This document shows positions 1 to 64,000 of a stretch of DNA of 64,000 nt, one piece after another; positions within the stretch are counted from its first letter, which is position 1, and every line of letters starts with the position of its first letter. The position numbers and the translations under genes were made by a program. The notes beneath the pieces were generated by a model. It was not told where the DNA came from, made no database searches, and saw only the letters and a program-made list of their open reading frames with translations. Source of the DNA: Desulfobacteraceae bacterium (lineage in GTDB: Bacteria; Desulfobacterota; Desulfobacteria; Desulfobacterales; Desulfosarcinaceae); contig JABDIN010000029.1 in NCBI GenBank assembly GCA_013003715.1, forward strand, positions 1 to 64,000. The letters are read 5' to 3'.

Positions 1-461
<461 letters not shown>

Positions 462-529
462 AATTATGCAAATGCTGTCTCCAGCAAATTTAACTAGGAC
501 CCAACTCTATTATTTCCGTCACTATTTAG

Positions 530-542
530 TTTTCAAAGATCA
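530..542 (-). promoter_or_regulatory. boxA-like antitermination element in the rRNA leader
   Basis: Read on the minus strand this is TGATCTTTGAAAA, about 70 nt before the 16S 5' end and inside the transcribed leader. It resembles the boxA sequences (core CTTT followed by an A-rich end) that recruit NusB/S10 in bacterial rRNA operons. The match is partial, so the assignment rests mostly on position. Confidence 0.4.
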
Positions 543-604
543 AGCTTTTAAACTGTATTGTGAGCACTTCTATTTTCTTCTCATGCCCAAAAAGACAAAA
601 CTTA

Positions 605-632
605 ACTATACTATTTAGACTGTCCTTGTCAA
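605..632 (-). promoter_or_regulatory. rRNA operon promoter P2
   Basis: On the minus strand a perfect -35 box TTGACA (632 to 627) is followed after 16 nt by TATAGT (610 to 605). An A-rich stretch at about 633-660 on the minus strand is in the right place for an UP element. Initiation would fall near 598 and give a leader of about 135 nt before 16S. Confidence 0.75.
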
Positions 633-706
633 CACATTTTTTTCTTCAACGATCAACATTTTTAAGAACATGGCACTTTCTCTTTTGAAAAGAGGAAAGC
701 ACTTTA

Positions 707-733
707 ACTATCTAAAAGTTAAATTGATGTCAA
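707..733 (-). promoter_or_regulatory. possible upstream rRNA promoter P1
   Basis: A second perfect TTGACA on the minus strand (733 to 728) has GATAGT 15 nt downstream (712 to 707), or TAGTTA at 17 nt spacing. Both candidate -10 regions in this leader read ATAGTTAA, as if the promoter had been duplicated. A hairpin (arms about 677-687 and 689-700) lies between P1 and P2. The -10 match is weaker than that of P2. Confidence 0.4.
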
Positions 734-739
734 GCTTTT

Positions 740-1213
740 TGTTAGCAAAATTTCTGTCAGGATAAGCGATATTTACAGTGCGGTTAACTGAGGCAGCAAT
801 ATTAATTTGCAATTCAACAGGTTGCCGGTAAGGTAGATATAATCCCACGATCATTGCGGTTCAGATTGACAGTTTTTTAATGAGCAATTCACTTGAAGAA
901 ACGAGTCGGGTTTTACACTCACCCCCATGGGATGTCAAATGTTTTTTAGCTTTTTATTCACATTTCCGGAAAACATTTTACTTCACCCCCCATGACTTTA
1001 GCTATCCAACTGATATAACTCATATATATACAAACCGCCACCGAACTTAAAGAACCCTTTTTTTATGGCCGCGGCCCCATTTGGCAACCCGGCATGTTCG
1101 GCATCCACCCCTTGTACTAATCCGGTCCAAGAAACCCCAGCAGCCGCAATTCCAGATATAGGAGATCCAACACCCCAATAAAAACACGTCTTCAATCGTG
1201 ATGCGATTTCATT
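740..1213. other. intergenic region between rny and the rRNA promoters
   Basis: No convincing gene was found. A 65-codon minus-strand frame (TTG start at 1195, stop near 998) has no recognisable domain and no clear ribosome binding site. Just beyond it two similar blocks occur on the minus strand: 995 to 976 and 930 to 911, each reading roughly CATGGGGG-GTGA-TAAAA, 65 bp apart. The first is followed by an ATG with a very short 12-codon frame. This could be a decayed gene, a leader peptide or an uncharacterised RNA; none of these can be proven by eye. Confidence 0.4.
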
Positions 1214-2776
1214 CTATTTATTGGCATGTTCCACTGCACGTGTCTCCCGGATCACGGTAACCTTTATTTGTCCGGGAAATGTCAAGGACTCTTCGATCTT
1301 TTTGGCGATGTCACGGCTTATCAAAATCGCCTCTTCATCAGATACCGTCTGGCTTTCGACAATTACCCTTAATTCTCTTCCGGCTTGAATAGCGTACGAG
1401 TTTTCGATTCCCTTAAAAGAATTGGCGATGGCCTCAAGATCTTCCAGGCGCCTGATATAGTTTTCAAGCAACTCCTTTCGTGCGCCGGGTCGTGCCCCGG
1501 ACAAACTGTCTGCCGCTTGAACCAGAAGGTCATATACACTTACCGGGGGAACATCTTCATGATGCGCTGTGATGGCATGGACCACTTTCTGATTTTCGCC
1601 GAATTTCTTGGCGAGTTTGGCACCGATCACAGCATGTGGCCCTTCAACTTCATGATCGATGGCTTTCCCGATATCATGAAGTAATCCCATCCGCTTGGCG
1701 AGTTTTTCTTTCAGGCCGAGTTCCGCTGCCATGATGCCGCATAACGCCCCCACTTCAACCGAATGCTGCAATACATTCTGGGCATAGCTGGTTCTGTATT
1801 TCAATCTGCCGATATACTTGATCAGCTCATTGTGAATACCATGGACGCCCAAATCAAAGGCGGCCTGTTCACCGGCTTCCTTGATGGCCACATCGATTTC
1901 CTGCTCCACTTTTTTAACGACATCTTCAATTCGAGCGGGATGTATTCGGCCATCCGAGATCAGTTTCATCAGAGATAGACGGGCAACCTCCCGGCGAACC
2001 GGATTAAATCCGGATAAAATAACGGCTTCGGGGGTATCATCGATAATCAGGTCTATTCCGGTAGCCGCTTCCAATGCACGTATATTTCGCCCTTCCCGGC
2101 CGATGATCCGGCCCTTCATTTCATCGCTGGGTAATTGAACAACGGAAACCGTTCTTTCCGCAATATAATCCCCGGCATAGCGCTGAATGGCGGTGGCAAT
2201 AATTTTTTTGGCCATTTTATCCGCCTGTTCCTTGGACTCATTCTCAATTCTTTTGATGAGTTTGGCACCTTCATACCGGGCTTCGTTTTCCATGGCCCGT
2301 AATAAAAGTTCCTTAGCTTGCTCCGCCGTCAGTGTTGAGATTTTTTCGAGTTGCCGTTTTTGTTCCGTTACCAATTCATCATATTTTTGTTCGTTGATCC
2401 TGACTTCATCCGCCTTTTGCTTGAGCTTACGTTCCGTGCGCCCAAGCTCCCGATCCTTGGTTTCAATCAGCTCGGTTTTACGATCGATATTTTCTTCCTT
2501 TTGAATCAGTCGTTTTTCATGCCTTTTCAGTTCGACACGTGTCTCCTTCGTTTCGGCATCAAACTCGGTCTTCATTTTGAAAAGTCGATCTTTAGCTTCA
2601 AGGTTGGCCTCTTTCAAGAGCGCCTGTGCCCGGTTTTCCGCATCTTTAACGATTCCCTGGGATTCAACTTTTATGTTTTTCAGCTTTTGCGACACCAAAA
2701 CAGTCTTAAGCCAATACGCACAAACCGAACCGGCCAGAAATCCGACACCTATGTAAATAGCTAAATATTCACTCAT
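1214..2776 (-). CDS. rny: Ribonuclease Y
   Basis: This is an endoribonuclease that starts mRNA decay at the membrane. The 520-aa protein matches the family length. It has one N-terminal membrane helix (about 4-22), a long charged coiled coil (about 25-200), a KH RNA-binding domain with the [11 protein letters not shown] motif (about 215-280) and an HD hydrolase domain whose HDIGK metal motif lies near residue 367. The ATG is preceded by GGGAGGTG. It lies downstream of 6S RNA and zapA on the same strand and is probably expressed with them. All key motifs are intact. Confidence 0.97.
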
Positions 2777-2906
2777 TACACCTCCCGCTGGATGCTGTGT
2801 AGAATCAGTGGGGCTGAAAGCTGATGCTCGCTAATTCCGCTGCGCTGGTGCGAACATCAAATCAGCCCAAATGGTTATTGAACTCCGGTATAACCGGTGA
2901 ATCGGT

Positions 2907-2928
2907 GATTTTAACCTTGGTTAAAATC
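2907..2928. repeat. 10-bp inverted repeat between 6S RNA and rny
   Basis: GATTTTAACC and its exact reverse complement are separated by 2 nt. No T-run follows on the minus strand, so it is not a canonical terminator. It may be an operator or an RNA processing hairpin ahead of rny. A smaller repeat, CCGGT-ATA-ACCGG, sits directly beside it at 2885-2897. Confidence 0.5.
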
Positions 2929-3038
2929 AAACATGCATTATTGAGGTCAATGGAGAAAGATATTTGATGATATGAAGTAATGAGGAAGGTCTAAAAGGGA
3001 TGCTGCCGGACAATGATATCCGTAATGCGATTTTGTTT

Positions 3039-3216
3039 ACCCCCACCAATGTGCCGTGTTGGCAGGTCTTTGAACCTGACGAACGAGGTGGGCGCCTTAT
3101 AGTTTCTTTAGGCTTTTCTGTACGCGCAGAACCTGCTCACCAAAACCAGTGAAAGCTCCCGAAAATAAAGTGTTGGGTCAAAGCACATCTTCCAATCACG
3201 AGCACGGCAGGGGTGT
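3039..3216 (-). ncRNA. ssrS: 6S RNA (RNA polymerase-binding regulatory RNA)
   Basis: 6S RNA mimics an open promoter and sequesters housekeeping RNA polymerase. The evidence has three parts. First, long-range closing pairs: TGCCGTG (3209 to 3203) pairs with CACGGCA (3058 to 3052), and an outer CCCC pairs with GGGG near 3041-3044. Second, the internal segment GGTGAGCA, then GTTCTG-CGT-CAGAAAAGCCT, then a CACCT and a GGTTCAAAGACC-type hairpin follow the order of E. coli 6S (GGTGAGCA, GCTCGG-CGT-CCGAGAAGCCT, CACCT, GAACC). Third, the length is about 178 nt and the gene sits directly after zapA, the classic 6S location. The ends are approximate. Confidence 0.85.
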
Positions 3217-3362
3217 AATGTAATATCGCATTGACATCCTTTTTTGTTGGGGATTAAATAAGAATTTGCCGGTGTTGGTATCACACCACAGGCGACCGAA
3301 TTAAGTGTAATTAACATTGAAACAGTGGATATTAGCAATATTTCAGGTGAATAAACCATTTA

Positions 3363-3680
3363 TCACTGGTCCCTTGTATCCAGCAAGTTAATGAGTGAGT
3401 TGGATCGATCGCTGATATTTTTTAAGAGAGAGCGATACTTTTTCTGTATCTTAAGATAATCATTGGTAATGTTTAAAGCTGTCAAAATCAATACAGCACG
3501 CTTATCGACTTTTGTTACATCATCGCTGTATTGCGCTTCGATCCTTCCCACCTCTCTGGCAAAAAAATCCGCTACTGCTTTCGCCTCGGCTGCATTGTCT
3601 TCTACCTTGAAGGTAAAAGGATGCCCAAAAAGTTCTATGGTTACGAGTTGATCCAATGATAAAGGGGTACCTGGTTTCAT
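3363..3680 (-). CDS. zapA: Cell division protein ZapA
   Basis: The 105-aa protein fits the family length. ZapA binds and bundles FtsZ protofilaments at the division ring. The N-terminal half has the LFGHPFTFK strand pattern and the C-terminal half is a coiled-coil helix ending in a segment rich in polar residues. The start codon shares one base with the stop of the upstream zapB-like gene (TAATG), which implies translational coupling. 6S RNA follows, an association seen in many proteobacteria. Confidence 0.9.
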   Translation of the reverse strand: MKPGTPLSLDQLVTIELFGHPFTFKVEDNAAEAKAVADFFAREVGRIEAQYSDDVTKVDKRAVLILTALNITNDYLKIQKKYRSLLKNISDRSNSLINLLDTRDQ

Positions 3681-3949
3681 TAATGTCTTACATCAATCGC
3701 CTCGGCCGGAGATTCTGAAATCCCGTTTAGCCTTTCCATTAAACTGTCAATTCTTGATCTGATTAAAACCTTGACCTCATTATTCTTCTCTTCAGCCATT
3801 TCCAAATCGTGAAGTTGCGACTCAAGTTGCCGGTTTTTATCTTGAAGCTGTTTATTTGCAGCTTCAAGATTATGGTTAACCTCGATCAAAGTATTGATTT
3901 TCTTTTCAATTTCATCAAATTGATTTAGTAAAACGACTTTATCCGACAT
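3680..3949 (-). CDS. zapB: ZapB-like coiled-coil cell division protein
   Basis: This 89-aa protein is almost entirely heptad-patterned coiled coil (about residues 8-75), with Leu/Asn/Gln-rich repeats like ZapB. In E. coli ZapB is a cytosolic stabiliser of the Z-ring that interacts with ZapA. The identification rests on the coiled coil, the size and direct coupling to zapA; sequence conservation of ZapB is low. GAGGT lies just before the ATG. Confidence 0.7.
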   Translation of the reverse strand: MSDKVVLLNQFDEIEKKINTLIEVNHNLEAANKQLQDKNRQLESQLHDLEMAEEKNNEVKVLIRSRIDSLMERLNGISESPAEAIDVRH

Positions 3950-3972
3950 ACTACCTCATTATATTTTCTGTT

Positions 3973-4002
3973 AATATAGACTTTCAACCATTCCAAAGTC
4001 AA
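3973..4002 (-). promoter_or_regulatory. promoter of zapB-zapA-6S-rny
   Basis: On the minus strand TTGACT (4002 to 3997) and TATATT (3978 to 3973) are separated by 18 nt. The -35 box overlaps the stop codon of the upstream glmU-like gene. The 5' leader would be about 15-20 nt. Confidence 0.6.
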
Positions 4003-4754
4003 GATCTTTCACTTTGCCCACTTTTTATTATATTTTCAATCTGTTTCAATTCGTGCCGGCTATTGATTCCGGTTAATTCCAAGGGATCGGCAACAATAAT
4101 GGCACCCATGCCCAGACCTTCCCGATGGCCTATGGCGACAATATCGGTCAGATACATTTCTTTCTGGGCATTGTTGGCATCCAACTGGTCGATGGTGTGA
4201 TGCAAAGTGGTTTTATTCACACAATAAATGCCCGAATTAATAATTTTTATATTTTTCTGATCCGGTGTGGCATCCGCCTCTTCAACAATTCCCGTCAGTC
4301 GGCCGCGGCTGTCGCTGATAATTCTACCATAACCGGTGGGCTGATTTACTTCAACCGCTAAAACACTTAAATCATTCCCGCCTTCGATATGTTTTTCGAT
4401 GAATGCCTGCAGTGTCCGGACCCTGATAAGGGGAACGTCACCATATAATATGACGACATGCCGTTCCCCGGACGATAGGTATGGCAAGGCGCATTGAACG
4501 GCATGACCGGTCCCAAGTTGCTTCTCCTGTAAGGCGAATTTCGCCGCGTATTCCTGCAGTACGGTTTTTTTAACAATCTGTGCCTGGTGACCGACGACGA
4601 CAACTATGTTTTCACCGGCAAGCTGTTTAGCCGTTTCCATTACATACATGATCATGGGTCTGTTCAGTAGGGTATGTAATACCTTGGCCTTATCGGATTT
4701 CATCCTTGTGCCAAGTCCGGCGGCAAGGATAATGATTTCAATATCGATTTTCAT
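3999..4754 (-). CDS. GlmU-type nucleotidyltransferase without acetyltransferase domain
   Basis: This protein probably transfers UMP from UTP to a sugar 1-phosphate, as in the N-terminal half of GlmU. The LAAGLGTRMKSDKAKVLH signature occupies about residues 10-27. A GTGHAVQCA stretch and a YGDVPLI metal motif follow, with the family E-E-A-D region near 165. At 251 aa it stops where the left-handed beta-helix of full GlmU (about 455 aa) would begin. There is no sign of a frameshift: the stop is followed at once by the zap promoter. It could be a partner of a separate acetyltransferase or a paralogue with another sugar substrate. Confidence 0.85.
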   Translation of the reverse strand: MKIDIEIIILAAGLGTRMKSDKAKVLHTLLNRPMIMYVMETAKQLAGENIVVVVGHQAQIVKKTVLQEYAAKFALQEKQLGTGHAVQCALPYLSSGERHVVILYGDVPLIRVRTLQAFIEKHIEGGNDLSVLAVEVNQPTGYGRIISDSRGRLTGIVEEADATPDQKNIKIINSGIYCVNKTTLHHTIDQLDANNAQKEMYLTDIVAIGHREGLGMGAIIVADPLELTGINSRHELKQIENIIKSGQSERS

Positions 4755-4810
4755 CGCGTTTCCGATCTTTAATATGATGTGGATGAATTATGTACCCGGC
4801 GAATAAACCA

Positions 4811-4850
4811 TAAAAAAAGGGTAAACCCTGTAACACCGGGTTTACCCTTT
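4811..4850 (-). terminator. intrinsic terminator of the ATP synthase operon
   Basis: A 13-bp perfect stem (AAAGGGTAAACCC at 4816-4828 with its complement at 4838-4850) and a 9-nt loop are followed on the minus strand by a run of seven or more T (4818 to 4812). It sits 50 bp after atpC and separates the ATP synthase block from the glmU-like gene. Confidence 0.92.
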
Positions 4851-4901
4851 CGCAATCATTTCAACACGTCAATGAAGGATGATTATCGGAAAATTTCAAA
4901 C

Positions 4902-5309
4902 CTACCGGGTTTCGGCAATACTGATACGATGGATTGATCTTTCCAACGCCGCTTTCGCCCTGATAAAATCAACATCCTGCTCTTTACTGTCAAGCCTTTG
5001 CTGGGCACGCTGCATAGCGGCTTTTGCACGATCCAAATCAATGGATCTTCTTCTCTCCGCCGACTCGGCCAATACGGTGACTTTGTTGGGCAGCGCTTCA
5101 GCAAAACCGCCACTGATGAAAAGATACCTTTCCTTACCACTTGCATCGGTATAACGAAGGTGTCCAATTTTCAGCGTGGTCAAAAATGGTGTGTGACCTG
5201 AAAGGACACCAAATTCACCAAGGGATCCCGGAGCCATTACGATTTGGACGTCTTCGCTAACAACCGATTTTTCCGGAGTAACCACTTCAAGTAATATATT
5301 ATCAGCCAT
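4902..5309 (-). CDS. atpC: F1 ATP synthase epsilon subunit
   Basis: The 135-aa central-stalk subunit couples F1 to the c-ring and can inhibit hydrolysis. The N-terminal beta-sandwich has the LGVLSGHTPFLT-type motif (FGVLSGHTPFLT, about 33-44), and the C-terminal half is the two-helix hairpin. GAGAGGT precedes the ATG. It is the last gene of the block, 18 bp after atpD and just before the terminator. Confidence 0.96.
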   Translation of the reverse strand: MADNILLEVVTPEKSVVSEDVQIVMAPGSLGEFGVLSGHTPFLTTLKIGHLRYTDASGKERYLFISGGFAEALPNKVTVLAESAERRRSIDLDRAKAAMQRAQQRLDSKEQDVDFIRAKAALERSIHRISIAETR

Positions 5310-5327
5310 TTTATACCTCTCGGTTGG

Positions 5328-6743
<1,416 letters not shown>

Positions 6744-6783
6744 CTATTTTCCTCCTATGTAATTCGGTATACAGAATATAATA

Positions 6784-7674
6784 TTATCCTTTGAGAGCTT
6801 CGGCACCACCGACGATATCCATCAATTCAGCGGTAATGGCTGCCTGTCGGGCCTTATTGTAAATCATGGTGAGATTTTCCAGCATATCGTTGCAGGCTTT
6901 AGTGGCATTATCCATGGCCATCATACGTGCGGCGTGCTCGCTGGTGGAAGTTTCCAACAATGCCCGGTAAACTTGAACATAAACATTTCTGGGGAGCAGG
7001 TCTCCAAGCAACACCTCGGCACTGGGCTCACAAATGTGTTCTGCAAGGTATGGTGAATTATCGTCTGTCTCCTGATCGACTTTTTCGATGGGCGGAATCG
7101 GCAGCAATTGCGCCGATATCGGCACCTGCTTGGCCATGCTCATAAACTCCGAATAAATCACAAAGACTTCGTCATAGGAACCATCGAGAAATTTATCCAC
7201 CAATTTTCTACCGGAATTGCCGGCAATGCTGAAATTAAATGTGCCGCCGACAACACCAATATGCTCGTCAACTATATTTTGTTTGCTCTTTCTCGCCCAA
7301 TCCTTACCGCGTCTTCCAAAGCAAGTAAAGCTGACGTCCATCCCCTGTTGGGTTTTTTCTTCAAGTATCTTTTTTGCCTTATTGATCAAATTGGCGTTAA
7401 ACCCACCGCATAGCCCTCTGTCCGAAGTACATAGGACAATGTGTACCCTTTTTACATTTTCACGCGGCACCAATAACGGACTTGCCTCTTCACCGGCTTT
7501 TTCGGCAAGGCTGCCCAGTACTTCGGCAAATTTAGCGGCGTATGGCTTGAATGCATCTGAATTATTCTGGGCGCTTCTGAGCCGGGAGGCGGCCACCATG
7601 TTCATCGCCTTTGTGATCTGCTTTGTTTTCTTCACCGCGGCTATTTTAAGCTGAACTTCTTTTAATTGTGCCAT
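6784..7674 (-). CDS. atpG: F1 ATP synthase gamma subunit
   Basis: This is the rotor shaft of F1. The 296-aa protein has the conserved N-terminal helix (KKTKQITKAMNMVAASRL, about 15-32), the SDRGLCGGFNANL motif (about 83-96) and the C-terminal helix ending in ELMDIVGGAEAL. It lies 40 bp upstream of atpD. Confidence 0.98.
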   Translation of the reverse strand: MAQLKEVQLKIAAVKKTKQITKAMNMVAASRLRSAQNNSDAFKPYAAKFAEVLGSLAEKAGEEASPLLVPRENVKRVHIVLCTSDRGLCGGFNANLINKAKKILEEKTQQGMDVSFTCFGRRGKDWARKSKQNIVDEHIGVVGGTFNFSIAGNSGRKLVDKFLDGSYDEVFVIYSEFMSMAKQVPISAQLLPIPPIEKVDQETDDNSPYLAEHICEPSAEVLLGDLLPRNVYVQVYRALLETSTSEHAARMMAMDNATKACNDMLENLTMIYNKARQAAITAELMDIVGGAEALKG

Positions 7675-7695
7675 TACAGACCAACCCTTATCTAT

Positions 7696-7729
7696 TTAAA
7701 ATTCATTCCAGGTTAAAATTCATTCCAGG
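7696..7729. repeat. 17-bp perfect tandem duplication in the atpA-atpG spacer
   Basis: TTAAAATTCATTCCAGG occurs twice in a row (7696-7712 and 7713-7729). It lies in the 68-bp gap between two tightly organised ATP synthase genes and lengthens the spacer, upstream of the atpG ribosome binding site on the minus strand. It looks like a recent slippage duplication. Confidence 0.95.
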
Positions 7730-7742
7730 AAATGGCGCTTAA

Positions 7743-9260
7743 TTATTTGATGGTATCTTTAAAATCTTCGTCATAAGCTTCCAGGGCTTCCTTCATTTGT
7801 TTTTCCAGTTCACTGTCAATTTCCTGTTTTTCTTTCAGGCCGCTGAACACCTGGGGAAATCTTTCTTCAATGAACGGGTAAAGCCCGGCCTCGTATTTGG
7901 CAAGCACATCTGTCGGATATTTGTCGAGAAACCCCCTGTCACCTGCAAACAGAATGGTGACCTGCTTTTCCATTGAAAGGGGTTGATACTGGGGTTGTTT
8001 CAGGATTTCAACCAGGCGCTGGCCTCTGGTCAGCTGACGTTGGGTGGCGGCATCAAGATCGCTGCCGAATGCCGCGAAGGCTTCAAGCTGACGATACTGG
8101 GCCATGGCCAAGCGAAGCGTACCGGCCACCTGTTTCATCGCCTTGACCTGAGCGGAACCACCGACCCGGGATACGGAAAGGCCAACGTTGATGGCCGGAC
8201 GAATACCGGCAAAAAACAGACTGGGCTCAAGGTAGATCTGGCCGTCCGTGATCGAAATAACGTTTGTCGGGATGTATGCGGATACGTCTCCGGCTTGCGT
8301 TTCGATGATGGGCAATGCAGTCAGGGAACCTGCACCGAGTTCATCGCTGAGTTTCGCCGATCTTTCAAGCAGGCGCGAATGGTTGTAGAAAATGTCTCCG
8401 GGATATGCTTCCCGTCCGGGGGGACGTCTGAGCAGTAGTGAAACCTGCCGATAGGCTGCTGCCTGCTTGGAAAGGTCATCATATATGATAAGCGCATGCC
8501 TGCCGCTGTCACGGAAATATTCACCCATGGCGCATCCTGCATAGGGTGCAATGAATTGCAGGGTGGCCGGATCGCTGGCGCAGGCGGATACGATGGTAGT
8601 ATATTCCATGGCGCCGTGTTTTTCCAGAACAGCATGTACTTGAGCGACGGTGGATTTCTTCTGGCCGCAGGCAACATAGATGCAATATACGTCTGTTTCT
8701 TTTTGCGCAAGGATGGCATCAACGGCACAAGCGGTCTTCCCAATCTGACGATCGCCGATGATCAACTCACGTTGACCTTTTCCGACCGGTGTCATGGCAT
8801 CAACAGCCTTGAGGCCGGTATAGCAGGGCTCATGCACACTTTTTCTGGCGATAACACCCGGCGCGACCATTTCAACCCGCCGCGTCTCCTTGGCATCAAT
8901 CGGTCCCTTGCCATCAATCGGCAGGCCCGTGCCATCCACAACACGACCCAAAACGGCTTCACCAACCGGGACCTCTGCAATTCTGCCCGTACGCTTTACG
9001 ATGTCACCCTCTTTTATGTGAATATCCTCTCCCATAACAGCGATACCCACATTATCCTCTTCAAGGTTCAATACGAGACCGAGGATACCTCCGGGGAATT
9101 CGACGAGTTCCAAAGCCATTACTTTTTCCAAGCCGTATACCCTTGCGATACCGTCGCCAACCGACAAGACAACACCCGTTTCACTAAGTTCGACCTTCTT
9201 GTCGTAATCCGTAATCTGCTCTTTAATAATCTGACTTATTTCTTCGGCTTTTAATTCCAT
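7743..9260 (-). CDS. atpA: F1 ATP synthase alpha subunit
   Basis: This is the non-catalytic nucleotide-binding subunit alternating with beta. The 505-aa protein has the P-loop GDRQIGKTA (about 169-177), the VSRVGGSAQ signature and the [16 protein letters not shown] motif. Its start shares one base with the atpH stop (TAATG). GAGGGG lies upstream in the end of atpH. Confidence 0.99.
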
Positions 9261-9811
9261 TAGACTCTCTCACCCCTCTTTAATGATTCTTTCATATTCA
9301 ATAACTGTGTCTTAATGCTTCCGTCTAATACCAGGTCACCTATTCGGGTAACGATTCCCCCAATTAGTCCCGGGTCTTGTTCAACATCAAGCTTAACGTC
9401 CTTGCCGGTTTTTTTGGACAACGCGGCGCGGATCTTTTCAACGGTTTCGGATGAAAGTTCATTGGCCGAAACCAGGCTGGCGCGCGCAACACCTTTGAGC
9501 TCATCAGCCAGCTTCAGATAAAAATCATTGATGTTCTTTAAAAATCCGATCCTGCCCTTGTCAAAAAGCAGAATTAGAAATGATTTCATGACTTTGGAAA
9601 GTTTTAAGCGGTCTATAACCTGTTCCAGCACCATCCGCCGCCCGCCTGCATTGTACAACGGATTGCCAATGGCCTGTTGAAGACCCCGCTCTTTTTCAAG
9701 CAACTCGGAAAACCCGTTGAGTTCGTCTCTGTAGACCTGGGTTTGTCCGTCTTCTTTTCCTATCAGCAGGAGAGCCTTGGCATATCGTCTTGCTATCGCC
9801 ATATTCTTCAT
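9260..9811 (-). CDS. atpH: F1 ATP synthase delta subunit
   Basis: The 183-aa subunit joins the top of F1 to the peripheral stalk. The N-terminal helical bundle begins [12 protein letters not shown], and the C-terminal part carries [25 protein letters not shown]-like residues, the family signature. It is coupled by TAATG overlaps on both sides, to atpF upstream and atpA downstream. Confidence 0.97.
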
Positions 9812-10437
9812 TATGACACCACCTTCTCTAAGTATTCATCCACAAGCCGTTCCTGATCATCAGCAGAAATTTTCTCTTTTATCAACAATTCTGCCTTGGC
9901 CATCGCTTTTTCCATAATATCGGCCTGCAATATAATTTTTGCCTGCTTGAATTCGTGTTCGATGTTTTTCTTTGCCTGCTCTTCAAGCTTTTCCGCCGAT
10001 GCCTCAGCCTCTTTAAGGATTCTTTCCTTAGCCTGCTCGCCCTGCTTTATATATTCGGCGATGATGGATTCAGTCTCTTTTTCCAGATTGGCCAGTTTAT
10101 CGTTATAGTCGGCCAAATTCTTTTCCGCGTCGGCTTTTTTCGCCTCCAAGTCCTCCAATTGTTCCCTTATCCCCTTGATCCGGTCACCCAAGGCCTGGGA
10201 TGCCGGTTTTCGAAGCAGAAAAAACAGGACTAAAGCGAGTACCACAAAATTCATCACCCGGTAGGTGTCTTCCGTTACCCACCCTTTGGATTCCGCACCA
10301 TGCCCGCCGCCGTGATCGTCACCGCCGGAAGCTGCGCCCGCCAAACCACCGGACAACACGGTTACAAGACCGATACATAAAACAACAACAACCAATGACT
10401 TCGGATTGAATATCCTGAATAGACCAGGAGATTTCAT
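9811..10437 (-). CDS. atpF: F0 ATP synthase b subunit with N-terminal extension
   Basis: The 208-aa peripheral-stalk subunit is longer than E. coli b (156 aa). Residues about 15-36 form a hydrophobic, signal-like segment ending in an Ala/Gly-rich stretch. A His/Gly-rich segment (DDHGGGHG, about 41-48) and then the usual membrane helix (about 62-80) follow, and after it a long charged coiled coil. The extension may be a cleaved signal peptide or a second membrane helix. It is coupled to both neighbours by TAATG. Confidence 0.93.
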   Translation of the reverse strand: MKSPGLFRIFNPKSLVVVVLCIGLVTVLSGGLAGAASGGDDHGGGHGAESKGWVTEDTYRVMNFVVLALVLFFLLRKPASQALGDRIKGIREQLEDLEAKKADAEKNLADYNDKLANLEKETESIIAEYIKQGEQAKERILKEAEASAEKLEEQAKKNIEHEFKQAKIILQADIMEKAMAKAELLIKEKISADDQERLVDEYLEKVVS

Positions 10438-10865
10438 TAAACGGCCCTCCCCAAAATTTTATTTCCAATGGACTCGGCAAATGAATCCACTTCCTTTATC
10501 AACGCATCTTTCACCGCTTCCGTATCTTTGGCAATCTGTGCCTTGACCGTTTCGAGTTCGGCCCTCGCCTTTTCATTTATTCTGTCGACGATTTGTTTTT
10601 CCTGATCCAGCGCTTCTTGCAAGAAGGTTTCCTTTTGTTCCAACCCTTTCGCCCTGGCGCTTTTGATGCCGGAGGCAAACGATTGATCCTTTTCCACCGC
10701 CTCCTTGGCATAGTTATCGATGTTTTGTTCGAGGCCGTTGACCTTCTCTTTTCGATCAAGCAAAATTTTACGGATAGGTTTGTACAGCACCATATTGAGA
10801 ATAAAAATCAATAAAAGGAAATTGATTATCTGGAGTGAAAGAGAAAAAGGATCAATACTAACCAT
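10437..10865 (-). CDS. atpF': F0 ATP synthase b' subunit
   Basis: The 142-aa second peripheral-stalk subunit has one N-terminal membrane helix (about 8-27, IINFLLLIFILNMVLYKPI) and a charged coiled coil. The presence of b and b' together implies a b-b' heterodimeric stalk as in photosynthetic bacteria and several deltaproteobacteria. It is the first gene of the block and carries GGAGG 8 nt before the ATG. Confidence 0.94.
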   Translation of the reverse strand: MVSIDPFSLSLQIINFLLLIFILNMVLYKPIRKILLDRKEKVNGLEQNIDNYAKEAVEKDQSFASGIKSARAKGLEQKETFLQEALDQEKQIVDRINEKARAELETVKAQIAKDTEAVKDALIKEVDSFAESIGNKILGRAV

Positions 10866-10917
10866 TGACGCGCCTCCAATCGAAATCTTAACTATCTATA
10901 TTTATTATTATTTTCAG

Positions 10918-10946
10918 TATTTATGCTTTTGCCCGGACGGGTTCAA
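10918..10946 (-). promoter_or_regulatory. promoter of the ATP synthase operon
   Basis: On the minus strand TTGAAC (10946 to 10941) and TAAATA (10923 to 10918) are exactly 17 nt apart, followed by an AT-rich leader of about 45 nt to the atpF' start. It lies in the only sizeable gap between the bactofilin gene and the ATP synthase genes. Confidence 0.65.
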
Positions 10947-10974
10947 ACTGCGGCGGTCTTATCATCACGCATCA

Positions 10975-11415
10975 TTAATTGTCAAGGTTTTTTGATTTTT
11001 TTTCCTCTGGTTCAGGCACTTGAGATTCAGGGTTTTTGTCCCTGCCGAACATGAATTTCTTCTGGGCTGCCGGTTGTGCCTCCATTGAACAATTGCCATT
11101 AAAAATGACACCTGAATCGATGGAAATGGATGGTGCATGGATATCACCGGTAATCTTGGCAGGCGCATGAATCTGGATGGAATCCCGCGCTTCCATTCTG
11201 CCGGAAACTTCTCCCTTTATTATCGCCATACCGACGGATATTTCGGCTTCGATGACCGCTTTTTCACCAACAATCAGCGTCCCCTCCCGGCTGGTGATCT
11301 TCCCTTTCACCTTACCGTCCAATCGAATGGTATCACTGAATTCCAATGTGCCATCGACAATGGTGTCCATGCCTAAAAGTGTAGAAATCGTGTCCGGTTT
11401 TTTATTCTTTTTCAT
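10975..11415 (-). CDS. Bactofilin-family cytoskeletal protein
   Basis: The 146-aa polymer-forming protein has a right-handed beta-helix core of repeated short strands (about 15-110), for example VDGTLEFSDTIRLDGKVKGKI and later VGEKAVIEAEISVGMAIIKGEV. Short polar tails at both ends are typical. Bactofilins form nucleotide-free filaments that place cell-wall enzymes. It lies between rodA and the ATP synthase genes on the same strand, so a role with the Mre/Rod machinery is likely. AAGGGGA precedes the ATG. Confidence 0.92.
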   Translation of the reverse strand: MKKNKKPDTISTLLGMDTIVDGTLEFSDTIRLDGKVKGKITSREGTLIVGEKAVIEAEISVGMAIIKGEVSGRMEARDSIQIHAPAKITGDIHAPSISIDSGVIFNGNCSMEAQPAAQKKFMFGRDKNPESQVPEPEEKKSKNLDN

Positions 11416-11475
11416 TTAATCCCCTTTCGTGAGTTTCTGCATATGGATCTGTAATTGTTGAAAGAAGCACCAGAA

Positions 11476-12582
11476 CTATTCAAATAAAAATCGACGCATG
11501 CTGACGTTCATTAAAATACCGATACCGGTCATCATTGTAATGGCAGACGAACCGCCATAACTGATAAATGGCAGAGGAACACCCACCACCGGCATCAAGC
11601 CCATGACCATGCCGATATTGATAAACACCTGCCAAAAAATCATGGCCGTGACCCCGACCGACATGATGGTTCCAAACGGATCCCGGGAACGGTGGGCGAT
11701 GTTCAGTCCCCAGGTGATGATCATCAGATAAATCAATAATACCATTATGGTGCCAAGAAGGCCCCACTCTTCAGCGAACACCGAAAAAATAAAATCGGTG
11801 TGCTGCTCCGGAAGAAACGATAAGGCGTTTTGGGTCCCTTTTAAATACCCTTTGCCGGTAAGCATACCCGATCCAATGGCTATTTTTGATTGAATGATAT
11901 GATATCCGGCACCCAAAGGATCCCGGTCCGGGTTTAAAAAGGTCAGGATTCGTTGTTTTTGGTAACCTTTTAAAAAGAAAAACCATACGAGTGGGATGGC
12001 CAGAGCGGCATTCAATATAAGATACCCTATGGATCTACGCTCAATTTTCACAAAAAGGGTCATGGATCCGGCGATGAGTGCAACCAGTAGGGCCGTGCCC
12101 AAATCCGGCTGCCGCACAATCAGGATGAAGGGTATCATGGTCAGGACAAACGGTGTGAAAAGTTCCTTTAATGAAAACCCACGGGTAGTGACCAACCGCG
12201 AAAAATAACGGGCAAGAACCAGGATGACGACAATTTTTATAATTTCGCTGGGTTGGATAGAAATCGGTCCCAATGCCAGCCAACGCTTTGAACCGCCGAC
12301 ATATTTCCCGAACAACATGACGCACAGCAGCAACCCGATACCACCCACATAAATAAAATTGGCCCAATGCTCCAACAGCTTGAAACTCAACAGGAAGGTG
12401 AAAATCATCACCCCCAATCCCAACCCGAACCAGATCAGCTGCCGTGTGAACAAGGTTTTTTGCAGGGTACCGGTATCGGCGGTGACCGCGCTATAGAGCG
12501 TCAGCAATCCTACACCGGATATCAGCAAAGTCAAGCCCAGGAGGCTCCAGTCAAAGCATTGTACAAGCCGTCGATCAAACAT
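11476..12582 (-). CDS. rodA: Peptidoglycan glycosyltransferase RodA
   Basis: This is the SEDS-family glycan polymerase of the elongasome. The 368-aa protein has about ten membrane helices. Family residues visible include WLALGPISIQPSEIIK (about 104-119), the RQPDLGTALL loop with the catalytic-type Asp (about 157-166), and a C-terminal GVPLPFISYGGSS motif. It follows mrdA by 13 bp, so the polymerase and transpeptidase are produced together. Confidence 0.97.
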   Translation of the reverse strand: MFDRRLVQCFDWSLLGLTLLISGVGLLTLYSAVTADTGTLQKTLFTRQLIWFGLGLGVMIFTFLLSFKLLEHWANFIYVGGIGLLLCVMLFGKYVGGSKRWLALGPISIQPSEIIKIVVILVLARYFSRLVTTRGFSLKELFTPFVLTMIPFILIVRQPDLGTALLVALIAGSMTLFVKIERRSIGYLILNAALAIPLVWFFFLKGYQKQRILTFLNPDRDPLGAGYHIIQSKIAIGSGMLTGKGYLKGTQNALSFLPEQHTDFIFSVFAEEWGLLGTIMVLLIYLMIITWGLNIAHRSRDPFGTIMSVGVTAMIFWQVFINIGMVMGLMPVVGVPLPFISYGGSSAITMMTGIGILMNVSMRRFLFE

Positions 12583-12595
12583 AAGCGTTATTGAA

Positions 12596-14488
12596 TCAAT
12601 TGTTTAAAGGTGATTTGATCAAGGCCGAATGGTCGGATTGGTCTTGACCGACATTACCGGTTTCCGGCTTGATATCCTTATCGAGAAACACCCGGATAAG
12701 TTCAGTAGCAATGGGTGCGACATCCGACCCGTGCTCCCCGTGCTCGACAATGATAGTAACCGCTATTCTCGGTTCCCGGGACGGTCCATAGGCCACGAAC
12801 CACGCATGCGGTCTGAGGTGCATCGGGACATCCTCGGATTCTTCATCGTCCGATGTTTTACGACTGAAAACCTGAGCGGTTCCGGTTTTGCCGGAGATCT
12901 CGATGTGTTCGATGCGAGACGCGAATGCGGTGCCCCGTGGAGAATTCACAACCTCCCAGAGCCCCTGTTTGATGATCTTCAATGTTTCCTCTGAGGCCGG
13001 AATGCTGCCGGTTGGGACAACAGAATTCTCCTGAATCACATCTCCGTTAACGGCTTTTACGGATTTCACGATTTTAGGCTGAACCCGGATTCCGTCGTTG
13101 GCTATCGATGAGATTGCCACCGCCATCTGTATCGGTGTGGTCAGATTAAATCCCTGCCCGATGGCCGTTGAAAGTGTTTCGCCCTGTTGCCAGGGAGTCC
13201 CGAAGCGTTTTCGCTTCCAGGCGGCATTGGGTACGATGCCGGTATCCTCCTGATCCAGTTGAATCCGTGTCGGTGAACCCAAACCGAAGTTCTTGGCGTA
13301 CCATGCCAGGCGTTCAATGCCAAGCTCCTGACCGAGCAGGTAAAAATAGACATCACAGGATTCGGCCAGCGCTTTATGAATATTCACTTTACCATGGCCG
13401 TACTTCTTCCAGCATCGATATGTTCTGTTCCCGAATTTATAGTATCCCGGGCATTGTATTTCGGTATCCGGCGTGACGATCTTCTCTTCAAGTCCGGCAA
13501 TGGCGGTTATAAACTTATATGTGGATGCCGGCGGATATTCGGCTTGGATGGCCTTATTCTCCAGCGGTCTGTTCGGGTTGGATATCAGGGTGTTCCATTC
13601 CCCATGACTCATCCCCGTTATAAACGCATTTTGATCAAATGACGGATTGCTGACCATTGCCAATATTTCACCCGTCCGCGGATCCATGACCACAATGGCA
13701 CCGGTATGATCCGCCATGAGTGTCTCGGCTTTTTTTTGTAAATCTCTATCGATGGTGAGAAAAAGATTATGCCCGGGCAGGGCGTCAACCGTTTTCAGCA
13801 CCCGCACCACCTGACCGGTGGCATTGACCTCGACCTGCCGACCACCTTGCGTGCCGCGAAGCCATTTTTCCAATGATTTTTCAACGCCGAACTTGCCGAT
13901 GTAATCCCCGACGTTGCAATTGGCATACTGCGGCAATTTGAGCTCATCGGCATTAATTTCACCAAGATAGCCTAAAAGATGAGCGGCGCTTTGTTTATCT
14001 ATATAATGCCGGCGCGGGCTAATGCCCACGCTGATACCGGGCAATTCGTATTTGTACACCTCAACCGCAGCCAATTTGTCCCGGCCGATATCGCTTAACA
14101 ATACAATGGGCTTATAGGCAACCTGGTATTTTTTCTGCGACAGACGGTTCATCAGCACTTCCGGTGCGACATCCAGAATACCGGACAAACGCCGTATGGT
14201 CCGATCCAGGGGTTTGGCATCCTTAACGATTATTTTCAGATCAAAGGAAGGCCGGTTATCCACTATCATTTTTCCGTTACGATCATATACCAGGCCCCGG
14301 GGGGCATCCACACTTTGAAGCCGGATACTGTTGCTGGCGGATAGCCTCCTGTACTCCTCCCCTTCTATGGCCTGCAAGTAAACCAATCGAACGATCAGGG
14401 CGACAAATGCAGCACAGACACATAACATCACCCCGGTCAGCCGTTGTCTGAACCAATCACTGTCTACGGTATCGAGGTAAGTGGCCAT
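12596..14488 (-). CDS. mrdA: Penicillin-binding protein 2 (transpeptidase)
   Basis: This monofunctional transpeptidase of lateral wall synthesis partners RodA. The 630-aa protein has an N-terminal membrane helix (about 18-38), the dimerisation/pedestal domain and a transpeptidase domain. The catalytic SxxK is STYK (in YPPASTYKF, about 326-329), the second motif is SCD rather than SxN, and the third is KTG (in ISGKTGTAQ, about 536-538). The C-terminal tail is short and polar. Confidence 0.97.
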   Translation of the reverse strand: MATYLDTVDSDWFRQRLTGVMLCVCAAFVALIVRLVYLQAIEGEEYRRLSASNSIRLQSVDAPRGLVYDRNGKMIVDNRPSFDLKIIVKDAKPLDRTIRRLSGILDVAPEVLMNRLSQKKYQVAYKPIVLLSDIGRDKLAAVEVYKYELPGISVGISPRRHYIDKQSAAHLLGYLGEINADELKLPQYANCNVGDYIGKFGVEKSLEKWLRGTQGGRQVEVNATGQVVRVLKTVDALPGHNLFLTIDRDLQKKAETLMADHTGAIVVMDPRTGEILAMVSNPSFDQNAFITGMSHGEWNTLISNPNRPLENKAIQAEYPPASTYKFITAIAGLEEKIVTPDTEIQCPGYYKFGNRTYRCWKKYGHGKVNIHKALAESCDVYFYLLGQELGIERLAWYAKNFGLGSPTRIQLDQEDTGIVPNAAWKRKRFGTPWQQGETLSTAIGQGFNLTTPIQMAVAISSIANDGIRVQPKIVKSVKAVNGDVIQENSVVPTGSIPASEETLKIIKQGLWEVVNSPRGTAFASRIEHIEISGKTGTAQVFSRKTSDDEESEDVPMHLRPHAWFVAYGPSREPRIAVTIIVEHGEHGSDVAPIATELIRVFLDKDIKPETGNVGQDQSDHSALIKSPLNN

Positions 14489-14529
14489 GTCATTATAATC
14501 CTTCGGTCAACCAGGATTGGAGATACCGA

Positions 14530-15042
14530 CTAATCAGAAAGAAAACCGCCATACCAGGCGCTCATTTTCTTTTGCAAAAAAAGGAAAAGGTACAATAGCA
14601 AGGGACCGGTGAACACAGCCCATAATATTTGACGTACGCCGGTAATAATCGCAAAATGCGGTATTTCGCTTATCGATGTCTGAATAGCGATAATACTGAA
14701 GTGGATGATACTTTCAAGTGCAATTCCACAAGCCACCACAATGGAAAGAATTAGAAAATTACCGACATGCAGGAATTGAATTACCCACTGGACACCAATG
14801 AAAAGCCAAAAATAGGTCGTAATATATAATCCAAGGGGGCTACCCGAGATCCCATCCATGGTGAACCCGAGAATAAGCACCATGGGAAAACCCTCGCGAG
14901 TCGGCCTGAACACCCCTAGATAAATGACAAAAGGTGCCAGCAAATCATAGAATTCATTGAATATTCTTATGCCAGGAAAGACAGTTGTCTGAAATATAAT
15001 TAAAATGATGCAAATGAAAATATGGAAAAATAGGGTCATCAT
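14530..15042 (-). CDS. mreD: Rod shape-determining protein MreD
   Basis: The 170-aa integral membrane protein has five or six predicted helices. The family-typical ILGFTMDGISGSPLGLY segment (about 57-73) is clear. It overlaps the mreC stop by 4 bp (ATGA). Confidence 0.93.
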   Translation of the reverse strand: MMTLFFHIFICIILIIFQTTVFPGIRIFNEFYDLLAPFVIYLGVFRPTREGFPMVLILGFTMDGISGSPLGLYITTYFWLFIGVQWVIQFLHVGNFLILSIVVACGIALESIIHFSIIAIQTSISEIPHFAIITGVRQILWAVFTGPLLLYLFLFLQKKMSAWYGGFLSD

Positions 15043-15872
15043 GGATTCGTAAACTCATGTTTTGGAGGAACGGGAATGACCAGAACCTCCTCCAATTTTT
15101 CGAAATCAACGTAGGGGCGGATGACCACTTCCTGAAATATTCCGGCATTTTGCTTTACGATTTCAGAGATTCGTCCAATGCGGAGCCCCTTGGGAAATAC
15201 ACCGTCGAGTCCGGAGGCGATGACGGTTTCACCCACCATAAGATCGTGGCGCCGCAATACATATTGCAAAATGCAACCGCCGGGGGGCTCACCCTTTATA
15301 ATCCCTCTGGCCCTGGTGTTTTGAACCAGAGCATCCACAGCACTGTTTTGGTCTATGACCAAAAGCACTTTTGCATAACCGGCCGTAGCATCGATGACCT
15401 GGCCGACAATGCCCTGGGGTACAACCACCGGCATGCCTTTGCCGATATTGTCCTTTCGCCCTTTGTTGATGATAATGGTTTTAAACCATGGGGAGGGATC
15501 TTTGCCGATAACTTCCGCCGCGATGCCGTGTGCATCGGCGTTTTCCTGAAATTCAAGCAGATTTCTCAAACGGATATTGGCCAGTCTTTCTTCTTCCAGC
15601 CGATTGATTGTCTCAAGGGACATCTCCAATTCTTTCAATAAACGGTCATTTTCCATACCCGTGGACACCAGGTCGAAGTAATGAAACCAGACACCTTTTA
15701 GAAAACGGCTGGTGAGTGTCACAGCCTCTTGAAATGGGGAGATAAATGTCAGGGCATTCCGATCCGGGCCGGAGGACGGATATGGGCGTTTACTGTGAAC
15801 GGACAACCAGATCATGTTCACAGCCACCAGTACGATGACGCCAATAATCAACACCATCCTTTTTGAGAACAT
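15039..15872 (-). CDS. mreC: Rod shape-determining protein MreC
   Basis: The 277-aa bitopic protein has a membrane helix (about 7-24), a periplasmic coiled coil (about 70-110) and a beta-barrel domain with the VIGKDPSPWFKTIIINKG and GMPVVVPQGIVGQV motifs. It links MreB to PBP2. It lies 4 bp after mreB and overlaps mreD. Confidence 0.96.
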   Translation of the reverse strand: MFSKRMVLIIGVIVLVAVNMIWLSVHSKRPYPSSGPDRNALTFISPFQEAVTLTSRFLKGVWFHYFDLVSTGMENDRLLKELEMSLETINRLEEERLANIRLRNLLEFQENADAHGIAAEVIGKDPSPWFKTIIINKGRKDNIGKGMPVVVPQGIVGQVIDATAGYAKVLLVIDQNSAVDALVQNTRARGIIKGEPPGGCILQYVLRRHDLMVGETVIASGLDGVFPKGLRIGRISEIVKQNAGIFQEVVIRPYVDFEKLEEVLVIPVPPKHEFTNP

Positions 15873-15876
15873 TATG

Positions 15877-16926
<1,050 letters not shown>

Positions 16927-16934
16927 TCAATATC

Positions 16935-16949
16935 ACACCCAATGGGTGT
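16935..16949 (-). promoter_or_regulatory. hairpin directly upstream of the mreB ribosome binding site
   Basis: ACACCC-ATT-GGGTGT forms a 6-bp stem with a 3-nt loop ending about 6 nt before the mreB Shine-Dalgarno. It could tune translation or protect the mRNA. No T-run follows, so termination is unlikely. Confidence 0.45.
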
Positions 16950-17257
16950 TTCGGTTTTCAATAAAAAGACTGTTTAGCAAATCACCACACTGATTACAGC
17001 TCCCATCCAAGTCGGGAATATGGATGGTCGTGATGGCTATAGCTAACAAAAATCTTTAGTTATATCAAGAATAAATTGGGTATTCTACTCATTGAAAGGA
17101 AGCGGAAAACCGCCTCTTTTTTGAACAGAAAAACCCCTTCGTGGTACTTCCGATTTGCCCCCCCTTGGAACCCGAGAGCAGTCTCATGGTCCCTTAATAC
17201 GCATACCTGTTGTTTAACGAATCCATTCGCTTGTTTTCGCTTTACACTGCCGTTGCA
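16950..17257. other. mreB upstream region
   Basis: There is no gene here. A possible minus-strand promoter for the mre operon is TTGATA (17068 to 17063), 17 nt, TAGCTA (17045 to 17040); it is weak. The remainder up to the serine hydrolase stop shows no repeats or frames of interest. Confidence 0.4.
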
Positions 17258-18340
17258 TTATCCGCCGGCGTTCAGGACATCCATGACCCGGTCATGAAGG
17301 ATCGGGCGGAATGTCCTGATTTTCTCATTTTCCCGGGATGGGTGTACTCTATTCGTCAATAACACAACCACAATGTCTTTAGATAAATCCATCCAAAACG
17401 ACACCCCCGTATAACCGAGGTGACCAATGGTTTTTTGAGAAAACCGGGAACCGGCACTCGAATTGGTCTCAGATGGACGATCGAATCCCAGGACACGGGC
17501 ATGCTGGTCGGAAAACGCAAAGAATCGGCGGACAACCTCGGTTTCGAAGATACCGCCGGTGTCCCGGCCATGATACGCTGCTGCAACCCCTTCAAGCAGC
17601 TTGAGAATATCTTCCGCGGTGCCGAACAATCCCGCATGGCCTGAAAAACCACCACAAACGTGGGCGTTTTCATCATGCACTTCACCCACCAAGCTTTTTT
17701 TCCGCCATGGACAATACTCTGTGGCCGCAACATTGTCGGTGCCATGCAGACCCATCCGCTTATCCGGCACCAAGGATGTCAGGACCATCGGCCGATACAC
17801 AGATTCCGATATATAATCAAATAAAAAATCTCGTGAAACGGCCTCCACGATAATGCCGAGGAGCATGAAACCCGGATCGCTGTAAAGTGTCCGGGTACCC
17901 GGTTCATAAGCCAATGGTTCCTGCAACAGCATCTGTTTAAGCGCTTCCCGCCGGCCGGCGGAAGGGATATGAACCAATTGTTTGTAGTACGGGCGGTAAT
18001 CAGGCATTCCCGCTGCATGCAGCAACAGATCTTCAATTCGAATACATTCTTTTTCCTTATCCGGCAGGTCGGGAAAAAATGAGGTCAGCACATCGTTCAA
18101 GCTCAACCTGCCCCTCTGCACCAATTGCATCACCGACAGCGTGGTCGCCAATGGCTTTGTCAATGACGCCAGATCAAACCGGGTATTCAAATCAACCGGC
18201 TGCCGCGTAAACAGGTTGGCATAACCATAGGCGGATAAATGCCGGATTATCCCCTGGTGAGCCACGGCCAGCACCCCTCCCGGGAACACACCGTCATCCA
18301 AAGCCTGCCGCATCAGTCTGTCCAACGATCCAACAACCAC
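17258..18340 (-). CDS. Beta-lactamase-fold serine hydrolase (class C/AmpC-like family)
   Basis: This is a serine hydrolase of the PF00144 type; members include esterases, D-aminopeptidases and class C beta-lactamases. The nucleophile motif SxxK is SLTK (in FDLASLTKPLATT), the second motif is YSD (in TLYSDPGF) and the third is HLG (in GHLGYTG). There is no signal peptide, which argues against a periplasmic beta-lactamase. I chose the GTG at 18340 because GGAG lies 7 nt before it; the frame stays open to a TTG at 18382 (374 aa). The substrate is unknown. Confidence 0.88.
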   Translation of the reverse strand: MVVGSLDRLMRQALDDGVFPGGVLAVAHQGIIRHLSAYGYANLFTRQPVDLNTRFDLASLTKPLATTLSVMQLVQRGRLSLNDVLTSFFPDLPDKEKECIRIEDLLLHAAGMPDYRPYYKQLVHIPSAGRREALKQMLLQEPLAYEPGTRTLYSDPGFMLLGIIVEAVSRDFLFDYISESVYRPMVLTSLVPDKRMGLHGTDNVAATEYCPWRKKSLVGEVHDENAHVCGGFSGHAGLFGTAEDILKLLEGVAAAYHGRDTGGIFETEVVRRFFAFSDQHARVLGFDRPSETNSSAGSRFSQKTIGHLGYTGVSFWMDLSKDIVVVLLTNRVHPSRENEKIRTFRPILHDRVMDVLNAGG

Positions 18341-18409
18341 TTGATTCTCCGGAATCAATACCAATCTGAAAATGGATGTCAATATTATGAAAAATAATCA
18401 AATCACGTA

Positions 18410-18438
18410 TTGACACGATTGGCCTAAAGCGTTTATAA
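18410..18438 (+). promoter_or_regulatory. promoter of tRNA-Pro
   Basis: TTGACA (18410-18415) and TTATAA (18433-18438) are 17 nt apart; TATAAA is also in register at 18 nt. Initiation would fall a few bases before the tRNA. It points away from the serine hydrolase gene. Confidence 0.8.
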
Positions 18439-18451
18439 AACCCGTTCGTGT

Positions 18452-18528
<77 letters not shown>

Positions 18529-18542
18529 CGACTTTGCAAATT

Positions 18543-18573
18543 AACGGGTTGGCAATTCGCCAACCCGTTTTTT
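18543..18573 (+). terminator. intrinsic terminator of tRNA-Pro
   Basis: AACGGGTTGGC (18543-18553) and its complement (18559-18569) form an 11-bp stem with a 5-nt loop, followed by a run of six T. It begins 15 nt after the tRNA 3' end. Confidence 0.93.
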
Positions 18574-18641
18574 AATAAAACCCCCCATCACCTCAGGAAA
18601 CACCATATACCCGGGCATCAATTTTACCGGGTAAAACCGCA

Positions 18642-19016
18642 TCAGGGATGGGCATGCCAGAAATCATTATTTTCCAAAGGGTCGTAATACCGCCAGGAAC
18701 CCTCGATATAGACCCGTGGCACCGATTTGACTTCATCACGGCCACAACGCATCAGCCGATCCATGGCCATGATCCATCCCACTGAAAACCCGTGCGTTTC
18801 TACCGCTTGCCGGCTGTATTCCGAACACGATGGATACATGGGACAATGACCGCGCCGGACCGCCGACAAATGGTTCAGATACTCACCATAAAAGAATGCC
18901 ATGGATGCATATGGTTCCCCTGATTCCATGCCGGCAAGTTCCCGGGGGGGCGTATGGCTGCAAGCCCCTGAGATCAGAATGGAAAATATGAGGGTCAAGA
19001 AAATGATGTCGCGCAT
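18642..19016 (-). CDS. YidD-family protein with lipoprotein-like signal
   Basis: YidD proteins aid membrane protein insertion and are usually about 75-85 aa, encoded next to rnpA and yidC. This one is 124 aa. The YidD core CPMYPSCSEYSRQAVETHG (about 61-79) is unmistakable. In front of it is a hydrophobic signal-like segment (about 4-18, DIIFLTLIFSILISGAC) with Cys at about 19. The residue at -3 is Ser, so the lipobox is imperfect. The ATG at 19016 is chosen because it opens the signal segment; the upstream frame (to 19490) overlaps the next gene and looks non-coding. There is no rnpA/yidC context here. Confidence 0.8.
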   Translation of the reverse strand: MRDIIFLTLIFSILISGACSHTPPRELAGMESGEPYASMAFFYGEYLNHLSAVRRGHCPMYPSCSEYSRQAVETHGFSVGWIMAMDRLMRCGRDEVKSVPRVYIEGSWRYYDPLENNDFWHAHP

Positions 19017-19192
19017 GTTTTTAACTGAAGCAAAAAACGGGCCGTAAAATAGGGTTGCCGGATTATTATTAACTTTTATATAAAGGGGTGGCTTAAGTTG
19101 ATATCTTCGATAACATATACAACTAGATGATGAAATACCAATCGCACAATGAGAGACGGTGATTGCAGATATCGCGCACCGAGGAGAAGGGG

Positions 19193-19999
19193 ATGACGCC
19201 TGATGAGTTAAAAAATTATATGGCCACCCACCATGAGTCCGATTTCTTGCTGGTGGATGTCCGACAGCCCGAAGAATACGGAAAGGAGCATATCCCGGGT
19301 GCAAAACTGTGTCCCATAATGACATATGTGGCCGGTCTGTATGAACAACCCGGTGACAGAGATTTGATTTTTTATTGCCAAAGCGGGGGACGATCGGCGG
19401 CCGCGGCGGCCTTGGCCATCGAAGAGAAAGTGACGACAAGGGATGTCCATTATCTAACTGGCGGGATTGAGGCCTGGGAAGACAGGACACTGCCGGATTT
19501 CCCGAAAATCAGCATTTTTGATCTGTCAGGCACGCAAGAGGAGTTGCTCCGGACGGCAATGGATTTGGAAAAGGGGGCATTGCGCTATTACGATCATGTG
19601 GCAAAAAGGTTCGCCGGTAAATCATTTGCCGGTGTATTTTCCAGGCTGGCCGAAGCGGAGAATGCGCACGCCAGAACAGTATATGACGTCTGGTGCCGGA
19701 TGGTCGATGAACCGCCGCCATTCGAAACCATATTCCAGGAATTGAAAGGGCATATCCTTGAAGGCGGTGAAGACCTCAAAAAGATGCTTAAACGAGTCAT
19801 ATCCATAAAATCGGACACTTGCATGATCCTTATCGAGTTGGGCCTTCTCATCGAGAATGCTGCCCTTGATCTGTATAAGGCCATGGCCGATCAAACCGTG
19901 GATCGACACACCAAAAAGGCTTTTCTGGCCATTGCCCAGGCTGAAAAAGCCCATATGAAAATTCTGCTGGGCCAAATCGAAAAGTGTGCCCAAACATGA
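19193..19999 (+). CDS. Rhodanese domain fused to ferritin-like (rubrerythrin-type) domain
   Basis: The 268-aa two-domain protein begins with a rhodanese domain (about 1-105), with VDVRQPEEY and an active-site loop FYCQSGGRS holding the catalytic Cys. The second half (about 120-265) is a four-helix ferritin-like bundle with Glu and ExxH-type metal ligands: DLEKGALRYYDH, AEAENAHARTVYD, IENAALDLYKAM and AQAEKAHMKIL. It may transfer persulfide sulfur and reduce peroxide, so oxidative or sulfide stress defence is plausible. The ATG at 19193 has an excellent GAGGAGAAGGGG; a TTG at 19163 is a poorer start. Confidence 0.88.
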   Translation: MTPDELKNYMATHHESDFLLVDVRQPEEYGKEHIPGAKLCPIMTYVAGLYEQPGDRDLIFYCQSGGRSAAAAALAIEEKVTTRDVHYLTGGIEAWEDRTLPDFPKISIFDLSGTQEELLRTAMDLEKGALRYYDHVAKRFAGKSFAGVFSRLAEAENAHARTVYDVWCRMVDEPPPFETIFQELKGHILEGGEDLKKMLKRVISIKSDTCMILIELGLLIENAALDLYKAMADQTVDRHTKKAFLAIAQAEKAHMKILLGQIEKCAQT

Positions 20000-20012
20000 C
20001 TATAATCGTCAT

Positions 20013-21650
20013 TCAGCCAAGTTCCACGAATTTTGAAAGCACTTCCCGGATCTGTTGTTCATTGAACGGCTTATGAATAATATCACTTACACCCGCGGCA
20101 TAGGCGGCATCATTGTCATGGGACGCATTTTGGGTGGTAACCATGATGATGGGGAGCTTATCACCGTCAAACTGCTCCCGAATCCTGCGGGTAAGGTCTA
20201 TGCCACTGATGTCAGGCATATTCAAATCGGTCAGAATCACATCCGGCACATCCCGGGCAACCTGTTCGATGGCTTCGGCCGGAAACTCGAACAATCTCGA
20301 CTCACAACCGATATTGTGCAGAACGCTCCTGTAAATATTTAGAATCATTTTAGAATCATCAACCGCGAACACCTTCAGTCCGGGAGCCGCCTCCGCCTTT
20401 TGCGCCACGGTCAAACACCGGGCGACATCCGCCTTCCCATTCTCCTCCAATATTGCAATGCACTGTTTTCGAATATCCGGGTGGGCCTGTGTCAACAGAT
20501 AGTTGGTGGTCTCCGCCAAAAAAGTGTCATCCTTGACCAGATCAAGAAAAATCTTTTCACACTGGGCGTCGATGACGGTGTGGATGATTTTCGTGGCACC
20601 GTCCCCACCGGCCCGGATCATGTTCTTTAAACCAGCGGCAAGCACCGCATTGTAATTATGATCGATCGCATTCGCTGCTGCCGACCGCACATTATCCACC
20701 GGATCCTGTAAACCGGCGGCCAGTGTAATGGCGCCCTTTGCCACGGGCAGCAACCCCAGCGCCTCATAGGCGGCGAATCTGACATTGGGATCTTTTGGCT
20801 CATTGTGCAGCAGCTTTCTTATGGCGGAAATGGCCGATTCATCGCCGATATCTCCCAAAACGTTCAAGGAGTGGATCAATAAATCGGGGTCGTGATGAAG
20901 CAGGTTGTTCATCAGCAATGGCACGGTTTTACTGCCGATTTTAACTAAACGCTGTTTCGCTGCAATACGGATATGCGCGAAATGGGATCCCAGGGATTCG
21001 TTGAGCCGTTCCAATGCTGCGGGCACCTGGGATTTGGCGAACATATCCATAATGATAAGATCCAAATCGGGTTCTTCACCCAGCTTTTCCCATAACCGCT
21101 GGATAGCCGTAGGCGTGGCCATGCTGCCCAATGCATGTATCGCGGCAATGATAAGTTCTATATTCCCCGAATAAAGATACTCGGAAATGGCGGTGGTGGC
21201 GCTTAAATCACCAATCTGCCCCAATGCGGTGACGGCGGCGCGCAGCACCTTTTCATCATGGTCTTCATTCAGTATACCCAACAAGGCGGCGGTTGCGGAC
21301 TCAAGGCGCATCTCACCGGCGATCTCAGATAGCAGAATCCGGTTCTCACGCATGGATTCGCGAATTAACAGGTTCAAAAACACCTGTTCGCTGTCCATGA
21401 CCTTGGCAAAAAGCGTTTCGCGAATCAGCGGAAAGCTGTCATTGAATTCGGGATTTGATACCAGAACACTGACAATCAACGGCATGGAAAACTTATCGTC
21501 CGCCCGGCTCAATTCGAGGAGCGCCTGTTGCTGGTATTTTTCCTCGACCTGGCCGATGTGCGATAAAACAAGCTTGGCTTTGAGATTATCTTTTGTTTGT
21601 ATGTCAAATTGTAATTCTTTAATAAAATCATCCGGATTGATGTGGGTCAT
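20013..21650 (-). CDS. HEAT-repeat protein with C-terminal response-regulator receiver domain
   Basis: The 545-aa cytosolic protein has about ten HEAT/PBS-type helical repeats (about 50-405; for example VLRAAVTALGQIGD, ELIIAAIHALGSMA, LIHSLNVLGDIGD). These end in a CheY-like receiver domain (about 425-545). The receiver has the acidic pair in VFAVDDSKMIL, the phospho-acceptor Asp in VILTDLNMPD, the Thr in MVTTQ and the Lys in IHKPF, so it should be phosphorylatable. No histidine kinase is nearby. The HEAT scaffold is probably the output. The ATG at 21650 follows AAAGGAAAC. Confidence 0.9.
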   Translation of the reverse strand: MTHINPDDFIKELQFDIQTKDNLKAKLVLSHIGQVEEKYQQQALLELSRADDKFSMPLIVSVLVSNPEFNDSFPLIRETLFAKVMDSEQVFLNLLIRESMRENRILLSEIAGEMRLESATAALLGILNEDHDEKVLRAAVTALGQIGDLSATTAISEYLYSGNIELIIAAIHALGSMATPTAIQRLWEKLGEEPDLDLIIMDMFAKSQVPAALERLNESLGSHFAHIRIAAKQRLVKIGSKTVPLLMNNLLHHDPDLLIHSLNVLGDIGDESAISAIRKLLHNEPKDPNVRFAAYEALGLLPVAKGAITLAAGLQDPVDNVRSAAANAIDHNYNAVLAAGLKNMIRAGGDGATKIIHTVIDAQCEKIFLDLVKDDTFLAETTNYLLTQAHPDIRKQCIAILEENGKADVARCLTVAQKAEAAPGLKVFAVDDSKMILNIYRSVLHNIGCESRLFEFPAEAIEQVARDVPDVILTDLNMPDISGIDLTRRIREQFDGDKLPIIMVTTQNASHDNDAAYAAGVSDIIHKPFNEQQIREVLSKFVELG

Positions 21651-21790
21651 CAAGTTTCCTTTCTATAGGGATCGCATGGGAATAGCGGCAGGAATAACAT
21701 TTCCCGTGGTTGTAAAACCGATGTAGATGATATCGACCTTATGAGCATAATCTTTACTTCTTTAAATGAATGAATAGACAGGGAGTAGTA

Positions 21791-22894
21791 ATGGTGAATA
21801 TTCGACCCTCCGAACTGCACGACAAACTCATCCCGTGGTATCATGCCAACCGAAGGGATTTACCCTGGCGCAACACCAAAGATCCCTATTGCATATGGGT
21901 TTCGGAAGTAATGCTCCAGCAAACACAAGTATCGACGGTTGTTCCCTATTATCGACAATTTATGATTTATTACCCCGACATACCCCACCTGGCGTCAGCG
22001 CCTGAAGAAGATATCCTGAAAAGATGGGAAGGATTGGGCTATTATGCACGGGCGCGGAATTTATTGAAAGCCGCCGGTGAGATCGCTGCGAAATATGACG
22101 GCAAAATCCCAGATCAATGGGACCTGTTCCGGTCCCTTCCGGGGGTGGGGGATTATATCGCGTCAGCGGTACTGAGCATTGCCCACGGCGCAGCCTACGC
22201 CGTCGTCGACGGAAATGTAAAAAGGGTGATGGCCCGGTTGTTTTGCATCGATGATCCCGTAAATCAGGCCAACTCGCACAAGGTGTTTAGTGTCCTGGCG
22301 AAGGCCATGTTGGAAAAAAATGATCCGGGGACTTATAACCAGGCGGTAATGGAATTGGGGGCACTGATTTGCAAACCCAAAACCCCTGCATGTGACCGAT
22401 GCCCCGTATCATCACTATGCGGGGCGCATAAGAACGCGAAAACAGATGTTTACCCCGTTCGCATCAAGGCGAAGAAAACACCTGTAAGGGAGATGGCAAC
22501 CGGAATTATTTACAAAAAAAACAAACTGTTAATCATCAGAAGACCATCGCGGGGATTGCTGGGTGGCCTCTGGGAATTTCCCGGTGGACAGATCAGGAAT
22601 ATGGAAAGCACAGGGGATGCCTGCATTCGTACAATAGCAGAAAAAGTCAATCTTAATATTGAAGTTGATCGTTTGCTGACACGCGTCGACCATGCCTATA
22701 CGCATTTTAAAATTAAAATGGATGTTTTTACCTGTGAGTATATCAGCGGCAGGGTAAAATTAAACGGCCCCATGGACTTCCGATGGGTTTCCCAGGATAG
22801 CCTCACACGGTTTCCGTTTCACAAAGCCATCCATAAATTTTTCCCTCATCTTATTGAAGTAAAGAATCGATGTAAAATGAGACAGAATAGTTGA
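21791..22894 (+). CDS. mutY: A/G-specific adenine glycosylase MutY
   Basis: This base-excision enzyme removes A opposite 8-oxo-G. The 367-aa protein has the helix-hairpin-helix LPGVGDYIASAV with the catalytic Asp in AVVDGNVKRV, and a 4Fe-4S cluster motif C-x6-C-x2-C-x5-C (CKPKTPACDRCPVSSLC). A C-terminal NUDIX-like 8-oxo-G recognition domain (about 230-355) follows. The ATG at 21791 is chosen because GGGAG precedes it; the frame opens 21 bp earlier. Confidence 0.96.
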   Translation: MVNIRPSELHDKLIPWYHANRRDLPWRNTKDPYCIWVSEVMLQQTQVSTVVPYYRQFMIYYPDIPHLASAPEEDILKRWEGLGYYARARNLLKAAGEIAAKYDGKIPDQWDLFRSLPGVGDYIASAVLSIAHGAAYAVVDGNVKRVMARLFCIDDPVNQANSHKVFSVLAKAMLEKNDPGTYNQAVMELGALICKPKTPACDRCPVSSLCGAHKNAKTDVYPVRIKAKKTPVREMATGIIYKKNKLLIIRRPSRGLLGGLWEFPGGQIRNMESTGDACIRTIAEKVNLNIEVDRLLTRVDHAYTHFKIKMDVFTCEYISGRVKLNGPMDFRWVSQDSLTRFPFHKAIHKFFPHLIEVKNRCKMRQNS

Positions 22895-22995
22895 ACGGTA
22901 CTCAATTGCGCGCAACGCCGGATGAAAGCCTCACAGAATTATGGATGGTGATCAAATGCTGTTGACGTGCCAACTCAATACATGGACAGGCCGGT

Positions 22996-23283
22996 TTATG
23001 TGGCAGGGATGAAATATTCCGGTTCCTGAATATATGTCTTACGGCAGGCCGGACATTTTCCCGGTCGGGTATAGCGGTTACGACGGGTAAAAACATATCC
23101 GCAGCTCAGGCACGAGAATGGCAATATTTTCAATTGTTTCCTCCGGGAATGCAGAGTTCGGGACACATGTTGAAGATGGGGATAAACCTCCCGTTCGGCA
23201 ATACGCAGTTTCTGCGAGAGATCCCGCGCAGAACACGGAGTTTCTTCGAGGATGGTGATCATTTGTTTCCTGATGGTGGACAT
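22996..23283 (-). CDS. HTH / zinc-ribbon transcriptional regulator
   Basis: The 95-aa protein matches the small archaeal-like family of winged-helix regulators with a C-terminal zinc ribbon (COG3357 type). The N-terminal half (about 1-55) is a helix-turn-helix (ILEETPCSARDLSQKLRIAEREVYPHLQHV). The C-terminal half has two Cys pairs, CLSC and CPAC (about 57-83). The ATG at 23283 is preceded by GAGGATC. Its targets are unknown; it lies alone between two opposing genes. Confidence 0.85.
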   Translation of the reverse strand: MSTIRKQMITILEETPCSARDLSQKLRIAEREVYPHLQHVSRTLHSRRKQLKILPFSCLSCGYVFTRRNRYTRPGKCPACRKTYIQEPEYFIPAT

Positions 23284-23427
23284 GCCCGATCCTCGCAGAT
23301 ACATAACTTCGGGGATATACGTCGAAAGGGTCTATGGAGCCGGAGGCGTGCACTCTACCGGTGCCTTAAAAGCTCCGCCAGTACTTCACCATATCGCTGT
23401 TAACCTCTATTTTTCCAGGAAGATTGA

Positions 23428-23901
23428 TTAACGATTTGCGTCTTCCTGCAACAAATATTTCACCATACCGTCCAGGCACTCTCGTATGATTTCCGCACAG
23501 GATCGATATACCGCCAACGGCTCACCATAAGGATCCGAGATATCTCCTGAATCACCGTTCGAATGAAATTCCCCCAAACAGTGAAGCGCATGTTGTCGGG
23601 GTTTGCCGATCTGTTCAAGCGTCATACTATGCGCTTGTTCCATGGTGAGGATCAGGTCCGCGGAACTGATCAAATCAGTGCTGATCCGTTCGGCCTTATG
23701 CCCACTTATATCAATGCCATAGGAAGACAAAAGGACGTCCACTGCATGAGCTGTCGGGGGATTCCCCCGCAACGCATGAGTTCCCGCGGAATGGACATGT
23801 ATCTTGTGTTGAAGTTCCGGGGACAGCATCTGCTTCAGCAACCCTTCGGCCATGGGACTGCGGCAAATATTCCCCGTACACACTATCAGGATATCGATCA
23901 T
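23428..23901 (-). CDS. Low-molecular-weight protein phosphatase
   Basis: The 157-aa protein has the LMW-PTP signature CTGNICRSP (about 8-16, the CX5RS loop with nucleophile Cys8 and Arg14) and the general-acid DPYG loop (about 124-127). Members dephosphorylate protein tyrosine or arginine residues, often in exopolysaccharide control. Arsenate reductases of this fold need extra Cys near the C-terminus, which are not evident here. GAGAGGAAC precedes the ATG. Confidence 0.92.
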   Translation of the reverse strand: MIDILIVCTGNICRSPMAEGLLKQMLSPELQHKIHVHSAGTHALRGNPPTAHAVDVLLSSYGIDISGHKAERISTDLISSADLILTMEQAHSMTLEQIGKPRQHALHCLGEFHSNGDSGDISDPYGEPLAVYRSCAEIIRECLDGMVKYLLQEDANR

Positions 23902-24073
23902 CAGGTTCCTCTCATAGCTTGATTGAGCGTAATTATAGGCAGTTCAGTTGACCACGTCAACACATCAACCCACAGCGAACCGGGCGATCACCCGGACTCA
24001 ACAATCCCATTAAAGTGGTGAAACCGGCAAAAGCGTGATATGCAGATTAACCGCAATTTCCAGTGGAGGTGAT

Positions 24074-25267
24074 ATGGAATACCTGCTGACACCGATGTCC
24101 GAAATCACAAATAGAATAACCGCTCTGCAGCAACTGATGCAGCACCAGCAGATGGACGGCATGTTTATCCTGCAACGGGCGGATCTGTTCTATTTCACGG
24201 GCACTGCACAGGATGCATTCTTGTATATACCCGTGGACGGTCCCCCGTTGTTGATGGTTCGACGATTTTATCCCCGGGCCAGGGCCGAATCGGCCATTCA
24301 AGACATTGTTGAAATCCCGTCGGTCAAACAAATACCCCGGATAATAATTGACCGTTATGGCACCTTGCCGAAAATATGTGCCATGGAACTGGATGTGTTG
24401 CCGGTCAAGGACTTCCGGTTTTATAGAAAACTATTCAATACCGCGAAGACAGTAGATGGATCAGCGCTGATTCTGAAGGTGAGACAAATTAAATCCGCCT
24501 ATGAACTTGACCTGATGGAAAATACGGCAGCCCGGTCAGCGCAAACATTTGAATACATGAAATCCATAATTTCAGATGGCTTGTCGGAGATGGAATTCGC
24601 CGCCCGTTTTGAAGTCTTCGCCCGAAAAATCGGGCATGCCGGGCACCTTCGCGTGCGGCACTTCCAATCCGAAGGATATGCCTGGCATGTTCTCAGCGGA
24701 AAGAATGGCAGCAAGGTCGGTCTGTTGGACTCTCCGGCAAGCGGAGAAGGCACATCACCGGCATTCCCCTGTGGCGCCGGCGTCAAACGATTGAAAACCG
24801 GGGAACCCATCATGGTGGACATGGCCTGGATGTGCAACGGCTACCATATGGATGAAACCAGGATGTTCGCCCTCGGATCCATGCCGCCAAAGGCACTTGA
24901 GGCCTCCGGAGCCGTCAGGGAAATTCACGACGCGGTCATCGCTGCGGCCAGACCGGGCGTGGCCATTGCCGATCTGTTCGACTTATCGGTCCGAATGGCC
25001 GGTGGAATGGGATATGCGGATCAATTCCTGGGGCCGCCCGGATACAAGGTCAAATTTATCGGGCATGGTATCGGTGTCGAACTCATCGAATCCCCGATCA
25101 TGGCCAAGGGAAGCCCGTTCATCCTTGAATCGGGTATGACCTTCGCGCTCGAGCCTAAAATGGTTTTCAAGGATGAATTCGGTGTGGGAATCGAAAGCGT
25201 AATCCAGGTAACCCGGGATGCGGCTGTGCTGATCAGCCGCGTTCCACCGGAGGTGTTCATCTGCTGA
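24074..25267 (+). CDS. M24-family aminopeptidase (Xaa-Pro dipeptidase-like)
   Basis: The 397-aa protein has an N-terminal creatinase/prolidase-type domain (about 1-150) and a C-terminal pita-bread metallopeptidase domain. The five metal ligands are visible: two Asp (VDMAWMCNGYHMDET), His in GHGIGVELIES, Glu in ALEPKMVF and Glu in GIESVIQV, so it should be active. It probably cleaves Xaa-Pro peptides in the cytosol. The ATG at 24074 is chosen for its TGGAGGTGAT; the frame is open from 24035. Confidence 0.92.
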   Translation: MEYLLTPMSEITNRITALQQLMQHQQMDGMFILQRADLFYFTGTAQDAFLYIPVDGPPLLMVRRFYPRARAESAIQDIVEIPSVKQIPRIIIDRYGTLPKICAMELDVLPVKDFRFYRKLFNTAKTVDGSALILKVRQIKSAYELDLMENTAARSAQTFEYMKSIISDGLSEMEFAARFEVFARKIGHAGHLRVRHFQSEGYAWHVLSGKNGSKVGLLDSPASGEGTSPAFPCGAGVKRLKTGEPIMVDMAWMCNGYHMDETRMFALGSMPPKALEASGAVREIHDAVIAAARPGVAIADLFDLSVRMAGGMGYADQFLGPPGYKVKFIGHGIGVELIESPIMAKGSPFILESGMTFALEPKMVFKDEFGVGIESVIQVTRDAAVLISRVPPEVFIC

Positions 25268-25317
25268 GCCGAATTTGTTCTCTTATATCCGCTGTCCGTG
25301 CAAATGCATCACGAAGA

Positions 25318-25358
25318 TTGATTTCATCCACATAGCTTGTTAGTATGGTGCTCACCAT
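25318..25358 (+). promoter_or_regulatory. promoter with overlapping operator-like repeat upstream of the DHH gene
   Basis: TTGATT (25318-25323), 17 nt, TAGTAT (25341-25346) form a promoter. A 6-bp inverted repeat ATGGTG-CT-CACCAT (25345-25358) covers the end of the -10 box and the expected start site, as repressor operators do. Confidence 0.5.
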
Positions 25359-25454
25359 TATAAAAATAATTAAACCCGGCCCTGATTACTGCGTCCGTCA
25401 TATTCGACGGCAGCAATCGGCCATCACCCCTTTCGTCAATCATGGAGAAGCATA

Positions 25455-26342
25455 ATGAGAATTGTCACACGACCGGATTTTGACGGTGTGGTATGTGCAC
25501 TTCTTTTAAAGGATGTCCTGGGAATCACTTCACCAGTACTTTGGGTGCAACCCAATGATATGCAGCGGGGGCTGGTCACCATCCGAAAGAACGATATTAT
25601 CGCCAATCTTCCTTACCATGAAAACTGCTCCCTGTGGTTCGATCACCACTATTCCAACCGCATTGACAATGAGTTCGAAGGAAGCTTCGAGATCGCCCCG
25701 TCAGCCGCCGGCGTGGTGTTTGATTACTACGGCCATCAATTCAGCCGCGATTTTTCCAGCCTGATTCGGGAAACCGATAAAATCGACTCAGCGGATCTCA
25801 CCCTGGATGAAATCCTCCATCCCGAACGCTACCCATGCATATTGCTGTCGATGACCGTATCCGGCCACGACGGTACTATCAATTCCTATAGCGACCGGCT
25901 GGTTGATTTACTGGGGACCAGCGAGGTCGACAGTGTATTGGATGATCATGACGTCCGGAGCCGATGTGACCGGGTGATCGAAGAAAACAAGATATACCGC
26001 GAATTCCTGTTGCGCTATACCAAACAAGAGGGACAGGTTTCAATTACCGATTTCAGGTCATTGAAACCGGCACCGGATGGCAATCGTTTCCTCGTTTACT
26101 CGCTATTGCCGGATACCGTAGTAAATGTAAAAATCATCCATGACAAAGACGATATGGCCATCATCAAGGTCGGCCACAGCATTATCAACCGTCATTGTCA
26201 TGTGAATGTGGGAAAAATGTTGTCCGCGTTTGAAGGCGGTGGGCACCGCGGAGCCGGCGCTTGCCGTTTTAAAAGGGATAAGACGGACAACTACCTCTCA
26301 GCTATTCTGGATATCCTGCAAAAAAACGACCCCGATGAGTAA
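25455..26342 (+). CDS. DHH/DHHA1-family phosphoesterase
   Basis: The 295-aa protein has the first motif RPDFDGVVCA (about 6-15), the DHH motif in LWFDHHYS (about 60-67) and a C-terminal DHHA1-type GGGHRGAGA (about 257-265), which binds nucleic acid ends. Relatives are oligoribonucleases/nanoRNases or cyclic-dinucleotide phosphodiesterases; which one applies here cannot be told. GGAGAAG precedes the ATG. It has its own promoter. Confidence 0.88.
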   Translation: MRIVTRPDFDGVVCALLLKDVLGITSPVLWVQPNDMQRGLVTIRKNDIIANLPYHENCSLWFDHHYSNRIDNEFEGSFEIAPSAAGVVFDYYGHQFSRDFSSLIRETDKIDSADLTLDEILHPERYPCILLSMTVSGHDGTINSYSDRLVDLLGTSEVDSVLDDHDVRSRCDRVIEENKIYREFLLRYTKQEGQVSITDFRSLKPAPDGNRFLVYSLLPDTVVNVKIIHDKDDMAIIKVGHSIINRHCHVNVGKMLSAFEGGGHRGAGACRFKRDKTDNYLSAILDILQKNDPDE

Positions 26343-26370
26343 CCCCGTGTCAGGCACGATCTACATTGGT

Positions 26371-26985
26371 TCAAGATGATATAACCGCCCGTTCCTCAAG
26401 GCGGTGATAAACGGTGACGGCCTGCTTTTCGGTATCTTCCAGGGACCCCGAGTTATCGATGACAATGGTACCCAACTTTTTCTTTTGTTCGATGGGCATC
26501 TGGGACCGGATACGCGATAGTGCCTGGGTGCTTGTCAATTTATCCCTGGCGATCAAGCGCTTCAGCTGGATATCCTCGGGTGTATACACGACAATGATTT
26601 CCGCCAGACCTTCATCCATCCGGGACTCGAGCAGCAGCGGAACATCCAGGATGATGACGGCATCGGGTTTTTCACGGCCGGCCCGTTTCACCTGAACACC
26701 GGCGCGATCAATCACGTGGGGGTGCACCATTCGGTTTAAACGTTCTTTTTCCGCCGCATCATTGAAAATGATATTGCCAAGCGTCTCCCGGTCGATACCG
26801 CCGTTTTCATCCAGGATATGCTCACCAAAATAATTTACGATCTCCCGGTAGGCCGGTGATCCCGGAGATACCACTTGCCTGGCGATAATATCCGCATCAA
26901 TGACGACACCGCCAGCTCGCTGAAAAACACGCGAAACCGTTGATTTGCCGGTGGCGATGCCGCCGGTCAGTCCTGCAACAATCAA
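26371..26985 (-). CDS. coaE: Dephospho-CoA kinase
   Basis: This enzyme catalyses the last step of coenzyme A synthesis. The P-loop GLTGGIATGKST lies near the N-terminus; VIDADIIARQV and VHPHVIDRA are family motifs, as is VILDVPLLLES. I chose the TTG at 26985 because AAAGGTG lies just before it and the protein (204 aa) then begins right at the P-loop strand, as CoaE does. The frame is open to a GTG at 27054 (227 aa), but the upstream ATGs have no ribosome binding site. Confidence 0.93.
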   Translation of the reverse strand: MIVAGLTGGIATGKSTVSRVFQRAGGVVIDADIIARQVVSPGSPAYREIVNYFGEHILDENGGIDRETLGNIIFNDAAEKERLNRMVHPHVIDRAGVQVKRAGREKPDAVIILDVPLLLESRMDEGLAEIIVVYTPEDIQLKRLIARDKLTSTQALSRIRSQMPIEQKKKLGTIVIDNSGSLEDTEKQAVTVYHRLEERAVISS

Positions 26986-27079
26986 TTTTTCACCTTTGTT
27001 TATGCTATTAACCATTCGGTGGCGCATAATCACACCATGATGTTCATTTACCACTTAAATGAATTTTCCGTCAAATCCC

Positions 27080-27109
27080 TTGACACCCCATGGGTCAACC
27101 TCTTAAACT
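27080..27109 (+). promoter_or_regulatory. possible promoter of the adenylate cyclase gene
   Basis: TTGACA (27080-27085), 18 nt, TAAACT (27104-27109) form a candidate promoter. The spacer includes a partial palindrome TGAC-CCC-GGGTCA around CATG. A second AT-rich -10-like box (TATTAT) lies near 27165. The leader would be about 110 nt. Confidence 0.4.
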
Positions 27110-27223
27110 TTATGGCTCTGGCTTCAAATTTTCTGTCGTTTCAATATAAAATCAATGTCCGTATATTATACCGTTCACGCCAATTTTAACAGCTGCAGCG
27201 AACCGCTAATTGGAGATTGAATT

Positions 27224-30200
27224 ATGAAGTGCCTATTCTGTCATTTTACAAACACCCCCACTGCAAAATTCTGTGTGGAATGCGGCAGGTCACTGGCGCT
27301 GGCATGTCCCAAGTGCAAAACCAGCAATTCACCGGCCCACAAATTCTGCCACGAATGCGGGGCGGCCCTGAACAACGGAACGGCATCACCCGCCGATCCC
27401 CTGCCCTCAAACAATCAGAGCGATTTTGACGGCGAAAGAAAACACATCACCGTCCTTTTTTCCGATCTATCCGGCTACACAATGATGGCCGAACGCATGG
27501 ATCCCGAAGAACTCAGGGAAATCATGGAAGCCATCTTCCAAAAGGCCAACCAAATCATCATAAAGTACGAAGGTCAGGTGGAACGTATTATCGGTGATGA
27601 GGTTATGGCACTTTTCGGTGCGCCACGCGCCCACGAAGATGCGCCGCTTCGCGCGGTGAAAGCCGCCCGGGAAATTCATCTCGCCGTCAACGAAGTGAGT
27701 CGCCGGTTCATGGATAAGATCGGACAGCCTGTTGCCATGCATACCGGTATCAATACAGGTCTCGTGGTCACCGGAAAAGTCGACCATCGCGATGGCAAGT
27801 TCGGTGTTTCCGGGGACACCGTAAACCTGGCTTCGCGCCTGGCGGATATGGCGTCAGCCGGTGAAATCCTGGTGGGCCCCGAGACATACCGGCAGGCATC
27901 CGGACACTTTCACTTCAGGGCATTACCCCCGACCCCGATCAAGGGCAAAGCCAAGCCCATGCCGGTTTACCTGGTATTGTCACAAAAAAACAAACCCATC
28001 ACCGTCCACCAGCATTCCGGCTTACAGGCACAATTGATCGGCCGCAACCATGAACTCAACCGCCTTCAGGACGCATACCTGCATCTTGAAACCAACAATA
28101 GTTTCATTTTCAGCGTCTGCGGTGTTGCGGGCACAGGAAAAAGCCGTTTAATCGAGGAATTCAAGTCCGGCGTGGATCGAAATCGGGTGATGTGGATCGA
28201 AGGCCATGCGTATGCCCACACCCAGAACATCGCTTACTTTCCGTTAATCGATATGCTGAACCGCATATGGAAAATTGAAGACGGCGATAACGGAAAGGTA
28301 GTAAAACAGAAGATCGAAGGTGGTATCCGGGGCATTTCCGATATGCCGGACAACCTGATTCCCTATATCGGGACCTTGCACGGGTTGAACTATCCTGAAT
28401 TGGAAGGAATGAGTCCGGAAGTATGGCAGGAGAAGCTACATGAAGCCGTCGTTCACATTTTTACCGCACTGGCCGGAAAAAGGCCGCTTATCTTTTTTCT
28501 GGAGGATTTGCATTGGGCGGACAAAGCCTCGGTGGACCTGTTGGACGCCTTGATAACGCAACATCCCATCCGGGGAATCGTTCTGTGCGTCCACCGGCCC
28601 TCTTTCACGCTTTTTGACGGAGATTACCCGGAAAAACTGAAAGGTGCTTTCCAGCAGATTCGCATTGCGGAACTATCCGACTCGGATACAAAAGAGATGC
28701 TCAGCTCCATGCTGCAGACCTCCTCGGTTCCCGTACAACTCGTGGCGTTGATCTGTGACAGGGCCGAGGGGAACCCATTCTATATCGAAGAAATCGTAAA
28801 TGCCCTGATAGAAACCGAATCACTGGTCTGCCGGGAAAAAAAATGGGAGATAACCGGGTCTTTCAAGGAATCAGATATCCCCTCCACGGTTCACGGTGTC
28901 ATCTCATCACGGTTGGACAGACTGGAAGCCAGCAGTAAACGCGTGCTCCAGGAAGCATCGGTTATCGGGCGGGCGTTCCTATACGAAATTCTAAAAAAAA
29001 TAACTTCCTTCCGGGATGAAATAGATCAAAAATTCATTAATCTCGAACGAATTGACCTGGTACGAAAAAGAGCGGTTCATCCCGACCTGGAGTTTGTATT
29101 CAAACACGTTCTCACCCAGGAAGTCGGCTACAGCAGCTTATTGATCAAGGAACGGCAGCAAATCCACCGGAGCATTGCCGAGGTCATGGAAATTTTATTC
29201 GCGGAGCGGATTTCCGAATTTTATGAAACACTGGCGATGCATTACCATCGTGGCAAAGCCGATGCAAAGGCCATAAAATACCTGATCAGATCCGGGGAGA
29301 AAAATCTGAAACAGCATGCCCTGGAAGAATCGAGCAGATACTTTCAGCAGGCATTCGATATTGCGAAGAAAACCGTTGATCCCGCCATCAATAAGACAAA
29401 AACCATCATGGACGTGATCATCAACTGGGCCTTTGTTTACTATTACCGGGGGGATAACAAGGGATTGCTCGAATTGTTGTTGTCCAACAAGACCCTGGCG
29501 GATTCAATCCCGGATCCTAAAAGACAAGGCGGTTTTTATGCATGGCTCGGATGCGCGTACTGGCATAAAGGGTGTTTTCAAGATGCCTACCAACACTTGA
29601 TCCACGCCAATTCCCTCGGCGAACAGGCAAACAGCAATCTGGTCATCGGGTATGCCTCCTCATGGCTCTCATGGGTCAACACCGAGCACGGCCGGTTTGA
29701 CGATGCCATTGCCTGTGCCCGAAAAGCCCAGGAAATTTATCACACCGATCTGCCCTCGGTACACTATATCTTCTTTAATTCCGTCGGCGGAATGGGGTAT
29801 GCCTACTGGCACATGGGGGACAAGGAAAACACCTGGAAAGCCGGCAGGACATTACTGGATTTTGGAGAACGGCATTCCAACCTCCGGAGCCTGGTACTGG
29901 GATATTCCTGCATGGGGTGGGGGTATCTGATCGCCGGCGACCTGCCCAATTCGGCCTTGAATTTTGAGAAAGCCGCAAAAGTGTCGGCGGACCCATGGTA
30001 CCGCGAATTCCCGAAACTGGCGTTGTGCTATGGGAATGTTATGCTCGGCAACTATAAGGAAGCCGACGCCATGCTCGATGAAATGCTGGAATTCAGTAAA
30101 AACAGTGGGGCGGAATTCATCGGTGAACCCGCACGGTTTTTCCGGGGAATAATCCGTGTGGCCGCGGGGGATGCCGAAGGCGGTGTCCGGATAATGGAAG

Positions 30201-30586
30201 ACATGCTTAAATACTGGAAAGACAACAACTCCACACTTCGCTTCGTCAGTTGCAGCATCATCCTCGCTAAAATTTATGCCTTACTTTATAAAATGCACCG
30301 GCAATCCGCACCGGCGGAAAACCTTCACCAGCCCCTGCCCTATGAAAAAGAGGCATTTGAAATGTTTGCCGCCATCATCAAAGACGCCACCGCCCTGCGC
30401 ACCCAGGCGATTCTGGGACAGGCGCACCTGGGAATAGGGCAGATACATACCGCCATGGGTAAACCCCGGGAAGCCATATCTTCCATTAAATCAGCCATAT
30501 CGATCTTTACACACTGCGGCGCCGATGAATACGGGCGGGAAGCTGAATCCGCGCTGGGCCATGCCATGGAATTGACGAAAACGTAA
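27224..30586 (+). CDS. Class III adenylate cyclase with double zinc ribbon, AAA ATPase and TPR domains
   Basis: This 1120-aa signalling protein starts with two zinc ribbons (Cys 3, 6, 17, 20 and 28, 31, 42, 45). A class III nucleotide cyclase domain follows (about 73-255), with metal Asp81 (FSDLSGYT), Asp125 (GDEVMALFG) and the transition-state pair Asn201 and Arg205 (DTVNLASRL). Next is an AAA/STAND-type ATPase module with P-loop GVAGTGKSR (300-308) and a FFLEDLHWAD Walker B. About 500 residues of TPR-like helical repeats complete it. The layout suggests a ligand- or partner-gated cAMP producer. The ATG has TGGAGATTG upstream. It has no operon partners. Confidence 0.93.
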   Translation: MKCLFCHFTNTPTAKFCVECGRSLALACPKCKTSNSPAHKFCHECGAALNNGTASPADPLPSNNQSDFDGERKHITVLFSDLSGYTMMAERMDPEELREIMEAIFQKANQIIIKYEGQVERIIGDEVMALFGAPRAHEDAPLRAVKAAREIHLAVNEVSRRFMDKIGQPVAMHTGINTGLVVTGKVDHRDGKFGVSGDTVNLASRLADMASAGEILVGPETYRQASGHFHFRALPPTPIKGKAKPMPVYLVLSQKNKPITVHQHSGLQAQLIGRNHELNRLQDAYLHLETNNSFIFSVCGVAGTGKSRLIEEFKSGVDRNRVMWIEGHAYAHTQNIAYFPLIDMLNRIWKIEDGDNGKVVKQKIEGGIRGISDMPDNLIPYIGTLHGLNYPELEGMSPEVWQEKLHEAVVHIFTALAGKRPLIFFLEDLHWADKASVDLLDALITQHPIRGIVLCVHRPSFTLFDGDYPEKLKGAFQQIRIAELSDSDTKEMLSSMLQTSSVPVQLVALICDRAEGNPFYIEEIVNALIETESLVCREKKWEITGSFKESDIPSTVHGVISSRLDRLEASSKRVLQEASVIGRAFLYEILKKITSFRDEIDQKFINLERIDLVRKRAVHPDLEFVFKHVLTQEVGYSSLLIKERQQIHRSIAEVMEILFAERISEFYETLAMHYHRGKADAKAIKYLIRSGEKNLKQHALEESSRYFQQAFDIAKKTVDPAINKTKTIMDVIINWAFVYYYRGDNKGLLELLLSNKTLADSIPDPKRQGGFYAWLGCAYWHKGCFQDAYQHLIHANSLGEQANSNLVIGYASSWLSWVNTEHGRFDDAIACARKAQEIYHTDLPSVHYIFFNSVGGMGYAYWHMGDKENTWKAGRTLLDFGERHSNLRSLVLGYSCMGWGYLIAGDLPNSALNFEKAAKVSADPWYREFPKLALCYGNVMLGNYKEADAMLDEMLEFSKNSGAEFIGEPARFFRGIIRVAAGDAEGGVRIMEDMLKYWKDNNSTLRFVSCSIILAKIYALLYKMHRQSAPAENLHQPLPYEKEAFEMFAAIIKDATALRTQAILGQAHLGIGQIHTAMGKPREAISSIKSAISIFTHCGADEYGREAESALGHAMELTKT

Positions 30587-30862
30587 ACGCACTCCGATAT
30601 AATAGTATCAGCCCCATGGATACCTGTTTGACGCGTCAATACCGTGGTAACAACCCGCCCCGCCCCGCCTGGTGGCGGCATAGAAACCAACCCTCATCCA
30701 GGGCAATCCCGCATCCGCCATGTCTGGCGGTATGCCCGGTCATACCATCGGATCGGCAGTTTTTCGGTTTACAAAATCCGCTGCTTGCGTTAGTAGATGT
30801 GAGTCTTTCCAATATGGTTTGATTTATGGACCATTAATTCATGTACGAACGAATTTAATCAA
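30587..30862. other. intergenic region with a perfect 12-bp palindrome
   Basis: There is no gene. TTGACGCGTCAA at 30628-30639 is a perfect palindrome and a plausible operator or -35 element for rdgB. The middle of the region is unusually C-rich on the plus strand. No terminator for the cyclase gene was recognised. Confidence 0.6.
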
Positions 30863-31525
30863 ATGAATAAACATCCGACCATTGTTCTGGCCACTACCAA
30901 TCAGGGAAAAACCACTGAGATCCGTGACCTCTTAAAAGATTATCCGGTGAACATCAAAAACCTGGCTGATTTCGGCCCTATCCCATCAGTCGTCGAAGAT
31001 GGCGACTCCTTTGATGACAATGCCTATAAAAAATCGAGTTTTACCGCGAGAGTTCTGGGATATCCGGCGCTGGCGGATGATTCCGGGCTGGTGGTTGAGG
31101 CATTGGGAGGCGCTCCGGGTGTTCACTCCGCCCGCTATGCCGGGGCAAACGCCACCGACGAGCAGCGGTGCAAAAAATTACTTGCGGAACTCAACCACAA
31201 GACGAACCGGAACGCATATTTCAAATGCGTTATTTCCTTGGCGGTACCCACGGGACAAGCGCTGACCTATGAAGCCACCTGCGAGGGGACCATCAACAAC
31301 TCACCCGCAGGGAAAAATGGATTCGGCTATGACCCCGTGTTCTATTTTCCGCCACTGAACAAAACATTTGCACAATTATCCGTGGCCGAAAAAAGTAAAA
31401 TCAGCCATCGCGGCAAGGCTCTGAGAGAACTGCGGGCGGAATTTGACAAAATTGAAAAATGGATAGACAGGCATATGCCGCCAACCGAGCCCATAAATTG
31501 TGCGGCCTCAAACATTTCCGGATAG
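30863..31525 (+). CDS. rdgB: dITP/XTP pyrophosphatase (RdgB/HAM1)
   Basis: This house-cleaning enzyme hydrolyses dITP and XTP to monophosphates. The 220-aa protein begins with the LATTNQGKTTEI substrate motif (about 9-20). ADDSGLVVEALGGAPGVHSARYAG (about 72-95) and GFGYDPVF (about 153-160) complete the site, and AEKSKISHRGKA closes it. The tail of about 20 residues after the core is not conserved. No clear ribosome binding site was seen. Confidence 0.96.
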   Translation: MNKHPTIVLATTNQGKTTEIRDLLKDYPVNIKNLADFGPIPSVVEDGDSFDDNAYKKSSFTARVLGYPALADDSGLVVEALGGAPGVHSARYAGANATDEQRCKKLLAELNHKTNRNAYFKCVISLAVPTGQALTYEATCEGTINNSPAGKNGFGYDPVFYFPPLNKTFAQLSVAEKSKISHRGKALRELRAEFDKIEKWIDRHMPPTEPINCAASNISG

Positions 31526-31605
31526 ACAACTGTTCCATCTAATCAAGCATCATCATAAATAATCAGATATAGGCCTTTTTATTACTAAAACAGGAGACGT
31601 AATCA

Positions 31606-33573
31606 ATGCTGAGAAGAAACGAAGGTATTGACATTGTAAAGCAATTGGGGGGAATAGAAAATGTGGAACAGGCGATGTCTGTTTTCAAATCTAAAATGGA
31701 CGCGACGCATCTGTCCAGAATCCAGCGATTTAAGAACACAGATATCCTGTTAAAACTGGCCAATGCGATTATCATGTGCGAACCGGACAGCGTTTACATT
31801 AACACCAGCTCACCTGAAGACAAACAATTCATCCGTGAGTTGAGCCTCAAAAAGGGTGAAGAAAAATCACTGCCCATTGACGGACACACCATCCACTATG
31901 ACCTGAAACAAGAGCAGGGACGTATCATAGATCGAACCTTCTATATTGTGAATCCGGATGAAGAGGTCAGTTCTCTGGCCAACAAGATCCTAAGGGCGGA
32001 GGCCGTGGCCGAAGTCAAGGACAAGATGACCGGCATCATGAAAAATATGACGATGATCATCGGGTTTTACATGCGCGGTCCGGTGGGTGCTCCGGTATCG
32101 AACCCGGCCATCGAAATCACCAGTTCCGCCTATGTCAGCCACAGCGCCGAACTTCTCTACCGCAATGCCTATCAGGACTTTGAAAAAGAAGTGGAGCGAT
32201 TGGGACATTACTTCACGAATATCCACAGTGAAGGACGCAACCGTGCGGAAGACCTGCCCAACGCCAGGGTATTTATGGACAGAAGCCATTGGACCACCTA
32301 TGGTTTCAACTGCACCTATGCCGGCAATACCCTGCTGTTGAAAAAAGGGAATCACCGGTTTGCCGTGGACAAAGCGATTTATGAAGGCAATGCCGCGGAA
32401 CTATCCGAGCACATGTTCATCACCGGCATCAGCGGCGAAGGAGGTCGGGTGACCTGGATAACCGGTGCGGCACCCAGCGGGTGCGGCAAGACCACCACCG
32501 CCATGGCCGGCAACTTTTTTGTGGGGGATGACCTGGCGCAGATGTGGATTGCCGCGGACGGCACTGTCCGGTCCGTCAACCCCGAATGCGGTATCTTCGG
32601 CATCGTGGAGGATGTCAACCAGGAAGGCGACCCCCTGTTGATGGAAGTTCTCCGCAAGCCCGGTCACGAGGTTATCTGGTCCAATGTTCTCATCGACAAG
32701 GATGGTCTTCCCCATTGGGTTGGCAACGGAGAACCCATGCCGGAGCAGGGTTTTAATTTTCAAGGCGAATGGAAGCAGGGCATGACCGACGAAAAAGGCA
32801 AGCCCGTACCCGTTTCGCACCCCAATTCCCGTTGCACCATCGCATCCACGTCCCTGGGAAACTACTCGGAAGAGGCGGAAAATCCAGCCGGTGTGGAAAC
32901 GCGTGTCATTACTTACAGCGGCAGGGACAGCGACACCATGCCGCCGGTATGGGCGGCAAAAAATTCAGACCATGGCGTCGTGATCGGGGCCTGCATTGTC
33001 TCTGCAGCCACGGCAACCGAAGTCGGTGCCACCGGGGTTCGCCGGGCCCCCTGGGCCAACGCCCCATTCATTCCCGGATCGTTGGGGGATTACATGGACA
33101 CCCAATTCAAATTTTTCGGCAATCCGAAAATCCGTGACGATAAACGACCGGTAATGGCCGGATTGAATTATTTCCTGACCCATGGGGCGAGAGGCGGTGA
33201 GGGCAAATCACTTCTGGGTGAAAAAAAGGACGTCAAGGTATGGCTGGGGTGGCTGGAAAAAAGAGCCCACGGCGAGGTGACGGCCATTGAAACCCCCATC
33301 GGCTATATCCCGAAATACGATGATCTGAAGGCGCTGTTCCAAAAGCTCATCGAAAAAGACTATCCGGAAACCCTCTATACCAGACAATTCTCCCTTTACG
33401 TGGACAACATTATTTCAAGAATTGATCTCCAGATCGAAGCCTATGGCAAAGACAAAAACATCCCGCAACGGTTGTTTGATGTTTTGGACGATCAAAAACA
33501 GGGGCTGTTTGATCTGAAAACGAAATTCGGCCCCATCGTCGCCCCGGTGCAATTGCTATCTTTAGAAAATTGA
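31606..33573 (+). CDS. pckG: Phosphoenolpyruvate carboxykinase (GTP type, divergent)
   Basis: This enzyme interconverts oxaloacetate and PEP with GTP/ITP. The 655-aa length suits the GTP family. The kinase P-loop reads PSGCGKTTTAM (about 294-304) where typical GTP enzymes read PSACGKTNLAM; the reactive Cys is kept. The GDDLAQMWIAADGTVRSVNPECGIFG block, with metal Asp residues, follows. Other parts (for example VEDVNQEG and the C-terminal region) differ from the common bacterial/animal form, so this is a side branch. GGAGACG precedes the ATG. The dpp genes follow 30 bp later. Confidence 0.9.
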   Translation: MLRRNEGIDIVKQLGGIENVEQAMSVFKSKMDATHLSRIQRFKNTDILLKLANAIIMCEPDSVYINTSSPEDKQFIRELSLKKGEEKSLPIDGHTIHYDLKQEQGRIIDRTFYIVNPDEEVSSLANKILRAEAVAEVKDKMTGIMKNMTMIIGFYMRGPVGAPVSNPAIEITSSAYVSHSAELLYRNAYQDFEKEVERLGHYFTNIHSEGRNRAEDLPNARVFMDRSHWTTYGFNCTYAGNTLLLKKGNHRFAVDKAIYEGNAAELSEHMFITGISGEGGRVTWITGAAPSGCGKTTTAMAGNFFVGDDLAQMWIAADGTVRSVNPECGIFGIVEDVNQEGDPLLMEVLRKPGHEVIWSNVLIDKDGLPHWVGNGEPMPEQGFNFQGEWKQGMTDEKGKPVPVSHPNSRCTIASTSLGNYSEEAENPAGVETRVITYSGRDSDTMPPVWAAKNSDHGVVIGACIVSAATATEVGATGVRRAPWANAPFIPGSLGDYMDTQFKFFGNPKIRDDKRPVMAGLNYFLTHGARGGEGKSLLGEKKDVKVWLGWLEKRAHGEVTAIETPIGYIPKYDDLKALFQKLIEKDYPETLYTRQFSLYVDNIISRIDLQIEAYGKDKNIPQRLFDVLDDQKQGLFDLKTKFGPIVAPVQLLSLEN

Positions 33574-33603
33574 TCCCCGCAAACAGGGACGAAAGGACAA
33601 TGC

Positions 33604-35199
33604 ATGACCTATAAACGTCATTTAAAAACAGCATTGACGCGTTACGTATGTCAGCGGACCGGTATCATCGCACTTTTCCTCATCGCAAACCTGCTTCTGC
33701 CGCCAGGACCCGGTTGGGGCGAGGGTGCGGCATATGCCGCTGAATTTCGCGTGGGATTGGAAAATGCGCCGAAAACACTCGACCCGCGATATGCCACAGA
33801 CGCATATGGCATGCGCATCACCCAACATCTCATCTTCGACACCCTGGTGACATTGGGGTATGATCTCCAAATTGAACCGTCCCTGGCCACACGCTGGGAA
33901 ACGCCGGATGACACCACCTATATTTTTCATCTGAAGGATGGCGTAACCTTCCATGATGGTACGCCGTTTACGGCTGAAGATGTGAAATTCACATTCGAGC
34001 ATCTTATGGACGAGACGACAAAATCGCCTTTTGCAGGCACCTACAAGGGTAAAATCTCGCGCATAGAAGTTCTCGATCCGAAAACCATCAAATTCGTGCT
34101 GACCCAACCCGTTGCTTCGTTTCTCACATCCATCATCCTGCCGGTCCTTCCCAGGCATATCATCGAAGGGGGACAGGACTTTCCGACGACACTCATCGGT
34201 ACCGGACCATTCAAATTCGTTTCGCAGTCACCCACCGATCTGCGGTTCGAGGCCAATAAAAAATATTGGGAGGACCCGCCGGGATGTGACCGCATTATAT
34301 TCAAAGTTGTCAAAGATGAGAATACCCGGTTTCTGAAAATGAAAAAAGAGGAAATAGATCTACTGGTAAACGCACTATCCAGTGATAAGATCAAATTCTT
34401 CGCATCCGGCGCGCTACATAAAGCATATCAAGTCATTGAAGAACCCGGAATTTCGTACAATTATCTGGCCTTCAATATGGCCGATGAAAAAATGAAGGAC
34501 AACACACTCCGCCAGGCCATCGCCCATGGTATCGACGTGGATGAAATCATCAAATACAAGTTGGCCGGTCATGCCATACGGGCCAGGGGCCTCCTGTCGC
34601 CGGTCAACTGGTTCAGTGAACCGGATGTTCCCGTGATGGTCTATGATCCGGAAAAAGCCAGACAACTGCTGGACAAGGCCGGCTACAAAGACCCGGACGG
34701 CGACGGCCCCCGTACGCGCCTTACGGTGGAAATGAAAACCAGCAATAACGCCGAAATCACCGCCATCGCCCGGATCATACAGGCACAGCTGCTGAAAATC
34801 GGCATCCACATGGATTTGAAATCCTACGAATGGGGCACCTTTTACGGCGATATTAAATCCGGCAACTTCCAGATGACGTCCATGCGATGGGTGGGGGTAA
34901 CCGAGCCGGATTTTTATTATGACTTATTTCACTCCTCACAAGTACCACCGGCCGGCCGCAACCGGGGCCGCTACATCAACGCCCGGGTGGACGACCTGGT
35001 CCAGCAGGGCCGGGTTACACTGGATCCCGACGCGCGAAAGCGTATCTACTCCAAAATTCAGACGATTGTCGCCGGTGAACTGCCGTATATCAGTCTGTGG
35101 CATCTTAATAATGTATCTGTTGTTCACCGGCGGGTGAAAAATTACCGTCAGCACCCCATGGCAGGTTTCTTTTCATTTAAGGACATACGCGTGGAATAA
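33604..35199 (+). CDS. dppA: Peptide ABC transporter substrate-binding protein
   Basis: The 531-aa periplasmic binding protein is of the SBP_bac_5 family (oligopeptides, dipeptides, nickel). A signal peptide covers about 1-46 with a likely AYA-AEF cleavage. FHLKDGVTFHDGTPFTAEDVKF is the family signature (about 111-132), and the C-terminal lobe has LWHLNNVSVVHRRVKNY. It is the first gene of a five-gene transporter set and directly follows pckG, with AAAGGACA before the ATG. The ligand cannot be assigned. Confidence 0.93.
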   Translation: MTYKRHLKTALTRYVCQRTGIIALFLIANLLLPPGPGWGEGAAYAAEFRVGLENAPKTLDPRYATDAYGMRITQHLIFDTLVTLGYDLQIEPSLATRWETPDDTTYIFHLKDGVTFHDGTPFTAEDVKFTFEHLMDETTKSPFAGTYKGKISRIEVLDPKTIKFVLTQPVASFLTSIILPVLPRHIIEGGQDFPTTLIGTGPFKFVSQSPTDLRFEANKKYWEDPPGCDRIIFKVVKDENTRFLKMKKEEIDLLVNALSSDKIKFFASGALHKAYQVIEEPGISYNYLAFNMADEKMKDNTLRQAIAHGIDVDEIIKYKLAGHAIRARGLLSPVNWFSEPDVPVMVYDPEKARQLLDKAGYKDPDGDGPRTRLTVEMKTSNNAEITAIARIIQAQLLKIGIHMDLKSYEWGTFYGDIKSGNFQMTSMRWVGVTEPDFYYDLFHSSQVPPAGRNRGRYINARVDDLVQQGRVTLDPDARKRIYSKIQTIVAGELPYISLWHLNNVSVVHRRVKNYRQHPMAGFFSFKDIRVE

Positions 35200-35213
35200 C
35201 CGGGATACCACTG

Positions 35214-36134
35214 ATGCTGCTTTATATCATCAGACGGTTACTGCTTTTGATCTTTGTTTTATTCGGGGTCGTAACCCTTGTATTTATGCTCATCCACATG
35301 ATCCCCGGTGATCCCGTGGATATCATGCTCGGGGATCATGCCATAGCGGCTGACCGTAAACTACTCACCGAAAATTTAGGCCTGAATCAACCCATTCATC
35401 TCCAGTACGCAAGTTACATGGCGGGTATTCTCCGTGGTAATCTGGGTATCTCCATTCATAGTAAACGACCGGTAACCGATGAAATACTGGAACGGTTTCC
35501 CGCTTCCGTTGAACTCATGTTCGGCGCCATGGTCGTTGCGCTGATCATGGCCCTGCCCCTGGGCATTATCTCAGCCTTAAAACCGTATGGTATCATCGAC
35601 AACAGTTCAATGCTGATCTCATTTCTGGGGATTTCCATACCCAACTTCTGGCTTGGTCCGCTTTTGATCATCCTCTTTTCGATCCAACTGGATTGGCTTC
35701 CCATCAATGAACGCGGCGGAATAGAACACCTGATCCTGCCATCGATTACACTGGGCACGGCCATGGCTGCCATGCTGTCGCGCATGATCCGGGCTTCCCT
35801 GTTAGAAGTGCTGAACGAAGAATATGTACGAAATGCGAGGGCAAAGGGCTTGCCTGAGAGAAAGGTGATCCTAAAACACGCCCTGCGGAATGCATTGATC
35901 CCCGTCATCACCATCATCGGGCTTCAGGTCGGTGTGTTGCTCTCGGGCGCTATTATCACCGAGGCCATCTTTGATTGGCCGGGTTTGGGATCCCTGCTTC
36001 TGGACGCCATTTATTCGCGTAATTACCCATTGGTCCAGGGCTGCATCCTGTTCATCGCCACCATATATGTCCTTGTCAATCTGCTGACTGACCTGACCTA
36101 TGCATGGGTGGATCCCCGGGTACGGCTGGAGTGA
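35214..36134 (+). CDS. dppB: Peptide ABC transporter permease DppB/OppB
   Basis: The 306-aa permease has six membrane helices. The N-terminal LLLYIIRRLLLLIFVLFGV segment and the EYVRNARAKGLPERKVILKHALRNALIP coupling (EAA) loop (about 203-230) are typical. It lies 15 bp after dppA. Confidence 0.95.
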   Translation: MLLYIIRRLLLLIFVLFGVVTLVFMLIHMIPGDPVDIMLGDHAIAADRKLLTENLGLNQPIHLQYASYMAGILRGNLGISIHSKRPVTDEILERFPASVELMFGAMVVALIMALPLGIISALKPYGIIDNSSMLISFLGISIPNFWLGPLLIILFSIQLDWLPINERGGIEHLILPSITLGTAMAAMLSRMIRASLLEVLNEEYVRNARAKGLPERKVILKHALRNALIPVITIIGLQVGVLLSGAIITEAIFDWPGLGSLLLDAIYSRNYPLVQGCILFIATIYVLVNLLTDLTYAWVDPRVRLE

Positions 36135-36287
36135 ATTTTAAATGTGAAATTTTAAATTTTAAATCAAGTTCAAATGATTCAATTTTAAAAAAAGACCGGA
36201 CGATAGCAGGGGATGGTTTTCACATTTTGATTTTAAAATTCATTTAAAATTTAATCTTTGTAATTTAAAATTGCACCACCAACACCT
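36135..36287. repeat. AT-rich repeat island between dppB and dppC
   Basis: About 150 bp with several copies of AATTTTAAA-like words and a 10-bp inverted repeat AAATGTGAAA (36140-36149) / TTTCACATTT (36218-36227), flanked by further ATTTTAAA palindromes. The centre, GACCGGACGATAGCAGGGGATGG, is GC-richer. It interrupts an otherwise tight transporter operon and could be a miniature repeat element or an mRNA hairpin that sets stoichiometry. Confidence 0.75.
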
Positions 36288-37100
36288 ATGTTTCAAAGCA
36301 AATGGACATATATCGGGGCAGTAATCATTGCTGTCTTTGCCTTGGCCGCCATTTTCGCCCCATGGCTTGCACCGTATAACCCTTATGATATGCGGTTGGC
36401 CGAACAATTGTCGCTGCCGACCCTGGAACACTTCATGGGGCAGGATGCCAATGGCGTCGATATCTTCAGCCGGCTGATGCATGGGGCAAGGATCTCGCTG
36501 TCGGTGGGTGTTATCGTTGTCCTGATATCCGGCACCATCGGGATCACCATGGGTCTGGTTTCTGGATATTACGGGGGATGGCCGGATACGATACTGATGC
36601 GCCTGGTGGACATACTGATGGCCTTCCCCGGATTGTTGCTGGCCATTGCACTGGTCTCGGTGCTGGGACCGAACATTCTCAATGTTGTCATCGCCCTCAC
36701 GGTACTGGGCTGGGTGTCTTTTGCCCGCCTGGTCCGCGGCCAGGTATTATCCGTTAAAGAGCGTGAATACATTCAGGCCGCCCGGACCAGCGGTCAATCC
36801 GACGCCCGTATCATGGTTGTCCATATTTTCCCCAACATCCTGTCACCGGTGATTGTCCAGGCGACATTCAGTGTGGCCGGCGTCATTATCGCTGAATCCA
36901 GCCTGAGTTTCCTGGGCTTAGGTGCCCCCCCGGGCACCCCGAGCTGGGGGGCCATGCTCAGTGAAGGAAAACAAGTGATATTGGAAGCGCCCCATGTCTC
37001 TATTTTCCCCGGATTGGCCATTATGCTAGTGGTCATGGCATTCAATTTTTTAGGTGATGGCTTACGGGACCGCTTTGATCCGAAATCCACAATCAACTGA
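36288..37100 (+). CDS. dppC: Peptide ABC transporter permease DppC/OppC
   Basis: The 270-aa permease begins with a membrane helix (about 8-28) followed by APYNPYDMRLAEQL and HFMGQDANGVDIFSRLMHGARISL, a hallmark of DppC-type subunits. The EAA loop EYIQAARTSGQSDARIMVVHIFPNIL (about 161-186) contacts the ATPases. It is separated from dppB by the AT-rich island. Confidence 0.95.
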   Translation: MFQSKWTYIGAVIIAVFALAAIFAPWLAPYNPYDMRLAEQLSLPTLEHFMGQDANGVDIFSRLMHGARISLSVGVIVVLISGTIGITMGLVSGYYGGWPDTILMRLVDILMAFPGLLLAIALVSVLGPNILNVVIALTVLGWVSFARLVRGQVLSVKEREYIQAARTSGQSDARIMVVHIFPNILSPVIVQATFSVAGVIIAESSLSFLGLGAPPGTPSWGAMLSEGKQVILEAPHVSIFPGLAIMLVVMAFNFLGDGLRDRFDPKSTIN

Positions 37101-37115
37101 TCAGGTAATTATAAT

Positions 37116-37937
37116 TTGACGCCAACCACACCTGAAAAGACCGATACACCAACGCCGATCCTCGTCGTGAAGGATTTGAACGTGGTGTTTCGCGTGAAGC
37201 ATCATGCGGTGCCGATTATCAAAAATATCTCGTTCAACCTGTTTCCGAAGCAGACACTGGGTATCGTCGGTGAATCCGGAAGTGGTAAAAGTGTTACCGC
37301 CCTGTCCGTCATGAAACTTATCGACACACCGCCCCTGTTGCACATGACCGGCCAAATATTGTTTCAGGGCCGCGACCTCATGACGCTTTCCAATCGGCAG
37401 ATGCAACCCTTGCGGGGAAAGGAGTTGGGTTTCATATTTCAGGAACCGATGACCGCATTGAATCCGGTGTTGACCATTAAAGACCAACTGGTTGAGATGA
37501 TACGAAACCATTTGAAGGTGACTCGCCGGGAAGCTGTGGACAGAGCGGTCTCACTGCTCACGGAAGTGGGAATGCCAAACCCGGGGCAACGGATGCGCAA
37601 CTATCCGCACCAACTCAGCGGTGGTATGCGCCAGCGGGCGATGATCGCCATGGCTTTATCGTGCAACCCGAAAGTACTCATTGCGGATGAACCCACCACT
37701 GCCCTCGATGTGACCATTCAGGCGCAGGTGCTGGAGTTGTTCCGGACCTTGCAGGAAGAGCGCCAGATGTCCCTGCTCTTTATTTCCCATGATTTACGGG
37801 TAATTGCCGAAATCGCCGATCAGGTGATGGTGATGCGGGACGGAAAAAACATCGAGTCCGCAAATGTCGACCGGCTGTTCCATTCCCCCATCCGGGCATA
37901 TACCAGAGAACTATTAGGTCTGATACGGTATCAGTGA
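37116..37937 (+). CDS. dppD: Peptide ABC transporter ATPase DppD/OppD
   Basis: The 273-aa ABC ATPase has the Walker A motif GESGSGKSV (about 52-60), the ABC signature LSGGMRQRA (about 168-176) and the Walker B motif [11 protein letters not shown]. It uses a TTG start 15 bp after dppC. It is about 50 aa shorter than usual DppD and lacks the C-terminal Cys-rich extension that some family members use for an Fe-S cluster. Confidence 0.93.
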
Positions 37938-37941
37938 TCTT

Positions 37942-38916
37942 ATGATGATCTCGGAAAACATACTCGAATGCACGGACATAATTAAACACTTTCCGGTCAG
38001 AGGAGGTATCTGGCGCAAGGGGAGAAACCGTATCCATGTGCTCAACGGCATCAGCCTGACGATTCATAAAGGAGAAATAATGGGATTGGCCGGTGAAAGC
38101 GGGTGCGGCAAATCCACGCTGGCAAAGGCCATTGTCAATTTATCGCCGCCGTCGGCCGGACAGATTCTTTATAACGGCCGGCGGGTTTCACTTGACAGTG
38201 CCCGGGAGAAAAAACGATTTTATAAAGATGTGCAGATGATCTTCCAGGATCCATTCGCATCCTTGAACCCACGCCATAAGGTCGGCGGCATCATCGGGGA
38301 AATGCTGCGCATTCATGGTGCCTCACCCGCCGATACCGAAAACGCCGTTCTTCTTGCCCTGAAGGATGTGGGCCTGGATAGCAGCGCACTGGATAAGTAT
38401 CCCCACGAATTCTCCGGTGGTCAGCGGCAACGGGTTGCCATTGCCCGGGCCCTGGTCAACCATCCAAAACTTCTCATTGCCGATGAACCGGTATCCTCAC
38501 TGGATCTGGCCACCCAACACCGGATTATCGAACTCTTGAAATCTTTAAAGAGCCGCTATGATCTGACCGTACTCTTCATCAGCCACGACCTGAACCTGAT
38601 TGCCGACTTTTGTGACCGGACGGCTGTCATGTATATGGGAAGTATCTGTGAATTGATTTCAGCCGACCAACTACTGACCCATGGGCGGCACCCCTATGTC
38701 CGCGCCCTGATCGACAGCATTCCCATCTCGGATCCTCGGATGCGCATGAAAAAACGAACTTTGGTATCAGGAGAAGTGCCCATCGCCGGGGATCTGCCCA
38801 CCGGCTGTGCATTTCATCCCCGATGTCCCCACCGTTTTGATCCCTGCGATGTCCATACCCCCCGATTGAGATCCCTGACGGCAGATGCTCATCAAGTGGC
38901 GTGCCATCTGTATTAG
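37942..38916 (+). CDS. dppF: Peptide ABC transporter ATPase DppF/OppF
   Basis: The 324-aa second ATPase of the transporter has the Walker A motif GESGCGKST (about 50-58), the signature FSGGQRQRV (about 154-162) and the Walker B motif LIADEPVSSLD. The C-terminal oligopeptide-transporter region (GCAFHPRCPHRFDPCDVHTP) with four Cys is present here, unlike in dppD. It lies 4 bp after dppD. Confidence 0.95.
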   Translation: MMISENILECTDIIKHFPVRGGIWRKGRNRIHVLNGISLTIHKGEIMGLAGESGCGKSTLAKAIVNLSPPSAGQILYNGRRVSLDSAREKKRFYKDVQMIFQDPFASLNPRHKVGGIIGEMLRIHGASPADTENAVLLALKDVGLDSSALDKYPHEFSGGQRQRVAIARALVNHPKLLIADEPVSSLDLATQHRIIELLKSLKSRYDLTVLFISHDLNLIADFCDRTAVMYMGSICELISADQLLTHGRHPYVRALIDSIPISDPRMRMKKRTLVSGEVPIAGDLPTGCAFHPRCPHRFDPCDVHTPRLRSLTADAHQVACHLY

Positions 38917-38918
38917 GA

Positions 38919-38947
38919 TTGACACCCCGGGACGATTCATACATACT
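38919..38947 (+). promoter_or_regulatory. promoter candidate for the DUF6178 gene
   Basis: A perfect TTGACA (38919-38924) is followed after 17 nt by CATACT (38942-38947). It begins 3 bp after the dppF stop and gives a leader of about 110 nt. Confidence 0.55.
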
Positions 38948-39064
38948 TCCGAGCAGCTTTTGGGTCGGCCATCCATAAGGCCCACATCGGTTGGAGTAAA
39001 AAACATCATAATCAATCAGTTGGATAACCATAATTTAAATCCTTTTCACAAGCGAGTTGGATCC

Positions 39065-40831
39065 ATGAACCCTATTGACCCGGAAAAAACCGCCATGGCG
39101 CGCGCTGAAGATTTACGCGTGAAAAGACAGGAATTGATGCGTCTTTCGCCACAAAAGGCACTCGATCAGATTCTTGAATCACCCCAGGCGGTGGCGCTGG
39201 TGCACTCCTTTGCCGAAGAAGATTTCTATCTGCTGGTAAACGATATCGGTCCTGATGATTCACTGCCGCTTTTGGGGATGGCATCCAACAGACAATGGAA
39301 CTATATATTGGACATCGAATCCTGGTCGAAGGACCGGTTGGATATCAAGGCCCTCACCGCCTGGATGAATCGATTGTTAACTGCGGACAGCCGTCGGCTG
39401 ATACGGTGGTGCTTCGAAGAAAACATGGAAACCGTCAGATTGTACCTGTTCCGTACCATTGACATCCATATCCGTGAATATGATCAAGCCCCCTCTGATC
39501 TGGGAGACGGCTTTTTCAGCGATGACGACACCTATTATGTCCGCATTCGGGAAGAAGGTGACCCCGGAGACGAGACCGGGAGGGAGAAAGCCCTTAAATA
39601 CAAGTTCTTATCGGAATTCCTCGGGCGGTTGTCCGTTTACGACCATGTGAGATATCAGAATCTGCTGATGGAATCCGCGGCTGTCCTTCCGGCGGAAAGC
39701 GAGGAGGAGCTGTTCAGGCTGCGCAATGTACACCTGGCTGAAAAAGGGTTTTTACCCTCCCACGAAGCGGTCGGCATATATCAGGGGTTAAAGGTCACTG
39801 AACTGCACAGACAAGGGATAAAACACCTGCGGAAAAGCACCTCATCCATCACCATGCTGCCGGTTCCCCTTTCATCCGCGAACCTGCTGAACGATGAGAG
39901 TCTGTTTGCCCGATCCTTGGCTCAGATTCAAGATGCAGGTGTCATCATGGAACTTCAGGCCGAGTTTGCCGGCCTGAGCAATCAGGTCATCTCGGCGGAC
40001 GGCGTACGCATCCATGACCGTCAGGTCTTGCAAGCCGTAGTGAAAAAAGTCAGCGACTACCTCGACCTGGGACTCGAGTTGATTCTGGAGGGGAAAACCA
40101 CCCCGGAATCAAGTGCAACATTGATCGAAAAATACCCGCTGATAAATATCTTCCGGGTGGGATACGGCGCTGTCCTGGAACTGAAATGGCGTGCCCAAAA
40201 ATGGCAGAAGGATTCCTGGTTCACCCGGACAGGGTTGCCGCTGAGTTTCTGGGGAGAAAAGTGGCTGGGTCTGCTGGGGGGCTTACTGATCGACAAACCA
40301 AAATATTTCACCAACCATGCCGACGGGGTATTATACCGGGAATTCGAATCCCATGCGGATATTTTACATACCCGGGACAACTTGACGGAGATTATCAGGG
40401 CCGACAATCTATTATCCCTCATGGATATCCGCATCAAATCAATGACCGTTTATCGATATCTATCGTTTCACAATCTCATCCTCACCTTATGGGCAAATGA
40501 CTTTCTCGCGATGCCGCCACAGGCGGAAGAGCCCATCCCCATTCCCATGGGCACCTTTAAAAAGTTACATGAAAGGCTTTGGAAAGGCGGCATCCCGCCA
40601 CGGAAAATCAGAGACGATATAAAGGCACATTTTCTCGATGTTCTCTCCAGGCGATCCGGATTAAAAAATTATGAAATTACAGAGCAGTTGGGAGCCGTAC
40701 TGGAAGGATTGTTCACCGACATCGAGATGGAGTTGGGAGAGGTCCCGGGCAAAGGATTGGATCCACGGTTCATCCAGCTGTTTCTGATCCGAAATTCCGG
40801 GAAAACCACAAGCACCGACGAAAAATCCTGA
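39065..40831 (+). CDS. DUF6178-family protein of unknown function
   Basis: The 588-aa soluble, mostly helical protein has no signal or membrane segment. It resembles the DUF6178 family that I associate with Desulfobacterota; no enzymatic motif was recognised. Conserved-looking blocks are PQKALDQILESPQAVALVHSF near the start and SDDDTYYVRIREEGD, an acidic patch (about 153-167). The ATG at 39065 is used because coding character begins there; the frame is open from 38885, overlapping dppF. It appears to have its own promoter. Confidence 0.75.
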   Translation: MNPIDPEKTAMARAEDLRVKRQELMRLSPQKALDQILESPQAVALVHSFAEEDFYLLVNDIGPDDSLPLLGMASNRQWNYILDIESWSKDRLDIKALTAWMNRLLTADSRRLIRWCFEENMETVRLYLFRTIDIHIREYDQAPSDLGDGFFSDDDTYYVRIREEGDPGDETGREKALKYKFLSEFLGRLSVYDHVRYQNLLMESAAVLPAESEEELFRLRNVHLAEKGFLPSHEAVGIYQGLKVTELHRQGIKHLRKSTSSITMLPVPLSSANLLNDESLFARSLAQIQDAGVIMELQAEFAGLSNQVISADGVRIHDRQVLQAVVKKVSDYLDLGLELILEGKTTPESSATLIEKYPLINIFRVGYGAVLELKWRAQKWQKDSWFTRTGLPLSFWGEKWLGLLGGLLIDKPKYFTNHADGVLYREFESHADILHTRDNLTEIIRADNLLSLMDIRIKSMTVYRYLSFHNLILTLWANDFLAMPPQAEEPIPIPMGTFKKLHERLWKGGIPPRKIRDDIKAHFLDVLSRRSGLKNYEITEQLGAVLEGLFTDIEMELGEVPGKGLDPRFIQLFLIRNSGKTTSTDEKS

Positions 40832-40872
40832 AAAAATACAATGACTTCCCCGGCGGACAGGACCTTGGGCCG

Positions 40873-41583
40873 CTACTTCAATTTCTTGAAAAATCGCTCC
40901 CACCGGGGGTGTAGATAGGAAAGCCGCTCCGACAAATCGCGGGAAATGGCTATGGCCACTGCCCGTCCGACGATGCTTTTCCGCTTTACAAAACCGAAAA
41001 AACGGCTGTCGGAACTATTGTCTCGGTTGTCTCCCATCATAAAATACTGACCGTCCGGTATCTTTTTTTCGGTGAAAGAATGCAGGGATGGACGTCTCGG
41101 GGTCAGCATTACCGGATGTTCGTAATCCACCAGTGTTTCTTCAACAAACAAATTGGCCGAATACTGCTTCAATATCTGAACATCGGTCTGTTTTTCGGGT
41201 GTCCATTTCGCATAATCCAGGGGCGCATTGTTGATCAACAGATGATTACGGTCCATTGCGATGGTATCGCCGGGGAGACCGACCACGCGTTTAACCAGGC
41301 GCTTCCCGTCCTCCGGCGAAAAAAACACGACGATATCGCCACGCTCCGGGTCATCCCATTTGCTGATGTGCCATGTGGTGTATGGTATTTTCAAATCGTA
41401 GGCCAGCTTATTGATAAATATCCGATCTCCCGGCAGGATGGTGGGTATCATGGATCCCGTGGGCACATCGTTCCAGTCGGCAATGGCCGATTTAAACGAT
41501 GTGGCGATGACCAGCGCCGCCAGAATCGATACACCCCATCCTTTAAGGAACAGGATTAATTTCTGTTTGAACTTTTCATTCAT
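40873..41583 (-). CDS. lepB: Signal peptidase I
   Basis: This enzyme cleaves signal peptides at the outer face of the inner membrane. The 236-aa protein has one membrane helix (about 13-31), the catalytic Ser in PTGSMIPTILPGD (about 42-54) and the catalytic Lys in VKRVVGLPGD (about 96-105). The box E motif is GDNRDNSSDSR. The ATG at 41583 has AAAGGAGATG upstream; the longer frame to 41721 has no coding character. Confidence 0.96.
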   Translation of the reverse strand: MNEKFKQKLILFLKGWGVSILAALVIATSFKSAIADWNDVPTGSMIPTILPGDRIFINKLAYDLKIPYTTWHISKWDDPERGDIVVFFSPEDGKRLVKRVVGLPGDTIAMDRNHLLINNAPLDYAKWTPEKQTDVQILKQYSANLFVEETLVDYEHPVMLTPRRPSLHSFTEKKIPDGQYFMMGDNRDNSSDSRFFGFVKRKSIVGRAVAIAISRDLSERLSYLHPRWERFFKKLK

Positions 41584-41992
41584 GGCATCTCCTTTACAAG
41601 AACGGTCATTTAACCCGTATACCGGCACCGAGTCAATAGTAAAGCCCCCATGATCCAGGGTGACCCCATGTAGATATGTCATGGCATCGGATATTTTAAA
41701 TATTGCGCTGCTTTGATTCAAGGAACAGAAAAAATGTGAATGACAACATCCAAATTACAGGTGACATTCCCTGTTTTCAGGGGACACTGTTCCAACCGCG
41801 TCATTGCTACATGCGTTCGTTCTGGTGGTAGACGCCGGGGTTACGGAACTATTCCTTGAAAATTAAGCGGATATTCATTATTTAAACGAGCTGTTAACAA
41901 TCAACGCCATTCGTGATGCCGGTGCGGTCACGCCGAAACACAACTCGCGAATCTGCTTTTGTCCTGTATGCATAAGTCTTTCGAGGTTTCCA
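41584..41992. other. intergenic region lepB / aspartate kinase with promoter and hairpin
   Basis: There is no gene. For the kinase, TTGAAA (41856-41861), 17 nt, TATTTA (41879-41884) is a good plus-strand promoter with a leader of about 100 nt. CCCTG-TTTT-CAGGG (41769-41782) is a small inverted repeat inside a TGACATTCCC...GGGACAC context. No attenuator or lysine riboswitch was recognised; the leader is too short for a lysine riboswitch. Confidence 0.6.
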
Positions 41993-43387
41993 ATGAAAGT
42001 GATAAAAATCGGTGGGGGCTGTCTGAACGGTAAAAAGACCATTGCGCGAATTGTCGATCTGATTGAAGAAAAAGCCAAGGGTCATATCATTGTTGTATCC
42101 GCATTGAACGGTGTTACGGATATGCTGATCAGCGGCATGGATATCGCCCTGGAGCAGGAAGATGCCATCCCCAGGCTCATCAGCCGGTTGAAAGCCCAGC
42201 ACATAAATATCGCTAAGCACCTTATCCATTCGCGGAGCGCCCTTGCCCAATGCACCAAAGATATCGGGAAGATGCTGCACCAACTGGAACGCCTTCTGTA
42301 TGGGCTTAATTTCACGCGTGAAATCACCCCCCGGTTGTACGATGTCATATCAAGCTACGGTGAACGTTTCAGCGCGCAATTATTGACCAGCATCCTGCGC
42401 AGCCGCGGATTGCCGGTTGTTCACCGCGCACCCCATAAAATAGGCATGATCACGGACGGCAAATTCAGTGATGCCACCGCTAAACTAAAGCAGACCTCCC
42501 GGCAACTCAAACAACACCTAAAACCCACAAACGGACCGGACACGATTACTTTTATCCCCGGGTTTTTCGGTGTCAGTCCGCAAGGGGATATCACCACCTT
42601 CGGCCGGGGGGGTACCGACTACTCCGCAGCCGTTGTCGCCACGGCAATGAATGCTGGACTGCTGGAAATATGGAAAGATGTGGACGGGTTTATGAGCGCC
42701 GATCCGCGTCTGGTGCCCGAAGCCGGGTTGATTCCCGTACTCTCCTATGAGGAGGCCGCGGAACTGGCTTATTTCGGAGCAAAAATCCTTCATCCCCGTT
42801 CGGTTGAACCGGTCAGGACAAAAAATATCAACATCGAAATCAAAAACACATTGAATCCGGATGCTGCCGGCAGTCTGATAACGGCGAAGAGCCCCCGTTC
42901 GAAATCCATCATTAAAAGTGTCGCCTATGACATGGATATCGCCGTGCTGAAAGTTCATGCATCGGGCGTGGGTGCCCGTCCCGGAATTCTCGCCCAGGTT
43001 GCCGGAAAATTGACGGAGAACGGTATCAACATCCGTTCGGTCATCACCTCGCAGACCTGCATCAGCCTCCTGCTGTCACTCGGTGATGTGGACACCGGCC
43101 GTGCAGCCCTGGCCAAGCTTAAACCCCGCCCCTACCGGCGGATTGAAGTATTGAACGACATTGCCCTGATCAGTATCGTGGGTGACGGCATCCTGCGAAA
43201 AACAGGTATTGCGGCCCGTTGTTTTACAGCGGTCGCCAATTGCGGTGTCAACGTCGAAATGATCTCATTCGGACCGTCCCGGGCAGCCCTCTATTTTTTA
43301 ACCAAACAAAAAGACTTGACCACAGCGGTCAATGCCATCCACAGCACCTTTTTTTCCAGTCCGCGGTGCACACCCAATCCCGGCTGA
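41993..43387 (+). CDS. lysC: Aspartate kinase with tandem ACT domains
   Basis: This is the first step of the aspartate family (Lys, Thr, Met, DAP). The 464-aa protein has KIGGGCL at the N-terminus (KFGGTSV in most members) and TTFGRGGTDYSAAVVA (about 202-217). It also has WKDVDGFMSADPRLV (about 227-241). Two ACT domains follow (about 305-455), so feedback inhibition is expected. The Thr/Ser replaced by Gly/Cys in the first motif is unusual. GAGG precedes the ATG. Confidence 0.93.
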   Translation: MKVIKIGGGCLNGKKTIARIVDLIEEKAKGHIIVVSALNGVTDMLISGMDIALEQEDAIPRLISRLKAQHINIAKHLIHSRSALAQCTKDIGKMLHQLERLLYGLNFTREITPRLYDVISSYGERFSAQLLTSILRSRGLPVVHRAPHKIGMITDGKFSDATAKLKQTSRQLKQHLKPTNGPDTITFIPGFFGVSPQGDITTFGRGGTDYSAAVVATAMNAGLLEIWKDVDGFMSADPRLVPEAGLIPVLSYEEAAELAYFGAKILHPRSVEPVRTKNINIEIKNTLNPDAAGSLITAKSPRSKSIIKSVAYDMDIAVLKVHASGVGARPGILAQVAGKLTENGINIRSVITSQTCISLLLSLGDVDTGRAALAKLKPRPYRRIEVLNDIALISIVGDGILRKTGIAARCFTAVANCGVNVEMISFGPSRAALYFLTKQKDLTTAVNAIHSTFFSSPRCTPNPG

Positions 43388-43406
43388 TCTGGTCCCGAAG
43401 TTTCGA

Positions 43407-43796
43407 TCATGAAGGGGCGATCAGTTCCTCATGAACCACATCCGGTGAATCGCGGTCATGTGGTTCGGTGCTGAAGGCGATCAGCACATTTTGGCGGTCG
43501 CCGGTGTTTAACACAGCATGGGCGACACCGGGTTCAAATGTAAAACGATAAATTTCATCCGGTGGTATATCCACATGTTCAATGACATCTCCAATCCGAT
43601 AACAGACACGGGCTGATCCTGTTACGACAATTATTTCCGTTCCGAGAAGATGGTAATGGTTCCCACGGACGGTGCCCGGGAAGCTGATGACAACATGCAC
43701 ATTTTTAAGCCCCTTAAACTCTGTCGACGCCAAAGGTTCGAAGACCAAACCCCGTTGATCTGTCCACCCGATTATTTTCTTTAATTGAATCGTCAT
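43407..43796 (-). CDS. Cupin-fold protein (sugar epimerase-like)
   Basis: The 129-aa single-cupin protein carries RGNHYHLLGTEIIVVTGSA (about 43-61), resembling the cupin half of CapF and WxcM/QdtA-type sugar isomerases. The second motif reads PGVAHAVLNTG. It could act on a nucleotide sugar, but no sugar pathway genes are nearby. The ATG at 43796 is used; a TTG 33 bp upstream is an alternative and neither has a good ribosome binding site. Confidence 0.75.
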   Translation of the reverse strand: MTIQLKKIIGWTDQRGLVFEPLASTEFKGLKNVHVVISFPGTVRGNHYHLLGTEIIVVTGSARVCYRIGDVIEHVDIPPDEIYRFTFEPGVAHAVLNTGDRQNVLIAFSTEPHDRDSPDVVHEELIAPS

Positions 43797-43934
43797 CCGA
43801 AAAAATCCCGATAAAAAGGTTGTGTTCAAAACTCGTATCGTGCCAAATAATCCATTTCAAATATTCGGCGCGAAATCCCATCATTTTCCACGCAACATAA
43901 CAAGGTATTCCGGAATCGGAAAGAGGAGATCGTG

Positions 43935-45866
43935 ATGAGCGTGTACGCAAACCTGTTCAGTCCAATCCGGATCGGTACGATGACCGCGAAAAACCGGTTG
44001 CTCATGTCGGCCATGAGTATCAACTTCGGTGTGGACATCGATGGCCGGGTGACCGATCAGCTCATACAATACTTTGTCGCCAGGGCTCGAGGGGGGGTGG
44101 GGATGATGCTGGTCGGCGGCGGCGCCGTACACCCCACGGGCCTGGAACTGCCGGACCTGCCGACACTATGGGATGATGGATGCATAGCGTCGTTAAAAAA
44201 AATGGTGGCGGCGGTTAAACCCTTTGATACACGATTCGGTGTCCAACTCATGCATGGGGGCCGGCAATCCTATCATGACCATACCGTGGCACCCTCGGCC
44301 ATACCGGCGCCGGCCGTGGTAAAAGGGTCGCCACGCGAATTGACCATTCCGGAAATCAAAGAAATGATATCGTCGTTCGGAGACGCCGCCCGCCGGTGCC
44401 GTGATGCCGGATTCGATTTTATCGAGATCCACGCCGCCCATGGATATCTGATAAATCAGTTTTTATCCCCCAATGCAAATCATCGCACGGATGAATACGG
44501 TGGGTCATTTGAAAACCGGAGCCGTTTCTGCCTGGAGGTCTTCAGGGACATTCAACAAAAGGTCGGGCCCGAATATCCGGTGGGGGTCCGGATAAATGGC
44601 AGGGATTACATTGACGAAGGTTTTGACATCGAAGAGGCCATAAGGCTGGCCCTTCTCCTCGAAACCGGGGGTGCCGCCTATCTTCATGTTTCCGCCGGTG
44701 TCTACGGCAGCACCGAATTGACCATTCCGTCCATGTATACGGAACAGGGCTGTTTCATCCATCTCGCCAAGGCGATAAAAGACAAGGTGTCGATACCCAT
44801 AATCGCCGTGGGCAGAATCAAGACACCGGATCTGGCGGAAAGGGTGATCCGGGAAGGAAAGGCCGATGCCGTTGCATTGGGCCGTTCGCTACTGGCCGAT
44901 CCCGAGTTTCCCAACAAGGCCGGAACCGGCGACCTCGACCGGATCCGCCCATGCATCGGCTGTTGCCTGGGATGCATACACGCCGTCTTGGCGCTGGAAC
45001 CCGGTGGTTGTGTTGTCAATCCCAAAGTGGGAAGGGAATATCTGTTGAACAACCGCGACCGAACCCTGAATCCCCAAAAAATAGTAGTGGTCGGTGGTGG
45101 TCCGGCCGGGATGGCTGCCGCAAGGGCAGCGGTGGAGGCGGGACACCGGACGATCCTGTGCGAGGAAAGCGGAAAGTTGGGTGGTTTGATGCGCATAGCG
45201 GCAACACCGCCGGGAAGAGGGGAAGTCGGTGATATTGTCAACCATCTGATCAACGAATTGGAACGGCTGAAAATCAAGGTGATGCTCAACACCGCGTTGA
45301 ATGAACGACTCCTCGGGGACGAAGATCCCGATGTGGTGGTACTTGCCACCGGCAGCCAACCGGAGGTGCCTATTATCAAAGGGCTGTTCAAGACGGCAAT
45401 GCATCTGTGCACGGTTACCGATGTATTGGATGGCCGTTCACCCACCGGCGGCCGGATAATCATTCTGGGCGGCGGTCAGGCCGGGATGGTGATGGCCGAC
45501 TATCTGGCCGAACAGGGAAAAACCGTGGCACTGCTCAATCGCCGGCCGCACTTTGCCGAAGAGATGTCCAGCAATGACCGGTTTTACCTTCGGGAGCGGC
45601 TCAAACGTGATAATGTAACATTATATAAAAAGACAACCATTGCGCAAGTGCTCGACGATGGCGTACGCTTTTCGAGCAATGGGGAAACCGTTGTACTGGA
45701 AAATTACGACACGATAATTATTGCCGAGACCATGGCACCGGTTCGGGATGCCAAAAACCTGTTGAAAAACTCACGGGCGAGGGTAATGATCATCGGCGAT
45801 GCCAAGCAACCCAGAAATCTGATGTTGGGTCTGAGTGAGGCCGAAGAAATCATACAAACATTGTAA
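43935..45866 (+). CDS. FMN/4Fe-4S/FAD oxidoreductase of the 2,4-dienoyl-CoA reductase family
   Basis: The 643-aa enzyme has an N-terminal Old Yellow Enzyme barrel (about 1-340; EIHAAHGYLINQFLSP motif), a 4Fe-4S segment CIGCCLGCIHAVLALEPGGC (about 336-355) and a C-terminal FAD/NAD(P) domain (VVGGGPAGMAAARAA and ILGGGQAGMVMADYLAEQGK). It reduces activated C=C bonds, such as dienoyl-CoA or enoates, with electrons from NAD(P)H. AGAGGAG precedes the ATG. Two small genes follow closely. Confidence 0.93.
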   Translation: MSVYANLFSPIRIGTMTAKNRLLMSAMSINFGVDIDGRVTDQLIQYFVARARGGVGMMLVGGGAVHPTGLELPDLPTLWDDGCIASLKKMVAAVKPFDTRFGVQLMHGGRQSYHDHTVAPSAIPAPAVVKGSPRELTIPEIKEMISSFGDAARRCRDAGFDFIEIHAAHGYLINQFLSPNANHRTDEYGGSFENRSRFCLEVFRDIQQKVGPEYPVGVRINGRDYIDEGFDIEEAIRLALLLETGGAAYLHVSAGVYGSTELTIPSMYTEQGCFIHLAKAIKDKVSIPIIAVGRIKTPDLAERVIREGKADAVALGRSLLADPEFPNKAGTGDLDRIRPCIGCCLGCIHAVLALEPGGCVVNPKVGREYLLNNRDRTLNPQKIVVVGGGPAGMAAARAAVEAGHRTILCEESGKLGGLMRIAATPPGRGEVGDIVNHLINELERLKIKVMLNTALNERLLGDEDPDVVVLATGSQPEVPIIKGLFKTAMHLCTVTDVLDGRSPTGGRIIILGGGQAGMVMADYLAEQGKTVALLNRRPHFAEEMSSNDRFYLRERLKRDNVTLYKKTTIAQVLDDGVRFSSNGETVVLENYDTIIIAETMAPVRDAKNLLKNSRARVMIIGDAKQPRNLMLGLSEAEEIIQTL

Positions 45867-45889
45867 TCTGACCGGGAAGGGGCTTTGTA

Positions 45890-46348
45890 ATGGACAACCG
45901 ACAAACGATAGACACATTTTCATTTCAACTCGGCATGATCAATTGTTTCGTGGAAATGGTGGCCTGCGGTGTGAAACCCCTGGCCATCAGTCCACCGATG
46001 ACACCCGATGACCACAACCGTGTGAAGACGTATTCCGACAGAATCGTCGAAGGATTCGGGGTGAACTCATTCCTGGAAAAAGCGTTGTTGAGCACCGCCC
46101 TGCAATCCGATGAATTCACACGGGACAAATGGGTCATCCTATATTACAAATCCGAAGCGGTAAAAACCGCCTATCTCGGTCTGAAAGATAAACAAACCGG
46201 GTTGATGCAGGCCGGACGATACGATGCCGCGGCCGGAAAGCAACTGTCCATAGAATTCCTGACATTGCTTGGATACTCCCGGCCGGTCATCGATGAGAAA
46301 TTGTCCGGAAACCATCCGGATCCGTTTATGCTGACTGACGATTTATAG
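45890..46348 (+). CDS. conserved-looking protein of unknown function
   Basis: I do not recognise this 152-aa soluble protein. It is helical, with no signal peptide and no obvious metal-binding motif; one Cys pair (Cys19 and Cys27) is present. GAAGGGG precedes the ATG, 24 bp after the reductase gene, so it is probably co-transcribed. It reads NWVILYYK-like in the middle (DKWVILYYKSEAVKTAYLGLK) and has good coding character. Confidence 0.7.
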   Translation: MDNRQTIDTFSFQLGMINCFVEMVACGVKPLAISPPMTPDDHNRVKTYSDRIVEGFGVNSFLEKALLSTALQSDEFTRDKWVILYYKSEAVKTAYLGLKDKQTGLMQAGRYDAAAGKQLSIEFLTLLGYSRPVIDEKLSGNHPDPFMLTDDL

Positions 46349-46374
46349 AGACAACCTGACCTCAATGGAATCCC

Positions 46375-46959
46375 ATGAACAACGATATATTCATTAAAAA
46401 AGAACGTATTCAGAACCGTCGCATCGATGTCACCACACATGAAGGTGACGGATCGCATGTGGTGATCTGCGGTGAACTGCTTGACCGGCGACTGGTATCC
46501 ACCTATAGTGTTTCAGGTGAACAACGGCCGCCCATGACGGTGCACCACATGCGCATCGATTTGAAGCTCTCGTTGAAAGACAGGCGTATTGCCGGCATAA
46601 GAGCAGAGATGATAACCACACCACATGCCGACTGCGCGGAAGTCCGGAAAAACCTGACGGAACTGGAGGGAGAATGCATTGCACCGGGATTCACCAGCAG
46701 GGTAAAAAATCTGTTCGGCGGCCGTAGAGGATGCATTCACCTGACGACACTGCTGTTGGCCATGGCACCTGCCGCACTTCAGGGGTATTGGGTGCACAAC
46801 GACCGCGTCCCTGAAAAGCGCGAAGTTTCAGGGGATGAGATGGAGTTGTATCTGCTCGATTCATGTCATGTCTGGCGAAGGGAGGGGCCCCTGGCACAGA
46901 GCGTAGCCGGCACACTGGGTGTGAACATAAAAAAAGGTGAGCCGGAGCTGAAGGGATAA
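46375..46959 (+). CDS. DUF2889-family protein
   Basis: The 194-aa protein matches the DUF2889 family by its IDLKLSLKDRRIAGIRAEM strand pair and the GCIHLTTLLLAMAP motif (about 119-132), where His and Cys are the usual conserved residues. The function is unknown; relatives occur in anaerobic or aromatic-degrading bacteria. It is the third gene of the reductase cluster, 26 bp after the previous one. Confidence 0.8.
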   Translation: MNNDIFIKKERIQNRRIDVTTHEGDGSHVVICGELLDRRLVSTYSVSGEQRPPMTVHHMRIDLKLSLKDRRIAGIRAEMITTPHADCAEVRKNLTELEGECIAPGFTSRVKNLFGGRRGCIHLTTLLLAMAPAALQGYWVHNDRVPEKREVSGDEMELYLLDSCHVWRREGPLAQSVAGTLGVNIKKGEPELKG

Positions 46960-46971
46960 TCCTTCAGCTCC
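46944..46971. terminator. hairpin at the 3' end of the DUF2889 gene
   Basis: GGAGCTGAAGG (46944-46954) and its complement (46961-46971) form an 11-bp stem enclosing the stop codon. No T-run follows directly on the plus strand; on the minus strand a T7 run lies about 8 nt beyond. It is probably a weak bidirectional terminator between convergent genes. Confidence 0.55.
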
Positions 46972-47030
46972 GCACGAAGACCGGGTCACATGTATATATT
47001 CAATCCGGACCCGCCCATCTTCAGGAATCG

Positions 47031-47522
47031 TCAGCAGGAGCCGCCGGATGAACAATCACATCCGCAACCGCAACCCTGGGGCTGGGCCGGTTTTTCGTTT
47101 ATACCCACGACTTCTATTTTAAAGGTCAGGGACTCACCGGCAAGGGGATGGTTCATATCCACGGTGACTTTCTCGTCATCCACACCCACGATCTGGGCAG
47201 GTATCTGCTGGCCGTCCGGCGTGTTCAGGGCCACTTGCTGGCCTGTCTCCGGATTCATTTCCGACGGAATTTCAGATTTGGCGAATTCCCGAACGAGGTT
47301 GTCGTCTTTGATGCCGTAGGCATCCTCCGGATCGAGGGTGAATGTTTTTTTTTCGTTCAACGACATTCCCACAAGCGCGTTTTCGAAACCTTTGATCAAC
47401 TGGCCTGCACCCATTTGAATTTCAAGGGGTTGCCGACCTTCGCTCGAATCGAACACCTCGCCGTTTTGAAGTGTTCCGGTGTAACTGACGCTGACATACA
47501 TGTCGTTTTCGACTTTATCCAT
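47031..47522 (-). CDS. slyD: FKBP-type peptidyl-prolyl isomerase SlyD
   Basis: This prolyl isomerase/chaperone also handles nickel. The 163-aa protein has the FKBP core (VSYTGTLQNGEVFDSS, about 11-26; GAGQLIKGFENALVGMSLNEKK), an inserted IF chaperone domain (about 70-125) and a C-terminal Cys-rich metal tail, GCGCGCDCSSGGSC, with six Cys. AAGGAG precedes the ATG. The tail is shorter than that of E. coli SlyD and has no His. Confidence 0.93.
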   Translation of the reverse strand: MDKVENDMYVSVSYTGTLQNGEVFDSSEGRQPLEIQMGAGQLIKGFENALVGMSLNEKKTFTLDPEDAYGIKDDNLVREFAKSEIPSEMNPETGQQVALNTPDGQQIPAQIVGVDDEKVTVDMNHPLAGESLTFKIEVVGINEKPAQPQGCGCGCDCSSGGSC

Positions 47523-47709
47523 ATTAATCTCCTTATGATTGAATGACCACCCTTTTCGGGCGAATTCAAGTAAACTAACAACAAAACCGGCGGAGTCAAG
47601 CCAAACTTGCCGGAACGGCCGGGACGGGATGAAACGGTATGTTTCCTTTCAAATCATACAATCCGGTAACAACATCGATCTCTTGGACCGAATTTAAGAG
47701 GCGGCTTAC

Positions 47710-48543
47710 ATGATAATTACCATCCTCGTGGACAACAATACCCTGATAGACCGCTATTACCTGGCAGAACCCGGGTTGTCCTTGCATATCCGGACTGAGA
47801 ATCAAAGCATCCTGTTCGATCTCGGATATTCGGACATCTTCATACGAAACGCCCTGAAGCTCGGGATCAATCTATACGATATTGACCATGTGGTGTTTTC
47901 CCACGGCCATCTCGACCATACCTGGGGTCTGGATTCATTGATCCGGTTGTACAACGAAGCCGGGTTTGAAGGGCACTCATACAAAACGCCAGCGATCCTG
48001 GCCCATCCGAAAACCTTCGAACGGGTCATGTTTAAAACCAAAATTGAATTCGGATCGATGATATCTGAAGAAAGGCTGACGCCCCATTTCAGGCTCGATC
48101 TGAACGACAAACCGGTTGAACTGACACCACGATTGATGTACCTGGGGGAGATTCCAAGGGTGTTCGATTTTGAAAATCAACTGACCTTCGGCCGGAAAGC
48201 GTCGGAATCCGCCGCCGACCGGGTACCCGATGATACTGCACTGGCGTATGCATCCGATGCGGGACTTGTCATCATCACTGGTTGCTCCCATTCGGGTATC
48301 TGCAATATCATCGAACATGCGAAAAATATATGCGGAGTTGATAAAATCGCCGATATTATCGGCGGCTTACACCTCATTGATCCACCCGCAAGCCAACTCA
48401 ACGGTACCGTCGAATACCTGAAGAAAACAGCGCCGACCGCGCTGCATGCCTGCCATTGTACTGATCTGGCGTCAAAGATCGAGTTGTCAAAGGCGGCGGA
48501 TTTAAAAGAGGTGGGTGTTGGCATGCAGTTGACCTATTCATGA
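47710..48543 (+). CDS. MBL-fold metallohydrolase (MptA-like family)
   Basis: The 277-aa protein has the metal motif FSHGHLDHTWGL (about 63-74), a GCSHSGICNII strand (about 196-206) and a late GLHL. This order fits the family annotated as dihydropterin ribofuranosylaminobenzene phosphate synthase-related, whose true substrates are mostly unknown. AAGAGGCGG precedes the ATG. A possible 55-aa gene overlaps its stop. Confidence 0.85.
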   Translation: MIITILVDNNTLIDRYYLAEPGLSLHIRTENQSILFDLGYSDIFIRNALKLGINLYDIDHVVFSHGHLDHTWGLDSLIRLYNEAGFEGHSYKTPAILAHPKTFERVMFKTKIEFGSMISEERLTPHFRLDLNDKPVELTPRLMYLGEIPRVFDFENQLTFGRKASESAADRVPDDTALAYASDAGLVIITGCSHSGICNIIEHAKNICGVDKIADIIGGLHLIDPPASQLNGTVEYLKKTAPTALHACHCTDLASKIELSKAADLKEVGVGMQLTYS

Positions 48544-48707
48544 TCATCGGTCCACGACCCGAAAATCAGGAGCGGTCAACAAACAGGCGCATCGAGCTCT
48601 ATTTCCAATTGTTCATGTCAATCCGGGAGGCGTTCGCCGCCAGGGCCGATCATAAGCGGATTGTTGTTTTTCACCCTAAAAATGTCTATATTGCCTGTAA
48701 AAGTTAA
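48540..48707 (+). CDS. possible small protein overlapping the MBL gene
   Basis: A 55-aa frame starts at an ATGA overlap with the MBL stop and ends with TAA at 48707. It is Arg-rich with alternating hydrophobic residues (ELYFQLFMSIREAF, then KRIVVFHPKNVYIACKS). The stop/start overlap suggests translational coupling, but the 3' part also holds the promoter of the next gene. It could equally be chance. Confidence 0.3.
   Translation: MIIGPRPENQERSTNRRIELYFQLFMSIREAFAARADHKRIVVFHPKNVYIACKS
48664..48692 (+). promoter_or_regulatory. promoter of the lipoprotein gene
   Basis: TTGTTT (48664-48669), 17 nt, TATATT (48687-48692), about 40 bp before the start codon. Confidence 0.5.
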
Positions 48708-48734
48708 ACATGTGCACAACACCAAGGAGGCGAA

Positions 48735-49463
48735 ATGAAAAAAAACACCGGTATCATCATTGTCCTGTTCGGCTTTATTTTATCCGGCTGTTCAACGGCT
48801 TACAAGGCGACGCCCATCTCATTTAAAGCGCCTTCGGCATACACCAACAATGTCACCTTGAACGGCGCTCAAATCGCTGCGCAGGCGTTTGATGACGGCA
48901 CACTTGCCAAAGAGGCTTTTGGATTTGACATACGGGGGGCCGGCATGCTTCCGGTTCAGGTCATATTCGACAACCAGGGGGAGTATCACCTTGAGGTGAA
49001 TGCGCAAGAGGCCCTGCTCGAGGATACGGAAGGCAATTTGTGGCCGATATTGAATCAGACCCTTGCCCATGAACGCGCCACCAAGTATGCCCAAACCAAG
49101 GAAACGTTTGCGGCGGGAGCTTATAAAGGTTTTCTGGGGGCAACGGCCGGTGCGGTCATTGGGGCGGCCATCGGCATCGTAACCGGGGAAGATATGTTAT
49201 CCAGCATCGGAAAGGGAGCTGCTGTGGGTGGTGCGGCCGGGGCGACACTTGGCGGTGCCCAGGGGTACAGCGAAAATGATGCCAGACGCTCCATCACCAG
49301 TGATCTTCGATCCAAATCATTGGAAAACAAAGCCATTAAACCCGGTGTACTGGCCCACGGCATCTTGTTTTTCCCCGGCGAGGCCAAAGAAGCCGGCAAG
49401 TTGAGGATACAATTAATCGAAAAGGAAAGCGGGACGGTACATCCCCTCGTATTCGACCTGTAA
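48735..49463 (+). CDS. Glycine-zipper lipoprotein of unknown function
   Basis: The 242-aa protein has a lipoprotein signal peptide (about 1-19) with lipobox LSGC, so it is lipid-anchored at Cys19. A glycine-zipper region (about 128-175; FLGATAGAVIGAAIGIVTG and GKGAAVGGAAGATLGGAQG) could insert in the membrane. The rest is beta-rich and ends in a LRIQLIEKESGTVHPLVFDL strand. AAGGAGGCG precedes the ATG. It faces rlpA, another envelope lipoprotein. Confidence 0.85.
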   Translation: MKKNTGIIIVLFGFILSGCSTAYKATPISFKAPSAYTNNVTLNGAQIAAQAFDDGTLAKEAFGFDIRGAGMLPVQVIFDNQGEYHLEVNAQEALLEDTEGNLWPILNQTLAHERATKYAQTKETFAAGAYKGFLGATAGAVIGAAIGIVTGEDMLSSIGKGAAVGGAAGATLGGAQGYSENDARRSITSDLRSKSLENKAIKPGVLAHGILFFPGEAKEAGKLRIQLIEKESGTVHPLVFDL

Positions 49464-49490
49464 GCGGCCGATGGCCGGCTGCGGAATGAT

Positions 49491-50162
49491 CTAATCGATC
49501 CGGACGGCTTCCACCAGGACCTGGGCGGTGCCATGCTCATGAAATCCCAGTTGTTTGGCGGCGGCGGCAGACAAATCAATGATTCTCCCGGCCACAAAAG
49601 GGCCGCGATCATTGACCCGCAACAACATGGTCCGTCCGTTTTCCAGGTTGGTGACCTTCACGTGGAACGGCAGGGGCAGCAATTTGTGAGCCGCAGTAGG
49701 TTTACCGGGGTCGAACGCCTCGCCATTGGCGGTCATATGCCCGTCATGCTGATGATAGGTTTCAAAACCGTACCATGAGGCCGTGCCTTTTTCACGATAT
49801 CGGTTGGCTTCGGCAATGGTCATGGGTGTATACCGCTTCCCCTTGACCACATATGGCGCACGTTTGACACGTCCCTGTTGAATCGCCTCCTTGGGAGACA
49901 AACCGTCAATACTGTCGATATCGTGGGTCATGGGCCAGTCCATGGGGGCGGTGATAACATCAAAGGTGAACTCGCCCAGTTTATATGTCAGTTTCAGGGC
50001 GCCCACGGTGGCCTTGGTGGCAAACTTGGCTGTTTTATAGGTTGCCTTGACAGTTCCCTTGGTGATTTTATATGTGGTGGACACCACACCACAGGCAGTG
50101 AAAAAAAAAAGGCACGAGCAGGCTAATAACAATCGTGATCCAAACGGTTTTTCAGACATCAT
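49491..50162 (-). CDS. rlpA: RlpA-like septal lipoprotein (double-psi beta-barrel)
   Basis: The 223-aa lipoprotein has a signal peptide (about 1-23) with lipobox FTAC and a region of TTYKITKGTVKATYKTAKFATKA-type repeats (about 28-60). A C-terminal DPBB domain follows (GTASWYGFETYHQHDGHMTANGEAFDP, about 126-152), with the RVNDRGPFVAGRIIDLSAAAA motif holding the catalytic Asp of lytic transglycosylases. There is no SPOR domain. Three start codons lie in tandem (50165, 50162, 50159). Confidence 0.92.
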   Translation of the reverse strand: MMSEKPFGSRLLLACSCLFFFTACGVVSTTYKITKGTVKATYKTAKFATKATVGALKLTYKLGEFTFDVITAPMDWPMTHDIDSIDGLSPKEAIQQGRVKRAPYVVKGKRYTPMTIAEANRYREKGTASWYGFETYHQHDGHMTANGEAFDPGKPTAAHKLLPLPFHVKVTNLENGRTMLLRVNDRGPFVAGRIIDLSAAAAKQLGFHEHGTAQVLVEAVRID

Positions 50163-50183
50163 CACTCAACCCGGAAGATCAGT

Positions 50184-50801
50184 ATGGGAAATCAGGACAC
50201 CTGGCAACAACGATATCAGGATAAAGAGATTCCGTGGGATACGGGGCGCCCGGATGCGCATCTCATCAGAACGGTGCTGCAGTCTCCGGTCGTACCCGGA
50301 CGGCTTCTTGAAATCGGTTGTGGTACCGGTACCAATGCGATTTGGCTGGCACAACATGGTTTTTCCGTCACGGCAGTGGACATTTCCGCTCTGGCCGTAC
50401 AAAAAGCCCAGGAAAAAGCAGCGGCCGAAACCGATGGTAAAATCGATTGCGTATTTTACACGGCGGATCTCCTGAAAAAGGATATCAAGGGGTTGCCCTT
50501 TGAATTTGCATTCGATCGCGGATGTTTCCACTCCGTTTATTCAGACAATCAATTGGTTTTTTTTGCCGAGCGGGTAAGCCGGCATCTGGTTCCGGGCGGC
50601 CGGTGGCTCAGCCTGATCGGCAGTGCGGACGACCCCCCGCGGGACACGGGGCCACCGCGGTTGTCGGCAGTGGAGATTGTCACGGCCACGGAACCCCTGT
50701 TCGAAATCCTGCGTCTGGAATCCATTCGCTTTGATTCCTTACACAAACCCGGACCACGGGGCTGGCTTTGCCTGATGAAAAAACGTGACCCGGCGGGCTA
50801 A
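50184..50801 (+). CDS. Class I SAM-dependent methyltransferase (TPMT/TehB-like)
   Basis: The 205-aa methyltransferase has SAM motif I LEIGCGTGTNAIWLA (about 42-56) and motif II VTAVDISALAV. The N-terminal WQQRYQDKEIPWDTGRPD matches thiopurine/chalcogen-type methyltransferases. A substrate such as selenite, tellurite or thiols is possible, not proven. GGAAGATC precedes the ATG, which is only about 20 bp from the divergent rlpA start. Confidence 0.88.
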   Translation: MGNQDTWQQRYQDKEIPWDTGRPDAHLIRTVLQSPVVPGRLLEIGCGTGTNAIWLAQHGFSVTAVDISALAVQKAQEKAAAETDGKIDCVFYTADLLKKDIKGLPFEFAFDRGCFHSVYSDNQLVFFAERVSRHLVPGGRWLSLIGSADDPPRDTGPPRLSAVEIVTATEPLFEILRLESIRFDSLHKPGPRGWLCLMKKRDPAG

Positions 50802-50880
50802 GCTCACGCTTGCGCTTATGTATTTCAACCACCGGTATCGTTCTTACCGGCAACGGCATCGATCGTAACAAAAGATCAGC

Positions 50881-51954
50881 TCATGGCACCAATCCGGCCA
50901 CCGTTTCCGCATCCAGTTTCCCTACCAATCCGATGATCAGTTGAATGGCACTGTCGTAATCCTCACGATGTATGATAGCCGAGTGGCTGTGAATGTGCCG
51001 GGCGCATACGCCCAGTACGATGGTGGGCACACCGATACCATGCAGGTGGATCTGCGAACCGTCCGTTGCCCCGCCGGTCATGGCGGAAAATTGCAGGGGA
51101 ATATTCAGTTCATCGGCTGTGCTGATGACCAGATCCCTCAACTTCAAATTGGGTATCATCCGGGCATCGAATAGCGACAAACAAGGGCCCTGCCCCAGCT
51201 TGACATCCGATTCTTCAGGTTTTATACCCGGTACGTCGCCGCAGATATCCGATTCGAGCACAATGCCCACATCCGGGCTGACAATTTCCGAGCTGGTCTT
51301 GGCACCGCGGGTACCGACCTCTTCCATTACGGTGGCCACTCCGAACAGCTGATTGGGATGCGGGTTCTTCGAAAAATGTCCCAGGGCATCGATCATCATG
51401 GCCACACCCACGCGATCATCGAATGCTTTACTCATGTAGGACTTGCCATTGGCGAGCACCTTAAAATCAGAGTCGGGAACGGCCGGATCGCCTTGTCTCA
51501 CCCCAAGGGATTCCACTTCCTCTCTGGAGGATGCACCGATGTCGATGTACATATCCTTCTTCTCAACAACTTTTTTACGCTCCTCACTCGGCAGCATGTG
51601 TGGCGGCTTGGCACCGATGACCCCCAGAATATCACCCTTATGGGTTTTGATGATCACCCGTTGACCAAGCAAAACCTGGTCCCACCAACCGCCGAGGGGG
51701 AGAAATTTCAAAAATCCCTCTTTTGTGATGTAGTTAATCATGAAGCCGATTTCATCCATATGGGCGGCGAGCATCACCTTTGGCCCCTTCTCTCCCGCAG
51801 CGCAGATAAGGCTGCCGATGCGATCCTGCTCAATTCGTCCGAGGGATTCGAGGTGACACCGGATGAGATGTCGAATATCGGATTCGTATCCCGGCACTCC
51901 GTGTGCCTCTGTCAGTTCTTTCAATAGTTGTTGCGTATGATCCGTGATTTTCAT
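50881..51954 (-). CDS. M42-family metallopeptidase
   Basis: The 357-aa tetrahedral-type aminopeptidase (FrvX/TET family) forms large cytosolic complexes. The dinuclear metal and catalytic residues are visible in AHMDEIGFMI (about 59-68), AFDDRVGVAM (about 172-181), MEEVGTRGA (about 210-218), LESDICGD and ARHIHSH. AAGGAGATAA precedes the ATG. It is the last gene of the nine-gene minus-strand block, 19 bp after yebG. Confidence 0.95.
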   Translation of the reverse strand: MKITDHTQQLLKELTEAHGVPGYESDIRHLIRCHLESLGRIEQDRIGSLICAAGEKGPKVMLAAHMDEIGFMINYITKEGFLKFLPLGGWWDQVLLGQRVIIKTHKGDILGVIGAKPPHMLPSEERKKVVEKKDMYIDIGASSREEVESLGVRQGDPAVPDSDFKVLANGKSYMSKAFDDRVGVAMMIDALGHFSKNPHPNQLFGVATVMEEVGTRGAKTSSEIVSPDVGIVLESDICGDVPGIKPEESDVKLGQGPCLSLFDARMIPNLKLRDLVISTADELNIPLQFSAMTGGATDGSQIHLHGIGVPTIVLGVCARHIHSHSAIIHREDYDSAIQLIIGLVGKLDAETVAGLVP

Positions 51955-51973
51955 TTATCTCCTTGCCTATGCC

Positions 51974-52294
51974 TCATTTTTTTTTGCCTTTACCCGGCTT
52001 ATCTTCCGCCTTCTTGTCATCATCAATACCGCTTGCGGCTGCTTTTGCCTGGGGCATTTTCGGTTTGATGTTTTTTAAAATCCGTATCACTTCCTCCCGG
52101 TTTCTGGACAGATATACGGTGAGTTCATCAAGGGAATCCTCTTTGATATCCACATTTTCAGCTTTCCCGATGAACACAAAAAGCTTTTCCGCGATGTCGA
52201 GCATTTTATCATGCTCGTCTGCTTCCTTTTTCGACGTATACATGCCCACCTCTTTCCCATTTCTAATAACATGGTAACGCACTTCTACTGCCAT
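51974..52294 (-). CDS. yebG: YebG-family protein
   Basis: The 106-aa protein is similar over its first 75 residues to E. coli YebG (MAVEVRYHVIRNGKEVGMYTSKKEADEHDKMLD region). It ends with a lysine-rich tail (KPGKGKKK). In E. coli YebG is SOS-induced; no obvious LexA box precedes the gene here. It lies 38 bp after the RACo-like gene and 19 bp before the peptidase gene, so it is probably part of the operon. Confidence 0.85.
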   Translation of the reverse strand: MAVEVRYHVIRNGKEVGMYTSKKEADEHDKMLDIAEKLFVFIGKAENVDIKEDSLDELTVYLSRNREEVIRILKNIKPKMPQAKAAASGIDDDKKAEDKPGKGKKK

Positions 52295-52332
52295 CTTAAT
52301 TTCCTCTCGTTAATTAAACGCCATTCATTATG

Positions 52333-53955
52333 TTATCCGAACACCTGCTGCACCTTTACCGAAGGGAATCGGGATCGATCCGTATGCGGTAGAAACCTGG
52401 CGGCTGAAAACCGGTTCATGAAATCCTGGTTCACATTGAGTTCCAGATAGGTAATACCATCCCGGATGCTATCGATGGTATCCAATGCCGACCGGGATGA
52501 CAATGCCAGAGTTGCCCCCTCAAGCGAACTATTGCCTAAAGATGTATAAACCGCCAACGGCAGATCCGGAATCATGCCGATGGTAATCGCTGAAACCGGA
52601 TTTATCAGAGACCCGAAAGTCCCTGCAATATAAAACCGGTCCAACTGATCCTGGGACAACCCCACCGAACCGGTAATGGTTTCGAGGATGGTGTACATGG
52701 CTGCCTTGCTCCTGACCAAGCTGTCCAGATCCGTCTGGCTGAAGCAAAGATCCTCACCCGTTTCCGAAGCCTCCCCGGAGACCAGTACAAAATGATTCTG
52801 ACCGTCAATCGTTCTGAACCGGTCGCCGCAGGCATCCGGATTCAGCTTCCCCCGAATATCGATTTTCCCTTTGGAAAACAAGGCGGCGGCCAGGTCGATA
52901 ACGCCTGAACCGCAAATACCGATGGGGGGAAGATCGCCGATGGTGCTGACGGCAAATCCGCCGTTCCCGGATTCCGCCTGAACACGATCAATAACACCGT
53001 CACCGGCCGGCATGCCGATTTTCGAAACACCCCCCTCCAAGGCCGGACTTGCGGCCCCGGCACAAGCCATCATCCAGTCCCGGTTCCCCAACACCACTTC
53101 CGCATTGGTCCCCACGTCCACCAGGATACCCACCTCGGATGATCGATGGAGGCCCGAATACAAAATACCGGCCACCAGATCCCCGCCAAAATAGCTGCCG
53201 ACATTGGGGAACACGACAACCCGGGCGGATGGTCCGGCACGGATCCCGATATCCACGGCCTTCAGCAGCCCCGGACGATTAGACGCCGGGATGTAAGGTT
53301 CCCTGATGATCCAGCGGGACGGCAGGCCCAAAAAAAGATGGGTCATGGCCGTATTGCCGGCAACGCTGACCAGATGAACGTCGGACGGATCAATGCCAGT
53401 ATCCCGGCAAAGGCTTTCCAGATGAGCGTTGATGCCGTCGATGATCAAGGTGGTGAGATGCTTCCCGCCTGATTTGCTGTCCGCATGATGAATCCGGGCG
53501 AGGACATCCGGACCGACGGTCGTCTGCGGATTGTTGAAACTGACCTCGGCCATTGGCTCACCAGTGGCCAGATCCATGAGCCGCATCACCACCTGCGTGG
53601 TCCCCAGATCAATTGCGGTACCGCAAAGACGGTGAATCTCGACATCCGCCGCCGCATGCACCACCAGCCATCGGGACCTGTCCTTGATCAGAACACAGCG
53701 TATGGCCGTATCACCGGTCCTGATCACCTGCGGCAAGGCGCGCATGACATCGATATCCACATCGACCATGTCCGCACCGACGTAATCCCGGAGAGCACGG
53801 ATCAATCGTTCGACATCAGCCGTATTGTCCTTGAGAGACGGTTCCGGCAATCGAATCCTGGCGACCCACCCCTTGTTCAAGCCACCGCCACTGGTATTGT
53901 CGTCATTCATCTGTTTCGTATTCGTAATAACCGGAGGCGCAATTTCAGTAAGCAT
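52333..53955 (-). CDS. RACo-type ASKHA protein (DUF4445) lacking the ferredoxin domain
   Basis: This protein is related to reductive activators of corrinoid proteins. The 540-aa protein has the linker domain (VARIRLPEPSLKDNTADVERL, about 31-51) and an ASKHA ATPase core with AIDLGTTQVVMRL (about 114-126), SVAGNTAMTHLFLGL and VDVGTNAEVVLG. The C-terminal GSGVIDLAAAL and AGTFGSLI motifs follow. The usual N-terminal 2Fe-2S domain with its four Cys is absent. Start choice is uncertain: the frame opens at 54030, and neither 54030, 53955 nor 53910 has a ribosome binding site. Confidence 0.85.
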   Translation of the reverse strand: MLTEIAPPVITNTKQMNDDNTSGGGLNKGWVARIRLPEPSLKDNTADVERLIRALRDYVGADMVDVDIDVMRALPQVIRTGDTAIRCVLIKDRSRWLVVHAAADVEIHRLCGTAIDLGTTQVVMRLMDLATGEPMAEVSFNNPQTTVGPDVLARIHHADSKSGGKHLTTLIIDGINAHLESLCRDTGIDPSDVHLVSVAGNTAMTHLFLGLPSRWIIREPYIPASNRPGLLKAVDIGIRAGPSARVVVFPNVGSYFGGDLVAGILYSGLHRSSEVGILVDVGTNAEVVLGNRDWMMACAGAASPALEGGVSKIGMPAGDGVIDRVQAESGNGGFAVSTIGDLPPIGICGSGVIDLAAALFSKGKIDIRGKLNPDACGDRFRTIDGQNHFVLVSGEASETGEDLCFSQTDLDSLVRSKAAMYTILETITGSVGLSQDQLDRFYIAGTFGSLINPVSAITIGMIPDLPLAVYTSLGNSSLEGATLALSSRSALDTIDSIRDGITYLELNVNQDFMNRFSAARFLPHTDRSRFPSVKVQQVFG

Positions 53956-54069
53956 CAACCGGGGAAGAATATTCCACAAACAACATAATGTTGCAAGGAG
54001 ATCATTTTTCGACCCGGGATTGATCCGCATGGGTGCGCGCGGTATTGAACAGGGATAGGAAGGGACGGC

Positions 54070-54819
54070 TTACGATATCCGCTTCTCGATTTCCCCGAGA
54101 ACGCGATTCATGGTTTCACCGGCGTTGCCCATGAGGGCCAAGTCGGTGACCTGGTTGGTTAGGGGCGTGGATTCGGGATTGATTTCCACGATGACCGCGC
54201 CGTTTTGCTTGGCGATGACCGGTATGTAGGCGGCGGGTTGAACAAATGCGGATGTCCCCACCACAAGCATGACATCACAGGTTTCCGCAAGCTGCTGGGA
54301 TCGCATCAGGGCGGCCGGCGGAATCATTTCGCCAAAAAACACGATATCCGGCCGTAAAATTCCGTTGCAGTCGCATCGTGGCGGAATCTGCGTCATTTTG
54401 ATATCGGTGGTTGCATAGATTCTGTTGCACTCACTGCAGAAGTGCCGGATAAAACTGCCATGAAATTCGATAACATCCGTATTACCGGCAACCTGATGCA
54501 AACCATCCACATTCTGGGTGATAATACTGGTCAGAATCCCCAATTCTTCCAATCGGGCTAGTCCCTTGTGTCCATCGTTGGGACGGGCCTTGTCCAGCAA
54601 GTCTTTCATGCCCTTGATCAATACATTCCAGACCGACACCGGATCTTTTGTAAACGCATCGATATGGGCGAATTTCATGGGATCTATTTTTTCCCAAACC
54701 CCGCCTTTGCCCCGAAACGGGGGGATGCCGCTTTCCACGGAAATACCGGCACCGGTCAGTGCAATGGTCTTGCTGGATCGGGATAAAAGGTCGGCAACCT
54801 CTTCAATCAGGGTAGTCAT
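54070..54819 (-). CDS. Sirtuin (NAD-dependent protein deacylase)
   Basis: This enzyme removes acyl groups from lysine using NAD. The 249-aa protein has GAGIS (23-27), TQNVDGLH (101-108), catalytic His120 in EFHG, and zinc Cys128, 131, 149 and 151. The Tyr-x-x-Arg pair of desuccinylases is not seen, so acetyl or short acyl groups are likely. Its ATG lies 1 nt after the stop of the MBL gene; a TTG 15 nt upstream would overlap it. Confidence 0.93.
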   Translation of the reverse strand: MTTLIEEVADLLSRSSKTIALTGAGISVESGIPPFRGKGGVWEKIDPMKFAHIDAFTKDPVSVWNVLIKGMKDLLDKARPNDGHKGLARLEELGILTSIITQNVDGLHQVAGNTDVIEFHGSFIRHFCSECNRIYATTDIKMTQIPPRCDCNGILRPDIVFFGEMIPPAALMRSQQLAETCDVMLVVGTSAFVQPAAYIPVIAKQNGAVIVEINPESTPLTNQVTDLALMGNAGETMNRVLGEIEKRIS

Positions 54820-54820
54820 T

Positions 54821-55663
54821 TCAGACCATGTCAAATGTCATGTCGCTGCCCACGGCGAAACAATGCAAGGCCATGCCTTTTTCTTCGATGATACGATGGC
54901 AATCATCCACCACTGCATCCACTTCACTGTCCGTACGTTCCTGATTGTGATGGAACAGGCCGAACTGCTTCACACTTGCTGCAAAAGCCAGGTCCAGCGC
55001 ATCGGTGTATGTCGAATGTCCCCATTCGATCATTTCATCATATTCATCAGGTTTATATTCGGCGTCATGGATCAACAGATCGGCACCATCGCAAAAGGAT
55101 ATGTAATCATCGAATTTCCGCCCTCCCGGGTGTACAAATCCGAGTTCATTGTCCGTCAGAAATACAAAGGATTTTCCATCTTCAATGAATTTATATCCTT
55201 TGCCGGTGTTGGGATGGCTGATTGGGAAAGGAATGACGGTGATGGATCCGATTTCGAATGCTTCGGGATTACCGGGCTCGTAAATTATTTTGGCTTTCAG
55301 ATCTGAATATTTGACCGGGAAATTGGGTGGCGCCATGACTTTGGAAAACATGCTCTCCATGTATTTCTTGTGAAACGGGCCGCGGTGCATGCGGATTTCC
55401 TGATGTTCGAGAAACAGGGGCCTGAAAAAAGGAAATCCCATGAGGTGGTCCCAATGGGCATGGGTGAGAAGAAAATTATATTTCCGGGTTCCTTCTTCAT
55501 GCAAAGAATTGCCCAGCCGGCGGATACCTGTTCCGGCATCGACAATGATGATATCGCCTTCACGGCTTCTGATTTCAAGACAGGTGGTGTCACCACCGTA
55601 CTTTATATACTCTTTCCCTGAAACCGGTATGGAGCCTCTTGAACCCCAGCATTTAATATACAT
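54821..55663 (-). CDS. MBL-fold metal-dependent hydrolase
   Basis: The 280-aa protein begins MYIKCWGSRGSIPVSG and has the metal motif LTHAHWDHLMGFPFF (about 66-80), FLTDNELG and a final FHHNQERTD. It fits the RNase Z/PhnP-like branch of MBL hydrolases, as also found fused to regulatory domains. The substrate is unknown. It is tightly linked to the sirtuin gene. Confidence 0.88.
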   Translation of the reverse strand: MYIKCWGSRGSIPVSGKEYIKYGGDTTCLEIRSREGDIIIVDAGTGIRRLGNSLHEEGTRKYNFLLTHAHWDHLMGFPFFRPLFLEHQEIRMHRGPFHKKYMESMFSKVMAPPNFPVKYSDLKAKIIYEPGNPEAFEIGSITVIPFPISHPNTGKGYKFIEDGKSFVFLTDNELGFVHPGGRKFDDYISFCDGADLLIHDAEYKPDEYDEMIEWGHSTYTDALDLAFAASVKQFGLFHHNQERTDSEVDAVVDDCHRIIEEKGMALHCFAVGSDMTFDMV

Positions 55664-55705
55664 TGAATACCCTGGATCCGGAAAAATTATTTGTGGATTC
55701 TCCGA

Positions 55706-56530
55706 TCAGCATTCCGGAATCGTTTTCCCGTAAAACGTGTGCCAGACGCCGTCACGTTGCCAGGTTTTGATAATCGAAACCTGGATTCTTTCCAGTTCAC
55801 GGCTGATTTGCCTGGCCTCGCTACGGAGAAGGCCGGATAATATAAAATGCTTTTCTCTCAAAAAACCCTTTGACACAACCAAATGCCGCATCACGTCATA
55901 ATGTATGTTCGATATCATAAGATCGACCGGCAAGTCCATAAATTTCTCCGCATCCCCCTGCACCACCATGATCCGATCGTGCAATCGATTCAGGCGGATA
56001 TTACGATTTGCAGTGGTCGCCGCCAATCCATTGAGTTCCACAGCGATCACCCGGCGGCATCCGTACCGCGCCGCCGCCAATGCCAGCAAACCGGTACCGG
56101 TGCCGATATCCAAGGCCAGATCCGGTGCCCCTTCGGCCATGGCAAGCTCCAGGGCTTCGAGGCAATCCCGTGTGGTCGGGTGTGTGCCAGTGCCGAACAC
56201 AAGGCCGGGATCAAGTATGATCGTCCGTTGCGAGTTCTCTGTTCCGTCCGCATTCCATGGTGGGCAAATCGTCAGGCCACACACCTGCAGGGGTACCACT
56301 GGGCCACCCTGCCACTCTTCATAACTCATCCGGTAATGATCAATCAGGCTGACCTCCGGTTGCTCACGGACAATTGATTCAACAGCATCCATCGATGGAC
56401 TGGAGAAGAAAAGAAATGAGTATTCATCCTCTTCCCAGTTTCCCAGGAAATTGCTGAATTCGGCCGTGAGGCAATTGCCCAAACGCCCCCGGAGATAATA
56501 AATATACAAATCCCGGTATGGTGCAGTCAT
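55706..56530 (-). CDS. prmA: 50S ribosomal protein L11 methyltransferase
   Basis: This SAM-dependent enzyme methylates L11 lysines and the N-terminus. The 274-aa protein has LDPGLVFGTGTHPTTRDCLEAL (about 104-125, the family signature), SAM motif LALDIGTGTGLLALAAARYG, and NIHYDVM in place of the usual NILA-type motif IV. The ATG at 56530 is chosen because the longer frame would overlap the CBS gene. Confidence 0.9.
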   Translation of the reverse strand: MTAPYRDLYIYYLRGRLGNCLTAEFSNFLGNWEEDEYSFLFFSSPSMDAVESIVREQPEVSLIDHYRMSYEEWQGGPVVPLQVCGLTICPPWNADGTENSQRTIILDPGLVFGTGTHPTTRDCLEALELAMAEGAPDLALDIGTGTGLLALAAARYGCRRVIAVELNGLAATTANRNIRLNRLHDRIMVVQGDAEKFMDLPVDLMISNIHYDVMRHLVVSKGFLREKHFILSGLLRSEARQISRELERIQVSIIKTWQRDGVWHTFYGKTIPEC

Positions 56531-56598
56531 CGGCGGGCAACGCTTATGCAGGACGTGCGTGTCATCATCATATGTTGAGGCACCCCATTTCGTTGCAG

Positions 56599-57270
56599 CT
56601 ACTTGGGAATTTCGTCCAGGCACCAATCCATAGGATCAATCAGGGTATATCCCAGCGCCTGCAAATCCCGTTTGATGGGGCCCACATTATTGGTCAACAG
56701 GTAAGGAAATACGGCGCGCTTGTCTTTCTCCCAGTATCTGGCGACCAGTATACTTCCAATGGAAATATTTTTCGCTGTAATGGCATCCACGATAATCTTC
56801 AGTTGACCGACTTTTTCTTTGGCGATGATACCCAGCAGTGTACCGGGCTGGCCGATTCCCAACACATTGGCAAAAGCACGCAATAAATCCCGGACGGAAA
56901 TAATCCCTTTCAATTGATGCTTATCGTCCACCACGGGAAAGGCGCCCACCTTTTGTTTCAATATCATGAGCAATGCATCCTGGATGGTATGCGTGGGTTG
57001 AATGGTGATGGGATTGATGGTCATGATGTCACGGACTTTAAGGCAGGTCACACTGTTTCGCGCCGCCGCATTTTCCGGGTCCTTGAACAGGTCATAGGGC
57101 ATGGCGGTGCGAATATCGCGATCCGTCACAATTCCGATGAGGATATTATCATTGTCCACCACCGGGATGTGTCGAACCCGATTTTTAAACATCAGCTCCT
57201 GGGCCTCGAAAATACTGGCATCCCTTTCCAGGGTAATCACCTTTTGAGTCATTGACTTACTGACAAACAT
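56599..57270 (-). CDS. Tandem CBS domain protein with ACT domain (AcuB-like)
   Basis: The 223-aa protein has two CBS domains (about 1-60 and 78-138; MTQKVITLERDASI and VRDIMTINPITIQPTHTI), which bind adenine nucleotides. A C-terminal ACT-like domain follows (about 140-215), with KVGQLKIIVDAITAKNISI. The size and order are those of Bacillus AcuB, whose exact role in acetoin/acetate control is unclear. It lies directly after the deacetylase gene. AAAGGAGAT precedes the ATG. Confidence 0.85.
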   Translation of the reverse strand: MFVSKSMTQKVITLERDASIFEAQELMFKNRVRHIPVVDNDNILIGIVTDRDIRTAMPYDLFKDPENAAARNSVTCLKVRDIMTINPITIQPTHTIQDALLMILKQKVGAFPVVDDKHQLKGIISVRDLLRAFANVLGIGQPGTLLGIIAKEKVGQLKIIVDAITAKNISIGSILVARYWEKDKRAVFPYLLTNNVGPIKRDLQALGYTLIDPMDWCLDEIPK

Positions 57271-57356
57271 TATTATCTCCTTTAAAAAATCTTCTGTGCG
57301 AAGGCATCAGGATCGATGCGGATCCGGTTGTTCAGATCTCTAACGGGAGCAAACAA

Positions 57357-58316
57357 TCAATCCGTCTCCTCTCCCATTAAAATCCTCATATGATTACGGG
57401 CCAGTTCCGGCAACCGTTCGATACAATACCCGCCTTCGAGAACAGAAATGACCCGTCCGGAAGCATACTGCCAACCGATCCCCATGATTTTCCGCATAAT
57501 CCAGCTGAATCCGTGGGTGGTCAACTCGACATCGGACATATCATCGTCCTCATGGGCATCAAAACCTGTTGATACAATGAGAACATCCGGCTTGAATTCC
57601 TTAAAAACCGGTATCATATCATTTTCAACCAATCGTTTGTATTCCTCATCTCCTTTCCCGGGCAATACAGGAGAATTTTTAGTATAACCCTGACCCGAGG
57701 CATTTCCGGCTTCAAACTCACGGCCGGTGCCGGGAAAGGCGAAAGAGGGATGCTGATGTATGGAGTAGTAAAACACCGATGGGTCTTCTTCGAAAATGCG
57801 CTGTGTACCATTGCCATGATGCACATCGAAATCGATAATACCCACACGCTCCACTCCCCACTCCTCTTGCAGATACCGGGCGGCAATGGCCACATTGTTG
57901 AAATAACAAAAACCCATGGCCAGGCTTTCTTCTGCATGATGGCCCGGGGGCCTGACCGCACAGAACGCGTTGTCCAGCTCTCCGGCCATTACCATGCGGC
58001 ACGCTTCAAGCACTCCGCCAACCGCAAGTATGGCGGTTTCATAAGTGCTGACACACATCTGGTTGTCGGCGGAACAAAACTCCCGGTTCCCCGACAGACA
58101 GACTTCCTCGAAACGATGGATGTAATGTTCGGGGTGTATGGAGCTGATCCATTTCATCTCCGCCGGCCGGGCCGGGATAATGGTGAGCTTATCCAACAAT
58201 CCGCCTGATTTTATGCCGTCAAAAATGGCCATCAGCCTGTCGGGGTTTTCTGGATGGTAGGGGCCGGTATCATGTAGGAGATACCGGTTGTCATGTACAT
58301 AACCTGTTTTATTCAT
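57357..58316 (-). CDS. HDAC-family deacetylase (AcuC/class II-like)
   Basis: This zinc-dependent amidohydrolase removes acetyl groups from lysine or polyamines. The 319-aa protein shows all catalytic residues: His126 and His127 in RPPGHHAEES, zinc ligands Asp164 and His166 (IDFDVHHGNGT), Asp253 (STGFDAHEDD) and Tyr297 (LEGGYCIE). The N-terminal HPENPDRL motif is typical. The ATG at 58316 is preceded by GAGGGAAGG; the longer frame to 58574 overlaps cooC. Confidence 0.94.
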   Translation of the reverse strand: MNKTGYVHDNRYLLHDTGPYHPENPDRLMAIFDGIKSGGLLDKLTIIPARPAEMKWISSIHPEHYIHRFEEVCLSGNREFCSADNQMCVSTYETAILAVGGVLEACRMVMAGELDNAFCAVRPPGHHAEESLAMGFCYFNNVAIAARYLQEEWGVERVGIIDFDVHHGNGTQRIFEEDPSVFYYSIHQHPSFAFPGTGREFEAGNASGQGYTKNSPVLPGKGDEEYKRLVENDMIPVFKEFKPDVLIVSTGFDAHEDDDMSDVELTTHGFSWIMRKIMGIGWQYASGRVISVLEGGYCIERLPELARNHMRILMGEETD

Positions 58317-58413
58317 CGCCTTCCCTCTGCCGGTGATCCGATAGTGGTTGGAACCCGGGTATAACGCCTTGTTCCCGCACGGATCCACACGCGCTATCCG
58401 GGTGCCACACCGC

Positions 58414-59163
58414 TCACTGGATAATCCTGTCGAATATCTTGAAAGCCGCCTGAACCGCCGGATTGCTCTCATCCATGTCAATGGTCGGCTGACCGTCCAG
58501 ATCATACTCATATACGGTATCGTCTTCGGGAAGGTACCCGGCCAATTCCAATCCGGATTCGGATATGATCTCAAGCGCCTTGGCTGACGGCTCGGTTTTC
58601 ACCTGGTTCATCAACAGGTAGCTTTTACCGACACCGATATTCAAGTCCCGGGACAATTTATCAATTCGCAGACCGGCCTGAAGGCTGCGCCGGGAGGTGT
58701 CACTGACGATGAGCAGCACATCCACATCCTTGGTGGTAAGCCGGCTCACGTGCTCCATGCCGGCTTCATTGTCCATGACAATGTAGGGATAATTGTCGGT
58801 GAGCTTTTCCAAAAATCCCGCTAAAAGTGAATTTGCGGCGCAATAGCATCCGGCACCCTCGGGCTGCCCCATGACGATTAGATCGTAACCGTCCTGTTCG
58901 ACCACCGCTTCTTCAAGACGCATGGACATGAATACGTCCTTTGTCATGCCGCTGGGCACCTTTCCTTTCTTCATTTCTTCTCTGGCATTACCCAGTGTTT
59001 CCGTGACTTCAAGACCCAGCACTTCATTCAAATTCGCATTGGAGTCCGCATCCACAGCAAGCACGGGAGTTTTACCTTTTTTGACCAGATATTTTACCAA
59101 CATTCCGGCGACGGTGGTTTTCCCGGTTCCGCCCTTGCCGGCTAACGCAATTGAAAACGCCAT
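58414..59163 (-). CDS. cooC: CO dehydrogenase maturation ATPase CooC
   Basis: This ATPase delivers nickel to CODH or acetyl-CoA synthase. The 249-aa P-loop protein has the deviant Walker A motif GKGGTGKTT (9-17), VDADSNANL, and the CooC-type GQPEGAGCYCAAN with Cys106 and Cys108, which hold nickel between subunits. AAAGGAATG precedes the ATG. No CODH or ACS genes are in the window. It is the first gene of the nine-gene block. Confidence 0.94.
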   Translation of the reverse strand: MAFSIALAGKGGTGKTTVAGMLVKYLVKKGKTPVLAVDADSNANLNEVLGLEVTETLGNAREEMKKGKVPSGMTKDVFMSMRLEEAVVEQDGYDLIVMGQPEGAGCYCAANSLLAGFLEKLTDNYPYIVMDNEAGMEHVSRLTTKDVDVLLIVSDTSRRSLQAGLRIDKLSRDLNIGVGKSYLLMNQVKTEPSAKALEIISESGLELAGYLPEDDTVYEYDLDGQPTIDMDESNPAVQAAFKIFDRIIQ

Positions 59164-59349
59164 GTATTCATTCCTTTCTCTTCAAATTTCCACGGGGTGA
59201 ACCATAATAATAAATCCGGTTTTACCTTGCGTAAATGAAAGTATACTAAAATCACTTAAAATTCAAATTCCTTGAAAAGGAATAGGGCTTATGATAGAAA
59301 CGCTCTCGGCTGGAAACGCGTATGGATATTCACCTACAGGGGGTATTGA

Positions 59350-60504
59350 ATGGAATTTGAACTCAGCAAAACACAAAAGGACATTCAAAAAGCGGTACGC
59401 GATTTTACCAAGGGCGAGTTCGACAAGGACCTGGCCCTTGAACTTGAAAGAAAACACGAGTTTCCCAAAAAAATCTGGCAGAAAGCAGGTGAACTCGGAC
59501 TCATCGGCGTCCACTATCCTGAAAAATATTACGGTCAGGAACTGGGATGCCTGGAATGTATCCTTGTTGTCGAAGAGCTCTGCAGGGGTGATTCCACCAT
59601 CGGCAGTGCCGTTGCCCTGGCCAGCTTCGCTTCCGAATTGATTCTTCATAACGGCAGCGAGGAGATGAAGCAGACATACCTGCCGGCCGTTGCCGAGGCA
59701 AAAATGCTTTCCGCCGGTGCCTTCACCGAACCCGATCACGGTTCGGACATCACCTTCATGAACACCACCGCCGTCAAGGACGGTGACGAATGGGTGGTTA
59801 ACGGAACCAAAACCTTCATCACCAACGGGGGACTGGCCGGTTTCTATTCCGTGCTGTGTCAGACCGATCCGGATGCCCAACCATCGTACCGGGGGATGAG
59901 CCTGATTCTGATCGAAGCCGATCGCCAAGGGCTGAGTACCGCTGATGTGGGAGATAAAATGGGTATCCGCATGATGGCCACGGCCGAGGTCAACATGAAA
60001 GATGTGCGGGTACCATTGGCAAATCTTATCGGGCAAGAAGGCAAGGGTTTCTACCACGTCCTTCATTTTTTTGATGAGAGCCGCATTCAGATCGCCGCCC
60101 AGGCCCTGGGTACCGCCCAGGGTGCATACGACCGTGCACTGGTCTATGTCAAACAACGGGAGCAGTTCGGACAAAAAATCGCACAATTCCAGGCCACCCA
60201 GCACAAACTGGCGGATATGGCCACGAAAATCGAGTTGGCCCGGCTCATCACCTACAAAGCCGCTTGGAATTACGACCAGGGCCGTATCGATCCCAAGCTG
60301 ACATCAATGGCCAAAATGTATGCGGCCAGGACTGCCGTGGAAGTGGCTGACGAAGCCATCCAATTACTCGGCGGATATGGTTATATGGCCGAATACGAAG
60401 TGGAACGCTTTTACCGCGATGCGAAAATCACCGAATTGTATGAAGGAACCAAGGAAATCCAGAAAAATACAATTGCCAGCGCCCTTTTGGGCAAATTGAA
60501 GTAA
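59350..60504 (+). CDS. Acyl-CoA dehydrogenase
   Basis: This FAD enzyme oxidises acyl-CoA to enoyl-CoA. The 384-aa protein has the three family segments: an N-terminal helical domain, AFTEPDHGSDI (about 125-135) with the flavin-binding NGTKTFITNGG, and a C-terminal helical domain. The catalytic Glu is in LYEGTKEIQKNTIAS (about 363-377). The chain-length preference is unknown. GGGGGT precedes the ATG, and the gene is divergent from cooC. Confidence 0.96.
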   Translation: MEFELSKTQKDIQKAVRDFTKGEFDKDLALELERKHEFPKKIWQKAGELGLIGVHYPEKYYGQELGCLECILVVEELCRGDSTIGSAVALASFASELILHNGSEEMKQTYLPAVAEAKMLSAGAFTEPDHGSDITFMNTTAVKDGDEWVVNGTKTFITNGGLAGFYSVLCQTDPDAQPSYRGMSLILIEADRQGLSTADVGDKMGIRMMATAEVNMKDVRVPLANLIGQEGKGFYHVLHFFDESRIQIAAQALGTAQGAYDRALVYVKQREQFGQKIAQFQATQHKLADMATKIELARLITYKAAWNYDQGRIDPKLTSMAKMYAARTAVEVADEAIQLLGGYGYMAEYEVERFYRDAKITELYEGTKEIQKNTIASALLGKLK

Positions 60505-60830
60505 AACCCCGTTCAGGATCATGGATTTCCCGGAGATCCCTGAAGACGGGAAACCCGCTTATACATCGGAGCGCCTGTTCATCCATCATCAAACCGGGCT
60601 TTTCCGGGTATTCCATCTGCGGAGCAACCAGGGCGCGATGAATTAATTCTTTTCACGACTCAACAAACAGATTACAATACGACAGCTCCATCACAGACCC
60701 ATAGATTCGGTCCGGTAAATCTATCCGGCAGTTATTTACGAAAACCAAATAATCCCTAATACCGCATCAGCCTTCACCGGTCACGCAGATATCCGGGAAA
60801 ATGGCTGAAGTTAACCGCAAGGAGGTGGCA
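60505..60830. other. intergenic region upstream of the phasin-like gene
   Basis: I see no gene and no strong promoter. A loose inverted repeat TTTCCCG (about 60524) / CGGGAAA (about 60546) lies after the dehydrogenase stop without a T-run. Confidence 0.4.
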
Positions 60831-61145
60831 ATGTTGGACCTGATCAAAAAAGGAATGCTTACGGGCATCGGCCTGGCCTTAAAAACATGGGATGAAGTCG
60901 AGGAATTTGCCAAAGAACTGGAGAAAAAAGGTAAGATGACTGAGCAGGAAGGTAAACGAATGCTCGACGAACTCCGGCACAAATATGAGGACACCCAGGA
61001 AAAGCTTGAAGGAAAGGTCGAGAGCGTCGTCAAGAATTTTCTGAAAAAAGCGGACATCGTCACCGGAGACGAATTGAAAGGACTGAAAAAAGAGATCCGT
61101 GAACTGAAGAAAATCATCAGCGATCAGGGTGCGAAGGATCTCTGA
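60831..61145 (+). CDS. Phasin-like polyhydroxyalkanoate granule protein
   Basis: The 104-aa protein has an amphipathic start (LIKKGMLTGIGLALKTWDEVEEFAKEL, about 4-28) and a charged helical remainder with heptads, as in small phasin-superfamily proteins (COG3937 type). It may coat polymer granules or act as a chaperone. The ATG at 60831 has an excellent AAGGAGGTGG; the ATG 30 bp upstream has none. It stands next to a UbiB-family gene. Confidence 0.8.
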   Translation: MLDLIKKGMLTGIGLALKTWDEVEEFAKELEKKGKMTEQEGKRMLDELRHKYEDTQEKLEGKVESVVKNFLKKADIVTGDELKGLKKEIRELKKIISDQGAKDL

Positions 61146-61307
61146 TCCCGTAATCGCCATGGGTTTGCCCAAGACCACAGGGGGGTCTGCCCCGGCAGTC
61201 TGTTCCCGGAGAGGGTGTGGTATCGGGCAGCTTTGCGGCAGGAGAATCTCCGGCATCATTGAATTGAGAATCAACGAGCTCCGCTACATATTGAATAATC
61301 GGTATCT

Positions 61308-63011
61308 ATGATCAGTATCAGAAAAATAGGTGTCATCGGCCGCACCTACCGGAACCTGAACCGATATCGTCAAATCCTGGGGACTTTATTTAAATACGGC
61401 TTCGGGGATATCATCGAACTTCTCAGTATCGAGCAATATATCGAAATCGGACTCCAGATGATATCTAAAAAACGGCGGGAACGCCTGGAGCGGCTATCGC
61501 GGGCCGAACGAGTCCGCATGGCCATTGAAGAGCTGGGCCCCACGTTCATCAAATTCGGGCAAATCCTCTCCACCCGCCCGGACCTTGTACCGCCGGATTT
61601 CATTACCGAGCTGTCCCTCCTCCAGGACAAGGTGCCGTCCTTCCCCTTTGAAGAAGCCCGAACAATACTCACGGAAGAACTGGGTGATTCCATTTCGGAT
61701 GTTTTCGACGATCTCGATCCAGAGCCCCTTGCCTCCGCCTCCATCGGGCAGGTTCACCGCGCCTCACTCAAAGACGGTGAACAGGTGGCCGTGAAAATCC
61801 AACGGCCGAAAATCCGGAAACTCGTGGAGATCGATCTTGAGATCATGCTTCATCTCGCGACACTGATGGAGCGGCACGTCACCGAGCTGTCATTCCACCG
61901 CCCCATCAAAATTGTTGAAGAATTCGCCAAATCCATAGAACGGGAAATGGATTATACCATCGAAGCCGGCAGCATGGAACGTGTCTCAGCCCAATTCATC
62001 GACAATCCCCATGTCTATGTACCCAAGGTGTACCGTGCCGCCAGCACCGCGCGTGTGCTCACGTGCGAATACATCGACGGCATTAAAATTTCCAATCTGG
62101 ATCGTCTCGAAGCTTCCGGTCTGGACAGAAAGACGATTACGGACCGCGGTGCGGATGTGGTGCTGAGCCAGATCTTCGACCATGGTTTTTTTCACGCGGA
62201 CCCCCACCCCGGCAACGTTTTCGTTTTACCCCACAACGTGATCTGCCTGCTTGATTTCGGCATGATGGGATCGGTGGACAGAGGTTTACGGGAGGATTTT
62301 GTGGAGCTTGTGGACAGCGCCGTTCACCGCGATGAGAACCGTGCGGCGCATGTGCTTATCAAGATAACGGACTGGGATACGGACCAGGAACCCGATGAAC
62401 GCGTCCTATCCCGTGATGTATCGGATTTTATGGGTCTCCACCTCTACAAACCGCTGAAGGACCTTGAAATAGGCCGGTTGCTCCAGCAGCTTCTCGAACT
62501 CGCGTCAAAGCACCGGCTGCGCATCCGCCCCGAGCTTTTTCTCATGCTCAAAGCCCTTTCCACCGTGGAAGGCGTGGCCCGTCAGCTATACCCCGAATTC
62601 GACATGATCTCCAAGGCCGAGCCCTTTATCCGCCGGATAAAAATGGCGCGCTTCTCACCCAAGCGGGTCAGTGGAGACCTCATCCGGTTCTTTTCCCACA
62701 GCATGGAGTTCGTGCAGAATTTTCCGAAAGATCTTCTGGAAATTACCCGCTCCATGAGGGACAAAAAGCTCTCAATGATACTGGAACTCAAAGACCTGGA
62801 TACCATGCTGGCCACCCACGATCAGATCAGCAACCGGATCTCCTTTTCCATTATCATCGCCGCCCTGATCATCGGGTCGGCCCTCATCGTCATCTCCAAA
62901 ACCCCTCCCCTTCTCTACGGAATATCCCTTATCGGGATCATCGGTTTTCTCGCGGCCGCCATTATGGGCATCTGGCTGCTCGTGGCGATCTTGCGAAAGG
63001 GCAAGTTATAG
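61308..63011 (+). CDS. ubiB: UbiB/AarF-family atypical kinase
   Basis: The 567-aa membrane-anchored ADCK-type ATPase supports quinone biosynthesis or lipid homeostasis. The KxGQ motif is FIKFGQILSTRPDLVPP (about 81-97), and an Ala-rich loop ASASIGQVHRA and the invariant Lys in VAVKIQRP follow. The catalytic region is HGFFHADPHPGNVF and the metal motif LLDFGMMG. Two C-terminal membrane helices (about 505-560) complete it. In a Desulfobacterota cell menaquinone would be the likely quinone. Confidence 0.93.
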   Translation: MISIRKIGVIGRTYRNLNRYRQILGTLFKYGFGDIIELLSIEQYIEIGLQMISKKRRERLERLSRAERVRMAIEELGPTFIKFGQILSTRPDLVPPDFITELSLLQDKVPSFPFEEARTILTEELGDSISDVFDDLDPEPLASASIGQVHRASLKDGEQVAVKIQRPKIRKLVEIDLEIMLHLATLMERHVTELSFHRPIKIVEEFAKSIEREMDYTIEAGSMERVSAQFIDNPHVYVPKVYRAASTARVLTCEYIDGIKISNLDRLEASGLDRKTITDRGADVVLSQIFDHGFFHADPHPGNVFVLPHNVICLLDFGMMGSVDRGLREDFVELVDSAVHRDENRAAHVLIKITDWDTDQEPDERVLSRDVSDFMGLHLYKPLKDLEIGRLLQQLLELASKHRLRIRPELFLMLKALSTVEGVARQLYPEFDMISKAEPFIRRIKMARFSPKRVSGDLIRFFSHSMEFVQNFPKDLLEITRSMRDKKLSMILELKDLDTMLATHDQISNRISFSIIIAALIIGSALIVISKTPPLLYGISLIGIIGFLAAAIMGIWLLVAILRKGKL

Positions 63012-63098
63012 GGGAGTCCATCAGTGGCCGGCATATCCAACGGGATCAGATGAGGCATGTTACGACTTGTCATGCCCCCTTCTCCGGCCGTATCATCC

Positions 63099-63590
63099 TC
63101 ACTCGGCGGATCCGACGATGGGTTGCACAAATTGCGACTCCGTATCCCATGGGAACAGAATCCAGGTGTCCTGGCTGACCTCCGTAATATAGGTGTCCAC
63201 CAGCGGACGGCCTTCGGGTTTTGCATAAATCGTTGCAAAATGGGCGTTTGGCAACATGGATTTGACTATTCGGGCGGTCTTTCCCGTGTCCACCAGATCA
63301 TCCACCAACAGGCAGTTGGCACCGTCCTCCGACACGCTTTTTAAAATCTGCCCGTCACCCTGGCTCTGCCAGTCGTAACTCGATACGCATACCGTATCCA
63401 CCAGACGGATTTCCAGTTCCCGTGCCAAAATCGCCGCCGGCACCAGGCCACCCCGGGTGATGGCCACAATCTTGTCCCATTTGCCCATCTCCACCAGCCG
63501 CCAGGAAAGTGCCTTTGAATCCCGGTGCAACTGCTCCCAGGAGATTGGAAAAGTCTTTTTATACCGCTCGGATGTATCAGGTCCCCCCAT
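63099..63590 (-). CDS. gpt: Xanthine/guanine phosphoribosyltransferase
   Basis: This purine salvage enzyme makes XMP/GMP from the base and PRPP. The 163-aa protein has [16 protein letters not shown] (about 44-59) and the PRPP loop [14 protein letters not shown] (about 93-106), with a C-terminal WILFPWD typical of Gpt. The ATG at 63590 has AAGGAGGCAG upstream; the frame extends to 63737 without coding character. Confidence 0.94.
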
Positions 63591-64000
63591 TATCTGCCTC
63601 CTTTTTTCCGTGGTAAATGTTCCGTATCGCTTTATACCACCTTGAACGAAAAATCCAGCAGGCAATGTTATCGGTAATGTCAAATGACAAAGCTCAAATT
63701 TCAAATGAAGGTATTCTATCCATTTTACGGATCGCATTGATCATAAAGTGAACATTAAACGACAGCATTCCGCCATTTGACATTGGGATTTTGTCATTTG
63801 ACATTAACACCGTACCTTGTATCAAGGCATGAGCAGAATTTTAAAATATCTGATACCATGCCGAATCCACATGCGATCACCCTGTGAGGTACTCGGGTTA
63901 TCGTTTGAATCGCTTGATAAATCCGTATGGGTATCGCGGTGTTTGCGGTTCACTGACGCTGCTCAACCGGTCTAGGTGGTCCTGGTCAAGGTTCCATTCG
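63591..64000. repeat. intergenic region with 17-bp inverted repeat
   Basis: TAATGTCAAATGACAAA (63675-63691) and its exact reverse complement (63790-63806) flank about 98 bp. The right arm overlaps a direct repeat CATTTGACATT (63774-63784 and 63795-63805). No gene lies between the arms or to the right edge of the window. The arms resemble the AT-rich words of the dppB-dppC island in style, not in exact sequence. Confidence 0.75.

Follow-up and report, generated by a model that had tools for sequence, protein, structure and literature searches.

The 64,000-nucleotide stretch analysed here, which we call the window, carries nine minus-strand open reading frames between positions 50881 and 59163, and reading of the frames together with Pfam and NCBIfam matches agreed with the families named in the original prediction (Table 1). 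The gaps between the genes measure 1, 19, 38, 42, 68, 86, 97 and 159 bp when conserved starts are used; the largest gap had been put at about 115 bp, a value that reflects the choice of start. The conserved start of the HDAC gene is at 58316, and the alternative start at 58574 would make it overlap cooC. A scan of the block for promoters and terminators gave sites no commoner than in shuffled sequence.

Table 1. Genes of the block and its divergent neighbour, with the basis of each assignment
Gene or product	Position	Strand	Basis
cooC, CooC-type Ni-insertion ATPase for CO dehydrogenase	58414..59163	-	P-loop GKGGTGKTT, CxC motif C106-Y-C108
Class II-type HDAC lysine deacylase	57357..58316	-	PF00850, E=3e-98
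AcuB, tandem CBS (Bateman) + ACT	56599..57270	-	Solved AcuB structures
PrmA paralog, two-domain SAM-dependent methyltransferase	55706..56530	-	TIGR00406, below cut-off
RNase Z/PhnP/YhfI-like metallo-beta-lactamase-fold hydrolase (MBL)	54821..55663	-	PF12706
Sirtuin, NAD-dependent protein deacylase	54070..54819	-	PF02146, NF001753 above cut-off
RACo-like ASKHA ATPase without [2Fe-2S] domain	52333..53910	-	PF14574, E=1.4e-91
YebG family protein, local neighbour	51974..52294	-	PF07130
M42 aminopeptidase, local neighbour	50881..51954	-	PF05343
Divergent acyl-CoA dehydrogenase flanking the operon	59350..60504	+	Pfam and NCBIfam

Seven of the nine genes keep a fixed order across Desulfobacterales

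We searched 146 genomes from the host's order for orthologs of the block HDAC, fetched the loci and scanned them with all of the window proteins. An ortholog was found in about 92 of the 146 genomes, at 57-68% identity. The order cooC-HDAC-AcuB-prmA-MBL-SIR2-RACo was permuted in none of 105 neighbourhoods, though some members were missing in places; HDAC came after cooC in 87 of them and AcuB after HDAC in 88. The full set of seven genes was present in 27 of the 105, many others ending at a contig edge, and because contig ends interrupt so many neighbourhoods, the numbers for genes towards the 3′ end are minimum values. The grouping of these seven genes is far beyond chance. The genes for YebG and the M42 peptidase, by contrast, lay beside the block in 0 of the 105 neighbourhoods, including 51 that reach the downstream RACo-like gene, and the other three genomes sampled from this family did not have them at the locus either. 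An operon of nine genes, as first envisaged, is therefore rejected: seven of the families co-occur in fixed order, and the other two are private neighbours. On gene order, we consider the stretch from cooC to the RACo-like gene to be a seven-gene operon kept in strict order across Desulfobacterales. The literature that we searched, mostly journals readable without subscription, gave no paper describing it.

In the gene-order surveys, about half of the genomes kept an acyl-CoA dehydrogenase gene next to the operon, and genes for acyl-CoA dehydrogenase, a phasin-like protein and UbiB make up its divergent flank in many. An ETF:quinone oxidoreductase gene also flanks the operon in some relatives.

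HDAC and AcuB behave as a pair

The label CBS-CBS-ACT proved right, as the protein matches AcuB structures over its full length, the ACT part included: residues 3-213 align to residues 3-207 of G. stearothermophilus AcuB (9s4w, E=1.9e-25), and 9qs7, 9s4v and 5awe are further solved structures that match. Pfam found the CBS pair and no match for ACT, a part that the AcuB structures do cover. Arg33, His34 and Arg51, named as nucleotide-binding residues of AcuB (PMC13039410), are conserved in 86, 86 and 88, respectively, of 88 aligned proteins. By these comparisons the protein is AcuB. In Bacilli, the CBS domains of AcuB bind AMP, ADP, ATP and Ap4A, and its ACT domain inhibits the class I deacetylase AcuC (PMC13039410, PMC13121692); the two studies, both from 2026, disagree on whether Ap4A strengthens or abolishes this inhibition (PMC13039410, PMC13121692).

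The HDAC motifs GHH, DVHHGNG, GFDxH and GGY, which provide the metal ligands and the catalytic Tyr, are invariant or nearly so in 91 aligned proteins, and the block enzyme has a LEGGY motif. Its best PDB relatives are HDAC6, HDAC4 and HDAH, and the best 60 (the 60th at E=7e-35) are class II HDACs and related amidohydrolases, with no class I chain among them. Judged against these PDB relatives rather than by direct comparison with AcuC, the enzyme is classed as class II-like and not as a class I (HDAC_AcuC_like) AcuC. The likeness to the acuB/acuC pair of Bacillus, to which the original prediction pointed, thus extends to AcuB and its coupling to an HDAC, but not to AcuC itself. Since the HDAC is class II-like, we put forward the binding of AcuB to it as a proposal, and inhibition by AcuB would follow by analogy with the Bacilli.

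The two genes are lost together. Among cooC loci followed by 3 kb of sequence or more, 73 had both HDAC and AcuB, 13 had neither, and one had HDAC without AcuB. On the cooC tree, parsimony gives 11 changes in the presence of HDAC, of which well-supported branches force three or more, and within one genus the pair is absent from G072 and present in G003 and G113. The blocks that lack the pair, in about a dozen genomes, keep cooC and MBL, usually prmA and the RACo-like gene, and often the sirtuin. Outside the order, the pair occurs without the other operon genes at loci L246-L250 of the phylum sample and at L002, L005 and L007-L010 among named records. Lost together, repeatedly, and found alone outside the order, the two genes behave as one functional unit that can drop out whole.

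A genuine CooC, a PrmA paralog, an MBL hydrolase and a sirtuin

The cooC product matches CooC1 (3kje) with a phmmer E-value of 4.6e-23, its deviant Walker A and CxC site being aligned, and both the P-loop and the CxC motif are kept in 105 aligned proteins. Relatives with 51-57% identity are encoded within acs clusters or next to an FeS-bearing RACo (L239-L242, with L239 and L240 in acs clusters), and on the tree they branch outside the operon-type CooC. The assignment to CooC therefore holds, and with close relatives inside acs clusters the protein of the block is a genuine one.

The prmA assignment stands for the family fold but not for the ribosomal enzyme. The protein scores 126 bits against a TIGR00406 cut-off of 183, and a canonical PrmA, with 215 bits, is encoded on another contig of the genome (G000:C68); the housekeeping PrmA of ribosomal protein L11 is thus rejected as its identity. 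In an AF2 model (pLDDT 84.5) the protein matches T. thermophilus PrmA from end to end, with the N-terminal domain for substrate recognition included, and the paralog is probably a protein methyltransferase. In the MBL protein, the metal ligands HxHxDH, H150, D171 and H238 are invariant across 69 aligned proteins; Foldseek matched its model (pLDDT 81.8) to 1zkp, 6kns, RNase Z and PhnP, a fold search that gives the RNase Z/PhnP/YhfI type and no substrate.

A second, NAD-dependent deacylase had also been predicted for the block, and the sirtuin bears this out, both by its family matches and by the conserved motifs TGAG, TQN and EFHG and four Cys, which include the catalytic His and the zinc cysteines. 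Its nearest solved relative is A. fulgidus Sir2-Af1. The genome has another sirtuin at G000:C46, so that the copy in the block could take on a dedicated role.

The RACo-like protein lacks the redox parts of RACo

The RACo-like protein aligns to residues 131-630 of RACo (3zyy), covering the linker, middle and ASKHA ATPase domains, and the ATPase motifs DLGT, DVGTNAEV and AGtFG are conserved in its orthologs. The N-terminal [2Fe-2S] ferredoxin domain is absent from the window protein and from all 51 complete orthologs read (51/51); two matches to the ferredoxin pattern, in L141 and L142, fall outside the conserved protein, some 300 residues upstream of it. RACo uses Ser398 to bind the cobalt of the corrinoid iron-sulfur protein CoFeSP (PMC4934906). 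The equivalent residue is Ala, in a CAGAA motif, in the window protein and again in 51/51 orthologs. The Ser is kept in the RACo proteins of the acs clusters L237, L241 and L242 and in a paralog of the same genome (G000:C29), which has the [2Fe-2S] domain as well. The RACo-like proteins form a clade separate from FeS-bearing RACo.

With both the ferredoxin domain and the cobalt-ligating serine missing, the label "RACo-type" could not be upheld: an ordinary RACo is rejected on these two features, and the protein is not an ordinary corrinoid activator. By itself, the loss of Ser398 would not be decisive, because an FeS-bearing paralog in a methyltransferase cluster (C55) has Ala at this position too; Ser398 thus marks the activators of CoFeSP and not corrinoid activators in general. 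From these residue and domain comparisons, the C29 protein is likely to be the working RACo of the genome, and the operon protein is an ATPase without redox parts.

cooC and the RACo-like gene follow ACS closely, HDAC weakly

We scored the presence of ACS with PF03598 (AcsB), corrected with PF03599 (AcsC/AcsD); the use of AcsB alone as a marker was revised, as AcsC/AcsD rescued six genomes without an AcsB match. The sample consisted of 97 high-quality genomes, 86 ACS-positive and 11 ACS-negative, the latter from seven family codes, and the Fisher p-values ignore shared ancestry. cooC was present in 78/86 ACS-positive vs. 1/11 ACS-negative genomes (p=3.5e-8), the RACo-like gene in 73/86 vs. 1/11 (p=8.6e-7) and HDAC in 62/86 vs. 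3/11 (p=0.005), each of these p-values being uncorrected for kinship. cooC and the RACo-like gene thus follow ACS closely and HDAC weakly. In the host genome itself, neither cooC nor RACo lies beside the acs cluster.

The predicted link of the block to the Wood-Ljungdahl pathway is therefore borne out for cooC and the RACo-like gene, but for the deacylases it is a loose one. A strict link between ACS and HDAC is rejected, as 24 of the 86 high-quality ACS-positive genomes lack the block HDAC and two ACS-negative genomes (G012 and G015) have kept it. In these two, cooC and the RACo-like gene are gone, and HDAC, AcuB and the sirtuin remain at a locus recognisable by its flanks. The deacylases thus need not act on CODH/ACS only and, judging from gene content, have at least some role without ACS.

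Possible targets of the deacylases

In Clostridium, enzymes of the Wood-Ljungdahl pathway, CODH/ACS among them, are known to carry lysine acetylation (PMC7439476, PMC11370222), which makes the deacetylation of C1/acetyl-CoA enzymes a plausible idea. We tentatively propose that an energy-gated deacylation module is built into a CODH/ACS accessory operon, with lysines of CODH/ACS among its targets, a reading that we hold to be possible though somewhat short of an even chance. The CBS domains of AcuB would sense adenine nucleotides (AMP/ADP/ATP or Ap4A) and, in the inhibitory state, its ACT domain would cover the active site of the HDAC. On its release, the HDAC would work with the NAD-dependent sirtuin to strip acetyl groups, or other acyl groups, off lysines in CODH/ACS and in further enzymes that handle acetyl-CoA. 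CooC would insert nickel into CODH, the PrmA paralog may methylate a protein of the same system, and the RACo-like ATPase may bind the corrinoid iron-sulfur protein, or a partner related to it, and act mechanically on what it binds, without reduction.

A housekeeping role for the deacylases fits almost as well. In cells rich in acyl-CoA, the HDAC-AcuB pair and the sirtuin might clean up or tune the acylation of many proteins, under the control of energy charge, as general acyl-lysine housekeeping, with cooC and the RACo-like protein not among the targets. This would agree with the retention of HDAC, AcuB and the sirtuin in G012 and G015 after the loss of cooC and the RACo-like gene, with the occurrence of the pair alone elsewhere in the phylum and with the many substrates of Bacillus AcuC (PMC13039410). 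The acyl-CoA dehydrogenase and ETF:quinone oxidoreductase genes that adjoin the operon count against targeting of CODH/ACS to the extent that they fit general acyl-CoA metabolism equally well. A purely general role, however, leaves unexplained why the deacylases sit between cooC and the RACo-like gene, both of which track ACS, and we consider it rather unlikely.

AcsA, controlled as by acu in Bacillus, is a more doubtful target. The identity of AcuB speaks for it, as do the likeness of HDAC plus sirtuin to the AcuC/SrtN pair of Bacillus and the presence of a bona fide AcsA in the genome (G000:C16), with a close relative at C46. But these AcsA genes are on other contigs, and no acsA was found beside the block in the window; the HDAC is not a class I AcuC; and, as had been noted, open reading frames and Pfam gave no AcuA-type acetyltransferase among the block genes. 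Nor would a PatZ-type enzyme fill this place: the three ATP-grasp_5 proteins of the genome, at 700-740 aa, are too short for the GNAT domain and, by their length, look like plain acyl-CoA synthetases, so that this candidate is rejected.

That the operon serves the metal and cofactor maturation of CODH/ACS through CooC, the RACo-like protein, PrmA and MBL, with the deacylases as passengers without a functional link, is very improbable, as the HDAC-AcuB pair is kept in most families, always in the same position, and the sirtuin stays in many HDAC-less blocks, even though about a dozen otherwise intact blocks do without the pair.

The proposed energy-gated module could be taken one step further, to an operon that is a dedicated protein-modification switch: the redox-less RACo relative would be an ATP-dependent factor for loading or holding the corrinoid protein, and the AcuB-gated HDAC, the sirtuin and the PrmA-type methyltransferase would together set the state of CODH/ACS. 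We regard this as speculative, and unlikely in this full form. If such a switch exists, energy charge and NAD would tune the direction of CODH/ACS, towards acetate oxidation or CO2 fixation. Most work on post-translational control has dealt with acetogens, and the operon makes the switching of CODH/ACS directly testable in sulfate reducers. Control by AcuB, worked out in 2026 for Bacilli with a class I AcuC, would be extended to a class II HDAC partner, and RACo relatives without redox parts emerge from the analysis as a widespread clade.

Comparison with known systems

The operon shares with the acuABC genes of Bacillus and Geobacillus (PMC13121692, PMC13039410) the CBS-CBS-ACT architecture of AcuB and its nucleotide residues, a coupled deacylase of the HDAC family, and a sirtuin as second deacylase. 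It differs in that AcuA and an adjacent acsA are missing, the HDAC is class II-like, and the pair shares a CODH/ACS accessory operon with the sirtuin, the PrmA paralog, the MBL hydrolase and the RACo-like ATPase. Its CooC has the P-loop and CxC of the CooC/AcsF maturation ATPases of CODH (CooC1, PDB 3kje) and relatives in acs clusters, but is here apart from the acs genes, as the first gene of a protein-modification operon. The PrmA paralog has the two-domain architecture and SAM-binding domain of the ribosomal protein L11 methyltransferase, whereas it falls below the family cut-off and the canonical enzyme is encoded elsewhere in the genome. Lastly, the RACo-like protein has the linker, middle and ASKHA ATPase domains of RACo/AcsV, aligned over residues 131-630, but no [2Fe-2S] domain, an Ala in place of the cobalt-binding Ser398, and a clade of its own.

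RACo-like gene and insertions in the operon

In one genome (G013), the RACo-like gene shares a stretch of 20 kb (locus L237) with the acs cluster, a distant cooC (42%) and a RACo that is FeS-bearing. The RACo-like gene is thus physically linked to acs in this genome. G049 has its RACo-like gene interrupted by an insert (L231:11375-15182), probably a group II intron, whose opposite strand encodes a reverse transcriptase (PF00078).

Extra genes were also seen within the operon itself, between the MBL and sirtuin genes, in two genomes of one genus (loci L133 and L236). According to Pfam, one of those in L236 encodes a Ser/Thr protein kinase that also has a cyclic-nucleotide-binding domain, and the other a PP2C phosphatase combined with a PilZ domain; judging from ORF resemblance, L133 would carry the same pair. 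Phosphorylation genes are here joined to a protein-modification locus.

Flanking and RNA genes

Besides two RNA genes, the window contains a second conserved neighbourhood, made up of the acyl-CoA dehydrogenase, phasin-like and UbiB genes, which is adjoined by ETF:quinone oxidoreductase in several relatives.

Features of the window outside the operon
Feature	Position	Orientation
16S rRNA gene, 5' part	1-461	minus
6S RNA	3036-3216	minus
Acyl-CoA dehydrogenase, phasin-like and UbiB genes	59350-63011	divergent from operon

Ap4A and the AcuB-AcuC pair

Any prediction for the present operon is touched by conflicting reports on the effect of Ap4A: AcuB-AcuC binding was abolished by this nucleotide in one study (PMC13121692, 2026) but, contrary to this, strengthened in another (PMC13039410, 2026).
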